The position numbers and the translations under genes were made by a program. Below are positions 1 through 51,078 of a stretch of DNA of 51,078 bases, in pieces (the stretch's first letter is position 1; every line of letters starts with the position of its first letter). The stretch is from Bacteroidia bacterium (GTDB lineage: Bacteria > Bacteroidota > Bacteroidia > J057): positions 1-51,078 of the forward strand of contig JAIBAH010000018.1 in assembly GCA_019695295.1 (NCBI GenBank), read 5' to 3'. The notes beneath the pieces were generated by a model that worked only from the letters and a program-made list of their open reading frames with translations, was not told where the DNA came from and made no database searches.

Positions 1-476
1 AAAAATGAACCCAACAGGTCAAAAAATAAGATCGAAAGGTCAAAAAATGAACCCAGCAGGTCAAAAAATGAGGTCGAAAGGTCAAAAAATGAACCCAACA
101 GGTCAAAAAATAAGATCGAAAGGTCAAAAAATGAACCCAGCAGGTCAAAAAATAAGGTCGAAAGATCAAAAAATGAACCCAGCAGGTCAAAAAATGAGGT
201 CGAAAGGTCAAAAAATGAACCCAACAAGTCAAAAAATGAGGTCGAAAGGTCAAGAAATGAAGATTTAATGTCAAGAAATGAGGATTTAACGTCAAGAAAT
301 GAATATTTAATGTCAAGAAATGAATATTTAACGTCAAGAAATGAAGATTTAACGTCAGGAAATGAGGATTTAACGTCAGGAAATGAAGATTTAACGTCAA
401 GAAATGAGGATTTAACGTCAAGAAATGAAGATTTAACGTCAAGAAATGAGGATTTAATGTCAAGAAATGAGGATTA
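1..476. repeat. 21-bp minisatellite, 23 units in two blocks
   Basis: The sequence is a near-perfect tandem array with a 21-bp period that is cut by the left window edge. Every unit shares the core GTCAARAAATGA followed by a variable 8-9 bp insert. Units 1-12 (1-251) alternate two inserts (AACCCARCAG and ARRTCGAAAG types), giving a 42-bp super-period. Units 13-23 (252-476) carry a third insert (ARATTTAAYG type) with period 21. Because 21 is a multiple of 3, a reading frame can stay open across it; the frame starting at base 1 is open through both blocks. There are no unique spacers, so it is not a CRISPR array. Confidence 0.95.
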
Positions 477-549
477 CCCAGTTCCGGTAAGTGTTCAGCC
501 GAAGGCGTCACTTACCGGAATTTATAAATGCAAGGCTCTCCCCTCTTGA
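1..549 (+). CDS. possible C-terminal part of a heptapeptide-repeat protein (5' end outside window)
   Basis: Frame 1 is open from the first base to the TGA at 547-549 (182 codons). It reads as a 7-residue repeat of the form S-[KR]-N-E-x-x-x: SKNEVER-type units, then SRNEDLT-type units, then about 24 non-repeat residues. Of the three forward frames this is the only one open across both repeat blocks; a second frame is open only in the first block. The polar, charged heptads could form an extended or coiled segment. No start codon, signal or known domain is visible, and the tail runs through hairpin DNA. The array may simply be non-coding DNA, so the call is weak and no function is proposed. Confidence 0.25.
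   Translation, partial: KNEPNRSKNKIERSKNEPSRSKNEVERSKNEPNRSKNKIERSKNEPSRSKNKVERSKNEPSRSKNEVERSKNEPNKSKNEVERSRNEDLMSRNEDLTSRNEYLMSRNEYLTSRNEDLTSGNEDLTSGNEDLTSRNEDLTSRNEDLTSRNEDLMSRNEDYPVPVSVQPKASLTGIYKCKALPS
482..520. repeat. 12-bp perfect hairpin
   Basis: TTCCGGTAAGTG (482-493) and its exact reverse complement CACTTACCGGAA (509-520) are separated by 15 nt, which themselves contain a small GCC-GAA-GGC stem. There is no T-tract after it, so it is not a classic terminator. It directly follows the minisatellite and may be an interspersed palindromic element. Confidence 0.75.
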
Positions 550-566
550 GAGGGGCCGGGGGTGTG
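534..566. repeat. CCCCTCT/AGAGGGG palindrome with G-rich tail
   Basis: CCCCTCT (540-546) pairs with AGAGGGG (549-555) over a 2-nt gap and is followed by a G-rich stretch ending in GTGTGT. From memory, similar CTCCCCTC-GAGGGG modules recur in intergenic DNA of many bacterial genomes. Only one copy was noticed in this window. Confidence 0.55.
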
Positions 567-617
567 TATTCCTCCTGACACACTTTTTTGAAGACTACCA
601 TTGCAGAAGAATTACCC

Positions 618-648
618 GTTGGTTTTTCATAAAAAAAGAATATATTTG
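618..648 (+). promoter_or_regulatory. Bacteroidota-type promoter of the amine oxidase gene
   Basis: GTTG at 618-621 and TATATTTG at 641-648 are separated by exactly 19 bp. They match the Bacteroidota -33 (TTTG/TTG) and -7 (TAnnTTTG) consensus. The start codon is 33 nt downstream of the -7 box. Confidence 0.75.
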
Positions 649-681
649 CAGTCATAATAAACATTCTTAACCAACTCACTC

Positions 682-2040
682 ATGCAAAGAAGAAAATTTA
701 TCAAAGATACACTTAGCAGTCTGCCGTTATTACTCATGGCCCCTTCTCTGCTCGCTTCAGCCTGCGGAAGAGAAAACATTGACCCCAAAGACAAAACGGT
801 CATCGTAATCGGGGCGGGTATTTCGGGTTTGGCAGCAGCAAAAAAACTGAAAGAAAAAGGATTTAACATCATCATACTGGAAGCTCAGGATAAAGTAGGC
901 GGACGGCTCAGAACCAACAGAAGTCTGGGAGTAGCATTTGATGAAGGCGCAAGCTGGATTCACGGCGTAAATGGAAACCCCATCACCTCTTTAGCGCAGC
1001 AATCCGGAATGAATACATTCGAAACCCTGGATGAAAGTATGAAATCCTATGATATCGGTGGCGTTTTAAGAAGCAATACAGCCTATAGCGAAGCAGAAGA
1101 CGCATTTTATGACGTACTCGGAACGATGATGAATCAGGGAAATGCAAGTCAGAGCTTTGAAACGGTATTTAACAATTTATATCCTGCGCAAGCCAGTGAC
1201 AGACTATGGAAATTCTTTCTTTCCTCCTATGTTACATTTGATACCGGCGATCTGGATAACCTATCCTCTTTACTCTATAACGAAGGCGAAGAGTTCGGCG
1301 GTGTAGAAAAAATTGCAACCAACGGATACGACACTATCCCCGTTTTTTTGGCCAACGGACTGAATGTACAGCTCAATCAGCGGGTTTCCAAAGTGGACTA
1401 CTCAGGCAAGAAAATTCAGGTTACCCACAACGGAAGCATGACTGAAGCAGATTACGTAATTGTGTCCGTTCCGCTCGGAGTGCTGAAAGCCAATGCGATT
1501 CAGTTTATGCCGGATTTACCCGCAACCAAACTGAATGCAGTAGAAAAAGTAGGAATGAGTTGCGTAAACAAGTTTTTGCTTACCTGGGACACTGCATTCT
1601 GGGACGACGTACAATACTTATCTTATACCCCCGACGCAAAAGACAAGTTTAACTACTTTGTAAATTTAAAAAAATTTCACCCCACAGTAAACGCATTAAT
1701 GACTTTTGCATACGCAGACTATGCCCGCCTGACCGAAAACATGACCGACACTCAGGTAATCAGCGAAATCATGGTGCATTTAAAAGACATGTACGGAAAC
1801 AGTATCCCCAATCCGACCAATATGCTGCGCACCAAATGGCAAAGCAATGAAAACGCCTTTGGAGCCTATTCCTATACTGCCGTGGGTACAGAAATGAAAC
1901 ATTTTGAGGATTTAGCCGCAGAAATCAACGACAAACTCTTCTTTGCAGGCGAACATACAGAAGTGGATTACTTCTCCACCGCTCACGGAGCTTACCTCAG
2001 TGGAATCCGGGAAGCCGATAAAATCATCGATTTACTATAA
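682..2040 (+). CDS. FAD-dependent amine oxidase (flavin monoamine oxidase family), exported
   Basis: The 452-residue protein has a dinucleotide-binding motif at residues 39-53 (VIVIGAGISGLAAA), followed by the E-x-x-x-x-x-GGR motif (residues 66-74) that binds FAD. The C-terminal FAD-contact segment FFAGEHTEVDYFSTAHGAYL is typical of the monoamine/polyamine oxidase family. Members oxidise amines to aldehydes or imines with release of peroxide; the substrate cannot be told here. The N-terminus MQRRKFIKD plus a hydrophobic stretch ending ASAC resembles a twin-arginine signal with an imperfect lipobox, suggesting export of the folded flavoprotein and perhaps lipid anchoring. It appears monocistronic, with its own promoter 33 nt upstream. 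Family assignment is secure; physiological role is unknown. Confidence 0.9.
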   Translation: MQRRKFIKDTLSSLPLLLMAPSLLASACGRENIDPKDKTVIVIGAGISGLAAAKKLKEKGFNIIILEAQDKVGGRLRTNRSLGVAFDEGASWIHGVNGNPITSLAQQSGMNTFETLDESMKSYDIGGVLRSNTAYSEAEDAFYDVLGTMMNQGNASQSFETVFNNLYPAQASDRLWKFFLSSYVTFDTGDLDNLSSLLYNEGEEFGGVEKIATNGYDTIPVFLANGLNVQLNQRVSKVDYSGKKIQVTHNGSMTEADYVIVSVPLGVLKANAIQFMPDLPATKLNAVEKVGMSCVNKFLLTWDTAFWDDVQYLSYTPDAKDKFNYFVNLKKFHPTVNALMTFAYADYARLTENMTDTQVISEIMVHLKDMYGNSIPNPTNMLRTKWQSNENAFGAYSYTAVGTEMKHFEDLAAEINDKLFFAGEHTEVDYFSTAHGAYLSGIREADKIIDLL

Positions 2041-2161
2041 AATTATAAGAAAAAGTAACAGCTTTCAAAAAACACATTACGGAATGTAACGTTTTGAATC
2101 ATAAAAATACTTATATTCTATCAAGATTTTTTTCAAATTAAAAGGATTAAAGCAAAAAATT

Positions 2162-2293
2162 ATGACAAAAGAACAATTTTTTAAATCGAAGTACTTTCAG
2201 TTTTTGGTTCCCTTTCTTGTCGTACTAATGTGTATTGAACTGGCTAAAAATGGATATGATTTTGGTCAGTGGTTAAAAACCGTATTAAAATAA
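2162..2293 (+). CDS. small single-span membrane protein (43 aa)
   Basis: A short frame runs from ATG 2162 to TAA 2293. It encodes a charged N-terminus (MTKEQFFKSKYF), one hydrophobic segment of about 16 residues (FLVPFLVVLMCIEL region) and a short polar tail (AKNGYDFGQWLKTVLK). The composition looks like a genuine one-helix membrane peptide. It ends 53 nt before the likely start of the DUF998 gene and could be co-transcribed with it. No family was recognised. The alternative is a chance reading frame in AT-rich DNA. Confidence 0.5.
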   Translation: MTKEQFFKSKYFQFLVPFLVVLMCIELAKNGYDFGQWLKTVLK

Positions 2294-2346
2294 ATCATCC
2301 GGACATCAGCACCCGGGCAAATTTTATAGATAAAAACCCCCACGAT

Positions 2347-2982
2347 ATGAATGGAATTATTGCTTCATGGTTTGGGTATTTGGGCACAGTATTTTTTATA
2401 GCGACGAGCGTTATTGCCGGCTTTCTGCTTCCGGATTATAGCCCTCTCTCCCAACTCATCAGCGAATCGTATGCCTCAGGCACACCCTTTGGGCCTTTAC
2501 TCAGGGTTGCAGGGTTTTTACCTTCCGGGCTATTCCTTACCATTTTTGCGGTTTTCGCCCTTCGGGCCTTACCGTCATCCGGTTTAACCCAAACCGGACT
2601 TGCCGGAATCGGGATATTTTATGGAATCGGAACCATTGTGGTTAGTATTTTCCCCTGTAACGAAGGCTGCGATAATTCATTGCCCGACCCGGGGATATCT
2701 CAGGTTATTCATACTCTTTCCGGAGTATTGACCTATACAATCGTACCACTCTGCCTGCTTATAACCGGAATTTCAGCCCGGAAATGGCCCAATGGAAAAA
2801 ACGTTTCTTATTCAGGAATCTTTTGTGGGATTACAGCCATTCTGTTTGTAAACCTGCTTTCCTCCTTCCCCGACTCCGGATTTACAGGCCTTTTTCAAAG
2901 AATCGTTGAGGGCTCCATCCTGATTTGGATTATCCATTGCGCTTTTTATCTGGGAAAACATCCCCAATCCGCTAAGTCTTAA
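2347..2982 (+). CDS. DUF998 family integral membrane protein
   Basis: The 211-residue protein has about six hydrophobic segments. The motif Y-S-P-L-S-Q-L-I-S-E following the first helix is characteristic of DUF998 (PF06197) proteins, whose function is not known. A conserved-looking CNEGCDN loop lies in the middle of the protein. The frame is open up to a GTG at 2269, but that start would overlap the preceding small gene and add a polar tail. ATG 2347 (MNGIIASWFGYLG) puts the first helix near the N-terminus and is preferred. The nearest downstream gene is 275 nt away, so it ends its transcription unit. Confidence 0.75.
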   Translation: MNGIIASWFGYLGTVFFIATSVIAGFLLPDYSPLSQLISESYASGTPFGPLLRVAGFLPSGLFLTIFAVFALRALPSSGLTQTGLAGIGIFYGIGTIVVSIFPCNEGCDNSLPDPGISQVIHTLSGVLTYTIVPLCLLITGISARKWPNGKNVSYSGIFCGITAILFVNLLSSFPDSGFTGLFQRIVEGSILIWIIHCAFYLGKHPQSAKS

Positions 2983-3118
2983 AGCTCCATACTGAAAAGA
3001 AAAATCCATTTCCATTGTATATTAAAAAAAACCAGTACTTTTGTATTCATGCTAAAATGAGCTGAATCTGTCATGTCATTTTCCATAATTTATAGAAATT
3101 GCACCCAAAGTTTTATTT

Positions 3119-3197
3119 TCACGCAAAGCCGCAGGGACCGCAAAGAGAGAGTAGGTTTTACCCAACAAACTTTGCGCCTTTGCGACTCTGCGGGAAA
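3119..3197. repeat. imperfect long inverted repeat built from CGCAAAG units
   Basis: The left arm (about 3121-3145, ACGCAAAGCCGCAGGGACCG then CAAAG) and the right arm (about 3170-3194, CTTTGCGCCTTTGCGACTCT then GCGG) are imperfect reverse complements around a 25-nt loop. A further CTTTGCG follows at 3212. From memory, CGCAAAG/CTTTGCG palindromic elements are common interspersed repeats in bacterial intergenic regions. The element forms a large potential RNA hairpin upstream of the acetyltransferase gene. Confidence 0.7.
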
Positions 3198-3257
3198 CTC
3201 TCCAAACCAAGCTTTGCGAGAGATAAATACAGAAAAAAAAATTATTATACATACCAA

Positions 3258-3698
3258 ATGAAAATAAGAGAAGCCCAAACAGAAGATATCCGTCAAATTC
3301 AAATCGTAAGAAACGCCGTAAAGGAAAATACCTTATCCAACCCGGATTTAATCACAGACGGTCAATGCCAGGAATTTATCACAATCAGGGGAAAAGGATG
3401 GGTTTGTGAAATCGATGAGGAAATTGTGGGATTTTCAATCGTGGACTTACAGGAGAAAAATATTTGGGCTTTGTTCTTAAAACCGGAAAACGAAAAAAAA
3501 GGAATCGGAAGACAACTCCATGACATCATGCTGAACTGGTACTTCCTGCAAACCCGGGATACCGTGTGGCTGAGTACTACTCCCGGCACAAGAGCCGAAA
3601 GTTTCTACAGAAAAGCCGGGTGGACACAAACCGACAAATTCTCAAACAACGAAATCTACTTCGAAATGTCCTATGAGCATTGGATTGAAAAGCATTAA
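3258..3698 (+). CDS. GNAT family N-acetyltransferase
   Basis: The 146-residue protein begins MKIREAQTEDIRQIQIVR, a typical first strand and helix of the Gcn5-related fold. The acetyl-CoA binding signature appears as LKPENEKKGIGRQLHDIML (R/Q-x-x-G-x-G/A type) at about residues 75-93, followed by a LSTTPGTRAESFYRKAGW segment that closes the fold. These enzymes transfer an acetyl group from acetyl-CoA to an amine; the acceptor is not predictable. The frame extends upstream to 3099 through the CGCAAAG palindrome, but that part has no family similarity and reads as low-quality sequence, so ATG 3258 is chosen. Confidence 0.85.
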   Translation: MKIREAQTEDIRQIQIVRNAVKENTLSNPDLITDGQCQEFITIRGKGWVCEIDEEIVGFSIVDLQEKNIWALFLKPENEKKGIGRQLHDIMLNWYFLQTRDTVWLSTTPGTRAESFYRKAGWTQTDKFSNNEIYFEMSYEHWIEKH

Positions 3699-3783
3699 TT
3701 GAATATTTTTGAAATATCATCTGAGATTCCTGACCTCCCCTACCCCAAAACCCTGAAGCAGAAAAACCGTAGAAGTAAAAAAT

Positions 3784-5697
3784 ATGAATAATGGAAAATC
3801 AAATATGAAATACATTTCCTTCGTGATGATTATGCTCAGCCTGAGTTTTTGCGGATACAGTCAGTTTACGATTCCGCTACCGGTTGTCTATACCCCTGAC
3901 CACACAATTTACCTCTCCCCTACTGGAAACGACTCTAATTCAGGGACGATGAACTCCCCTAAAAAAACCTTCATGAGCGCAGTAAATACTTTTGATTTCG
4001 GGGTAAATAATATCAGCAACAGTGAATCCTATAATGAAATCGTATTTTTGCCCGGAGATTACTATCCGGCACTTACCCTTTCTCAGACCGCTTCTCAGTA
4101 CATTAAAACCACTCCCGGCGGAGACAAATTATACAAAAACATCAGCCTGAGAGGCATTGGAAATGTAGTAATTCATGGAGACAGTGCGCAAAATGCCGGA
4201 TACAGCACGCTGGTTTCACTCATGGGAAGTCATATCTATGTGAGAAATATCACCCTGAAAAACTCAAAATATGCCGGTATAAAATTCATAGGAGGAAACC
4301 GGCACTGCACAAACATTGAGGTAGATAGCCTGACAGTAGATAGTGCACCCTCCCACGGTTGCCTTTTTACACTCGCTGATACGATACTCGTCAAAAACAG
4401 CATCATAACCAATACCTGTAACGAAAACAGTGACGAAACCGCAAGCAATTGTCAGTGGGGTTCAGCCCTCAAAACCGAATTCTGCAAAGCCATTACTTTC
4501 CAGAAAAACAAAGTCTTCCGTAATTGGGGCGAAGGGATTAATACCTCTCTCAGTGAAGGAATATACTGCTTTAAAAATGAAGCATACGACAATTACTCCA
4601 CCAATATATACCTGCATTCAGCAGCAAAAGGAATATGGGACTCCAATCTGGTGTACAATACAGATTCTTTATTCTGGAGAGCCTGCTATAACCCTAACGG
4701 AATCAGAAAACCGCCCTCCGGAATATCCATAGCCAACGAACTTACCTGTACCGATATCTGCCTGAGTGGCGGAAACAATAACGCCTGCGGGGGGAAATAC
4801 CACTGCTGTGCCTATTATCCTCATGATGCAGTATTCTTAAACATATACCCTTACCGTCAAACCGATAGTATTTTTGTCTATAATAACGTTTTGCTTCAGA
4901 CAGACATCAGCCTTTGGGATGCCTTCAGCGGATTTCTGAATTATGCGTTCATGAAAGATGTATTCATCGAAAACAATACGGTAATAGGCGTATTTGGAAG
5001 AACTACTCTCAAAAAATCTCCCATTAACGTAACTTTGGGAACTTCCTTTATACATGCCCAAAACCTGCGGATTAAAAACAATATCTTTACGCAGGATACA
5101 AGCCTCAGTGCTTACAAAGCGGGGATTTCTGTTTACATTCCCTCAGGCGTGTGCAACGGGCTTTCAGACGGAAACATAGTAACCCTGAATAATAACCGCT
5201 GGAATACTGCAAAAATCACCACAAACAACGCAATCGGAACCGCTACAGAACAGATACTTGCTTCATTACCCACAGCGATTGCCCCCGCTCAGCTTTCAGC
5301 CCTGATTCCCAATAATCAACAACCGTACTGGATTCAGACAGCCACTCCGTCTTCTTATATCACAAAGGATTTTCTCGGCAATCCAAGACAAGGAATTACT
5401 AACGTAGGCGCACTGGAAAAAGACGTAACAATTCCCATAGACACAGAAACAGAAAATGCCCTTTTTGAAGCATTTCCCAATCCAGCAACCGAAACCCTCC
5501 TTCTCAGGACACAAAGTCAGAGTATATTCCGGTTTACAATCTATGACCCCAAAGGCTGCATTCAGCAAAAAAGTGAATGGATACAGGGAGAAAAAGAAAT
5601 CAGTGTATCAGGATTGTCATCGGGGGTATATTATCTCAGAATAGAAACGGATAATCAGTCTGAGTTTTATAAAAAAATAGCCGTCATTCACCCGTAA
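3784..5697 (+). CDS. secreted parallel beta-helix protein with T9SS sorting domain
   Basis: The 637-residue protein has a signal peptide (best from Met8 at nt 3805: MKYISFVMIMLSLSFCGYSQ). A DUF1565-like start follows (YLSPTGNDSNSGT...SPKKTF, about residues 43-62), and then many N- and I-rich turns of a right-handed parallel beta-helix (about 90-480). The fold is typical of polysaccharide lyases and surface adhesins, but no catalytic signature was recognised. Residues 555-637 form a type A T9SS C-terminal domain (AFPNPATETLLL...GVYYLRI), which directs passage through the outer membrane. A cysteine-rich patch (C322, C326, C335, C341, C342) interrupts the helix region. It is probably a surface or released glycan-binding or -cleaving protein. 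Confidence 0.8.
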   Translation: MNNGKSNMKYISFVMIMLSLSFCGYSQFTIPLPVVYTPDHTIYLSPTGNDSNSGTMNSPKKTFMSAVNTFDFGVNNISNSESYNEIVFLPGDYYPALTLSQTASQYIKTTPGGDKLYKNISLRGIGNVVIHGDSAQNAGYSTLVSLMGSHIYVRNITLKNSKYAGIKFIGGNRHCTNIEVDSLTVDSAPSHGCLFTLADTILVKNSIITNTCNENSDETASNCQWGSALKTEFCKAITFQKNKVFRNWGEGINTSLSEGIYCFKNEAYDNYSTNIYLHSAAKGIWDSNLVYNTDSLFWRACYNPNGIRKPPSGISIANELTCTDICLSGGNNNACGGKYHCCAYYPHDAVFLNIYPYRQTDSIFVYNNVLLQTDISLWDAFSGFLNYAFMKDVFIENNTVIGVFGRTTLKKSPINVTLGTSFIHAQNLRIKNNIFTQDTSLSAYKAGISVYIPSGVCNGLSDGNIVTLNNNRWNTAKITTNNAIGTATEQILASLPTAIAPAQLSALIPNNQQPYWIQTATPSSYITKDFLGNPRQGITNVGALEKDVTIPIDTETENALFEAFPNPATETLLLRTQSQSIFRFTIYDPKGCIQQKSEWIQGEKEISVSGLSSGVYYLRIETDNQSEFYKKIAVIHP

Positions 5698-5714
5698 CGC
5701 GCCAACGTACCTGC

Positions 5715-5749
5715 CGTTTGTGAGGACAAACCATGTGTCCTCACAAACG
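5715..5749. terminator. 14-bp perfect stem-loop between convergent genes
   Basis: CGTTTGTGAGGACA (5715-5728) pairs perfectly with TGTCCTCACAAACG (5736-5749) across a 7-nt loop. It lies between two convergent genes, and the right arm contains the stop codon of the minus-strand acetyltransferase. There is no U-tract on the plus side, so it may act as an mRNA 3'-end stabiliser as much as a terminator. Confidence 0.6.
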
Positions 5750-6214
5750 CTCAAATCGGGGAGGATATTCCTTAAAATTACTTTTTTCCATAGAACGCTC
5801 CGGTTTAGCCAAAGCAGTAAACCCAAACTGTTCATACAAAGAATGAGCATCCGCCGTGGCCAGAATCCATCTTCTCAAACCCTGAAGTTCAGGATGCTCC
5901 ATAATCATTCTCATCAATCTTTTAGAAAGTCCTTTTCCTCTGTGCTGAGGAAGAATAAAAACATCTCCAATATAGGCAATGGTAGCAAAATCCGAAAGAA
6001 CCCGTGCAAAACCCACCTGATTTCCCTCTGTAAAAACCCCGAAACACAAAGCATTTTCCATGGATTTTTCTACTTTCTCCATGGGAATATTCTTAGCCCA
6101 GTAAGACTCTTCGCTTAAATACTGATGGATAACGGATAACTGAAACCTGTTGATATCCGTAGAAAAAAGGTATTCGCCTTCCTGAAATTCACACAATAAC
6201 TGTAATTTTTGCAT
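5741..6214 (-). CDS. GNAT family N-acetyltransferase
   Basis: The 157-residue protein carries a clear acetyl-CoA signature, GDVFILPQHRGKGLSKRLMR (Q-x-x-G-x-G/S motif), in its middle and a YEQFGFTAL segment near the end, as in GNAT enzymes. The N-terminal SYWAKNIPMEKVEKSMENAL region resembles a common GNAT subgroup annotated only as N-acetyltransferase. The frame continues upstream to 6304, but that part overlaps the end of the next minus-strand gene. Met at 6214 (MQKLQLLCEF) is therefore preferred, leaving 4 nt between the two genes, which suggests co-transcription from upstream of 6911. Acceptor substrate unknown. Confidence 0.85.
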   Translation of the reverse strand: MQKLQLLCEFQEGEYLFSTDINRFQLSVIHQYLSEESYWAKNIPMEKVEKSMENALCFGVFTEGNQVGFARVLSDFATIAYIGDVFILPQHRGKGLSKRLMRMIMEHPELQGLRRWILATADAHSLYEQFGFTALAKPERSMEKSNFKEYPPRFERL

Positions 6215-6218
6215 TTTT

Positions 6219-6911
6219 TTATTCTCTGACAACCGGTACGGAATAAATCTCCCCGGTTTTACGCCTGAAAATAAGCCGGTAAAGCCCGGAAGGAATACCT
6301 TCAAAACTCAATACTTCTAATTTTTGTTCAGAATAAAAAATCAGTTGTCCGGAGTAATTCAGGAGCGAAACCGAGACCGTCTCCACATTATCAGGATAAT
6401 GCAAATGCAGTATCTCAGCAACCGGATTCGGAGCAAGAGAAACCCATTCTGAACTTTGAACAGCGGAAAGCGAAGTCAGTATCTGAAGCTCCGTTTCTTC
6501 CTCCTGAGAATGTAAAAAAATCGGAGACTCCGAATAGGCCGGCCAAACTACCACCACTACCACGCCTCCGCCTCCGCTGTATCTTGCCGGGTCGGTGAAA
6601 TCATGATAATGAAGCGTTGTATCTGTATGAGGGGGAATATATACGCTGTCTTCCACAGATACAAGTGTATCCGTAAGATTGGAAGGATAGCGAATCACAA
6701 GCCCGATATAACCCGAAACCGCGTTCACATCCACATTCACAAAATCCACCTCGTACTGAATTGCAGTATTGAGGGGAATTGTCGGCAGAATATTGGTACC
6801 GGCAGAATCCAGAATTTCAATATCATTGATTTTCAAACGGGGATTTGCCCCTGTTTGTGCAGAAGTATAAAAGAATAAGCCAAACGATATGATAAAAAAC
6901 AGATATTTCAT
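6219..6911 (-). CDS. secreted protein with T9SS sorting domain
   Basis: The 230-residue protein has a signal peptide (MKYLFFIISFGLFFYTSAQ). A beta-rich middle (about 25-150) contains a run of glycine and valine (GGGGVVVVVV) after an ARYS segment. The C-terminal domain (APNPVAEILHLHYP...GIPSGLYRLIF, about 160-230) has the features of a type A T9SS signal. No enzymatic domain was recognised; the middle may be a single Ig-like or CARDB-like fold (inference). It lies 4 nt upstream of a GNAT gene and is probably first in that two-gene unit. It is likely a small surface or secreted protein. Confidence 0.7.
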   Translation of the reverse strand: MKYLFFIISFGLFFYTSAQTGANPRLKINDIEILDSAGTNILPTIPLNTAIQYEVDFVNVDVNAVSGYIGLVIRYPSNLTDTLVSVEDSVYIPPHTDTTLHYHDFTDPARYSGGGGVVVVVVWPAYSESPIFLHSQEEETELQILTSLSAVQSSEWVSLAPNPVAEILHLHYPDNVETVSVSLLNYSGQLIFYSEQKLEVLSFEGIPSGLYRLIFRRKTGEIYSVPVVRE

Positions 6912-7255
6912 CTTGTGTTTTTATATTTATGATACGAAATTAATAAAAAAAAATCATATCGCCAATTATCTCCTCTGTATATTACCGTTTCAAAATTATT
7001 AATTTTTTATTTTCAGTAAAAACAAATAAAAAAACAGCGGTTATTGATTTCATAAACCGTTTTACATACAATTGTTTCATAGAAAAAACCCGCCCTTTTT
7101 CTCTCTCTTTTTATAATACCCAGCAGATAATCACTAATTACCCTTCCTTTTCCCCCGGATAACCCTCTCTTTTTTCTCAATGTAATTTGAATAAAAAGCA
7201 TTACTTTTGTACTGAAAAGTAAAATTATCTTACCTTTTCAAAAAATAAAACTATT
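6912..7255. other. AT-rich divergent intergenic region
   Basis: These 344 nt separate a minus-strand and a plus-strand gene and must hold both promoters. A good -7 box, TACTTTTG, is at 7202-7209, 47 nt before the plus-strand gene; no well-spaced -33 partner was found. A weak inverted repeat CGGTTAT/ATAAACCG lies near 7040-7070. A 62-codon minus-strand frame here has no coding character. Confidence 0.5.
7202..7209 (+). promoter_or_regulatory. -7 box (TACTTTTG) of the helical-repeat protein gene
   Basis: TACTTTTG matches TAnnTTTG exactly and lies 46 nt before the start codon. No TTG is found at the usual 19-bp distance, so the call rests on the -7 box alone. Confidence 0.45.
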
Positions 7256-8722
7256 ATGAATATTTTGAGACAAACTGTTTTATGCCTTAAGAAAGAGGAA
7301 ATCCGGCATTTTAAACTGTCAGCAGGAGTTTATAAGTCTATAGAGGAAAGAAAGGAATCTGCTTTACTGGATTTAATCCGAAACCGGAAAGAAGCCTACG
7401 ACGAAGAAGAAGCGAGTGTCACGCTGTTTGGCGAAAATGACAAAAACAATTTTTACAGGCTGAAGCACAGACTTGTCCAAATGATTAACCTTAGCTTCTG
7501 GTCTCTGAACCGGGAAGAAGACCCCATGAGTGAAAGCCTGTTTTATTTTTCGTTAGCCCGTCTTTATTACAAAAGAAAGGAAAAAGACCTTGCGGTACAT
7601 TACCTGAAAAAATCGGAAAAAATCGCTCAGATTCACGAAAGTTATGAAGTCCTGGATATGATTTACCGGCAGTGGATACAGGTTGCGATTGAAACTGCCA
7701 CCTTTTCTCCTGAGCCATATATACATTTGCGGAAAGAAAACAATAAAATTCTGGATATGATTCAGGAAATTGATGACGCCCTCGCTTTGATTATCCATAA
7801 GATTAACAGCTCACTGAATGTAGCCTCTGACCACGACCTTCTCAATCAGCTGGAAGAAAAAGTAACTTTATTTACCGCGAGTTTTGAAATTTCGACCCGG
7901 AAAAAATGGAGATTTAAGGTATATGACGCACTCATCCGCCTCCTGCTCCAAAAAAATGACTATCTCATCATGGAAAAGTATTTACTGGAAACTTACCCCG
8001 TTTTTCTGAGAGAAGGCCTCTTTACCAAAGACAATCATGACGACAAACTCAAAATGCTTACTTACATCATCAATACGCTAAACCGGAACGGAAAATACAA
8101 AGAATCTCTTATTTATACCGAAAAACTCCTGAAAGTAATGCACGAATTTCAGGATTTTCTCTATGAAAAATACTTATTTTTTTACTATAATTCATTAGTA
8201 ATCAATTATTTTACAACCGAAAGAAGCAAAGCACTTGAAATTTTGCTCAAGATGAAGCAATTGTCACTGGAAAAACCTCAGGCGGCTGCCGGATTTAACC
8301 TGATTTCGGTTTATCTGAATCTGGCCCTTCTGACCTTTGACCGAAAGGAATTCTCCAAATCCCTCAAATACCTCAATGAACTGTTCAGCATGGATACTTA
8401 CAAAAAAGCAGATTCAGTGCTCAAAATGAAAATAGACATATTTGAAGTCATCGTAATCTGGGAGTTCGATGCCACAGAATTATCCGAAAAAAAAATTCAG
8501 AAAATCCGACGGGATTATCCCTTTATCACAGAAAACCCTGAATGGGCTTATGATAAACTGTTTCTGGAATTGATGGAATCGGTACTGAAAACGGGTGAAA
8601 ACAATTTAGATCAACCGGTTTTTCAGCATTTCAGAAAAGAAGGAACTGCACAAATCCATCCTTCTCATCAGATATTTGACTATAACGACTGGATAGAAAA
8701 GCGGTTTTTTGATAAGAAATAA
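7256..8722 (+). CDS. conserved hypothetical TPR-like helical protein (paralogue of 14528-15979)
   Basis: The 488-residue, soluble, largely helical protein has no signal peptide. The N-terminal about 80 residues (LKKEEIRHFKLS...FYRLKHRLVQMINLSF) match in layout the N-terminus of the gene at 14528-15979: a short helix pair, an F-x-x-L/F-I-R-x segment, and an F-Y-x-L-K-x-R-L motif. The rest consists of helix pairs with TPR-like spacing, for example residues about 98-125 (FYFSLARLYYKRKEKDLAVHYL). No catalytic motif was found. A role as a scaffold or regulatory protein is only an inference. It is flanked on both sides by long AT-rich spacers and appears monocistronic. Confidence 0.7.
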   Translation: MNILRQTVLCLKKEEIRHFKLSAGVYKSIEERKESALLDLIRNRKEAYDEEEASVTLFGENDKNNFYRLKHRLVQMINLSFWSLNREEDPMSESLFYFSLARLYYKRKEKDLAVHYLKKSEKIAQIHESYEVLDMIYRQWIQVAIETATFSPEPYIHLRKENNKILDMIQEIDDALALIIHKINSSLNVASDHDLLNQLEEKVTLFTASFEISTRKKWRFKVYDALIRLLLQKNDYLIMEKYLLETYPVFLREGLFTKDNHDDKLKMLTYIINTLNRNGKYKESLIYTEKLLKVMHEFQDFLYEKYLFFYYNSLVINYFTTERSKALEILLKMKQLSLEKPQAAAGFNLISVYLNLALLTFDRKEFSKSLKYLNELFSMDTYKKADSVLKMKIDIFEVIVIWEFDATELSEKKIQKIRRDYPFITENPEWAYDKLFLELMESVLKTGENNLDQPVFQHFRKEGTAQIHPSHQIFDYNDWIEKRFFDKK

Positions 8723-9023
8723 AAATTACGCCCGGAAGCCCCTTATTTTTAGGCTCATAAAAAAGAAAGAAAAGGATAAATTTCTTTTTTCATAAACAGT
8801 AGAATTAATTTTCAATTATACGATATTCATATTATATAATAATTAAATTTATATATTCCGTACAAAAAAATAAAAGATATTAGAAAAAAACCACCGGAAA
8901 ATTATGTTATATTAGAATTTCATTATATTTTATAAAAAAAACTTGATAATATAAAATTGAGGACTTAAATTGCGGCGTATTCTCACTAAAGGTTATTTCA
9001 CTCTATTTATTTTGTAAATTAAA
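8723..9023. other. AT-rich intergenic region
   Basis: These 301 nt are extremely AT-rich between two plus-strand genes. A weak AGCC/GGCT inverted repeat after the stop codon could be a poor terminator. A TTATTTTG close to 9010 resembles a -7 box but departs from TAnnTTTG. No RNA gene or frame is supported. Confidence 0.4.
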
Positions 9024-10493
9024 ATGAAGTCAAAAATTCTCCTAATCGCATTGATTGCCGGAATGCTGCCGGCAACCGTTTTTTCTCAGTACAGAATGAA
9101 TTATGTCCCGTTGTATAACTACAAAGACGAAGCAGAGCCTATTCACGAAATTCTGGATTTGTTTGACAAAGATTATACGTATGACAATCCCATTTCCAAT
9201 ATATATGATACCCTGATTTACAATACGCACAATTATAATAAATATGAGGTACCCGTATTCAGCAGTGAAGTAATCAATACCCGCCTCAGAAGCCTTCCTA
9301 CAATTATCCCGATGGATTACAATCAGTATGTTCAGCGGTATATAGATGTTTATACGATTGAAAAAAGAGACAGAGTAGCCCAGATTCTCGGACTTACGGA
9401 TGTATATTTCCCCTTAATCGAGCAGGAACTGGACCGTCAGAATATGCCAATGGAGTTAAAATACCTTTCGATTGTGGAAAGCGCCTTAAACCCTCACGCC
9501 AAATCCAGAGCGGGCGCAACAGGACTCTGGCAGTTTATGCTTGCAACCGGTCAGGAATATGGATTAAAGGTTGATTCCTACGTAGATGAAAGAAGAGACC
9601 CCTATAAGTCCACCGTTGCTGCGATTTCCTATCTTAAGAAAGCACACGAAACCTTCGGAGACTGGCTTCTTGCGATTGCCTCCTATAACTGTGGTGCGGG
9701 CAATGTCAGAAAAGCCATCAACCGGGCCGGCGGAGTATATGATTTCTGGGCTATCCGCGATTATCTTCCTGCTGAAACCCGGGGTTACGTTCCGGCATTC
9801 ATCGCTGCTACCTATTCCTTCAATTATTTTTACGACCACAATATCTATCCGATTCATACTACATTCCGGCTGAATCAGGATACGGTACACATCAAAAATC
9901 TGAACCTTTCCCTTTATGAAATCGCTCAGCTGACAGGGGCAAATGTAGAGGAACTCCAAAACCTCAACCCGGAATTAAAGATGGGGGCAATTCCTTATTC
10001 TTCGTATGAGTCCTATATCCTGAGAGTGCCTTCCAGTGTTTCGGATTATTTCTCCAGATATGAAGGATATATTGCCGAAAAATACGGCCCCAGATATTAT
10101 GCTTCCACTCCCGCTTCACAGGTAGTATATTATCACGCTGACGGCAGTGTTTCCTCTTCTCCTACGGTAAATTCCACTTCTTTCGAGAACACGCCTTCTC
10201 CCACTGAGTCTCAGGCTGAAATAGAAAGAAACAATCAGCTTGCAGCAGCAAGAGTTGCTCAGCCTCAGGTAAAAGCAGTAGCACCGGTTACCAAACCCGC
10301 AGCTACACCCGCCAAAACGACTACCCCTGCCAAGCCTGCCACAACAGCAGCAGCAAAATATCATACCGTAAAAAAAGGAGACACGTTATGGGAAATTGGT
10401 CAGAAATACAATGTTTCGGTAGATGCTCTGAGAAAACTTAATGGAAGTGCTGTAAAACAACTGAACCCCGGTGAAAAAGTGAGAATTAAATAA
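9024..10493 (+). CDS. MltD-like membrane-associated lytic transglycosylase with LysM
   Basis: The 489-residue protein has a signal peptide (MKSKILLIALIAGMLPATVFS) and an SLT domain at about residues 125-245. The catalytic glutamate is E152 in the motif KYLSIVESALNPHAKSRAGA, followed by GLWQFM and ASYNCGAGN, the standard family-1 transglycosylase motifs. A LysM-like segment lies at about 293-340, and a clear C-terminal LysM (YHTVKKGDTLWEIGQKYNVS) at 443-488. A proline/alanine/threonine-rich linker (about 405-442) precedes the last domain. The enzyme cleaves glycan strands of peptidoglycan, producing 1,6-anhydromuramic ends, in the periplasm. It is followed by a strong terminator, so it is transcribed alone. 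Confidence 0.92.
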   Translation: MKSKILLIALIAGMLPATVFSQYRMNYVPLYNYKDEAEPIHEILDLFDKDYTYDNPISNIYDTLIYNTHNYNKYEVPVFSSEVINTRLRSLPTIIPMDYNQYVQRYIDVYTIEKRDRVAQILGLTDVYFPLIEQELDRQNMPMELKYLSIVESALNPHAKSRAGATGLWQFMLATGQEYGLKVDSYVDERRDPYKSTVAAISYLKKAHETFGDWLLAIASYNCGAGNVRKAINRAGGVYDFWAIRDYLPAETRGYVPAFIAATYSFNYFYDHNIYPIHTTFRLNQDTVHIKNLNLSLYEIAQLTGANVEELQNLNPELKMGAIPYSSYESYILRVPSSVSDYFSRYEGYIAEKYGPRYYASTPASQVVYYHADGSVSSSPTVNSTSFENTPSPTESQAEIERNNQLAAARVAQPQVKAVAPVTKPAATPAKTTTPAKPATTAAAKYHTVKKGDTLWEIGQKYNVSVDALRKLNGSAVKQLNPGEKVRIK

Positions 10494-10511
10494 TTTTGAC
10501 ACAGAACAGAT

Positions 10512-10550
10512 AAAAAAACTGTCCGGAATAAGACTCCGGACAGTTTTTTT
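10512..10550 (+). terminator. intrinsic terminator of the transglycosylase gene
   Basis: ACTGTCCGGA (10518-10527) pairs with TCCGGACAGT (10535-10544), followed by T7 and preceded by A-rich DNA. It probably also serves the convergent acyl-CoA dehydrogenase gene. Confidence 0.92.
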
Positions 10551-10610
10551 GCTTTTGGATTATATTGCTGCAACCTTTGTAGAAGAAAGATGAAAGGCTG
10601 CTAATCCCGT

Positions 10611-11771
10611 TTATTTTAATATATTTCTGGAAATCACCAGTTTCTGAATTTCAGAAGTACCCTCTCCGATGGTGCAGAGTTTGGAGTCACGGTAAAATTT
10701 CTCCACAGGAAAATCTTTGGTATATCCGTATCCCCCGAAAATCTGAACCGCTTCATTGGCAGTAGCAACGGACACTTCGCTTGCGTAGAGTTTTGCCATT
10801 GCAGAAGCTGTGGTAACAGGCTTTCCGCTCATAATCAGGTCACAGGCGTGGTTAATCATCAGTTCAGAAGCATGTACTTCGGTAGCCATATCTGCGATTT
10901 TAAAAGCAATACCCTGAAAATTGGCAATCGGCTGATCAAACTGATGTCTTTCATTGGCATATTTTACACAGGCGTCCAACGCTCCTTTTGCGATTCCTAA
11001 AGATAAAGCAGCAATCGAAATTCTTCCTCCGTCGAGTACTTTCATTGCCTGATGAAACCCGTCCCCAACTTCTCCCAGAATCTGCGACTTATGTACCCTT
11101 ACATCCTGAAAAATCAGTTCAGTAGTTTCTGAGGCACGCATTCCGAGTTTGTTTTCTTTTTTGCCTGCGGAAAAACCGGGAGTTCCTTTTTCGATAATAA
11201 ATGCAGTAGAATTATTTTTTGATCTTGGCTCTCCGGTTCTTGTCATGATTACCGCTACTTCTCCGCTTTTACCGTGAGTGATAAAGTTTTTGGCACCATT
11301 TATAATATAATAATCTCCGTCCTGTACCGCAACGGTTTTCATATTCCCTGCATCAGAACCGGTATTAGGCTCAGTAAGTCCCCACGCACCAATCCATTCA
11401 GCGGTAGCAAGTTTAGGGAGATACTTACGCTTTTGCTCTTCATTTCCAAATTTCAGGATATGATTGGTACACAATGAGTTGTGAGCTGCAACAGATAAAC
11501 CGATGGAACCACAGAACCTGGCAATTTCCACAATTACGGTTACATATTCATGATACCCGAACCCGGAGCCGCCATATTCATGCGGTACAAGAACCCCCAT
11601 AAACCCCATTTCACCTAATTCGCGGAATACATCCACCGGAAAAGTCTGAGCTTCATCCCATTCCATAATTTGCTGAGGAGTAAAGCGACTCTCTCCATAA
11701 CGGCGAATTGCATCCGCTATCATTTTTTGGTTTTCGCTCATCTCAATTGAAGAAGCATAATTTACTGCCAT
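10611..11771 (-). CDS. acyl-CoA dehydrogenase
   Basis: The 386-residue flavoprotein contains the ACAD signatures [13 protein letters not shown] (FAD and substrate contacts) and the C-terminal [18 protein letters not shown], with E370 at the position of the catalytic base of short- and medium-chain enzymes. It catalyses alpha,beta-dehydrogenation of acyl-CoA, feeding electrons to ETF. Chain-length or branched-chain specificity cannot be fixed from the sequence. The length is standard and the start [14 protein letters not shown] is unambiguous. It lies 105 nt downstream of apt on the same strand and probably has its own weak promoter in that gap. Confidence 0.93.
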
Positions 11772-11798
11772 AGATTTTATAGTTTATTTGAATAAATA

Positions 11799-11826
11799 CA
11801 ATTTTACAGATTTTGGCCAATACCAA
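11799..11826 (-). promoter_or_regulatory. weak promoter of the acyl-CoA dehydrogenase gene
   Basis: On the minus strand TTG (11826-11824) and TAAAATTG (11806-11799; one mismatch to TAnnTTTG) are 17 bp apart, 28 nt before the start codon. Spacing and box are both imperfect. Confidence 0.35.
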
Positions 11827-11876
11827 CGAAAAATATTAGAAAAAACCAACGTTTAATCAAAAATGTTTGAAATCAA

Positions 11877-12413
11877 TTAACCGGCAAAAGAGCAAACTAC
11901 ATGAATATCTTCGGCCACATTCATTAATTTCTCTTTACCATTCAAAAAATCCAGCCCGATTAAGAAACTGAATCCAATTACTTTTGCCCCCATTTCCATT
12001 GCAAGTCTGGCTGCCGCCAGTGCTGTTCCTCCTGTAGCCAGCAAATCATCGTGAATAATTACGACATCTCCCGGATTAATCATCTCCTTTACGATTTCTA
12101 CCGTGGCTTTTCCATATTCCAGGTCATAGGATATCTCTAATACAGGAGGGGGTAATTTCCCTTTTTTTCGCACCATCACCACGCCCGCATTCAGATTGAC
12201 TGCCATCTGAGGGCCAAACAAAAACCCCCTGCTGTCTATCGCCAGAATTTTATCCACTCCCCTGCCCTTCCAGTGTGCTGCAAGGGCTATATCACACTCC
12301 CGGATGAGTTCCGGATTTAAAAAAATGGGAGAAATATCCTTAAACAATATTCCTTCTTTCGGGAAATCAGGAACAATCCGTATTGTTTGCTTTAGCTTTT
12401 CAGAAAGTGTCAT
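11877..12413 (-). CDS. apt: adenine phosphoribosyltransferase
   Basis: The 178-residue protein shows the PRPP-binding motif VVIIHDDLLATGGTALAA (about residues 117-134) and the N-terminal adenine-recognition segment FPKEGILFKDISPIF typical of APRT. The enzyme converts adenine and PRPP to AMP and pyrophosphate in purine salvage. The length agrees with the family (170-180). It lies 23 nt downstream of tgt on the same strand and is likely the last gene of a lipoprotein-tgt-apt unit, so a queuosine-tRNA enzyme and purine salvage are read from one message. Confidence 0.96.
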   Translation of the reverse strand: MTLSEKLKQTIRIVPDFPKEGILFKDISPIFLNPELIRECDIALAAHWKGRGVDKILAIDSRGFLFGPQMAVNLNAGVVMVRKKGKLPPPVLEISYDLEYGKATVEIVKEMINPGDVVIIHDDLLATGGTALAAARLAMEMGAKVIGFSFLIGLDFLNGKEKLMNVAEDIHVVCSFAG

Positions 12414-12436
12414 ATTTTTTATGCTTTAATGTTGAT

Positions 12437-13567
12437 TTACAACCTTGTAGATACTTTTACTACCATTTCCTTTTTCCAATTGGCAAAACTTCCGGCGAGA
12501 ATCTGCTTCCGGGCTTCTCCCACAAGCCAAAGATAAAAGTGCAGATTATGCGTACTGGCAATCTGAAAAGCAAGCAGTTCGTTTGCCTTAAACAGATGAC
12601 GCAGATACGCTTTGGAATAAAACCGGTCCCCTTCATATTCTGAGGTTTCATCCAGAGGGGAGAAATCGTTTTCGTATTTTATATTTTTAATATTCCGGAT
12701 TCCGTCTTTGGTAAAAAGCAATCCGTGCCTTGCGTTACGGGTAGGCATCACACAGTCAAACATATCCACACCCAGAGCAATACATTCCAGAATATTGGCC
12801 GGAGTCCCTACGCCCATCAGGTAGCGGGGTTTGTTTTCGGGTAAAATTCCGCACACCAGTTCGGTCATTTCATACATATCTTCGGCAGGTTCGCCTACAG
12901 AAAGCCCGCCAATCGCATTTCCTTCCAGATCAAGCCCGGCGATATATTCCGCTGATTCTTTCCTCAAATCCTTATAGGTACTTCCCTGTACAATAGGAAA
13001 GAGGGTTTGACTGTATCCGTACAAAGGTTCTTTTTCAAGAAAATATTTCTTTGCTCTCTCAGCCCATCGGTGCGTCATGTGCATGGATTTTCTGGCATAA
13101 TTATGTTCGCAGGGATAAGGCGTACATTCATCCAGCACCATCATAATATCGGAGCCGATTGCCCTTTGTATATCAATTACTTTTTCGGGAGTAAACAAAT
13201 GCCGGGAGCCATCAATATGTGACTGAAAAACCGCTCCTTCTTCTGTGAGTTTACGGCTATTGGCAAGGCTGTACACCTGATACCCACCGCTATCTGTAAG
13301 GATAGGCCTGTCCCAGTTCATAAAACGGTGGAGTCCTCCGGCATTATTCAGTACAGAAGTGCCGGGTCTGAGATACAGATGATAAGTATTTCCGAGAATA
13401 ATCTGAGCATTGACATCCTGATACAAAGCCTGCTGAGAAACGGCTTTTACAGAACCTACCGTACCCACCGGCATAAAAATAGGCGTTTTAATCACCCCGT
13501 GAGCAGTTTCAACTTCGCCCGCTCTTGCTTTTGTATGATTATCTGAATGATGTAACGTAAATTTCAT
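12437..13567 (-). CDS. tgt: tRNA-guanine transglycosylase lacking the zinc cysteines
   Basis: The 376-residue enzyme exchanges guanine 34 for a queuine precursor in tRNAs for Asp, Asn, His and Tyr. Active-site elements are intact: D92 in LTDSGGYQVYSL, GGLSVGEP (220-227) and the nucleophile D271 in MFDCVMPTRNARHG. In E. coli Tgt the segment after PLD holds the C-x-C-x-x-C zinc ligands; here it reads ETSEYEGDRFYS (306-317) with no cysteine, while the fourth ligand H340 (STHNLHFY) remains. I recall the same loss in other Bacteroidota Tgt proteins, so it is probably a clade trait. It is 15 nt from the upstream lipoprotein gene. Confidence 0.95.
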   Translation of the reverse strand: MKFTLHHSDNHTKARAGEVETAHGVIKTPIFMPVGTVGSVKAVSQQALYQDVNAQIILGNTYHLYLRPGTSVLNNAGGLHRFMNWDRPILTDSGGYQVYSLANSRKLTEEGAVFQSHIDGSRHLFTPEKVIDIQRAIGSDIMMVLDECTPYPCEHNYARKSMHMTHRWAERAKKYFLEKEPLYGYSQTLFPIVQGSTYKDLRKESAEYIAGLDLEGNAIGGLSVGEPAEDMYEMTELVCGILPENKPRYLMGVGTPANILECIALGVDMFDCVMPTRNARHGLLFTKDGIRNIKNIKYENDFSPLDETSEYEGDRFYSKAYLRHLFKANELLAFQIASTHNLHFYLWLVGEARKQILAGSFANWKKEMVVKVSTRL

Positions 13568-13571
13568 GCCA

Positions 13572-13579
13572 CAAAGGTA
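13572..13579 (-). promoter_or_regulatory. possible internal -7 box (TACCTTTG) immediately before tgt
   Basis: CAAAGGTA on the plus strand is TACCTTTG on the minus strand, a perfect TAnnTTTG. It ends 4 nt before the tgt start codon, so transcription from it would give a leaderless or nearly leaderless message. No -33 box is found at 19 bp. Confidence 0.35.
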
Positions 13580-13582
13580 AGA

Positions 13583-14413
13583 TTATTTTACCTCGTAACC
13601 ATACCAATTTCGGGTTTCTGTGTCAAAAAGCCATATTTTTCCTGCGGAGAACGAAAAATTAAACCGGTCAGGAGCCGGTGCATTTTCCGGAAGGGTGATT
13701 GTACCCGTTTGATTGCCTGAACCTTTATCAAACAAAATGACTTTGTGTTTCGAATAACTCAGCAAACCGATTTCTCCTCCTTTATAGCCGGTATAAATGA
13801 TGCTTGTTTCATTGAACTCGTAGGGATTCAGGTCTCCTTTAAGCCCGTAAGTACCGATTTTTTCTGCATTTTTACGGTCATAGCGCTGAATTTCTCCATC
13901 AAAAAAATAAAGAATTTCATCGTTTTTATTATCATAAACCCCTACGGCATTGGCATCCGGCTGATGCGACCCGCCTCTGAAGATTTCATCATAAGATTCC
14001 GGAATTCCCTTTGAATCGAGTTTATACTGAATAATCCCCCCATCATCAAAACTATTTCCTTCGATTGTTTTGGCTTTATCATTGTACCAGAAACCTCTTG
14101 CATCATACTGTGCCGTCAGTTCGTTTTTGAGCATTTTCCCATTTGCGTTAAAAACAGCCAGCGGAAAATAAGGATTGCCTGCAAAAACGGCATACCACTG
14201 ATTGAACTCCGGATGAAAAACTACTCCTGCCCCATTATATCCATTATCTCCATCTTTCCCCATAGGCATACTCAAAGTCAAAACCTTAGAGGCTTTAAGG
14301 TTATTACTCACCTTCAGTGTGCTTTGAGTAGTACGACAGCCGGAAAGCTCCGAAAGCACGATTATCCCCAAAAAGAAAATCAGGATTTTGGTTTTGTTCA
14401 AAAAAGTTCTCAT
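13583..14413 (-). CDS. hypothetical lipoprotein, beta-propeller-like
   Basis: The 276-residue protein has a lipoprotein signal (hydrophobic stretch, then LSGC, Cys at about residue 26), so it is predicted to be anchored in the periplasm or outer membrane. The mature part is beta-rich with recurring W-Y/F and aromatic-Asp segments (FNQWYAVFAGN, GFWYNDKAK, DEILYFFDGE, KIWLFDTE). This pattern suggests a five- or six-bladed propeller-like fold (inference). No enzymatic motif was recognised. It is the first gene of a minus-strand unit with tgt (15 nt away) and apt. Confidence 0.65.
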   Translation of the reverse strand: MRTFLNKTKILIFFLGIIVLSELSGCRTTQSTLKVSNNLKASKVLTLSMPMGKDGDNGYNGAGVVFHPEFNQWYAVFAGNPYFPLAVFNANGKMLKNELTAQYDARGFWYNDKAKTIEGNSFDDGGIIQYKLDSKGIPESYDEIFRGGSHQPDANAVGVYDNKNDEILYFFDGEIQRYDRKNAEKIGTYGLKGDLNPYEFNETSIIYTGYKGGEIGLLSYSKHKVILFDKGSGNQTGTITLPENAPAPDRFNFSFSAGKIWLFDTETRNWYGYEVK

Positions 14414-14503
14414 AATATTTTTTTTAGGTGTTAAAATTATAAAAAATAAGCATATCTTTAAATTACTCCCTTGTATAACTCAGGAATGAACTTAAAGTGA
14501 CAG

Positions 14504-14511
14504 CAAATGTA
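14504..14511 (-). promoter_or_regulatory. -7 box (TACATTTG) upstream of the lipoprotein-tgt-apt unit
   Basis: CAAATGTA on the plus strand equals TACATTTG on the minus strand, a perfect TAnnTTTG, 91 nt upstream of the lipoprotein start. No -33 box is evident at the standard distance. Confidence 0.45.
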
Positions 14512-14527
14512 AAAAATAAAAAATATA

Positions 14528-15979
14528 TTAATTGTCTTCTTCTTCGAGGATAGACAAAAATACTTTTTCCATATCTATGCTTTCCAGCATTTTGTATCGT
14601 CCGGTATTGAGACTGTTCCATTGAGGAATGAGAGTCTGAAGATTTTTCTTTCTTGTACTCGTTCTGTTACCTGAGGCCACAGTAAGAATTTTATGCAATA
14701 CCCTGCAATTGGGATAAAAAGAATCATCTTCATTCCGGAGCTGCCGCTGAATACTTTTCATCAGCTGATCAGCCAGTTCGTTTTCTTTGGAAATAATATA
14801 GCCAATCGCAAGCAGAAACTTTACCTCAAGGTCTGCATAAGTATATTTACGGAAACTCAGGGTATTCCTTAACCCAAAAAGCAGTTTGTTGGATTTGGCA
14901 TAGTCTCCGTTGATAAAACTCACCTTTGCCAGAAAAAGATGATAGTTGATATAAAAAGTAGGGCGGTAAACCTCAACCGGAATATTGGAAAGATAATTTT
15001 CCACATCGGACTGAAGCAGTTTTTCCGTATGATTCTTTACGTGGTGACGGATAATGCTGTAAAGAAACAGGGAAGTCTGGGCATTCATATGATAGCCCAG
15101 CAACAATTCTTCGATTTTATACTCAAGTACTTCAAAGAACATTTGCGCTTTGTCATTTTTCTGACGTACCGAATGCTCATATCTCAAAAAGTCAAACAAA
15201 AGATGGATATGATGATACACCGGTTCGTCTTCATAGATGTTTAAAATATTAAACACCTTTTCAAATATAACGTCTGCGGACTCCAGCTCACAGCGGGGCT
15301 CGTCTGTAATATCAAGAAAGATTATTCCATAAAGATGTACAATAGACTTATAAATGTACAAACGGTGGGAATCATAGAGATTGTTTACATTCTCCAGTTT
15401 TTCCATTACCCTGAGGATAGCCTGAAAATCTTCTTCTTTTCTGGAAAGGAAAAAATTATCAAAATACCGGAAAAACTGCATCAGCAAATCATTTGCATTA
15501 TCTACTGTCAGGGTGTAAGCCACCTGTTTTTTATACTGACTATTATAATAATTATAGGTATCAGTGTCAAAATTATTAAGATTTTGCAATAATTTATAGA
15601 TTATCATCAACCCGTGAGGGAAATCGAGCCGGAGAAGTTCTTTTTCGAGCCGGTTCAGTGCCCCCAGCGAGATTTGCCTTGAATTTTCAAATACTTTTTC
15701 ATTGGCTTTATACACCCTTCCGATAATATCCAGGTTTTTATCGCCAAGACGAAGCATCAGGAACTCCTCTACTTTTTGATTCAGCCGGGATTTCAGTACA
15801 TAAAATGCAGAGGGAGAAATATCGTATTCAGTCAGAAATTCCTTCTCAGGATTATCAGGATTTTTGCGTATAAACTTCAGAAAAGAGGCACTTTTATCCG
15901 CTTTATTGTCAGTAAAGCTCACATAAAGCTCATTAAACTCCGATTCAGTCAGTTGATTAACAATTTTATAAAGTTCCAT
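14528..15979 (-). CDS. conserved hypothetical TPR-like helical protein (paralogue of 7256-8722)
   Basis: The 483-residue cytoplasmic, helix-rich protein has no signal or catalytic motif. Its N-terminus (LTESEFNELYVSF...SASFLKFIRKNP...SAFYVLKSRLNQKVEEFLM) parallels that of the protein encoded at 7256-8722, with the same length class and the same F-Y-x-L-K-x-R-L segment at about residues 58-65. The remainder forms helix pairs with TPR-like features. The two genes are therefore probably diverged paralogues, although identity is low by eye. Function is unknown. A 12-bp inverted pair (TACTCCCTTGTA at 14464-14475 and TACAAGGGAGTA at 16094-16105) brackets the gene. Confidence 0.7.
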   Translation of the reverse strand: MELYKIVNQLTESEFNELYVSFTDNKADKSASFLKFIRKNPDNPEKEFLTEYDISPSAFYVLKSRLNQKVEEFLMLRLGDKNLDIIGRVYKANEKVFENSRQISLGALNRLEKELLRLDFPHGLMIIYKLLQNLNNFDTDTYNYYNSQYKKQVAYTLTVDNANDLLMQFFRYFDNFFLSRKEEDFQAILRVMEKLENVNNLYDSHRLYIYKSIVHLYGIIFLDITDEPRCELESADVIFEKVFNILNIYEDEPVYHHIHLLFDFLRYEHSVRQKNDKAQMFFEVLEYKIEELLLGYHMNAQTSLFLYSIIRHHVKNHTEKLLQSDVENYLSNIPVEVYRPTFYINYHLFLAKVSFINGDYAKSNKLLFGLRNTLSFRKYTYADLEVKFLLAIGYIISKENELADQLMKSIQRQLRNEDDSFYPNCRVLHKILTVASGNRTSTRKKNLQTLIPQWNSLNTGRYKMLESIDMEKVFLSILEEEDN

Positions 15980-16292
15980 ATTTCTTGTCTTAAATTTTTA
16001 GATTTTACCAGCTTGAAATAATTTTTAAAAAAATAATAATCGTTGTAATAATAATAAACCACTAATTTTTTATTCTCAATTATTGAAATAAATTACAAGG
16101 GAGTACAAGCACAAAGATTATGCTAAAATTTAACCCGAGAGTAAAATTAGCAATATATTTTATATTAAAAAAAAAACTCTTTATTAATACTTTTTAACCT
16201 ATGTAATATTTGAGCGCAAAATCAACAAAAATAATATTATGAAATTTACTAAATTGTCCGTTATTTTGCGTCCCTAAAAAGACATAATTATT
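15980..16292. other. AT-rich divergent intergenic region
   Basis: These 313 nt separate a minus-strand and a plus-strand gene. They include TACAAGGGAGTA (16094-16105), the inverse of a 12-mer at 14464, and a minus-strand TATTTTTG (16233-16226). Near 16259 a TTATTTTG precedes the plus-strand gene but is off the TAnnTTTG consensus. No RNA gene is seen. Confidence 0.4.
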
Positions 16293-17534
16293 TTGAGCTT
16301 ATCCCGTTTTATATCGCAAAGGTACCTTTTTTCAAAGAAATCCACCAATGTAATCAATATCATTACTGGGGTTTCTGTTGTAGGGATTACGGTGGGTACA
16401 GCGGCAATGATTATCGTACTCTCTGTATTCAACGGACTTACGGGCTTAATTGAGTCTTTATTCAGTGCAATGGATTCAGATTTAAGGATAGAGGCTTCCG
16501 CAGGCAGCACTTTTACCCACTCTGACTCTCTGGTCCGGATTATCCAAAATCAAAACGGGGTGAAGTATATCAGCAAAACCATTGAAGGAAAAGCAGGCCT
16601 GAAATACTTTGACCGTCAGGCACAGGCTGTTATCAAGGGCGTGGACAGCATTTTTTCCAAAATCAACCCCATAGACTCTGTCGCTTATTTATACGAAGGA
16701 AGTTATACTATCCATAATCAGACCGGAACCGCTCAGGCAATTCTGGGAGCGCTCGTCGCCGAAACCCTCAATGCCAATATCAAAGATGAGGTCAATCCGA
16801 TACATGTGTTTCTGAAAACAGACGGCCCGATTGTAGCCGGGAATCCGATGCCCTCTTTCAGAAATGACCTTCTGTTCCCCTCAGGTTTTTTCAGCATTCA
16901 GAAAGAATATGACGAGAAATTCATCCTTGTGGATTTTGACGTAGCCCGTGAATGGTTCAATATGAAAGATAAAATTACGGCCTACGAAATCGCTGTAAAC
17001 AATCCCGCCAAAATCAATACGCTCAAGAGCAGTTTGCAAAATGTACTGGGACCGGGATTCAGGGTTCTTACTCTCCCCGACCGGCATGAGACCCTCTACA
17101 AGGTGATGAAAAACGAAAAATACATCAGCTTTTTGATTTTAATCCTGCTGGTGGCCATCGCAGCAATTAATATAGTAGGAAGTCTTTCTATGATTGTACT
17201 GGAAAAAACTAAAGATATCGCTATTCTTAAATCCATGGGAGCCACTGATTCTATTATTCGTAAAATATTCCTGATGGAAGGCTTTTGGGTAGGGGGACTC
17301 GGCGTAATTTCCGGGCTAATCACAGGATATATGCTGGTCTTTCTGCAGATTCGCTTTAAGTTGCTGAAGTTGCCCAATAGCGACAATTTCCGGTTTGATG
17401 CTTTCCCCGTAAGGGCAGATTTCAGCGATTTCATTCTGGTATTGTTTACAGTACTGCTTCTTTCTATCTTTGCGGCGCTTTATCCTTCCCTGAAGGCAAG
17501 CAAAGTATCAATAGGAGAAGGCTTAAAAAAATAA
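16293..17534 (+). CDS. FtsX-type ABC transporter permease, LolC/LolE-like
   Basis: The 413-residue protein shows the LolC/E layout. The N-terminus is SLSRFISQRYLFSKKSTNVI, with a transmembrane helix at about 21-48. A periplasmic MacB-like domain (about 50-265) follows, then three C-terminal helices (about 275-300, 320-350, 375-400) including the LEKTKDIAILKSMGATDSII coupling segment. In Gram-negatives such permeases extract lipoproteins from the inner membrane for transport to the outer membrane, together with a LolD-type ATPase. No ATPase gene is adjacent, as is common in Bacteroidota. No ATG is available near the conserved start; TTG 16293 is used, an uncommon initiation codon. Confidence 0.85.
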   Translation: MSLSRFISQRYLFSKKSTNVINIITGVSVVGITVGTAAMIIVLSVFNGLTGLIESLFSAMDSDLRIEASAGSTFTHSDSLVRIIQNQNGVKYISKTIEGKAGLKYFDRQAQAVIKGVDSIFSKINPIDSVAYLYEGSYTIHNQTGTAQAILGALVAETLNANIKDEVNPIHVFLKTDGPIVAGNPMPSFRNDLLFPSGFFSIQKEYDEKFILVDFDVAREWFNMKDKITAYEIAVNNPAKINTLKSSLQNVLGPGFRVLTLPDRHETLYKVMKNEKYISFLILILLVAIAAINIVGSLSMIVLEKTKDIAILKSMGATDSIIRKIFLMEGFWVGGLGVISGLITGYMLVFLQIRFKLLKLPNSDNFRFDAFPVRADFSDFILVLFTVLLLSIFAALYPSLKASKVSIGEGLKK

Positions 17535-17579
17535 TTTTATCAAAACCACGTTTATATATATCAAAATCACCAAATTCTT

Positions 17580-18116
17580 ATGGACTTAACAACATCAGTA
17601 TCTGAAGCATTATTATACTCCGTTCCGGCAGCATTGGTAGTAGTCGCGGTAAGAATTGTGCTGTACTGGCAAAAAGACAAGGATGATCAGGACCAGAAAT
17701 ACAAATTAAAGGCAGACATCATCAAAAACAATTTTGCCCTGAAACTTTCTGCTTATGAAAGATGTGTCCTCTTTCTTGAACGAATCAGCCCTCAGCATTT
17801 ATTCACTACCAATATACCCGCAGGCAAAACCGCAGAGCAGTATTACAGAGAGCTTGAATACATCATCAACAGTGAATATGAGCATAATATTACTCAGCAA
17901 ATTTATATAAGCCCTCAGGCATGGATCGCTTTGGTCAAAGGAAAAGAAGACCTCCTCAGCATCCTGAGAAATGTAAAAAACAATCTCCCCGCAAATGCCG
18001 ACGGCTTTGCCCTGGCAAATTCTGCCGTTAAGTTTCTCGAAGAGCAGCAGGCTTTCCCCACCCAAAGCGCAATTCTGGTACTGAAAACCGAATCCAATGG
18101 TTTGTTTTCTCTATAA
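17580..18116 (+). CDS. conserved hypothetical membrane-anchored protein
   Basis: The 178-residue protein has one N-terminal transmembrane helix (about 12-30, LYSVPAALVVVAVRIVLYW) followed by a charged segment (KDKDDQDQKYKLKAD). A mostly helical cytoplasmic domain contains LSAYERCVLFLERISP and a central YYRELEYIINSEYEHNITQQ. I believe it belongs to a Bacteroidota-restricted family of unknown function. It follows the LolC/E-like permease by 45 nt on the same strand and is probably co-transcribed with it. No function is proposed. Confidence 0.65.
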   Translation: MDLTTSVSEALLYSVPAALVVVAVRIVLYWQKDKDDQDQKYKLKADIIKNNFALKLSAYERCVLFLERISPQHLFTTNIPAGKTAEQYYRELEYIINSEYEHNITQQIYISPQAWIALVKGKEDLLSILRNVKNNLPANADGFALANSAVKFLEEQQAFPTQSAILVLKTESNGLFSL

Positions 18117-18528
18117 ATTTCTGTATCCGGGAATAACCGATTGGATAAAGTTTCTTTAGATGTCTTATGGTCAGAAGGTTAAATCAATAACAACATACAA
18201 CTTACAATACATAAACAAATGGGCTGTAAATTGTAATATCCTTTTTTTGAATAAATAAAATATATTTTATCGTAATATTCAAAAAATAAAGCTATTTTAA
18301 TTAACCGGATTTCCTCAAAAATTGTACATAAAAATAGCAATCTGGAAGTGGGGAGTTTTGAACCAAAATCGTTTGTTTGGGTTTCCTTTGAAGTTTGGGT
18401 AATATTAATTTAATAATATTTTCATATTCGAAGCAACTGATAATAAAAACACATATAACTGATTATCAATACAAATAAAAATCAGTAAGCCCTTCTTCTT
18501 AAAGTAAGGATTATTTTATTTTCCTTGC

Positions 18529-18553
18529 AAAAACGCTGTTTTAAGCGTTTTTT
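18529..18553 (+). terminator. AAAAACGCT hairpin with T-tract, left copy of an inverted pair
   Basis: AAAACGCT (18530-18537) pairs with AGCGTTTT (18544-18551) over a 6-nt loop and runs into T's, so it looks like an intrinsic terminator. The same sequence recurs inverted at 18665-18683, which argues for an additional regulatory role upstream of dnaA. Confidence 0.5.
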
Positions 18554-18664
18554 AGTTAAATAATTATGAATCAGGGTTTTAATGATTTTTTCAAAAAAAA
18601 GTAAAAAAAAAGCGCAAAAGGTTTTGAAATTAAAAAAAATAGTCGCAACTTTATATTCTCTTTG

Positions 18665-18683
18665 AAAAACGCTTTAAACAGCG
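18665..18683 (-). repeat. right copy of the inverted pair upstream of dnaA
   Basis: AAAAACGCTTTAAACAGCG is the reverse complement of CGCTGTTTTAAGCGTTTTT at 18534-18552 with 18 of 19 positions matching. It lies 63 nt before the dnaA start and would be within the 5' leader or promoter. Confidence 0.7.
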
Positions 18684-18746
18684 AATTCAAACAAAGAAAA
18701 GAGAAACAAACATTTTTAGCAAATATAAAATTTAAGATAAGTGGCA

Positions 18747-20177
18747 ATGAACTACGTTGACATATGGAATAAGTGTCTGTCGTCTATTCGGGAGCATGTT
18801 TCGGGGGATAGTTTTTCTACATGGTTTGGGCCAATCCGTGCAGTAAAGCTTGAGAATAATGTACTTACAATTGAAGTACCCAGTCAGTTTTTTTATGAGT
18901 ACCTTGAAGCTCATTTTCTGGAGTTACTCAAAAGTGCTATCCGCGAGCATATCGGTCCCAACGGCAGGCTGGAGTATTCTATTGTAGTGGATAATGCCGC
19001 CCCCAATGGAATTCCCACAACGGTAAAAATGCCCGTTTCTTCCAGTCATTCCGGTGTAAAAAACAATCCGGTAAATCCTCCTATTCACAGCGAAAAACTG
19101 GTACCCAATCCTTTTATTATTCCGGGTATCAAGCGTTTTGAGTGGGAATCCAATCTGAATTCTGCCTACACTTTTGACAACCTCATCGAAGGAGACTGCA
19201 ACAGGCTTGCAAGGTCTGCGGGCTTTGCTGTTTCTCATAAACCCGGCGGTACTGCCTATAATCCTTTATATGTATTCGGTTCTACCGGGCTTGGCAAAAC
19301 TCATCTCCTTCAGGCAATAGGGAACGAAATCAAAAAACAGCATCCCGAAAAAACGGTTATTTATATTACCTCCGAGCGTTTCATCAATCAGTTTATGGAT
19401 TCGGTAAGAACGAATACTGTTTCTGACCTTATGCAAATGTATCAGACAATGGACGCTTTGCTCATAGACGATATTCAGTTTTTTGCCAATAAAGAAAAAA
19501 CGCAGGATACATTCTTTCACGTATTCAACCACCTCCGTCAGTCCGGAAAACAGATTGTAGTGGCTTCAGACCGTCCGGCTCATGAGCTTCAGGGGATTGA
19601 AGAACGCCTGATTTCCCGTTTGAAGTGGGGACTGAGTGCTTCTCTGCAAATGCCGGATTATGATACCCGTATCTCCATTCTGAAAACCAAAATGTATCAG
19701 AACGGAATCGAATTGCCGGAAGAAGTAGTCGAATACCTTGCACATCATATTACCAACAGCATCCGGGAACTCGAAGGCGCACTGGTGAGTCTGCTTGCTC
19801 AAAGCTCCCTCAACCGCAGGGAAATTGATGTGGACCTCGCCAAAAACCTGCTCCAGACTTTCGTGAATAAGGTCGCAAAAGAAATTTCCATAGATTCTGT
19901 CCAGAAAGTAGTTTGTGATTTCATCGGAGTAAAGATTGATGACCTCGTAGCCCAGAGCCGCAAAAGAGAAATCGTTCAGGCACGTCAGCTCGCTATGTAT
20001 TTCGCCAAGGAACTGACCAACCAATCCCTGAAAACCATCGGACTCCATTTCGGGGGCAGAGACCACTCTACCGTAATCCACTCCCTCCAAACGGTAAACA
20101 ACCTGATGGACACCGATAAGGACTTCAATAAACAGGTTCATCTGCTCCGTAAAAAGCTCAGCATGGAATTGAATTAA
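18747..20177 (+). CDS. dnaA: chromosomal replication initiator protein DnaA
   Basis: The protein of about 476 residues has all four DnaA domains. Domain I comes first (NYVDIWNKCLSSIREHVSGD), then a short linker, then the AAA+ domain with Walker A STGLGKTHLLQAIG (about 178-191) and Walker B ALLIDDIQFFANK. The C-terminal DNA-binding signature is GLHFGGRDHSTVIHS. DnaA binds the origin, melts it and loads the helicase. ATG 18747 is used; an in-frame GTG 6 nt upstream (18741) is an equal alternative. It stands alone between a long upstream region and a strong terminator; dnaN is not adjacent, as is common in Bacteroidota. Confidence 0.97.
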   Translation: MNYVDIWNKCLSSIREHVSGDSFSTWFGPIRAVKLENNVLTIEVPSQFFYEYLEAHFLELLKSAIREHIGPNGRLEYSIVVDNAAPNGIPTTVKMPVSSSHSGVKNNPVNPPIHSEKLVPNPFIIPGIKRFEWESNLNSAYTFDNLIEGDCNRLARSAGFAVSHKPGGTAYNPLYVFGSTGLGKTHLLQAIGNEIKKQHPEKTVIYITSERFINQFMDSVRTNTVSDLMQMYQTMDALLIDDIQFFANKEKTQDTFFHVFNHLRQSGKQIVVASDRPAHELQGIEERLISRLKWGLSASLQMPDYDTRISILKTKMYQNGIELPEEVVEYLAHHITNSIRELEGALVSLLAQSSLNRREIDVDLAKNLLQTFVNKVAKEISIDSVQKVVCDFIGVKIDDLVAQSRKREIVQARQLAMYFAKELTNQSLKTIGLHFGGRDHSTVIHSLQTVNNLMDTDKDFNKQVHLLRKKLSMELN

Positions 20178-20219
20178 TTGTACAGCACATTACAAAGTGA
20201 ATCATAAAAAGATACAGAG

Positions 20220-20246
20220 AAAACGGGAGGGCAGCCTCCCGTTTTT
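20220..20246 (+). terminator. intrinsic terminator of dnaA
   Basis: AAAACGGGAGG (20220-20230) pairs with CCTCCCGTTTT (20235-20245) over a 4-nt loop and is followed by T's. It separates dnaA from the ribosomal protein genes. Confidence 0.92.
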
Positions 20247-20350
20247 GATTAATATCCCCAACGAAACCCATTCATGTAATTATTATAATAGTATAAAAGA
20301 CAAAAACTTCCGGTAAAGCACGAGAAAAATAAAAAAATAATAAAATAAAT

Positions 20351-20381
20351 TTTTATTTCTCAAAAAAACTTCTCAAATTTG
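20351..20381 (+). promoter_or_regulatory. promoter of the rplM-rpsI-rpsB unit
   Basis: TTTT at 20351-20354 and CAAATTTG at 20374-20381 (each one mismatch from the Bacteroidota consensus) are exactly 19 bp apart. The start codon of rplM is 40 nt downstream. Confidence 0.5.
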
Positions 20382-20420
20382 CACCCTCAAATTAAAAATA
20401 GTAGTTTTCTAAAAAAATCT

Positions 20421-20858
20421 ATGTACAGTTTTAAAACTATCTCAGCAAACAAGAATACGGTCACGAAAAAGTGGGTTATCGTAGATGCCGAAGGACAAAT
20501 TCTTGGAAGGCTCGCAAGCCGGATTGCTATCATTCTGCGTGGGAAGCACAAAGCAAGTTACACCCCTCACGTTGATTGTGGCGACAATGTAATCGTAATT
20601 AATGCGGAAAAAATCCGCGTTACAGGAAGAAAAGCGGATCAGAAAGAGTACGTACGTCATACGGGCTATCCCGGAGGACAAAGAAGCGTGACCTACCGCA
20701 ACATGATGGCAAAAGCACCTGAACGCATCCTTATGGAGGCGGTAAAAGGAATGCTCCCCAAAAACAGATTGGGCAAACGTATCGCTACGAATGTAAGAAT
20801 TTATGCAGGAACTGAGCATCCTCATGCTGCTCAAAACCCTGAAGTACTGGAGTTTTAA
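20421..20858 (+). CDS. rplM: 50S ribosomal protein L13
   Basis: The 145-residue protein has the L13 signature: WVIVDAEGQILGRLASRIA at the start, then HVDCGDNVIVINAEKI, HTGYPGGQRS and a MLPKNRLGKR segment. L13 is an early-assembly large-subunit protein that binds 23S rRNA. The frame is open upstream to 20379, but those codons cover the promoter and have no L13 similarity, so ATG 20421 (MYSFKTISANKNT) is used. It heads a cluster with rpsI (33 nt on) and rpsB, the usual Bacteroidota order. Confidence 0.97.
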   Translation: MYSFKTISANKNTVTKKWVIVDAEGQILGRLASRIAIILRGKHKASYTPHVDCGDNVIVINAEKIRVTGRKADQKEYVRHTGYPGGQRSVTYRNMMAKAPERILMEAVKGMLPKNRLGKRIATNVRIYAGTEHPHAAQNPEVLEF

Positions 20859-20891
20859 TCATTTCAACAAGAAGTTAATTAATCAAGAATT

Positions 20892-21281
20892 ATGGATCAG
20901 ACAGTTAATGTAGGAAGAAGAAAAACTTCAGTAGCAAGAGTGTTCGTACGTCCCGGTACCGGTAAATTTATCATTAACGGCAAAGAATTAAGCACTTATT
21001 TCGGAACAGAAATTTTACGTCAGAAAGCGGCTTCTCCTTTCCTGATTTCAGGACTGAACGCCGGAGAGTATGATGTAATCTGTAATGTAAACGGTGGTGG
21101 TATCACAGGTCAGGCTGATTCTATCAGAATGGGATTGTCCCGTGTATTACAGGAAAGACAACCCGAAACCCGTGCTTCACTGAAAAAAGCCGGCTTCCTT
21201 ACAAGGGATTCCCGTATGGTTGAGCGTAAGAAATTCGGTAAACGTAAAGCAAGAAGAAGCACTCAGTTCTCTAAACGTTAA
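20892..21281 (+). CDS. rpsI: 30S ribosomal protein S9
   Basis: The 129-residue protein shows GRRKTSVARVFVRPGTGKFI at the N-terminus, the NGGGITGQADSIRMGLSRVL core and the basic tail KKFGKRKARRSTQFSKR that reaches the P site. The length is standard. It lies 33 nt after rplM, forming the nearly universal L13-S9 pair. Confidence 0.97.
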   Translation: MDQTVNVGRRKTSVARVFVRPGTGKFIINGKELSTYFGTEILRQKAASPFLISGLNAGEYDVICNVNGGGITGQADSIRMGLSRVLQERQPETRASLKKAGFLTRDSRMVERKKFGKRKARRSTQFSKR

Positions 21282-21373
21282 TCCCGAATCAATACATCGA
21301 ACTTCAGGTTCGCTTATCATTTACCGTTATTATTATTTAAATTTAATTTCAATTTTAATTCTCATAAAGAATT

Positions 21374-22126
21374 ATGGTATCATATCAAGACTTACTCGAT
21401 GCCGGCGTACACTTCGGACACTTAAAGAAAAAAAGGAATCCTAAAATGACTCCTTATATTTTCATGGAGAAAAACGGCATTCATATTATAGATTTGAATA
21501 AAACTTTGAAAATGCTTGAAGAAGCAGCCCTTTTCGCAAAAGGTCTTGCCGTTTCCGGTAGAAAAATTTTATTCGTAGCTACAAAAAAACAAGCAAAAGA
21601 AATCGTTGAAGCGGAAGCTAAACGTATCGGTATGCCTTTCGTTACTGAGCGTTGGTTAGGCGGAATGCTTACCAACTTCAATACTTTACGTAAAAGTATC
21701 AAGCGTAAGCAGTCTATCGAGAAAATGAGAACTGACGGCACATGGGAACGCATCAATAAAAAAGAGCGTATCATGCTTGACCGTGAACTCGAAAAATTAA
21801 ACAAAGTACTGGGCGGTATTGAAGATTTACAACGCCTTCCTTCTGCTTTGTTTATCGTGGACGTAAACAAGGAGCACATCGCTGTAAAAGAAGCCCGCCG
21901 TCTTAATATTCATACTATCGGTATGGTGGATACGAACAGTGACCCGAATGACGTTGACTTCCCGATTGCTTCCAATGATGATGCTGCTAAATCCGTTCAG
22001 TTGATTATGCGCACTATCGGAGATGCAGTAATCGAAGGGTTACAGGAAAGAAAGAAACAAAAAGAAGACGAGAAAATCCGCGACGAAGCGAATCGTCAGA
22101 AAGAAGAAACTCCGGCAGCTGAATAA
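21374..22126 (+). CDS. rpsB: 30S ribosomal protein S2
   Basis: The 250-residue protein carries the S2 signatures DAGVHFGHLKKKRNPKM, FVTERWLGGMLTNF and the segments PSALFIVDVNKEHIAVKEA and GMVDTNSDPNDVDFPIASND. It is followed by a charged C-terminal tail. S2 joins late in 30S assembly and contacts S1. A 92-nt gap after rpsI contains a small CGAAC/GTTCG hairpin. The expected downstream neighbour tsf (elongation factor Ts) is absent; a terminator follows 25 nt after the stop. Confidence 0.97.
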   Translation: MVSYQDLLDAGVHFGHLKKKRNPKMTPYIFMEKNGIHIIDLNKTLKMLEEAALFAKGLAVSGRKILFVATKKQAKEIVEAEAKRIGMPFVTERWLGGMLTNFNTLRKSIKRKQSIEKMRTDGTWERINKKERIMLDRELEKLNKVLGGIEDLQRLPSALFIVDVNKEHIAVKEARRLNIHTIGMVDTNSDPNDVDFPIASNDDAAKSVQLIMRTIGDAVIEGLQERKKQKEDEKIRDEANRQKEETPAAE

Positions 22127-22150
22127 TCCGGTTCTTCTTCATAAAAATCT

Positions 22151-22182
22151 AAAACGGGGGTAATTGTTACCTCCGTTTTTTT
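22151..22182 (+). terminator. intrinsic terminator after rpsB
   Basis: AAAACGGGGGTAA (22151-22163) pairs with TTACCTCCGTTTT (22167-22179), one mismatch in 13, over a 3-nt loop, then T's. It closes the ribosomal protein cluster directly after rpsB. Confidence 0.9.
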
Positions 22183-22248
22183 ATGGCTGTATTCTTCAAA
22201 AAAACGATAAACTCCCGTTTTCCCTTTTCAACATTCCAAAAATTCCTT

Positions 22249-22256
22249 TATCTTTG
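22249..22256 (+). promoter_or_regulatory. -7 box (TATCTTTG) of the DUF2723 gene
   Basis: TATCTTTG matches TAnnTTTG exactly, 22 nt before the start codon. A TTTC at 22226-22229 sits at the 19-bp spacing in place of TTTG. Confidence 0.6.
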
Positions 22257-22278
22257 CCATTTCTTAAAAAAGTCAGAA

Positions 22279-25200
22279 ATGAATTATCAAAAACTTAATA
22301 ATACCACCGGCTGGATTGTTTTTGCCGTTGCATTTATCACTTACTTATTTACCGTAGCCCCTACAGCAAGTTTTTGGGATTGCGGGGAATTTATCGCCTG
22401 CTCCAATGAACTCGAGGTAACTCACCCGCCCGGAGCACCTTTGTTTTTATTACTGGGAAGAATTTTCTCCCTGTTTTCATTCGGCGATTCCTCCCGGGTG
22501 GCTTATATGATTAATCTCATCAGCGTAATTGCATCTGCATTTACCGCCCTTTTTACCTGCTGGACAACCACTGCTCTCGCCAAACGCATTCTGGACAAAA
22601 CGGATATCTGGGGAGAAAACACCAAAAATATGGCAATTATGGCCGCAGGTGCAGTAGCTGGTCTTACCTGTACCTTTGCTGACTCTATATGGTTTAATGC
22701 TGTTGAGGCGGAAGTATATGCACTCAGTGGCTTTTTTACCGCAATCGTAGTGTGGCTTATGCTGAAATGGTCTGAAAGAGCAGATGAGCCTGACAATCTC
22801 CGTTGGATTATCCTGATTGCCTATGTAATGGGGCTTTCCATCGGCGTTCACCTCCTGAACCTACTTACGATTCCCGCACTTGCACTGATTTATTTTTTCC
22901 GTAAATACGAACCTTCCTGGAAAGGAATTGGGATTACGATGGGGATTTCGATTGTGATACTGGCCTTTATTCAGTATGGAATCATTCAATATACCTTCAG
23001 CATTGCCCAGGCTTTCGAATTATTCTTCACAGGCTCTGCAACCCGATCCGGCGTAATGCGGGGAGGAATGGGAATGGCGATGGGTTCAGGCACGCTCATT
23101 TTTGCCATGATTATTCTTTCTCTTACTGTGTTTTTGCTGTGGTTCAGCATCAAAAAACAAAACAAACTGCTGAATGTGGCGGTTTTGTCCTATATCGTAA
23201 TCATGATGGGGTTTTCAAGTTACACGATTATCTTCATCCGCTCAGGCTCAAACCCCGGAATTGATATGAATAATCCCGAAAATATTATGACTTTTCTGAG
23301 CTATATGAAGCGGGAGCAATACGGTGACAGACCTCTCTTTTATGGTCCGATGTATAATGCCCAGCCGGTTGGTATTGAAAAAACCGGAATGAGATATACT
23401 ATTCAGGAAGGCAAGAAAGTATATATTGAGGATGAGGAAAAACAAAAGTATGAGTATGAATCCTCAGGCCTTGTCCTTTTCCCCCGTATGTACAGCGAAG
23501 CCCCTCAGCATTATTCTGACAGAGATTATGGATATGCCTCCTTTGTGAAGGAAAAGGGAGATATCAGAAATATAAAAGACGACCGGCCTACCCGGGGCGA
23601 AGACCTCAGTTTCTTTTTCAGTTATCAGTTTGTGCATATGTACATGCGATACTTTATGTGGAATTTTGTAGGCAGAACTGCGGATGAGCAGGATTTCGGA
23701 TGGGAAGACGGTTTGATTATCAATAATCACGGTTTTGATGACAATAAAGCGCATAACCATTACTTTTTTATCCCATTTATACTGGGAATTATGGGCATGA
23801 TATGGCAGTTTAGCAACAGCAAAAGAGAGGCAGGAATTGTAGGGATGTTGTTTTTCTTTACGGGGATTGCCATCATTCTTTACCTGAACCAAACCCCACT
23901 TCAACCCAGAGAAAGAGATTATGCCTACGCAAGTTCTTTTCAGACCTTTGCGATTTGGGTAGGATTGGGAGTAATGTTTTTGATGGAGACTTTTTATAAA
24001 AAACTCAAGGAGAAAAGCCTGTATGTATCCGGCGCTTTGGCGCTTTGCGCTCCGCTGATTATGGGCGTTCAGAACTGGGACGATCACAGCCGGAAAGGAA
24101 GATGGGTTGACGTGGATTTTGCATACAATCTCCTGAACAGTTGTGCGAAAAATGCCATCCTGTTTACCGCCGGTGATAATGACACTTTCCCCTTGTGGTA
24201 TGCTCAGGAAGTGGAAGGCATACGCACAGATGTAAGGGTTGTGAACCTGGAATTGCTGATTTCAGACTGGTACATTGACCAGATGAAAAGAAAAGCCAAT
24301 GACTCTGAGCCTTTGCCGATTACAATGAACCGCAATGACTATCAGGGGGAGAAATTCAATTATTATGATTATTCTTCCCGTACTTTCCGTTTCCCCGTCA
24401 ACAAACAGGCTCTGATCGACAATAAGATAGTTACCCCGGAAGAAGCAGTCAGTCTCGTTGATACCCTCGTATGGAACTATCAGGCAGAAGGCTCCAAAGG
24501 AAATGAATATATCCTCAGAAAAGACTCCGTTATGATTAATATCATCCGGAATGTAGCCGCTGACAACTGGAAAAGACCCGTTTATTTTTCCAATACAATT
24601 CCTCAGGAAAGTTTTCACGGGTTAGAGCCTTATACTCAGATGGAAGGAATGACTCATCGCTTATTACCCCTTAAAATCCAGCCGGAAACACCAAGGGATA
24701 TTTATACAGAAGGAGCGATTCATCAGGAAAAAATGTTTGAATCAGTCACCAAAACCTTCCGGTACAGGGAACTGAACAACCCTTCTGTAAATTTTGATGA
24801 CCATATCCGGAATGTGATTATCTCCAATTACAGAAATACTATGCATCGGTTAGCGGTGAGTTATTCCGAAAATATCAACAAATGGAATAAGGAAATGCTG
24901 TTTGTAAAAGCGGGCGCAACTGACACCCTGATGAAACTCGGCCGGAATCCGGAAGTCATCATGAAGGAAAATCCCGGAAAAATCAGTCAGACTCAGGCAA
25001 AACTCCGGGAATTATACGCTTTTTCTGTAAAAACCATTCCTTATGAAGTCATTAAACCCAATGTAAATTACCTCTATATGAATGCTCAGATGCTTTACAG
25101 AGCTGATTTGAATGAGGAGGCAGCAAAGGAGTTTGAATATTTAAAAGAAAAGGCATTCGGGCAACTTGCAGGATATAAAGCACAGGGAATGAAAATTGAC

Positions 25201-25362
25201 CCCCGTCATCCTGCCTATCAGGGCGCAGTGCTCACTACGCAGTACTATATGGAAACCGGCAGGGAAAAAGAAGCCATTCAGCTGGCGGATGAAATAGAAC
25301 AGCTCACCGGGGACGGAAGTGTGAAAACATTGCTTCAGCAAATGAAAATGCAACAGAAATAA
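22279..25362 (+). CDS. DUF2723 family membrane protein (O-mannosyltransferase-like, TMEM260 homologue)
   Basis: The 1027-residue protein has an N-terminal half of about 11-13 membrane helices beginning TGWIVFAVAFITYLF. It contains the DUF2723 signature APTASFWDCGEFIACSNEL (about residues 27-45) and HPPGAPLFLLLGR. The acidic pair in FWDCGEF is placed like the catalytic residues of GT-C enzymes (inference). The C-terminal half is soluble and helical, with TPR-like segments near the end (AAKEFEYLKEKAFG). The human family member TMEM260 is a protein O-mannosyltransferase, so a lipid-linked-sugar-dependent transfer to exported proteins is plausible. The start is ATG 22279; in-frame codons upstream to 22183 overlap the promoter. 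It has its own promoter and terminator. Confidence 0.85.
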   Translation: MNYQKLNNTTGWIVFAVAFITYLFTVAPTASFWDCGEFIACSNELEVTHPPGAPLFLLLGRIFSLFSFGDSSRVAYMINLISVIASAFTALFTCWTTTALAKRILDKTDIWGENTKNMAIMAAGAVAGLTCTFADSIWFNAVEAEVYALSGFFTAIVVWLMLKWSERADEPDNLRWIILIAYVMGLSIGVHLLNLLTIPALALIYFFRKYEPSWKGIGITMGISIVILAFIQYGIIQYTFSIAQAFELFFTGSATRSGVMRGGMGMAMGSGTLIFAMIILSLTVFLLWFSIKKQNKLLNVAVLSYIVIMMGFSSYTIIFIRSGSNPGIDMNNPENIMTFLSYMKREQYGDRPLFYGPMYNAQPVGIEKTGMRYTIQEGKKVYIEDEEKQKYEYESSGLVLFPRMYSEAPQHYSDRDYGYASFVKEKGDIRNIKDDRPTRGEDLSFFFSYQFVHMYMRYFMWNFVGRTADEQDFGWEDGLIINNHGFDDNKAHNHYFFIPFILGIMGMIWQFSNSKREAGIVGMLFFFTGIAIILYLNQTPLQPRERDYAYASSFQTFAIWVGLGVMFLMETFYKKLKEKSLYVSGALALCAPLIMGVQNWDDHSRKGRWVDVDFAYNLLNSCAKNAILFTAGDNDTFPLWYAQEVEGIRTDVRVVNLELLISDWYIDQMKRKANDSEPLPITMNRNDYQGEKFNYYDYSSRTFRFPVNKQALIDNKIVTPEEAVSLVDTLVWNYQAEGSKGNEYILRKDSVMINIIRNVAADNWKRPVYFSNTIPQESFHGLEPYTQMEGMTHRLLPLKIQPETPRDIYTEGAIHQEKMFESVTKTFRYRELNNPSVNFDDHIRNVIISNYRNTMHRLAVSYSENINKWNKEMLFVKAGATDTLMKLGRNPEVIMKENPGKISQTQAKLRELYAFSVKTIPYEVIKPNVNYLYMNAQMLYRADLNEEAAKEFEYLKEKAFGQLAGYKAQGMKIDPRHPAYQGAVLTTQYYMETGREKEAIQLADEIEQLTGDGSVKTLLQQMKMQQK

Positions 25363-25367
25363 TTGGC

Positions 25368-25407
25368 AAAACGGACTTTTTTCTCAGGAATTAAGTCCGT
25401 TTTTTTA
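25368..25407 (+). terminator. intrinsic terminator of the DUF2723 gene
   Basis: AAAACGGACTT (25368-25378) pairs with AAGTCCGTTTT (25393-25403), followed by T's to 25407. It is strong and only 6 nt after the stop codon. Confidence 0.92.
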
Positions 25408-25655
25408 TTTATAATATACCCTCCTCCCGGATTTTCAAACCCATGAGAGTTTCAAATATTGAGTAAAGGCTATCATAAATTTACCCTTATAATCCTTCTT
25501 TCGTGAAAAAAATCTTACTGAAAGAAAATCCAATAAAAAGACACCCTAAAAAAATAACCGATAATTTTTCAAAATAAAAATTTCTTTTTACCTTTGGTTA
25601 CAATTTCAACTAATGTGTCATTAATCCTTGTTTAACTTTCTAATAAAAAAAAATT

Positions 25656-26096
25656 ATGCAACATTTGCTTCCTCAGTATTATCAAATGGTAGAAGAATGC
25701 ATCGCGTCTATCGGAGTTGACCCTGCCATTACCAAAGGTGAAAAAGACGGACAATACAACCTTCAGAAAGGCTCTGCTCCGGTTTGGGTAGATGTGTTTT
25801 ACGACGCTCACAATCAGTGTAATTACATTCAGATTATGTCGCCTGTCGTTGAAGTACCTGCTTCCAATACTGTCGCTTTTTATGAAGATATTTTGAAAAC
25901 CAATCACAACCTTTTCGGAGTGGGTTTCACACAATTTAACAACTGGATTTATCTCAAGACAATCCGTGAGTGTGATAATCTGCAAAAAGAAGAAGTGATG
26001 GCGATGCTGAACCGCGTGGGAAATTATGCCGATCAGTATGATGACGAACTTAAAACGAAATATCACGCAAATTCTTTCAGAAAATCTGATATATAA
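25656..26096 (+). CDS. YbjN/CesT-chaperone-like protein
   Basis: The 146-residue acidic protein has the alpha-beta pattern of the YbjN and type III secretion chaperone-like fold. A helix at 1-20 is followed by a sheet (QYNLQKGSAPVWVDVFYD, NYIQIMSPVVEVP), a helix (SNTVAFYEDILKTNHNL), GVGFTQFNNWIYLKTIREC, and a final helix pair. Such proteins are thought to bind other proteins; a partner is not evident. It lies in a single-gene unit between terminators at 25368 and 26117. The family assignment is by pattern and moderately sure. Confidence 0.65.
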   Translation: MQHLLPQYYQMVEECIASIGVDPAITKGEKDGQYNLQKGSAPVWVDVFYDAHNQCNYIQIMSPVVEVPASNTVAFYEDILKTNHNLFGVGFTQFNNWIYLKTIRECDNLQKEEVMAMLNRVGNYADQYDDELKTKYHANSFRKSDI

Positions 26097-26116
26097 ACAA
26101 AGTCTGTCTGAAATAT

Positions 26117-26151
26117 AAAAGCCTTTTAGCTGAACTGCTGAAAGGCTTTTT
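26117..26151. terminator. terminator between convergent genes
   Basis: AAAAGCCTTTTAGC (26117-26130) pairs with GCTGAAAGGCTTTT (26137-26150), one mismatch in 14, with A's and T's on the two sides, so it can work in both directions. The convergent gene ends 5 nt further. Confidence 0.88.
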
Positions 26152-26155
26152 ACTT

Positions 26156-26848
26156 TTAAAAAGAATATCCTACCCCAAGCATTACCTGATGATTCAGCCG
26201 AAACCGGCGGATATACCAGATATGATACTGAAGTGCGGGTCCGTCCTTTCCAAATACAGGCTGAGCCAGAAGGTCTGTATATAAATAGGGCATTCGGTGT
26301 ACTACCATATAGCCTCTGTAGCCTATTTCACCGAATAATCCTTTGGGTTTAAAACCGAGTCTCCAGCCTCCGCCAAAATTCAGGTACTGCATTTTCCAAC
26401 GGTCTTTAGCGGTTGTACCGTCGGCATAGGTTACTTTTAGGGAAGGGTTTGCAGTACCTGCCCCGATTTCAGCATACGCATTCCGGCCGATAGTGCTCAT
26501 ATAAAACCGCCCTGAAGCCCCGAATCCCCAGTAAGCATACCTCCCGGAAGAGCGGGCATTCTGATCAGAGGAATCCCATTTTACCACTGTTTCCTGACGA
26601 AAAATATCCACCGAGCCTTGCCAGTGATTTTTACCATATCCGGCTTTTAGCATTCCTCCCGCAAAGCCGTTACTTTCATACACCCCATAAAGTGCAAAAT
26701 ATTTCGCAAATTCCGGTTTTGAATGCCAGAAAGCAGATACTTTTTTGACGGTGTCTTCCTCAGGATACCATGGATTCGACTGACTATACATTCCTGAAAA
26801 CAAACAAAAAATATTTAAAAAAAATATAAAAACTGGTTTTATCCTCAT
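26156..26848 (-). CDS. outer-membrane beta-barrel protein
   Basis: The 230-residue protein begins with a signal peptide (MRIKPVFIFFLNIFCLFSGMYSQ). It continues with alternating amphipathic strands rich in aromatic and glycine residues (YWGFGASGRFYMS, YLNFGGGWRLGFK, GEIGYRGYMVVHRM) and ends in phenylalanine (QVMLGVGYSF), as expected for an outer-membrane barrel recognised by BAM. Eight to ten strands seem possible. No specific family was recognised; function (channel, adhesin or structural) is open. It shares an overlapping divergent promoter region with the gene at 26939. Confidence 0.65.
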   Translation of the reverse strand: MRIKPVFIFFLNIFCLFSGMYSQSNPWYPEEDTVKKVSAFWHSKPEFAKYFALYGVYESNGFAGGMLKAGYGKNHWQGSVDIFRQETVVKWDSSDQNARSSGRYAYWGFGASGRFYMSTIGRNAYAEIGAGTANPSLKVTYADGTTAKDRWKMQYLNFGGGWRLGFKPKGLFGEIGYRGYMVVHRMPYLYTDLLAQPVFGKDGPALQYHIWYIRRFRLNHQVMLGVGYSF

Positions 26849-26856
26849 AAATTATC

Positions 26857-26875
26857 TATCTTTGGGGCAAAGTTA
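26857..26875. promoter_or_regulatory. overlapping divergent -7 boxes
   Basis: TATCTTTG (26857-26864, plus strand) and TAACTTTG (26875-26868, minus strand) are two perfect TAnnTTTG boxes facing outward, only 3 nt apart, so the site is nearly palindromic. The minus box lies 19 nt from the ATG of the barrel gene and the plus box 74 nt from the ATG of the gene at 26939. Polymerase binding at one should exclude the other (inference). Confidence 0.6.
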
Positions 26876-26938
26876 GGAAAAAACTGCTTACTGACAGGCA
26901 TTTTAAATCCATTTCGTTACACACTTTTTAAAAATAAA

Positions 26939-27439
26939 ATGAGATATCTTATAATAGTTATACCGGTAATTTTAATTGGAGTTTTTGCATTTACTGCTTT
27001 CTCGGGCTTGTGTTTTTCAACGGAGAAAAACCTCACTATAAAAGGCAAAGTCCTAATCACTCAGGACTACTGCGGCGGTGCAGCTCCTTCTCCTGAAGTA
27101 CTGCAATCCCTTAAAACCGAACAGGCGTATGCAAATCAGATTATTTGTATAAAGAAATGGAAAGAGGATTTCAGCGCTGAGCCCGTCCTTCAGGAAATCA
27201 CGACCAATGAAAACGGGGTTTTCTCGACTACACTGCCTATAGGGAAATACGCCCTTTTCATAAAGGAAAAAACCCAGGATTTCTCCAAAGGAATTATGGC
27301 AAAATTCGGGAATACTCCCAAATGCAAGACCTGGCAAAACACCCCTGACTTAACCCTGGAGGTGACCAAAAAATCCAAAAAACTTCAAACCTTCCGGTTT
27401 CACATTAAATGTAATCCCTGTCTCCCGCCAAGACCCTGA
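26939..27439 (+). CDS. hypothetical exported protein with a carboxypeptidase-regulatory-like domain
   Basis: The 166-residue protein starts with a strongly hydrophobic helix (about 3-24), a signal peptide or membrane anchor. The rest is a beta-rich domain: LTIKGKVLITQDYCGGAAPS (about 31-50), then TTNENGVFSTTLPIGKYALF (about 92-111), resembling a carboxypeptidase-regulatory or transthyretin-like fold in which a varied loop holds CGGAAP. Cysteines at C63-type (IICIKKW), CKTW and the C-terminal KCNPC may form disulfides. No function is known to me. It is convergent with the gene ending at 27457, 17 nt away. Confidence 0.55.
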   Translation: MRYLIIVIPVILIGVFAFTAFSGLCFSTEKNLTIKGKVLITQDYCGGAAPSPEVLQSLKTEQAYANQIICIKKWKEDFSAEPVLQEITTNENGVFSTTLPIGKYALFIKEKTQDFSKGIMAKFGNTPKCKTWQNTPDLTLEVTKKSKKLQTFRFHIKCNPCLPPRP

Positions 27440-27456
27440 TTCTGCTGAAATAATGT

Positions 27457-28320
27457 CTAACGGTAGTAATTCCATTTGCAGGAATAAAAGTTGTTTTGTC
27501 CCATTGCTTTCAGGCAATATATACCGGGCGTAATTCCGCTTAACGGGAAGGAAACGGCCCTTCCGGGATAAACCACAGTACTAAATAAACTCCGCCCTCC
27601 CATATCGGTTAATTCCAGCTTAATAACCTCCTGAGTAGCCAGAGAAAAAAATTCGGGGGTTGCCTGCCAGAAAAAGGGAAGATTCTGAGGCATGGAAACC
27701 AACGTATTTCCAGTATGTATAGCAACTACTGCATCTACTTCTGCGGCTATTTTTTCAGGAGTCTGAAGCCGGGTGGCATCCTGTAGTTTAACATACCGGG
27801 CTGAAGGCAATCCGACATCATCCAGATTAAATCCATCTCCTCCGCTTTGCGTTATATCCTGATAGTTAGTACTGCCACCGCCGTTTGTCGGTGTCCGGCC
27901 CGCCATTCCCTCCCCGGTTACCGAGTCACAGGGAAATGCATACCAGTTGATTCCGTCCATACTTACCGAAACCATAAGCCACTCATCAAAAATCAGGCCC
28001 TCTGCATATTCAAACGCATTCTCAAAAACCGTAAAATCCGCTCCCGCTCCGTTTACAATGTCCTGTTCAAACGACAGGACAATCCATCCGTTTCTGCCTA
28101 AAGAAAGCACCTCCGAAGGAGCCGAAGCCGGAACCGTATTACTTACCGCAGGGTTTACCGGTCCCAGAACGTTGGACGGAAAATCAGGACTACTTTGTCC
28201 CAGTGTTTGTCCGTTTCCAAAATGATACTCTACCACTGAGGAAGCCCAGGGATTTTGTGCTTTAAGAAAACAGGAAAGTGAAATGAGAATAAAAATTAGG
28301 AATAAATACCTGTTGTTCAT
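27457..28320 (-). CDS. secreted cell-surface protein with probable T9SS signal
   Basis: The 287-residue protein has a signal peptide (MNNRYLFLIFILISLSCFLKAQ). A conserved surface-protein domain (about 40-200) contains LSLGRNGWIVLSFEQDIVNG, GADFTVFENAF and SVSMDGINWYAFPCD; I have seen the ADFTVFEN pattern in secreted proteins of several phyla. The last about 70 residues (VIKLELTDMGGRSLF...GITPGIYCLKAMG) fit a type A T9SS sorting domain but lack the usual PNP start. It is probably displayed on or released from the cell surface; ligand unknown. A -7 box lies 71 nt upstream of the start. Confidence 0.68.
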   Translation of the reverse strand: MNNRYLFLIFILISLSCFLKAQNPWASSVVEYHFGNGQTLGQSSPDFPSNVLGPVNPAVSNTVPASAPSEVLSLGRNGWIVLSFEQDIVNGAGADFTVFENAFEYAEGLIFDEWLMVSVSMDGINWYAFPCDSVTGEGMAGRTPTNGGGSTNYQDITQSGGDGFNLDDVGLPSARYVKLQDATRLQTPEKIAAEVDAVVAIHTGNTLVSMPQNLPFFWQATPEFFSLATQEVIKLELTDMGGRSLFSTVVYPGRAVSFPLSGITPGIYCLKAMGQNNFYSCKWNYYR

Positions 28321-28390
28321 TTTGTTTAACCTTTTAAAGAAAATACGTAAAAAGCATTAAACATTAATACGCATTTCGTATATTACACCG

Positions 28391-28398
28391 CAAAGGTA
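28391..28398 (-). promoter_or_regulatory. -7 box (TACCTTTG) of the secreted-protein gene
   Basis: CAAAGGTA on the plus strand is TACCTTTG on the minus strand, a perfect TAnnTTTG, 71 nt upstream of the ATG at 28320. A matching -33 box is not clear. Confidence 0.45.
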
Positions 28399-28481
28399 TT
28401 ATTATTTTCTGAACTTACAGGATAATTCTCCGGAAAGTTAATTTATTTTATCCCATTCTGCGAAAAAGTGCTATTGTGTTT

Positions 28482-29399
28482 TTACCAGAATTTAGGGAAA
28501 AATCTTCCGGTTTTTTTCAGATATTCTTTATAGCCCGGATATTTTTCTGCGGTGATTTTTTCACTGAAGTCAGAACTCCCCTGAAACAGCAGCAACAAAA
28601 GTACTGCACCTGCAAGGGAAGCGTTCAGCCATCTTCCTGTAGCAGCCACGCTGAAAAGATAAAATGCAAGCCAGATGGCCTGCTCCATTGCATAATTGGG
28701 GTGTCTTACGATTCCCCACAAGCCTCTTGTACAGAAACCTTTGGAGTATTCTTCCCCAGGGGGTTCATTGTTATTTTTGCGGCGGTACTTCTCCGTTTGA
28801 AAATCATACTGTTGCTGATCGGCAATCGTTTCGGTAACCACAAAAAGGATAAATAAGCCTGCGGCAATATAATCCAGTGCATTAAGGGGTGTTCCTTTCC
28901 CATGCCAGGCCATGACTGCCGGCAGGGTAAACAACAAAATCAGCCCCTGCTGATAAAGGGAGATAAAAAACAAATTGAATGCGGCCCAGGCCAACCTTCC
29001 GTTCAGAAGAGGCATTTTTCTTAATACAGACCAGCGGTAATCTTCCTCTCCTTCCCAGGGAATCCAGCTGTACCCTCCCCTTCTCCAGAAATTAAACGTA
29101 AGCCTGATTCCCCAGATTGTAGCAAGTATCGCCATAAGGGTCATCCGGGTGTCCCATCCTCCGGCATACGCAAAATACCATGTGTAAATGACAGGCATAA
29201 TACTCCATAATTTATCTACCTGACTACAATTACGGGTAATTTCGCTCACGACAAAGCAAAGAGAGGCAACCCCAAGCATGAGATAAAACATAGAAAAAAG
29301 CATCTCTTTCTGGGTTTCATGCAAAGGCTCATCCCAGTAATAACCCACGAGCGGCAAGGCAATTACTGCGAAAATCAATAAAATTATGGTTTTCAGCAT
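28482..29399 (-). CDS. DUF1295 family membrane protein (steroid 5-alpha-reductase-like)
   Basis: The 305-residue protein has about seven hydrophobic helices and the DUF1295 hallmarks: SQVDKLWSIMPVIYTWYFA, WGIRLTFNFWRRGGYSW, ADQQQYDFQTEKY and the C-terminal GLWGIVRHPNYAMEQAIWLAFY. The family shares the fold of 5-alpha-reductases and isoprenylcysteine methyltransferases, integral-membrane enzymes that reduce or methylate lipids with NADPH or SAM. The substrate here is unknown. Its length agrees with the family. It is divergent from the permease gene at 29618 and appears monocistronic. Confidence 0.85.
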   Translation of the reverse strand: MLKTIILLIFAVIALPLVGYYWDEPLHETQKEMLFSMFYLMLGVASLCFVVSEITRNCSQVDKLWSIMPVIYTWYFAYAGGWDTRMTLMAILATIWGIRLTFNFWRRGGYSWIPWEGEEDYRWSVLRKMPLLNGRLAWAAFNLFFISLYQQGLILLFTLPAVMAWHGKGTPLNALDYIAAGLFILFVVTETIADQQQYDFQTEKYRRKNNNEPPGEEYSKGFCTRGLWGIVRHPNYAMEQAIWLAFYLFSVAATGRWLNASLAGAVLLLLLFQGSSDFSEKITAEKYPGYKEYLKKTGRFFPKFW

Positions 29400-29582
29400 A
29401 GACTAAACTTGTTTAATATTTTTACAGCGAGCATTAACGGATTTTTTTCTAACGAAAATATAGAATACAAATTAATTACTTTTTTCTTTAAAAACAAAAA
29501 AATCATACCATTTGCAGAGACCTGAGTTAAGAATTCCCTGTTGTTTTTTCCTGAAAAAAAGAGTTTTTTAAAGAGAATGTAA

Positions 29583-29590
29583 TATCTTTG
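29583..29590 (+). promoter_or_regulatory. -7 box (TATCTTTG) of the MacB-like permease gene
   Basis: A perfect TAnnTTTG lies 28 nt before the ATG. The -33 region is only T-rich (TTTTTT at 29564-29569) with shorter spacing. Confidence 0.5.
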
Positions 29591-29617
29591 CTGCGGTTTC
29601 TACCAATAACTAAAAAA

Positions 29618-30850
29618 ATGTTCAATATAATTGCTCAGGCTTTTGAGGCAGTCCGTACCAATTTTTTGAGGGCAAGCGTAACGATGTTTATCATTGCGTT
29701 GGGCATCACTTCTCTTGTTGGGGTACTCACTTCAATTGATGGAGTAAAATACTGGATGGCAAACAGTTTTTCTTCTTTGGGAACCAATACTTTTCGTATC
29801 CTGGACTATGCTTCGGGAGTCAGAATGGGAGGAGGTGGAAGAAACCGCAAAAAATCATACCCTAATATCACCTATACTCAGGCGGATGAATTTAAGGACA
29901 GATTTGGGGATAAAGCAATTGTATGCCTTACCGGTACCGGAAATTTTGCCGCAGCAGTAAAGTTTGAAAATGAAGCAACCAATCCCAATATTCAGATTAT
30001 CGGGACGGATGAAAATTATCTGAAAGTCTATAAATATACTATCGGCGAAGGCCGGAATTTTTCGGAAGAGGAGCTACTTTCCGGAGACAAGGTAATTATC
30101 ATTGGACATGACCTGAAAAACAGGCTTTATCCGAACCGTTCTCCTTTGGGTACCCGAATCAATGCCGACAATCATATTTATAAAGTAGTGGGTGTAATGG
30201 CAGAAATGGGTACAAGCGGAAGCGCCGGGGGAGATAAAATCTGTCTGATTCCTTTACAAACTATGCGGTCTGACTTCCCGGATGATGATCGCTCCTTTTC
30301 GATTAATGTGTATGTGGACAATCCTGTTCAGATGCCTTTTGTAATGGAAGAGGCCAAGGGGCTTTTCAGGCTGATACGGAAACTACCGATTCAGGACCCT
30401 GAAAATTTTGAGGTAATGAAGAGTGATCAGTTTGTGGAGGAACTTATGAGCAACTTACAGATTCTGACTTTATCGGCCACATTAATTGCGATTATTACCC
30501 TTTTTGGCGCTTCTATTGCCTTGCTGAATGTAATGCTTGTCTCCGTCACTGACCGAACCAAGGAAATCGGAATCAGAAAAGCCCTTGGCGCAACTAAGTC
30601 AGATATCCTGTTCCAGTTTTTGACTGAAGCCATCCTGATCTGTCAGATTGGAGGAGTAATTGGTATTTTTCTGGGTATAGCGGCGGGCAATGTTGTCAGT
30701 ACAATCATAATGAAATCCAATTTTGTGATTCCGTGGAACTGGATTGGGCTGGGTCTGATTCTCTGTTTTATCGTAGGAGTAATCTCCGGTATTTATCCGG
30801 CCTGGAAAGCAGCAAGAGTAGATCCGATTGAGTCTTTAAGACATGAATAA
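29618..30850 (+). CDS. MacB-like ABC transporter permease (FtsX family)
   Basis: The 410-residue protein has an N-terminal helix ([20 protein letters not shown], about 15-35) and a MacB periplasmic core domain (about 36-265) with a glycine-rich stretch [11 protein letters not shown]. Three C-terminal helices follow, with the coupling segment [20 protein letters not shown] and the family ending [12 protein letters not shown]. Such permeases act with a MacB/LolD-type ATPase in export of peptides, lipoproteins or toxins, or in signalling across the envelope; no ATPase is adjacent. ATG 29618 is preferred over an in-frame TTG at 29588 that lies within the -7 box. The next gene converges 39 nt away. 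Confidence 0.87.
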
Positions 30851-30889
30851 TCCTGATAATCAACCATAAGCGGCATTTCCACCTCTTTT

Positions 30890-31144
30890 TTATATCGCAT
30901 TCATTCCCTTTGCAGTTATCATATACTGCTGCTCCCTCATCTGGTCGGAGTCAAAGATAAAAGTAGCACGGTAATCGCCCTTTTGGGTATCAAACATCAT
31001 TACCTGAACCCATCTTTTATCAATCATTATTTTTAACTCATCGGCAATAATGGCGGGCTTCTCCCCTACTTCTTCCTCTATCGCTTCAAAAGTCTCAGGA
31101 TAAGTGAGCACAGAAAGGATTTTTCGCTGCAAAACGGTAGTCAT
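30890..31144 (-). CDS. conserved hypothetical small protein, possible winged-helix
   Basis: The 84-residue soluble protein is predicted alpha-alpha-alpha-beta-beta. It begins with a helix (QRKILSVLTYPETFEAIEEE), continues with PAIIADELKIMIDKRW and ends with two strands carrying polar turns (VQVMMFDTQKGDYRATFIF). This order fits a winged helix-turn-helix, but with an acidic surface, so DNA binding is uncertain. I believe similar short proteins occur in other Bacteroidota. It is convergent with the permease gene, and its promoter region is shared with the plus-strand gene at 31418. Confidence 0.55.
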   Translation of the reverse strand: MTTVLQRKILSVLTYPETFEAIEEEVGEKPAIIADELKIMIDKRWVQVMMFDTQKGDYRATFIFDSDQMREQQYMITAKGMNAI

Positions 31145-31224
31145 AGATTCTGATTTTTATGAAAATAATTACAAAACTATGAAATTTTATCCTTTCACCC
31201 TCCAATTCTTAAAGATTAAGTCCG

Positions 31225-31232
31225 TATATTTG
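31225..31232 (+). promoter_or_regulatory. -7 box (TATATTTG) of the BatA-type protein gene
   Basis: A perfect TAnnTTTG lies 186 nt upstream of the ATG at 31418, implying a leader of about 180 nt. The leader contains a small inverted repeat (CCGTACTATTACGG at about 31260-31273). Confidence 0.45.
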
Positions 31233-31417
31233 CACGTTTTTAAACCCTTTCAGTTTAATCCCGTACTATTACGGTTCATTCCGGAATATAAAATCATCGC
31301 TTTATTCTTCGGAATACAACGCAAATCAAAGGGAAGCAAAGTCTGAAAGTATTACAAAAAATCCGGAAATGATTCCTTTGTAATAAATATTACATTATTG
31401 TAACTAACAGTATTTCA

Positions 31418-33508
31418 ATGAGTTTTCTAAATCCGTCTATACTATGGGGTCTTCTGGCATTAGCTGTGCCAATTATAATCCACTTTTTTAACCTGCAACG
31501 CCCCCGTCAGATTCTGTTCAGTAATGTGGCTTTTGTAAAGGAAGTCCAAAAAAATGTAGTCCGGAAAATAAAACTCCGTCAGTGGCTGCTTTTACTGGCA
31601 AGGTGTATTGCAGTGGCAGCGGCAGTATTGGCTTTTGCTCACCCGGTCTGGGTTTCCAAACAAAGTAAAATGCTCAAAGGCAACCGCTCTGTTGCCATTA
31701 TTGTGGACAACTCTTCAAGTATGACCGCCGGAAATGAAAAAGGAGCCTACCTTCAGCAGGCTGTTTCTCTTTCCAAAAGCATCATTAATACTTACACCCA
31801 GCAGGATGAATTTCTGTTGCTGACCACCGGAAACCTGAGAATGAATTCCAATTTTTCGGAAAAAGAACAAACCCTCGAAGAATTGCAAAAAATCAGTATT
31901 CAGCAGAAAATCTGTTCTGAAAATACCATTCTGAATGGGCTGGAAAAAATCTTCAGCCGCTCCAATAATATCATCAAAGAGGTCTATTTTCTGAGTGATT
32001 TTCAAGAATCTACCGTACTGGCTGATACTCAGCAACTCAAACTGAATCTGGATTCGGCTACGCTCGTAAAATTTATTCCGCTGGCTACCCGGGAGCAAAA
32101 CAATCTTTATCTTACTTCCCATAAGCTTAACTCTCAGATTATTGAAAAAAACAAGCCGGTACAACTTACTTTTACCGTTGTAAATGACGGAGAGAAGGAA
32201 GCAAAAGACCTTGGAATCAGAGTCAATGTGTCGGATAAAGTCGTGGCAATCGCTACACAAACGGTTTCCCCAAAATCCAGTCAGGAGGTTGCTCTCACTT
32301 TTACACCCACCGAAAGCGGCTGGCAGTCTGGATATATCGAAATTGAGGACAACCCGATTGTGTTTGACAATCAACGGTACTTTTCGTTTTTTGTTCCGGA
32401 CAAAGAGCCTGTTTTAGTCGTTGAAGGAATGCGTTCACAGGGTGTACATATACTGTATCAGGATTTATTCACTCAGTTCACACCTTCTTTTATCTCCGAC
32501 AAAGCGATTTCAGGCGTACAGTTAAGTGATTACAAATCCATTATTCTCACTGGTATTTCCGATGTAAGTTCGGGATTATCCGAAAAGCTGAGGACTTATC
32601 TTCAGGAAGGCGGCGGAGTAATGCTTTTCCCGGGAGACAACACCAACCTTACCAACATGAATGCTTTTCTTGAAGGTATCGGAGTAGGGAAATTCGGGGA
32701 ACTGGTCAGTAGCCAATCCGGAAATAAAGCGTCACAGGCTGATTTACAACATCCTGTTTTTGATGGCGTATTTGCACAAAATCAGAAAAACAGAACGCTG
32801 GATGCCCCGATGATTTTCCGGTATTATCCGCTAAGCCTTAATAACGGAACGATTCAGTCCAGAATTCTCAGCCTTGAAAATCAAAATCCGGTGCTCGTTC
32901 AAAGCAAAATCGGAAAAGGAACGCTGATGCTCTGGACTACTTTCCCCGGAGACGCATGGACAGACTTACACGTAAAAACACTTTTCACCCCAATTATGTA
33001 CCGGGCTACGCAGATGATTAGCCGTACAACCGGAGGCTCAGCCAATCAGGAACTGGGGAAATATGAACCCTTGGCAGTACGCACTCCCAAGCAGGACATG
33101 ATTAAGCTAAAAGGTGTTACGAATCTGGAGTATATTCCGGAACAATACGTACAGAATGATGTAACCGTCCTTAATTTTGAAAAACTCGATATGAAGGAAG
33201 GAAATTACAAAATTATACAGGGTGAGACCGAACTGGACCGGATATCTTTTAATATTTCTGATACTGAATCCAGACTTTCCTTTACTGATAAAGACGCACT
33301 CGAAACCTCGCTGGAGAAAAAAGGACTGAGTCAGGTGCAGGTTCTCAGCCCTGAACCTTCTGCTATTACGAGAACGATTCAGGTCGAAAAAGAGGGAACT
33401 CCTTTATGGAAATGGTTTGTAATCATGGCTTTGATAGCGTTGATTGCTGAAGTTATTATCCTCAGGTTCCGGGACGGTTCCTGGACCAAAAAGAAAGAAA
33501 CTACTTGA
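31418..33508 (+). CDS. BatA-domain and VWA-like membrane protein
   Basis: The 696-residue protein has the N-terminal double-transmembrane BatA region (PF07584): FLNPSILWGLLALAVPIIIHFFNLQRPR-type start and a second helix near residues 56-80. A von Willebrand A-like domain follows with a MIDAS-type D-x-S-x-S motif (SVAIIVDNSSSM, about 90-101). Next come Ig-like and glutamine-amidotransferase-like segments (GVQLSDYKSIILTGI...EGGGVMLFPGD) and a C-terminal helix (WKWFVIMALIALIAEVIIL). Such proteins belong to the Bat (aerotolerance) group and are presumed to work with MoxR ATPases in envelope processes. Here moxR is 14 kb away. Confidence 0.82.
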   Translation: MSFLNPSILWGLLALAVPIIIHFFNLQRPRQILFSNVAFVKEVQKNVVRKIKLRQWLLLLARCIAVAAAVLAFAHPVWVSKQSKMLKGNRSVAIIVDNSSSMTAGNEKGAYLQQAVSLSKSIINTYTQQDEFLLLTTGNLRMNSNFSEKEQTLEELQKISIQQKICSENTILNGLEKIFSRSNNIIKEVYFLSDFQESTVLADTQQLKLNLDSATLVKFIPLATREQNNLYLTSHKLNSQIIEKNKPVQLTFTVVNDGEKEAKDLGIRVNVSDKVVAIATQTVSPKSSQEVALTFTPTESGWQSGYIEIEDNPIVFDNQRYFSFFVPDKEPVLVVEGMRSQGVHILYQDLFTQFTPSFISDKAISGVQLSDYKSIILTGISDVSSGLSEKLRTYLQEGGGVMLFPGDNTNLTNMNAFLEGIGVGKFGELVSSQSGNKASQADLQHPVFDGVFAQNQKNRTLDAPMIFRYYPLSLNNGTIQSRILSLENQNPVLVQSKIGKGTLMLWTTFPGDAWTDLHVKTLFTPIMYRATQMISRTTGGSANQELGKYEPLAVRTPKQDMIKLKGVTNLEYIPEQYVQNDVTVLNFEKLDMKEGNYKIIQGETELDRISFNISDTESRLSFTDKDALETSLEKKGLSQVQVLSPEPSAITRTIQVEKEGTPLWKWFVIMALIALIAEVIILRFRDGSWTKKKETT

Positions 33509-33570
33509 TAAATTCTCTTTCTGATTCCAACAAAACTTAATTCAATTATCATATTTTTTATCATTTTTTA

Positions 33571-34716
33571 ATGCAAATGAAATTTTCAACAAAAGTTGTA
33601 CACGCAGGCGTTGAACCCTGTCCGGTTACAGGAGCGATTATGACTCCAATCTATCAAACCTCTACTTATGTTCAGGCTGCTCCGGGAGATCATAAGGGCT
33701 ACGAGTATGCCAGGACTCAAAATCCAACGAGAGACGCATTACAAAATGCACTGGCGGCGCTGGAAAACGGAAAATACGGTTTGTGTTTTGCTTCCGGAAT
33801 GGCAGCAACGGATGCAGTAATTAAGCTGCTTAATCCGGGAGATGAGGTGATTGCAACCAATGATTTATACGGAGGAACTTATCGTATTTTCACCAAAGTA
33901 TTTGCAAAATACGGTATCGTTTTCAAATTTGTGGATATGGGCAATATGGGGGAAGTGGAACGAGCACTGACTCCTGCCACAAAGATGTTGTGGATTGAAA
34001 CGCCTACTAATCCTTTGATGAAAATCGTGGATATTCAGGCATGTGTGAATATCGGCAAACAACACAACCTGATTACCGTAGTAGATAATACTTTTGCTTC
34101 GCCTTATTTGCAGAATCCTCTGGACATGGGAGCTTCCATTGTCCTGCATTCTCTTACAAAATATATTGCGGGTCATTCAGACGTAGTAATGGGGGCACTG
34201 ATTACCAATGATGATACTTTATGGACAGACCTGAAATTTATTCAGAATTCCTGTGGTGGTGTCCCGGGGCCTCAGGATTGTTTTCTGGTGTTGAGGGGAA
34301 TCAAAACCCTGCATGTACGGATGCGTCAGCATTGTGAAAACGGAGCAAAAATTGCTCAATTTCTCGTGAATCATCCTAACGTTGATAAAGTATATTATCC
34401 GGGATTGCCCTCTCATCCCAACCATGAAGTAGCGAAAAGACAAATGCGGGACTTTGGAGGAATGATTTCTTTCACCCTGAAAAATGACTCCATGGAAGCA
34501 GCCCTGAAAGTATTGACCGGAACGCATCTTTTCTCACTTGCGGAAAGTCTTGGCGGTGTAGAATCCCTGATTGGGCACCCTGCAACCATGACTCATGCCT
34601 CAATTCCAAGAGAAGAAAGGCTGAAGGCAGGATTAGTGGATACTTTAATTCGTCTTTCTGTAGGAATCGAAGATGCAGAGGATTTGATTGCAGACCTCGA
34701 AAAGGCAATCGGTTGA
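33571..34716 (+). CDS. cystathionine gamma-synthase/lyase (Cys/Met metabolism PLP enzyme)
   Basis: The 381-residue PLP-dependent protein has the family motifs: PIYQTSTYVQ and YEYARTQNPTRDALQ at the N-terminus, FASGMAATDAVIKLL, WIETPTNPLMKI, and the PLP lysine K197 in HSLTKYIAGHSDVVMG. The C-terminal SLGGVESLIGHPATMTHASI is the usual substrate-site segment. These enzymes join or split cystathionine in methionine and cysteine metabolism; synthase (MetB), gamma-lyase and beta-lyase cannot be separated by motif alone, so no symbol is given. The start has two ATGs two codons apart (33571 and 33577). A strong terminator follows. Confidence 0.93.
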   Translation: MQMKFSTKVVHAGVEPCPVTGAIMTPIYQTSTYVQAAPGDHKGYEYARTQNPTRDALQNALAALENGKYGLCFASGMAATDAVIKLLNPGDEVIATNDLYGGTYRIFTKVFAKYGIVFKFVDMGNMGEVERALTPATKMLWIETPTNPLMKIVDIQACVNIGKQHNLITVVDNTFASPYLQNPLDMGASIVLHSLTKYIAGHSDVVMGALITNDDTLWTDLKFIQNSCGGVPGPQDCFLVLRGIKTLHVRMRQHCENGAKIAQFLVNHPNVDKVYYPGLPSHPNHEVAKRQMRDFGGMISFTLKNDSMEAALKVLTGTHLFSLAESLGGVESLIGHPATMTHASIPREERLKAGLVDTLIRLSVGIEDAEDLIADLEKAIG

Positions 34717-34740
34717 TAAGAAAGATATAACGATATAATA

Positions 34741-34772
34741 AACCCAATGCTCCGAAAAAGCATTGGGTTTTT
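34741..34772 (+). terminator. intrinsic terminator of the cystathionine enzyme gene
   Basis: AACCCAATGCT (34741-34751) pairs perfectly with AGCATTGGGTT (34759-34769), followed by T's. It can also serve the convergent gene ending at 34821. Confidence 0.92.
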
Positions 34773-34820
34773 CTTTGGGAGACCGGTATTCAAAATCTGT
34801 TCAGTAGGTGAAAATCCTGT

Positions 34821-35186
34821 TTATTTCATGAGTTTTTCTTCCAGTATTCGTTTGGCAAGCGTATATTCAAAAATGCCCCATTCCTTGCCGTTTCTTACAA
34901 TATCCGTTAAATCCCTGATGGAGTAATGATAAAAATCATGGTCGCCTTCCCATTGATTTGCAGCCTTTTCCATCGCTTCATCGAGCAAAATCTGCGCCTT
35001 TTCCATCGTATCTTCCGGTATAAGTACCCAATAAGCGTCCTGAGGAGAAAGCCCGAAATATACCTTTTCAAATGTATTTTCAGTATTATTCTGGATACGG
35101 GCTTTTATCCCTCCCTGACTCAGAATTTCCAGCGTATCGTTGGCAGATTGCCGGTCAAAACACTTTAAAAATATTATTTCCTGCAT
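34821..35186 (-). CDS. small DUF2007-like protein (putative)
   Basis: The 121-residue soluble protein opens with a strand-helix-strand unit (MQEIIFLKCFDRQSANDTLE, then LSQGGIKARIQNN). It continues with YWVLIPEDTMEKAQILLDEA, the pattern of DUF2007 proteins (putative signal-transducing, PII/ferredoxin-like fold). A C-terminal helical segment (about 80-121) of unknown role follows. Experimental function is not known to me. It is transcribed divergently from the suf operon with the two -7 boxes only 12 nt apart. Confidence 0.55.
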   Translation of the reverse strand: MQEIIFLKCFDRQSANDTLEILSQGGIKARIQNNTENTFEKVYFGLSPQDAYWVLIPEDTMEKAQILLDEAMEKAANQWEGDHDFYHYSIRDLTDIVRNGKEWGIFEYTLAKRILEEKLMK

Positions 35187-35226
35187 TTTTTTATCCTCGT
35201 TTTACTTTTTATAGTAAAAAGCAAAA

Positions 35227-35260
35227 CAAAGTTACATTTTTTCCCGATATTTGCACCAAA
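35227..35260 (-). promoter_or_regulatory. promoter of the DUF2007-like gene
   Basis: On the minus strand TTTG (35260-35257) and TAACTTTG (35234-35227, perfect TAnnTTTG) are 22 bp apart, 41 nt upstream of the ATG at 35186. Confidence 0.5.
35246..35253 (+). promoter_or_regulatory. -7 box (GATATTTG) of the suf operon
   Basis: One mismatch to TAnnTTTG, 108 nt upstream of sufB, and overlapping the divergent promoter of the DUF2007-like gene. No binding site for an Fe-S regulator is recognisable. Confidence 0.4.
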
Positions 35261-35360
35261 ATTTCAGAAAACAAAAACAATACGGTCTTTTTATTTGTTT
35301 GATATTTAAATTCAGTCTAAATAAACGCAGAAAAAATTCCCGATAAAACAGTAAATAATT

Positions 35361-36800
35361 ATGGCAGACGATATTCTCTTACAAGAAATCACTTCTCAGA
35401 AATATAAATACGGATTTACAATTGATATTGAGTCAGAACAGGCTCCTCCGGGCCTCAATGAAGAGATTATCCATTTTATTTCTGCGAAAAAGAATGAACC
35501 TGAATGGATGTTGAATTTCAGGCTCAAAGCATATCGTCACTGGCTCACTCTTGAGGAGCCGGATTGGGCGAAAGTGGATTACCCAAAAATTGATTATCAG
35601 TCCATTATCTATTATTCTGCCCCAAAATCCAAAAAACTGAACTCTCTGGACGAAGTAGATCCTGAGATTCTGAAAACCTTTGAAAAATTAGGGATTCCTT
35701 TGGATGAACAAAAATTACTTTCGGGTGTAGCGGTGGATGCAGTAGTAGATTCTGTTTCTGTAAAAACGACTTTTAAAGAAAAACTGGCCGAAAAAGGGGT
35801 GATTTTTTGTTCTTTTTCGGAAGCCGTTCAGGAGCATCCGGAATTAGTAAAGAAATACCTCGGTACAGTAGTGCCCTATAATGACAACTTTTTTGCTACG
35901 CTGAACTGTGCTGTATTTACCGATGGCTCATTCGTCTATATTCCCAAAGGCGTTCGCTGCCCCATGGAGTTATCCACTTATTTCAGGATTAACGAAGCAA
36001 AAACCGGTCAGTTTGAACGTACACTCATCGTGGCGGAAGAAGGAAGCTACGTAAGCTATCTGGAAGGATGTACGGCTCCTATGCGGGACGAAAATCAGCT
36101 TCATGCTGCCGTTGTGGAACTTGTGGCTATGAAAAGTGCTGAAATCAAGTACTCCACCGTTCAGAACTGGTACCCCGGAGATGAAAACGGAAAAGGAGGG
36201 ATTTATAATTTTGTAACCAAAAGAGGAATCTGTAAGGAAGATAACGCCAAAATCTCCTGGACTCAGGTAGAAACCGGCTCTTCCATCACCTGGAAATATC
36301 CTTCTGTAATCCTGAAAGGCGATAATTCAATTGGGGAATTTTACTCTGTAGCAGTAACCAACAATCGTCAGCAGGCCGATACCGGTACAAAAATGCTGCA
36401 TATCGGTAAAAACACCCGTTCTACAATTGTATCCAAGGGAATCTCTGCCGGAAAAAGTCAGAATGCGTACAGAGGACAGGTAAAAATCATGAAATCCGCC
36501 TCCAATGCCCGGAACTTTTCACAGTGTGATTCTCTCCTTATCGGCGACAAATGCGGTGCTCATACTTTTCCTTATATAGAATCGGCTCACTCTTCGGCAA
36601 TCGTTGAGCATGAAGCCACTACTTCCAAAATAGGCGAAGACCAGATATTTTACTGCAATCAGCGCGGAATTGACACCGAACAGGCCGTTTCCCTCATCGT
36701 AAACGGCTTTACCAAAGAGGTACTCAAACAACTTCCAATGGAATTTGCGGTAGAAGCCCAAAAGCTGCTGGCGATTAGTTTGGAGGGGAGTGTGGGGTAA
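35361..36800 (+). CDS. sufB: Fe-S cluster scaffold protein SufB
   Basis: The 479-residue protein is the SufB subunit of the SufBCD scaffold, which assembles Fe-S clusters on ATP hydrolysis. Recognisable segments are [20 protein letters not shown], the core [20 protein letters not shown] with C237 (equivalent to the essential E. coli C254), VQNWYPGD and the C-terminal [20 protein letters not shown]. The beta-helical domain is complete. In Bacteroidota sufB is normally followed at once by sufC; here two unrelated genes (36825-38500) intervene. The last 22 nt of the gene carry the -33 box of a putative internal promoter. Confidence 0.97.
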
Positions 36801-36809
36801 AGAATTTTG
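36779..36809 (+). promoter_or_regulatory. putative promoter of the ATPase/TOPRIM pair, inside the sufB 3' end
   Basis: TTTG (36779-36782) and GAATTTTG (36802-36809, one mismatch to TAnnTTTG) are exactly 19 bp apart, the ideal Bacteroidota spacing. The -33 box is within the last sufB codons and the ATG of the ATPase gene is 15 nt after the -7 box, giving a leader of about 10 nt. Confidence 0.5.
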
Positions 36810-36824
36810 AAAATTAGTAAGGAA

Positions 36825-37778
36825 ATGATAAAAAGTATAGTCATAAATAATTTTAGATGCTTTGAAAAGGCTTGTTTCAAGGGTTTTAAACAAATAAACC
36901 TAATTGGAGGCCTCAATAATGCCGGAAAAACAGCTTTTCTGGAAGCCGTCTATTTATACAAAGGCTATAACTTTAAGAGTTCACATCTCGCTAATTTATA
37001 TAAATTCAGACATATTAATCAAGATAAGCTAAGGCCAATATTAGAAAGGCAATTTTACAATGATTTGTTTTGGCAACAAAATAATGAATTGACCATTAGT
37101 TTTGAAGAATCTTTCGATGACGATACCGCTTCCCTTCGTTTGTCATTATCGCTAGACAAGGATGGTTTTATAACAGTAGATTCAACAGAAAATAGATTAA
37201 AAAATATTATTAGCACGGTATTCTTGCCTACTGATTACAAACTTTCTTCAATTGACATTGTGAAAGCGTATGACGAAATTGAGATGAAAGGGGAAGAGGA
37301 AATTCTCTTACAAGCATTTCGGGTAATTGACCCTGAAATAGAAAAGGTCCGCTCTTTTGCCAGCAATCCAATTTCATTATATATTAGAAAAAAAGGGGGA
37401 AATTTTTTGCCAATCAATTTTTGGGGAGATGCATTAAACAAAATGGCTTTTTATATTCTTCATATTATTCAAAACAAGGGTGGAATACTGTTAATCGACG
37501 AAATAGAAAACGGCATACATTATACGCATCATTTCGAGTTTTGGAAATCCCTTATTACTTTATGTATTAAATATGACGTTCAGCTATTTGCGACCTCCCA
37601 TAGTCTGGAAATGATAAAAGCCTATAATGAAGTAGCAAAGGAGACCCAAAATGAAGAGATTTGCAATTATTTTGAAATGATAAGGCATGTAAAAACCGGA
37701 GAAATAACTGCAAATGTAATGACAATGGATATGCTTGAATACGAAATTGCTAAAAATCAACCATTTAGAGGAGAGTAA
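36825..37778 (+). CDS. ABC-type AAA ATPase of a two-gene OLD-like ATPase/TOPRIM pair
   Basis: The 317-residue protein has Walker A G29-LNNAGKT-36 in NLIGGLNNAGKTAFLE, a signature-like INFWGDALNKMAFYIL (in the place of the GDGLRR motif of AAA15/AAA21 proteins), Walker B ILLIDEIENGIHY with D225 and E226, and the switch histidine H259 in LFATSHSLEM. This is the order of SMC/RecF-like ATPases in OLD-type systems. No long coiled coil is present between the halves. It ends 2 nt before the TOPRIM gene. ATG 36825 is preferred over TTG 36807. It interrupts the suf operon and is more AT-rich than its flanks (for example 16 G+C in 36841-36900, against 32 in 36661-36720). Confidence 0.82.
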   Translation: MIKSIVINNFRCFEKACFKGFKQINLIGGLNNAGKTAFLEAVYLYKGYNFKSSHLANLYKFRHINQDKLRPILERQFYNDLFWQQNNELTISFEESFDDDTASLRLSLSLDKDGFITVDSTENRLKNIISTVFLPTDYKLSSIDIVKAYDEIEMKGEEEILLQAFRVIDPEIEKVRSFASNPISLYIRKKGGNFLPINFWGDALNKMAFYILHIIQNKGGILLIDEIENGIHYTHHFEFWKSLITLCIKYDVQLFATSHSLEMIKAYNEVAKETQNEEICNYFEMIRHVKTGEITANVMTMDMLEYEIAKNQPFRGE

Positions 37779-37780
37779 TT

Positions 37781-38500
37781 ATGGCAGGAAGCAGGATAAT
37801 CGTTGAGAGCAATAATGATCAATATTTTTTTGATGCGTTGATTCGGTTTCTGGAAAAAGATAATTGTGAAATTCAAAGTACGGAAATTGATTGGGAAGTA
37901 CAAAGCGCAGAAGAAAGCATTGAGAAACCAACGGGTTTGAAAAGAGCAATCCTTTCTACTTTTAATGATATTACAAAAGGGAAATATGACAAAATCGGAA
38001 TAATCTGGGATTTGGACACACTTACAAAAGAAGAAAGAATCCGTCAGTTTAATAATGCCTTTCGCTTGGCAGATGCTGAGAGTTCTTATTCAGTTCAGTT
38101 TACAGAAATGACTGAAACCAATCAATTTGTATCGGTTGTCATAAATGAAGTTTCTGTAGATGTAGCTTGTCACCTCGTAAACTTGGATGGAAAAGGAGAA
38201 ATAGAAGACATTCTGAAAGCTATAAAAACTCAAGATTCACCCATTGCAGATTGTGTGGACAAACTTTTGCCGGAGTGCTTGAATGCGAATCACGAAAAAG
38301 AATTGCGAGAGAAAGATTTAGTCAAATTGTGGATAAATCATTACATTCGCTTTGATACATTGGTAAAGAATAATCGAAATCAGGCGAATACAAAATGGGA
38401 AAACGTAATGAAAAAAAGAAGCGATATTTTTGATTTCGGAAAAGAAGTAAAAGAACTCAGTGAAATCAAAGAATTTCTAAATATGTTTATGAATTCTTAA
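37781..38500 (+). CDS. TOPRIM/DUF3226-like partner of the AAA ATPase
   Basis: The 239-residue protein opens with SRIIVESNNDQYFFDALI, where E9 and D13 fit the first TOPRIM motif (E-G-x-x-D-type), and continues to KIGIIWDLDT with D77 and D79 as the D-x-D metal-binding pair. A conserved-looking ASP/GLU-rich middle and a helical C-terminus (KLWINHYIRFDTLVKNN) follow. DUF3226 proteins of this size typically occur beside AAA15/21 ATPases. By analogy with OLD, GajA and PARIS AriB, it may be a metal-dependent nuclease activated by the ATPase (inference). It is translationally coupled (2-nt gap) and lies 39 nt before sufC. Confidence 0.72.
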   Translation: MAGSRIIVESNNDQYFFDALIRFLEKDNCEIQSTEIDWEVQSAEESIEKPTGLKRAILSTFNDITKGKYDKIGIIWDLDTLTKEERIRQFNNAFRLADAESSYSVQFTEMTETNQFVSVVINEVSVDVACHLVNLDGKGEIEDILKAIKTQDSPIADCVDKLLPECLNANHEKELREKDLVKLWINHYIRFDTLVKNNRNQANTKWENVMKKRSDIFDFGKEVKELSEIKEFLNMFMNS

Positions 38501-38539
38501 AACAACAAACTCATATAAAAGAAGATAATAATTATAAAT

Positions 38540-39289
38540 ATGCTTACAATCAAAGACTTACACGCAGAAATTGACGGAAAGGAAATACTGAAGGGATTGA
38601 ACCTCACAGTAAAGGCGGGGGAAATTCATGCAATCATGGGGCCTAACGGAGCGGGAAAAAGTACGCTTGCTTCTGTACTTGCCGGAAAAGAAGATTATGA
38701 AATTACTGGTGGCTCTGTGGATTTTGACGGGAAAGACCTTCTCGAAATGAGCACCGACGAACGCGCTTGCGAGGGGCTTTTTCTGGCTTTTCAGTATCCT
38801 GTAGAAATACCCGGAGTGAGTATGACCAACTTTTTGCGTACTTCTGTAAACTCTGTACGTAAATACAGAGGCCAGGAAGAAATGTCAGCAGGAGATTTTC
38901 TCAAAATGATGAAAGAAAAACAAAAAGTGGTTGAAATGACGAAAGAACTCACCAACCGCTCTGTAAATGAAGGGTTTTCCGGAGGAGAGAAAAAAAGAAA
39001 CGAAGTATTTCAGATGGCAATGCTTGAACCAAAACTCGCTGTACTCGATGAAACCGATTCCGGGCTGGACATTGACGCTCTCCGAATCGTAGCCAAAGGG
39101 GTAAATGAACTCAGAAATGAGGACAATGCCTTCATCGTAATCACTCACTACCAACGTTTACTTGACTATATCGTACCGGATTTTGTCCATGTACTTTTTG
39201 ATGGCAGAATCGTAAAATCCGGCCCTAAAGAGCTTGCACTTGAACTGGAAGAAAAAGGTTACGACTGGATTAAAGAAGACGTTATTTAA
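38540..39289 (+). CDS. sufC: Fe-S cluster assembly ATPase SufC
   Basis: The 249-residue ABC ATPase has Walker A GPNGAGKST (residues 34-42), the SufC-type signature NEGFSGGEKKRNE and Walker B LAVLDETDSGLDIDAL. Together with YQRLLDYIVPDFVHVL these identify SufC rather than a transporter subunit. It powers the conformational change of SufBCD. The length is standard. It lies 14 nt before sufD. Its separation from sufB by 1.7 kb of unrelated genes is unusual; with the internal promoter, expression may still be possible from both. Confidence 0.97.
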   Translation: MLTIKDLHAEIDGKEILKGLNLTVKAGEIHAIMGPNGAGKSTLASVLAGKEDYEITGGSVDFDGKDLLEMSTDERACEGLFLAFQYPVEIPGVSMTNFLRTSVNSVRKYRGQEEMSAGDFLKMMKEKQKVVEMTKELTNRSVNEGFSGGEKKRNEVFQMAMLEPKLAVLDETDSGLDIDALRIVAKGVNELRNEDNAFIVITHYQRLLDYIVPDFVHVLFDGRIVKSGPKELALELEEKGYDWIKEDVI

Positions 39290-39303
39290 TAATTCCCCAA
39301 ATA

Positions 39304-40596
39304 ATGAATCAGATACTTAGAGATACAACCAAAGCATTTATCAGTCAGTTTGAGACGGATAAAGAAACCGGATTTGGGGAAGACAAAAGAAAAGAAGCCG
39401 TAAAAATGCTGGAGCAGGCGCTGCTCCCTACTACCAAAACGGAAGCCTGGAAATACACAAGCCTGAAGGCGATTACCTCCAAACGCTATCAGTCTCCTGA
39501 AAATCACGCATCGAGAAACCTCGGCATTTGCTGTATTCCGGAACTTGACGCCCATACAATTCTGTTTGTAAATGGCGCATTTCATTCAGTTTGCCTTTCC
39601 AGCGGGAATGACGAAGCCTTAATCGTGAAATCGTTTGGGGAAATGTCAGAGGAAGAGAGCATTATTGCAGAAAAATACTTTGCGGAAATCAGCGCAAAAG
39701 ATTCCGGTATATTTACCACCCTCAATACCGCCTATAACCCTGAAGGAGTATTTATTTATGTTCCGGCAGGCACGATTATTCATAAGCCGGTTCATATTCA
39801 GCACCTTACCGACAGCAGTATTGATATTGCTTTTCAGCACAGAAATATAATCGTAGTGGGAGAAAATTCCAGCCTGAAAGTGATAGAAACCTATCATGGA
39901 GCCGGTGGAAAAAACACCCTCAGGAATCAGGTAAGCGAAATATTTGTGGCTCAGAACGCAAGTTTTACCGGCATAAAATATCAGAATGAAGGGGATAAAG
40001 CTTCTCATATAGAGCAGTGCAATATCATCCAGAAAGGAAACAGCGTCACTGATTTTTATACCATTTCTCTCAGCGGTGAAATTGTAAGAAATAACCTGAA
40101 TATCCATATCAACGGCGAAAGAGCGCATGCCGGTCTCAAAGGAGGGTATCTTCTCTCCGGAAATCAACATGTTGATAACTATACCGAAGTACATCACATT
40201 ATGCCCAATTGTACGAGCAATGAGCTGTATAAAGGAATCATCGGAGGCGAGGCAACCGCTGTTTTTAACGGAAAAATTCAGGTATATCCGGATGCCCAGA
40301 AAACACAGGCTTACCAATCCAATAAAAGCATTCTGCTTACAGACACAGCCAATGTTTATACAAAGCCTCAGCTGGAAATTTATGCAGATGATGTAAAATG
40401 CTCTCACGGTGCCACAACCGGACAAATCAACGAAGACGCATTATTTTATATGCAGGCAAGAGGAATCTCAAGAGCGGATGCACGCAAACTGTTAGTCTGT
40501 GCTTTTCTCGAAGATACCTTTGAAAGTATCGGAATAGAAGAAGTCCGGAAATATATTCATGCTGCGATACAACAAAAATTAGATATTCAGGGTTAA
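39304..40596 (+). CDS. sufD: Fe-S cluster assembly protein SufD
   Basis: The 430-residue protein shares the beta-helical SufB/SufD domain: TEAWKYTSLKAI near the N-terminus, VPAGTIIHKPVHIQH in the middle and the C-terminal DDVKCSHGATTGQINEDALFY, with C366 and H368 (the latter equivalent to E. coli SufD H360, a cluster or iron ligand). SufD completes the SufBC2D scaffold. It follows sufC by 14 nt and is followed after 29 nt by a small membrane protein instead of the expected sufS. Confidence 0.96.
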   Translation: MNQILRDTTKAFISQFETDKETGFGEDKRKEAVKMLEQALLPTTKTEAWKYTSLKAITSKRYQSPENHASRNLGICCIPELDAHTILFVNGAFHSVCLSSGNDEALIVKSFGEMSEEESIIAEKYFAEISAKDSGIFTTLNTAYNPEGVFIYVPAGTIIHKPVHIQHLTDSSIDIAFQHRNIIVVGENSSLKVIETYHGAGGKNTLRNQVSEIFVAQNASFTGIKYQNEGDKASHIEQCNIIQKGNSVTDFYTISLSGEIVRNNLNIHINGERAHAGLKGGYLLSGNQHVDNYTEVHHIMPNCTSNELYKGIIGGEATAVFNGKIQVYPDAQKTQAYQSNKSILLTDTANVYTKPQLEIYADDVKCSHGATTGQINEDALFYMQARGISRADARKLLVCAFLEDTFESIGIEEVRKYIHAAIQQKLDIQG

Positions 40597-40625
40597 TCTA
40601 CAAAGCCATTAATAAAATCAGAAAA

Positions 40626-40883
40626 ATGGAAGGATTTGTCGTTAAGTTCAAAAAAATATCCCGGATTATCGGAGTGACTGTACTGACTTTATTTCTCATT
40701 ACTTATCTGATTTATCTTATCAGACCCGAAACATTTGCTCAGTTAGGGATAGACATAAAAGCCCTGGCAAAATACACTTTCTGGTTTTTTATTATTAAAG
40801 GTACGATTACTACCTCCATGATTCTCTACGGAATATGGGCAGTAAGAAGAAAAATAAAAGAGGGTAAACATCAGGGTAGTTAA
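40626..40883 (+). CDS. small membrane protein at the end of the suf operon
   Basis: The 85-residue protein has two hydrophobic helices (about 10-32, ISRIIGVTVLTLFLITYLIY; and about 50-68, TFWFFIIKGTITTSMILYG) and a short basic C-terminus (AVRRKIKEGKHQGS). It lies 29 nt after sufD and before a terminator, so it is probably part of the suf transcript. No family was recognised. It could be an envelope protein unrelated to cluster assembly. Confidence 0.6.
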   Translation: MEGFVVKFKKISRIIGVTVLTLFLITYLIYLIRPETFAQLGIDIKALAKYTFWFFIIKGTITTSMILYGIWAVRRKIKEGKHQGS

Positions 40884-40941
40884 TAGAAGCTGATTTCGTA
40901 CTCAGATTCGGGTTGAAGACCGGAATTAATTCTTAAAACAT

Positions 40942-40980
40942 AAAAAACCGCCTCCTTTTCAGGAAGCGGTTTTCTTTTTT
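40942..40980. terminator. bidirectional terminator between the suf and sus units
   Basis: AAAACCGCCTCCT (40944-40956) pairs with AGGAAGCGGTTTT (40961-40973), one mismatch in 13. A's lie on the left and T's to 40980 on the right, so it can serve the suf unit (plus) and the susD-like gene (minus). Confidence 0.88.
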
Positions 40981-41003
40981 ATGATTGTATTACAATCCCT
41001 GGA

Positions 41004-42344
41004 TTATTGTACATCCCACCAAACCCTTGAGAACAGAGACTGTCCCTGAGGAACATTGGAAGCATTATACAACTGCTCAGACTGAGGATACAGGAATCTG
41101 CGTGGAATAGCAGAACCGGTAGTAGGAGTCAAAGCAGGAAGACCTGTTCTTCTCCAGTCAGTGAAAGCTTCAGGTTGTGTGTACATCGCTGTATATTTTT
41201 CATACATAATATGATCAAGCGCAAGGTTTCCGGAACCCGGATCTACAGATGCCTGAGAAACGTATGCAGTCTGATCTGGAGCGGAAACTCCACAGAATGT
41301 ATGAGATTTACCAATACCTGAAAGGTAAGCAGTATGAGCGGCAGCATCATCGCCTTCTATTAAAGCACACTCTGCATGGATGAAATCCAGTTCAGCATCA
41401 GAAAGTAATACAACAGGAGCATCCGTTCCGCCGATTGGGCCTGAAGGAGTTTCAAGCATTGCATCACCATATACACCGGCTCTTGGGTCATTCATTGCAG
41501 TCATCTGATCTGCAAGATATCCCTCAAAAGTGATATATCCTGAACGCTGAGAAGAAAACTGATACCATGGATTAGCAGTAGTAGGAGAAGTGCTGAAGTT
41601 GAAAGCAGCATCTTCAAATCCTGCAGACTGCGCTTCGCCAACAGCAGTGATTGCTTTGGTAGCAGCGCTTGGGTCCTGCTTGCGAACGTGGAGCCAGCTA
41701 CGGGCATCGATTGCATAGGTAAATGCATTCCATTTAGGAATAGAACCTCCGTAAATGAAATCATCAGTACCGGGTAATTTAGCATTATCAGTAGCCGCTT
41801 TTGCGAAATCTGCTCTTGCTGCAGCCGTCAGATTACGGACTTCAGTATAAATAGCCTGCTGAGTCTGATATTTAGGAAGAAGATTCTCAGACCCCTTAAA
41901 TGCTTCTGCATAAGGCACATCCCCAAATAAATCAGTACAGGTCATCAAAGCATAAGCCATGAGGGTTTTACCAATTCCTGCATAATAGGGATTGCCTTCG
42001 CCTTCTGCCTGTGAGATTACCAACTGAAGGTCTTTCATAGCACCACCATAGAGGCCAAATCTCCATGCATTATCCATATCCACTTCTGTAACGGCATAAT
42101 CATTTACCGCAACGAACTGACGGTCAGCACCGGTTAGTTGCTGTGTCCATACTGCGGTATAACGGGACAAGTCGCCTCCCTGTGTATAAGCATAATTGGA
42201 TTCAGCAGCGGAAAGCAACAAAGAGGTAGTCACTTTTGCAGGCTGATTCGGATCCACATTTACATCCGCAAGTTTTTTACAACCTGAAAAAGTAAATGCA
42301 AATGCAGCTAATATCAATAACGGAATATATCTCATTTTTTTCAT
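41004..42344 (-). CDS. SusD/RagB family nutrient-binding lipoprotein
   Basis: The 446-residue protein has a lipoprotein signal ending TFSGC (Cys at about residue 22), then the SusD-like start KKLADVNVDPNQPAKV, which matches the SusD-like_2 group (PF12771). Helical TPR-like segments (YYAGIGKTLMAYALMTCTDLFGD) and the C-terminal PRRFLYPQSEQLYN region follow. SusD-type proteins sit on the cell surface as a lid on their SusC barrel and bind glycans, peptides or other nutrients. Without adjacent enzymes the substrate is unknown. It is 32 nt downstream of its susC-like partner. Confidence 0.93.
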   Translation of the reverse strand: MKKMRYIPLLILAAFAFTFSGCKKLADVNVDPNQPAKVTTSLLLSAAESNYAYTQGGDLSRYTAVWTQQLTGADRQFVAVNDYAVTEVDMDNAWRFGLYGGAMKDLQLVISQAEGEGNPYYAGIGKTLMAYALMTCTDLFGDVPYAEAFKGSENLLPKYQTQQAIYTEVRNLTAAARADFAKAATDNAKLPGTDDFIYGGSIPKWNAFTYAIDARSWLHVRKQDPSAATKAITAVGEAQSAGFEDAAFNFSTSPTTANPWYQFSSQRSGYITFEGYLADQMTAMNDPRAGVYGDAMLETPSGPIGGTDAPVVLLSDAELDFIHAECALIEGDDAAAHTAYLSGIGKSHTFCGVSAPDQTAYVSQASVDPGSGNLALDHIMYEKYTAMYTQPEAFTDWRRTGLPALTPTTGSAIPRRFLYPQSEQLYNASNVPQGQSLFSRVWWDVQ

Positions 42345-42376
42345 TTCTACTTTAAGTAATTTACAAAGTTTAACAA

Positions 42377-45300
42377 TTAGAAAGAAAGATTCAATGCTGC
42401 ACCAACACTACGAGTGTTAGGATTGTTGAAGTAATCCATACCCTGATAGTCACGGGAACCTACAAGGCTTGTTTCAGGATCTACTCCCTGATACTTGGTA
42501 GCTAACCAAAGGTTACGGGCAGTCAATACGATAGTAGCTCCTTTTACAGGGCTTTTCGCACCGAATATTTTGCGATCCAGTGTATAACCCAGGTTTACTT
42601 CCCGTAATCTTACGAAAGATCCGTCTTCGATGAAGGTTTCAGCAGGACCGGTAAATCCACTACCAGGACCATCCATAAACCATGCCTGTCCGTAAGGTGC
42701 TTCGATAGCATTATTTACAGCTACTCCGGGATTAGCTTCGTCACCGGTAGCTTTACCCAGTGTAGCACCTGCAGCATCCATATATACTACTTCGCCGGTA
42801 TTGGCATCATAGCCACCCAGTACAGAATTAGCATATAAACCATCGTTGAATACTTTCGTTCCATCTCTGTTTTCTCCGGATTCAGCACTTGTACCAAAGA
42901 AAGAAAGTGCACCTCTTGTACCATTCCAGATATCACCGCCTTTACGGATATCAAACAGGAAGGAGAAAGAAAGCGCTTTGTAGTTAAAGGTATTACGGAT
43001 ACCCATTAACCAGTCTGGATTAGGGTTACCGATGATACCGGTTTCGTTGTCAAGAATAGGATGTCCGGTAGCAGGATCAATCAACGCTCTTCCCTGAGCA
43101 TCTCTCAACCAACGGCTTCCGTAGATGATGAACAATTGTTCGCCTTCCATTACACGGATTCCCGGATCTTCAAATCCATCGCGTGAGATATTTTGAGTTG
43201 TACTGTCAAGTGCTACTACCAAAGAACGGAAAGCAGACCAGTTTACAGTGATATCCCAGTTGAAATCTTTGGTTTTCACAGGGGTTGCGTAACCTACGAT
43301 TTCAAAACCATGACGGTCAATCTCTCCTGCATTTTTGATGATAGAACGATATCCTGTAGAAGCAGCGATAGGAACTGAGAAAATCTGGTCAGTACTTTTT
43401 GAAGTCCAGTAAGTGAAGTCTAATCCTAATCTGTTTTGAGCAAATTTCAGGTCAGTACCAATTTCAAAGGTTTTGGTATTTTCTGGTCTGAGGTCAGGAT
43501 TACCCAATACGCCGGAGTGAGTAAATGCAGGAATACCATTGAATGGGAATGCAATACCGTTAGTCCAGCCATCAGCAAATGAACCCAAAGTGTAATAGTT
43601 GCTGGTTGCATAGATAGGACCATCGTTTCCTACGTCTGCCCAGGATAAACGAAGTTTACCATAAGGTAATACTTTGTTGTCTGCTAATCCGAAAGCTTCT
43701 GTAAAGATAAAGCCTAAGTTATAGGAGAAAGAACTGAATCCTTTTCCACCAATAGCAGAAGTCCAGTCTCTGCGCTGAGTAAGGTCTAAATAAAGGAAGT
43801 TTTTATATCCAACTTTTTCCTGAGCATAAAAACCTCTTTTCAGGTAATTGTTCACAGACTGACGGGAAAGTACAGTTTGTGCATTGGAGATATGATAAAA
43901 ATCCTGTAAGTTAAGACCATCACCCTGAGTGAAGTTATTGTAATCCTGAGAACCATACTGATTTACCCCAAGCAAAACGCCTAAATCCAGGTTATCGTTA
44001 AGTTTTTTCTGGAAGTTAGCCATGATATCATGATTCAGGTGTCTGTGAAGAATCGTTTGGTTAAATACCTGTCCGGCAGGAAGAGTATTGGAACCAATTG
44101 CAAATCCCTGATTACGGTTATCTGAATACACGTCAGCACCTGTACGATATAAGAAACTTAACCAGTCAGTCGCTTTGTAATCCAACTGAACATTTCCGTA
44201 AACGCGGTTTACCTGATCAAACATCTGGTTTTTGTTGATAGTCCAGTATGGATTGTCATATCCACCACCACCACGATAGGTTCTTTGCTTTCCATCGGAG
44301 AACATATAAGCAGTTGGGTCAGTAGGATCAGTAGTACCGTTACTGTTGTCAAATGTAGGAGGAGTTCTTAATAATCCCAGCATGATACCGGAAGTATTAC
44401 TACCTACCTGCATACGGGTACCCCCTGAATTAGAATAGCTAATAGAAGAAGAAGCCTTCAGTTTAGAACTGATATCAGTTGCTCCGCTCATAGAGATAGT
44501 AGTACGCTGAAACTTACTGTTTGGAACGATACCCGTCTGATAGGTATTTGAAGCAGAAACACGGTAAGTGGAACGCTCTCCTCCTCCATTAAATGCAAGT
44601 CCGTTTACAAAAGTCTGGCCTGACTGGAAGAAATCTCCCTGATTATAAGGAGTTACTTTTTTGGCATTTGCGTTACCCGCAGCAGCACTTGCACCGATGA
44701 TAGCACCGTTTTTGTCCCATTTGTAAGCTGCATCTCCATCCCAGAAAAGGGTATCAATAGCAGCTCCCCATGAGCGGGAACGGGCGCCACCGGGTCCGGG
44801 ATCCAAATAACCTCCGTTTACCCCCTGAGAATACTGGTTTTGTAAAGCCGGTAATCTGTTTACGGTATTTACCGTGTAAGCAGAGTTAAACTCAACGTTC
44901 AATCCCCCGCCAATGCCTTTAGTACCTTTTTTGGTTGTGATAATCAACGCACCATTTGCCGCAGCAATACCATAAAGTGCAGTAGCAGCTCCTCCTTTCA
45001 AAACGGTAATAGACTCAATATCTCCTGGATTTAAGTCAATTGCACGATTTGAGTTGGAAACGCTTGCAAGGTAATTGTTAGAACCGTTGTCTGGATTACC
45101 GGAAGCATTCTGGTCGTTATTGATTGGAATACCATCCACTACCATCAAAGGTTGGTTATCACCGGTAACAGAAGAACCTCCGCGTAAACGCATGAAAGCA
45201 GACGCTCCCGGATCTCCGCTTGAGTTGACAACCTGAAGACCTGCAACTTTACCGGCAAGGCCCGCAATCGGATTTACCTCGCGGCTGTTGGTAAGGGCTG

Positions 45301-45679
45301 ACCCCTGAACATTTTGTACTGAATATCCAAGTTCTTTGGACTGACGGGAAATCCCGATAGCCGTTACAACCTGAACATCTGTCTGCATCAAATCTTCAGC
45401 CATAGCTACATTGATTTGATTACGACCACTGATTTCTTCTTCAACCGTTTTACGATTGGTGTAGGTGAATACAAGAACTGTACCCCCCGCAGGAACATTA
45501 ACGGTATAAGCACCGTCCGCATCCGTAAGCGCACCGGCTTCCATGCCTTTGACCATAATAGTCGCGCCTTCTAGTGGCTCGCCTGAGTCGGCAGCCGTAA
45601 CTTTTCCGCTTACCTGAGACTGTGCCCAAGCTGTAACGGATAAGATACTAATAGCGATGAAAAGTAGGAATCGTTTCAT
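42377..45679 (-). CDS. SusC/RagA family TonB-linked outer-membrane transporter
   Basis: The 1100-residue protein has a signal peptide (MKRFLLFIAISILSVTAWAQ). A carboxypeptidase-regulatory-like extension (about 21-95, SGKVTAADSGEPLEGATIMV), a TonB plug (about 105-240, with NPIAGLAGKVAGLQV and LMVVDGIPINNDQN) and a full beta-barrel follow, ending in phenylalanine (VGAALNLSF). Such transporters import ligands captured by SusD using proton-motive force through TonB-ExbBD. A complete SusC of standard length. There is no adjacent sigma/anti-sigma pair or hydrolase, so regulation and substrate are not evident. Confidence 0.95.
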   Translation of the reverse strand: MKRFLLFIAISILSVTAWAQSQVSGKVTAADSGEPLEGATIMVKGMEAGALTDADGAYTVNVPAGGTVLVFTYTNRKTVEEEISGRNQINVAMAEDLMQTDVQVVTAIGISRQSKELGYSVQNVQGSALTNSREVNPIAGLAGKVAGLQVVNSSGDPGASAFMRLRGGSSVTGDNQPLMVVDGIPINNDQNASGNPDNGSNNYLASVSNSNRAIDLNPGDIESITVLKGGAATALYGIAAANGALIITTKKGTKGIGGGLNVEFNSAYTVNTVNRLPALQNQYSQGVNGGYLDPGPGGARSRSWGAAIDTLFWDGDAAYKWDKNGAIIGASAAAGNANAKKVTPYNQGDFFQSGQTFVNGLAFNGGGERSTYRVSASNTYQTGIVPNSKFQRTTISMSGATDISSKLKASSSISYSNSGGTRMQVGSNTSGIMLGLLRTPPTFDNSNGTTDPTDPTAYMFSDGKQRTYRGGGGYDNPYWTINKNQMFDQVNRVYGNVQLDYKATDWLSFLYRTGADVYSDNRNQGFAIGSNTLPAGQVFNQTILHRHLNHDIMANFQKKLNDNLDLGVLLGVNQYGSQDYNNFTQGDGLNLQDFYHISNAQTVLSRQSVNNYLKRGFYAQEKVGYKNFLYLDLTQRRDWTSAIGGKGFSSFSYNLGFIFTEAFGLADNKVLPYGKLRLSWADVGNDGPIYATSNYYTLGSFADGWTNGIAFPFNGIPAFTHSGVLGNPDLRPENTKTFEIGTDLKFAQNRLGLDFTYWTSKSTDQIFSVPIAASTGYRSIIKNAGEIDRHGFEIVGYATPVKTKDFNWDITVNWSAFRSLVVALDSTTQNISRDGFEDPGIRVMEGEQLFIIYGSRWLRDAQGRALIDPATGHPILDNETGIIGNPNPDWLMGIRNTFNYKALSFSFLFDIRKGGDIWNGTRGALSFFGTSAESGENRDGTKVFNDGLYANSVLGGYDANTGEVVYMDAAGATLGKATGDEANPGVAVNNAIEAPYGQAWFMDGPGSGFTGPAETFIEDGSFVRLREVNLGYTLDRKIFGAKSPVKGATIVLTARNLWLATKYQGVDPETSLVGSRDYQGMDYFNNPNTRSVGAALNLSF

Positions 45680-45757
45680 TTAACAATCCGTTTGTGTTAA
45701 TAGGTGAAAAAATAAATTTAATTGATAAAAATCAATATTTTTCGATTAAAAACTTGG

Positions 45758-45789
45758 CAATATTATATAATCGTTAATTAATCTGCAAA
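45758..45789 (-). promoter_or_regulatory. promoter of the susC-susD unit
   Basis: On the minus strand TTTG (45789-45786) and TAATATTG (45765-45758; one mismatch to TAnnTTTG) are 20 bp apart, 79 nt upstream of the start codon. Confidence 0.5.
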
Positions 45790-46115
45790 CTTGTTGATAA
45801 ATTTTAATCAATTCCTAATAATTAAAAGCCCTTTTTGAATGGGTGTTTTTTTAATAATTATTTTTAATTCTCTATATATCAATATTTTACTTACCAGTAG
45901 GTTCAATTATCCTGCTAAAATATTTTTCAAAAAACTAATCCCTCTAATTTATATTTTTAAGGGTTACAACCGGTTTTTCTTTTAAAACAGAAAGGTTTTA
46001 TTATTAAAGTTTATGGTTTTGTCTGTTTGAATGCCAATCGTATTTTCTGACCTACAGGCTATTTTCAGTTTAAAATAAGAATCTGCCCCCCTTTTTTCAT
46101 TCCACTCAAAAAAAG

Positions 46116-46142
46116 AAAAGAGCCTCCGGAAGAGACTCTTTT
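46116..46142 (-). terminator. terminator of the desaturase gene
   Basis: AAAAGAG-c-CTC (46116-46126) pairs with GAG-a-CTCTTTT (46132-46142). On the minus strand it is followed by a T-rich tract, as required for the desaturase gene. Confidence 0.78.
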
Positions 46143-46258
46143 ATCTTATATTTTTATTCTGCGCTATCCAGTAGAAATCAGCTTCTGATGGTTCCGTCAC
46201 TTTCTGAATGAGTATATTTCGACTGAATACTCCATAAGTTCCTCAAATATCTCCCGGA

Positions 46259-47386
46259 TTATACAGCACTGACTACCCCGGGGGTAAATTGATGTTTGGG
46301 GGAATAGTCCTTTTCCCTTCCCATTGCTTTAAGGAATTTGAAGTGGGAAACAAGAGCAGACCAGAAAGTAGGTGCGTCATAGTAAGGAACACCGAACTCT
46401 TCTGCTGTTTGACGTACTATTTTTGAAAGCGGACGGTAATGAATACTACAGGTTGTGGAAAAAAGATGATGTTCCACCTGTTGATTGAGTCCTCCCGTTA
46501 AAAAAGAAGCAATCCGGCTATCTGATGCAAAATTGGCAGTGGTGTACATCTGATGAATAAACCAGTCATTTTCTACCACTCCGGTCGCCTCAGGCACAGG
46601 AAAGTGTACATCTTCTACGGCATGAGCAAGCATAAATACAATTGCAAGATAAAATCCGGAAACCATATGCATTGCCAGAAATCCAAGCATCGTGATATAC
46701 CAGGGCTGGGGAAGTAAAAAAAGAGGTAATCCGATATAAAGAGTATAGTACAAACCTTTATAAAGGAATAAATTCACGTATTCTGAAGGCTTATGAGGAA
46801 CATTATTGATATTTCCCACTTCATTTTTAAAAAACTTCACATAATCCTTAATGAAAACCCAGGATAATGTACCTATAAAATAAAATATTGGCGCATAAAT
46901 GTGCTGATACCGGTGTATAGGCTTTAATTCTGCTTCCGGACTGAGTCTGAGCACCGGTACAGGAGAAATATCTTCATCATATCCGTGAATATTGGTATAG
47001 GTATGATGAGCGGTATTGTGCATCGCTCTCCACATATAGGCACTGGCACCATTGAGATTAAAGGTCAGTTCCAGAATAAACTTCAGGGTATCATTCCGGG
47101 TATAAGCTCCATGAATTGCGTCGTGACCAATATTGGTTGTAACGAGTGCGATGGAAACTCCCATAAATGCCCACACTAAGAAAGAAAATGGATAGGAAAC
47201 GACTCCTGATATAATCAGCAGGTAATTGGAAATCCACATAAGCATCAGAAATGCAGTTTTTATATGCATTTGAGTATTGGCTTTGGTTCCCGAGGGCTTA
47301 TCTTTAAAATATTCTGCAACCCGTTGCTTTAATACAGAAGAGAATTGTGAGGAATTTTTTGCTTTAAATCTAAGCGTTTTCTTCAT
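46259..47386 (-). CDS. acyl-lipid fatty-acid desaturase
   Basis: The 375-residue membrane protein shows the three histidine boxes of acyl-lipid desaturases: GHDAIHG (H88, H92), HNTAHH (H123, H127, H128) and QQVEHH (Q303, H306, H307). Q in the third box is typical of front-end (delta-5/6-like) desaturases, but no cytochrome b5 domain is present. Di-iron sites use O2 and electrons from ferredoxin-like donors to introduce a double bond in membrane acyl chains. Four or more helices fit the family. The double bond position cannot be deduced. A -7 box lies 24 nt upstream. Confidence 0.9.
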   Translation of the reverse strand: MKKTLRFKAKNSSQFSSVLKQRVAEYFKDKPSGTKANTQMHIKTAFLMLMWISNYLLIISGVVSYPFSFLVWAFMGVSIALVTTNIGHDAIHGAYTRNDTLKFILELTFNLNGASAYMWRAMHNTAHHTYTNIHGYDEDISPVPVLRLSPEAELKPIHRYQHIYAPIFYFIGTLSWVFIKDYVKFFKNEVGNINNVPHKPSEYVNLFLYKGLYYTLYIGLPLFLLPQPWYITMLGFLAMHMVSGFYLAIVFMLAHAVEDVHFPVPEATGVVENDWFIHQMYTTANFASDSRIASFLTGGLNQQVEHHLFSTTCSIHYRPLSKIVRQTAEEFGVPYYDAPTFWSALVSHFKFLKAMGREKDYSPKHQFTPGVVSAV

Positions 47387-47409
47387 TACTTTTTATTGAA
47401 AATTTGATG

Positions 47410-47417
47410 CAAACGTA
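47410..47417 (-). promoter_or_regulatory. -7 box (TACGTTTG) of the desaturase gene
   Basis: CAAACGTA on the plus strand is TACGTTTG on the minus strand, a perfect TAnnTTTG, 24 nt before the ATG. No clear -33 box is found. Confidence 0.5.
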
Positions 47418-47522
47418 AGGATATAAAACCGAACGATTGAATATATGTTTAATTTTTGGATGTTATCCGGAATAAACCCTGTAATATTGATTTAAATCAA
47501 TTTATTTCAGAGGATTAGCCTG

Positions 47523-48509
47523 TTATATTTTGACAGAAGCCAGAATCTCTTCTATACACCGATAGCTTGTAATATCTTCTGCCTCTGCCTCATAGGTTAG
47601 AATCAGTCTGTGATTCAGCACATCAGTGGCTATATTTTTTACATCTTCCGGCAATACATAATTTCTTCCGTTCAGAAAAGCCTGCGCCTTGGAGCCCAGA
47701 TTCAGCGCAAGACTTGCACGGGGCGAAACGCCGTACTCGATATATTCAGCGAGCTTGGGCAGACCGTAATTCTGAGGCTCACGCGTAGCCATTACAATAT
47801 CAATGATATAATCTTCTATTTTTTCGGAGACCTGTACATTATCTATCAAATCCCTGATTTCCAGAATTTCTTTTCCACTCAGTACCGGTTTTATCTCGTG
47901 ACGGAAGCCGGTTTTGGCCATTCTGCGCATAATTTTTTTCTCTTCCTCCCGGTCAGGGTAAGTAATATTGACTTTCATCATAAAACGATCTACCTGAGCC
48001 TCCGGTAAGGGATAGGTTCCCTCCTGATCTATTGGATTCTGAGTTGCGAGTACCAAAAAGGGCATATCCAGCGGATAGGTAGTTTCTCCGATAGTAACCT
48101 GTTTTTCCTGCATGGCCTCAAGCAGCGCACTCTGTACTTTTGCAGGAGAACGGTTAATCTCATCCGCTAATACAATATTGGTAAAAATGGGACCTTTTTT
48201 TACTTCAAACCGGGATTGCTGAGGATTGTAAATCAATGTTCCTATCAAATCCGCAGGCAATAAATCCGGTGTAAACTGAATCCGTTTAAATTTTAAATCC
48301 AGTGCTTTGGAAAGGGTACTTACTGTCAGGGTCTTGGCAAGTCCGGGAACCCCTTCGAGCAAAATATGCCCGTTAGTAAACAATCCTATCAAAAGGCGGT
48401 TAATCATTCGTTCCTGCCCTACAACCACTTTTTCAAGCTCTTGCTTCAGCAAAGTGATTTTCTGGCTTTTGGATTTTATGATTGAATCTAAATCTGTAGT
48501 AGATGGCAT
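47523..48509 (-). CDS. MoxR family AAA+ ATPase
   Basis: The 328-residue protein has Walker A GVPGLAKT (residues 53-60), Walker B IVLADEIN (D116, E117) and the MoxR hallmarks RIQFTPDLLPADLIGT, KVQSALLEAMQEKQV and GTYPLPEAQVDRFMMKV. MoxR ATPases act as chaperones for VWA-domain partners in envelope assembly or stress responses. Usually moxR is followed by a DUF58 gene and bat genes; here neither is adjacent, and the BatA-type gene of the window is 14 kb away. It seems monocistronic. Confidence 0.92.
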   Translation of the reverse strand: MPSTTDLDSIIKSKSQKITLLKQELEKVVVGQERMINRLLIGLFTNGHILLEGVPGLAKTLTVSTLSKALDLKFKRIQFTPDLLPADLIGTLIYNPQQSRFEVKKGPIFTNIVLADEINRSPAKVQSALLEAMQEKQVTIGETTYPLDMPFLVLATQNPIDQEGTYPLPEAQVDRFMMKVNITYPDREEEKKIMRRMAKTGFRHEIKPVLSGKEILEIRDLIDNVQVSEKIEDYIIDIVMATREPQNYGLPKLAEYIEYGVSPRASLALNLGSKAQAFLNGRNYVLPEDVKNIATDVLNHRLILTYEAEAEDITSYRCIEEILASVKI

Positions 48510-48760
48510 AATATAAATTTCTATGGCGTTTCTGGTTTTTTTTTGAGGTCTCAGAGATATTTTATGCTTTTTTTGAAGTTTTAAAGGAAAAGAGGATAAA
48601 ATATTTCCGGATTAAAAAAAAATTTCAGAATTTGCCGGTTGTTTGAATTTTCGGTAAAATTACAAGCAAATCTGAATTTTGCCAAAAAATAGTTTTACAA
48701 ACCGAAACATTTTCATTATTTTTCGTAAAGGTACTTCAAAAATCAACTTATATATTAAAT

Positions 48761-49792
48761 ATGAAGAAAAGTATTGTATTATTCTCTGTATGCATTTCCC
48801 TCCTTTGGGGGTGCGGACCAAAATCCACCGACAATCACGACAACCCTCAGACCGGAGACTCCAATAAGATTCAGACTGTAACCAAAATAGACTCGGCTTC
48901 TCTCTTTAAGCCTAAGGCGGTTCAGGTTTTAAAGGCCTATTATTCAGCTTTGGAGTCTGAAAAAATAGATGAAAATCAGTTTTTTGCTCCTGATGTAAGC
49001 ACTTTCTACAATTCTCAGAATATATCCAGCAGCAAAATAGGCGAAAGCCTCAGAGAGGGCTTTAAAAAAATGGATAACCGTAAGATTACGCTGGATGAAG
49101 ACGCTGTTGTTTGCAGACAGGTTCCGCAAGGATATGAACTCATCGTCTCCGGCAATTCCACTCATACTGAGGCCGCCAAAAAGAATGTGGTTCAGGGAGT
49201 ATTCAGAAACCGGATTGTAATGAATAAAGACCTGAAAATCACTTATTACAATACTGCTCCTGATACTGAAAGAGGAACGGAAGAATCCAATGAGCTGGTT
49301 TTTGCTGAAAAAATCATGGTTTCTCTCAAAAATGAATCCTCTCTCAACGAACTGATTCATCCGGAAAAAGGGGTGGTCTTAATGTACAGAAGCGGGGCTT
49401 TCGATAAAATAGCCACTATCAGAAATGCAAGCGAATTAAAAAGCAAAAGTGGCAACAACTGGAAAAAAATGATTGCGGTACAGTGCGACGGAATTGTCAT
49501 GAATATAATCCCTTCCTTCAATTGTGATACAGAATTTAAGGAAAAGGGATGTTTTCTTTCCCCTGCCGGAGGTTTCAATGAAGCCGCGCGCACTGCCGAA
49601 GAGCTGAATAAACTCAATGACCGGAGCATTAATTATAATGCACGGGAAAGAGGCACTTTTAAAGAACTGGAAGGAATGGTTACCCATCAGCTCATTATCA
49701 CCGAAAGCCGCTTACTTTTAGGACTAGGTCAGATTGATGGTAAATGGTATGTACTGGAAATCAATGCTTCTAAATTTGACTGCTCTGCATAA
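48761..49792 (+). CDS. hypothetical lipoprotein
   Basis: The 343-residue protein has a lipoprotein signal (MKKSIVLFSVCISLLWGC, Cys18) and a polar linker. Next comes a region (about 50-145) of helices and sheet strands (ALESEKIDENQFFAPDVSTF, SLREGFKKMDNRKITLDED) resembling an NTF2/SnoaL-like fold (inference). The second half (about 180-340) contains HPEKGVVLMYRSGAFDKIAT and GKWYVLEINASKFDC. No enzyme motif was seen. It has a long AT-rich leader, and a terminator follows 46 nt after the stop, so it is transcribed alone. Confidence 0.65.
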   Translation: MKKSIVLFSVCISLLWGCGPKSTDNHDNPQTGDSNKIQTVTKIDSASLFKPKAVQVLKAYYSALESEKIDENQFFAPDVSTFYNSQNISSSKIGESLREGFKKMDNRKITLDEDAVVCRQVPQGYELIVSGNSTHTEAAKKNVVQGVFRNRIVMNKDLKITYYNTAPDTERGTEESNELVFAEKIMVSLKNESSLNELIHPEKGVVLMYRSGAFDKIATIRNASELKSKSGNNWKKMIAVQCDGIVMNIIPSFNCDTEFKEKGCFLSPAGGFNEAARTAEELNKLNDRSINYNARERGTFKELEGMVTHQLIITESRLLLGLGQIDGKWYVLEINASKFDCSA

Positions 49793-49838
49793 TTGCTGAA
49801 TTACCGAAATTAAACTTTTCAGCAAGTAATTTCATACG

Positions 49839-49871
49839 GGAGAATCTCATACAGACGATTCTCCTTTTTTT
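49839..49871 (+). terminator. intrinsic terminator of the lipoprotein gene
   Basis: GGAGAATC (49839-49846) pairs with GATTCTCC (49857-49864) over a 10-nt loop and is followed by T7. Confidence 0.9.
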
Positions 49872-49892
49872 GTAAGTATCGCAGATGTCCGT

Positions 49893-50309
49893 TTATACTC
49901 CTTCTTCTTTCCCGATATTATAAAATAAACGGGTATGACTTTTTATAAATAGTTTTTCCAGAAAAAATTTCACGGGAAAAGGCGGAAAAAATTCTATTGT
50001 TTCATTGATTGTAGTAACCCCTTCGCTTTCATTAACTTTAAACACAATGACTATGGTCAGGACAGAGAAAATACGGGCAGTAATCGTAACCGATTTATTC
50101 GGCTGACTGTATTCTACTGTTGCAGGGTAAGAAAAGTATATGGGAACAAATCCGGATAAAAATTGCTTTTCATATACTTTGTAGTGATTTCTGCCAAGTA
50201 GTTCTACTTTTTCCAGATACGGATGGACAAGCACAAATTTCTGCATATCTGTAAGGTAATGCAGAACAAGTTTTTCTCCCTTTTTTACCTGATGTGTTAA
50301 ATAAATCAA
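49893..50309 (-). CDS. SRPBCC (START-like) family protein
   Basis: The 138-residue soluble protein fits the helix-grip fold. A helix (LTDMQKFVLVHPYLEKVELL) follows a first strand, then strands with YKVYEKQFLSGFVPIYFSYP, SVTITARIFSVLTIVIVFKVNE and VTTINETIEFFPPFP, and a final helix (FFLEKLFIKSHTRLFYNI). SRPBCC proteins bind hydrophobic ligands or act as cyclases, often as coenzyme or lipid carriers. Ligand unknown. It is convergent with the preceding lipoprotein gene. Confidence 0.65.
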   Translation of the reverse strand: MIYLTHQVKKGEKLVLHYLTDMQKFVLVHPYLEKVELLGRNHYKVYEKQFLSGFVPIYFSYPATVEYSQPNKSVTITARIFSVLTIVIVFKVNESEGVTTINETIEFFPPFPVKFFLEKLFIKSHTRLFYNIGKEEGV

Positions 50310-50527
50310 AGTCGAACATTATAATATATTTCATAAACCTGAATTGTATGCAAAATGTTTTACCCCTTTTATTACAATAAAACTTTTTTTTATTACAAAA
50401 TTCCCATTTTTTCAAAAACTTTTCCTAATAATCTGCAATGAAAATCGAATAAACACTTTTAATACAACTATCAGGACGAATAATGTACTTATTCTTAAAA
50501 AATTTATATAAATACAGATATATTTCA

Positions 50528-50535
50528 TATATTTG
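50528..50535 (+). promoter_or_regulatory. -7 box (TATATTTG) of the TPR gene
   Basis: A perfect TAnnTTTG lies 39 nt before the ATG at 50575. The -33 region is AT-rich without an exact TTTG. Confidence 0.5.
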
Positions 50536-50574
50536 CATAATTAATACTAATTTATAACTTAATGACTTAAACTT

Positions 50575-51069
50575 ATGGGATTATTTGATTTCTTGTTTGG
50601 AAAGAAAAAAGACAATGAAATTTCACACTATGCTTTTGTATCAGACGAAAAAGGAAAAGGCCTTTCCCCTGAGGAAGCGAAAAACCTTCAGGAAGAGTTG
50701 ATGATTAATCTTCAGGTTGGCGAAAAACAGTATGCAGTGAATATTGCCGCTACACTTATGACGAAAAAAGCCTACGATGAATGTATTGACGCCTACACCA
50801 AAATTGCGGAGCAGTTTCCGGAAGAAAAAGGAGTGGCAATGGGTCAAATCGGGGCAGCATATTATTTCAAGGGCGATTATCAAAAAGCGATTGAGTGCTA
50901 CGTTTCTGCGAGAGAAAACGGAGAACATGCAGGCATGATGGATGATAATATCTGGGAGGCCTGCGAAACCCTTGTAAATCAGTCGGGTGACAAGCAATGG
51001 GCAAAAAAATACCTGGAATTATGCCCCGATGGAAGCTATAAGAAAAAGGCTGAAAAAATGTTGCTGTAA
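50575..51069 (+). CDS. TPR-domain protein
   Basis: The 164-residue protein starts with a short MGLFDFLFGKKKDNE segment typical of small cytoplasmic scaffold proteins. It then has two or three TPR repeats: about residues 55-88 (VNIAATLMTKKAYDECIDAY...EQFP) and 89-122 (GVAMGQIGAAYYFKGDYQKAIECYVSA-type), and a partial repeat at the end (QWAKKYLELCPD). The TPR fold mediates protein contacts; a partner is not known. The gene is complete, ending 9 nt before the right edge of the window. Confidence 0.75.
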   Translation: MGLFDFLFGKKKDNEISHYAFVSDEKGKGLSPEEAKNLQEELMINLQVGEKQYAVNIAATLMTKKAYDECIDAYTKIAEQFPEEKGVAMGQIGAAYYFKGDYQKAIECYVSARENGEHAGMMDDNIWEACETLVNQSGDKQWAKKYLELCPDGSYKKKAEKMLL

Positions 51070-51078
51070 TTTAAAAAA

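Follow-up and report, generated by a model that had tools for sequence, protein, structure and literature searches.

The suf locus and the inserted gene pair

The window, by which we mean the whole stretch of DNA analysed (51,078 nucleotides of contig JAIBAH010000018.1 from a Bacteroidia bacterium), contains a suf operon in which two additional genes lie between sufB and sufC (Table 1). The first encodes an ABC-type ATPase and the second a TOPRIM protein. They are on the same strand and separated by 2 nt, with a stop codon between the two open reading frames; 24 nt lie between the sufB stop and the ATPase start, and 39 nt between the end of the pair and the sufC start. A preliminary description of this DNA had placed an ATPase and a TOPRIM gene 2 nt apart at this position, and its coordinates, the gap and all of the residues that it named were confirmed. 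The retention of the two reading frames as a pair across phyla indicates that they are genuine genes. Since the ATPase gene starts so close behind sufB, the sufB promoter probably drives the pair as well. Strong sigma-70-type promoters inside or before the pair were no more numerous than in shuffled sequence; Bacteroidota promoters differ from the sigma-70 type. No tRNA or structured RNA was found in the window. At positions 1-511, on the minus strand, there is an open reading frame with a short repeated motif (NPHFLTLN-type) that is probably a tandem repeat tract.

Table 1. Genes and predicted functional residues of the suf locus (window positions)
Feature	Position	Strand	Evidence and remarks
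sufB	35361..36800	+	intact; NF008773 1.6e-277; NCBIfam TIGR01980 also matches
AAA_15/AAA_21 ABC-type ATPase, 317 aa from ATG	36825..37778	+	Pfam, PADLOC, fold; presumed sensor/neutraliser
Walker A GLNNAGKT, K35	36909..36932	+	G29, G34, K35 and T36 invariant in 14 aligned ATPases
Walker B D225/E226	37497..37502	+	invariant in 14 aligned ATPases
Switch histidine H259	37599..37601	+	invariant in 14 aligned ATPases
DUF3226 TOPRIM protein, 239 aa	37781..38500	+	Pfam PF11536, PDC-M38B, fold; presumed nuclease effector
TOPRIM E9 and D13	37805..37819	+	invariant in 14 aligned; compare BpOLD E400, E404
TOPRIM DxD, D77/D79	38009..38017	+	invariant in 14 aligned; compare BpOLD D455, D457
TOPRIM E142, candidate metal-B ligand	38204..38206	+	E/D in 14/14; compare BpOLD E508
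TOPRIM K182, candidate match of BpOLD catalytic K562	38324..38326	+	invariant in 14 aligned
sufC	38540..39289	+	intact; TIGR01978 8e-114
sufD	39304..40596	+	intact; TIGR01981 3.4e-81

The ATPase matches the Pfam families AAA_15 (3.6e-13) and AAA_21 (2.7e-11), and among the PADLOC models it scores best with AbiLi (2.9e-44), followed by PDC-M38A (3.9e-42) and then AriA (2.7e-16). RecF is its top match in NCBIfam and also its top PDB match by single-sequence search. The predicted model (pLDDT 81) aligns with PtuA over 280 residues (Z 19.1, rmsd 3.6); the ATPases of retron Eco8 and GajA are likewise among the top fold matches, as are the SMC and Rad50 heads. The alignment from which the conserved ATPase positions were read holds 14 proteins, the window protein among them. 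The protein is a RecF/OLD-type, SMC/RecF-like ATPase with an intact ATP site. When the ATPase was used as the query in a close-protein scan of genome contigs, no match was obtained.

The second protein matches Pfam DUF3226 (PF11536) at 6.2e-12 and 46 bits, above the cut-off of 27 bits, and the PADLOC model PDC-M38B at 2.5e-7 over residues 1-154; a match to AriB is weak (0.0011) and covers residues 6-75 only. Its alignment also comprises 14 proteins including that of the window, drawn from Bacteroidota, Cyanobacteria, Brachyspira and Campylobacterota. The Burkholderia OLD protein (BpOLD) binds its two metals through E400, E404, D455, D457 and E508, with T506, and has K562 as its catalytic lysine (PMC6755086). 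The residue order of the window protein fits this OLD pattern of E, E/D, DxD, E and K. E142 opens a predicted helix (141-148) of the model, and K182 can be equated with K562 by sequence order only, because the model has pLDDT below 50 around it. Two cysteines, C158 and C166 (codons 158 and 166, window 38252-38278), are invariant in 14/14 aligned members.

The TOPRIM model as a whole is of moderate confidence (pLDDT 77). It aligns with Pyrococcus PH0156 over 179 residues (Z 10.2, rmsd 4.4) and with the OLD C-terminal regions 6njv (Z 8.5, rmsd 4.9, 164 residues) and 6nk8 (Z 7.8, rmsd 4.6, 160 residues); the OLD match is a moderate one, as some unrelated alpha/beta folds score equally, over shorter stretches. 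Foldseek gave no match for this model at E<=0.001, its first match being retron Eco2 (E 1.8e-3), whose effector is described as a TOPRIM domain (PMC12405507). A sequence-only search of the PDB with the TOPRIM protein gave chance matches only. Taken with the residues, the model indicates a TOPRIM fold with its metal-binding residues intact; the protein is a putative nuclease. Model, family and residue evidence agree on the OLD/AriA-type ATPase and TOPRIM fold that had been proposed for the pair.

Relatives of the pair and their insertion sites

A scan of genome contigs gave 14 homologous loci, which belong to Bacteroidota, Cyanobacteria, Brachyspira and Campylobacterota. In 13 of them the upstream sequence is complete, and there the ATPase gene always lies immediately upstream of the TOPRIM gene. 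DUF3226 is present in 9 of 396 sampled Bacteroidia genomes, at 11 loci, and at 10 of these an ATPase of the window kind is found just upstream; relatives of the TOPRIM protein by profile A1 occur in 2/396. With an ATPase beside nearly every DUF3226 gene and few carrier genomes, the ATPase-DUF3226 module appears as obligately paired yet rare. The eleventh locus (G326, L101:382-2010) has one 543-codon frame that matches the ATPase profile and, in part, DUF3226, and is possibly a fusion. Pairwise distances among the ATPases correlate with those among the TOPRIM proteins (r=0.73, a value equalled in 0/5000 permutations), a figure that still includes shared ancestry.

The pair has a GC content of 33%, against a window mean of 40% (s.d. 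2.5, windows of pair size). In one congener (G004, with 92% identity in SufB) the gap between sufB and sufC is empty and about 100 nt long. Another congener (G003) has a diverged pair elsewhere, adjoining an enoyl-CoA hydratase gene (TOPRIM 54% and ATPase 48% identical), and a member of another genus of the same family (G011) has the pair at a third location. Downstream of its sufB, G003 (L018, L071) has a DinB-like gene and one that is convergent; its sufC is on another contig, and the suf operon may be split. The empty junction in one relative and the different sites in others point to lateral acquisition of the pair, so that the earlier view of it as an insertion at suf was upheld. We found no convincing target-site duplications, terminal repeats, transposon ends or integrase or recombinase genes near the insert.

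More distant homologous pairs are found in equally varied settings. In a Saprospiraceae MAG the pair separates nqrD from nqrE and so interrupts the Na+-NQR operon (L081:3009-6349); in Chamaesiphon it follows secA, in Runella it follows metX, and in an Arcobacteraceae genome it lies between an exonuclease gene and a gene for an S1-domain (Tex-like) protein. In Acinetobacter (L088:4784-9705) it begins 58 nt after glyS of glyQ-glyS. Close neighbours on either side are seen at about 6 of 11 independent loci, a raw count from which no preference for tight co-directional embedding is claimed. The neighbours are mostly housekeeping genes and not defence islands, and guilt by association is therefore weak. 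Two matches carry a phage or plasmid label: the Acinetobacter record is filed as phage and looks chromosomal, and the 'plasmid' record is a 4.1 Mb sequence named plasmid. Such records give no evidence of phage carriage, and no relatives of the pair were found among the IMG/VR viral contigs.

Comparison with known systems and possible function

All 14 aligned TOPRIM members match both DUF3226 and PDC-M38B, and for this reason the pair can be assigned to the PADLOC type PDC-M38, which is already catalogued, though as a candidate only. Both window proteins match the models of this type and are adjacent in the same order (A the ATPase, B the DUF3226-like protein). No feature was found that separates them from it, and the window copy sits in suf. 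A literature search found no paper naming PDC-M38 or DUF3226.

The closest characterised systems are AbiL and PARIS. AbiL of Lactococcus also consists of two genes (AbiLi and AbiLii/RloB), and AbiLi is the best match of the window ATPase. However, the second window protein is a DUF3226 protein that matches RloB only at E 0.03 and 14.9 bits, against a cut-off of 31.5, and the AbiLii model in PADLOC does not match it; as the partner falls below the RloB cut-off, we rejected AbiL proper. PARIS (AriA and AriB, 'class 4 OLD') likewise has its ATPase and TOPRIM domains on separate genes, but AriA chains in the PDB have 464 aa compared with 317 aa for the window ATPase, the AriB model matches only 1/14 TOPRIM members (weakly and in part), and AbiLi and PDC-M38A far outscore AriA. 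Class 1/2 OLD proteins and GajA of Gabija have the domain pair and active-site pattern in common with the window pair; class 1/2 OLD proteins combine them in one polypeptide, whereas the window has two proteins, and Gabija has the GajB helicase beside GajA, whereas the window pair is flanked by sufB and sufC and lacks a GajB-like helicase. The ATPases of Septu (PtuA) and of retrons resemble the window ATPase in fold, but the partner of PtuA is an HNH protein instead of a TOPRIM protein, and retrons have a reverse transcriptase that the window pair lacks. The compact two-gene unit of the preliminary description is related to AbiL and PARIS and was already listed as PDC-M38.

The family matches, invariant active sites, predicted folds, obligate pairing, patchy spread, low GC content and differing insertion sites together favour, with a probability of roughly 0.7, a self-contained module of the AbiL/PARIS type (PDC-M38) that was acquired horizontally and serves in abortive infection or as a toxin-antitoxin system. 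In PARIS a hexamer of AriA sequesters AriB until a phage protein frees it, AriB being a tRNase (PMC12409363), and AbiLii has been described as a TOPRIM_OLD toxic effector (PMC10440598). By analogy, an oligomer of the window ATPase would hold the TOPRIM protein in an inactive state until a phage signal altered the ATPase, and the freed TOPRIM protein could then cut nucleic acid, either tRNA like AriB or DNA like OLD, such that growth would stop before phage release.

The main caution against a defence role comes from class 5 OLD: Cran1 has its role in the cell cycle of archaea, and no antiviral effect of it was seen (PMC12796447). Together with the RecF matches of the ATPase and the housekeeping neighbours of its homologues, this could suggest an ATPase-nuclease with a task in DNA repair or housekeeping (OLD class 5 or RecF-like) and no part in defence. 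Such a role seems unlikely, given that the family is sparse in Bacteroidia by both profile A1 and DUF3226 and missing from a close congener, that its insertion sites differ, and that the defence models far outscore RecF. It is also quite improbable that the pair is a plain addiction module, in which a TOPRIM toxin and an ATPase antitoxin would maintain themselves with no anti-phage benefit. Published AAA/TOPRIM_OLD pairs did behave as toxin-antitoxin pairs, their toxicity being neutralised in assays, but the authors of that study speculate that their pairs represent abortive phage defence (PMC10440598).

The sufB-sufC junction and the meaning of the location

In order to place the insertion in context, the junction was surveyed in 138 Bacteroidia genomes that have sufB and sufC in order on one contig. 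The two genes are no more than 200 nt apart in 86 of these genomes and 300-6000 nt apart in 49, the window counted. About a third of the surveyed Bacteroidia thus carry extra genes here, mostly non-defence. The 23S rRNA intervening-sequence (IVP, four-helix) proteins account for 19 of 51 scanned junction proteins and are spread over many families; the others include lipases, mannosyltransferase-like membrane proteins, GIY-YIG, DUF4062 and ORF6N. Nearly all junction open reading frames of at least 85 aa (52/55) are co-directional with suf, a bias that would be expected if operon-breaking inserts get lost. In another genus of the same family (G007, L019:4175-5985) a different ATPase-nuclease-like pair ends 3 nt before sufC; its ATPase is closest to PDC-M29A, and its 153-aa protein is weakly PDC-M29B, with a D…ELK motif that is PD-(D/E)xK-like. 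The survey thus describes the sufB-sufC junction as a permissive, recurrent landing site that has received at least two ATPase-nuclease-like pairs, and the presence of our pair there is therefore no evidence of a role in Fe-S biogenesis.

The preliminary description had raised the possibility that the location links the pair to the state of Fe-S assembly, and had stated that finding it at this junction in all relatives, with no defence phenotype, would suggest a housekeeping role in Fe-S assembly; that distribution was not found. Functional coupling, by which the pair would report on or respond to Suf status, could be argued from its place between sufB and sufC, its probable co-transcription and the second pair in G007, but it is most improbable, since close relatives either lack an insert there or have the pair at another site, homologues lie in unrelated operons (in nqr, after glyS, secA or metX), no other member of the family was found at suf, and the junction houses many unrelated genes. 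The position in suf is probably just where the pair landed, incidental and not a functional clue. A more general conjecture is that DUF3226 modules are selected to ride in tightly spaced essential units (suf, nqr, glyQS, secA), where phage transcription shut-off would deplete the ATPase and free the nuclease, so that embedding in a host operon would itself be the sensing principle; we consider this very doubtful.

The pair is likely a defence-type module of a known kind, a catalogued candidate, in an unusual position. That it lies in an essential operon is no ground for reading functional coupling into it; ATPase-DUF3226 modules appear to insert into essential operons and leave them intact. 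The window provides an intact copy of an obligate module that spans several phyla, and a close relative shows the corresponding site cleanly empty. For mutational work, the family, for which we found no published function, now has a defined active site.
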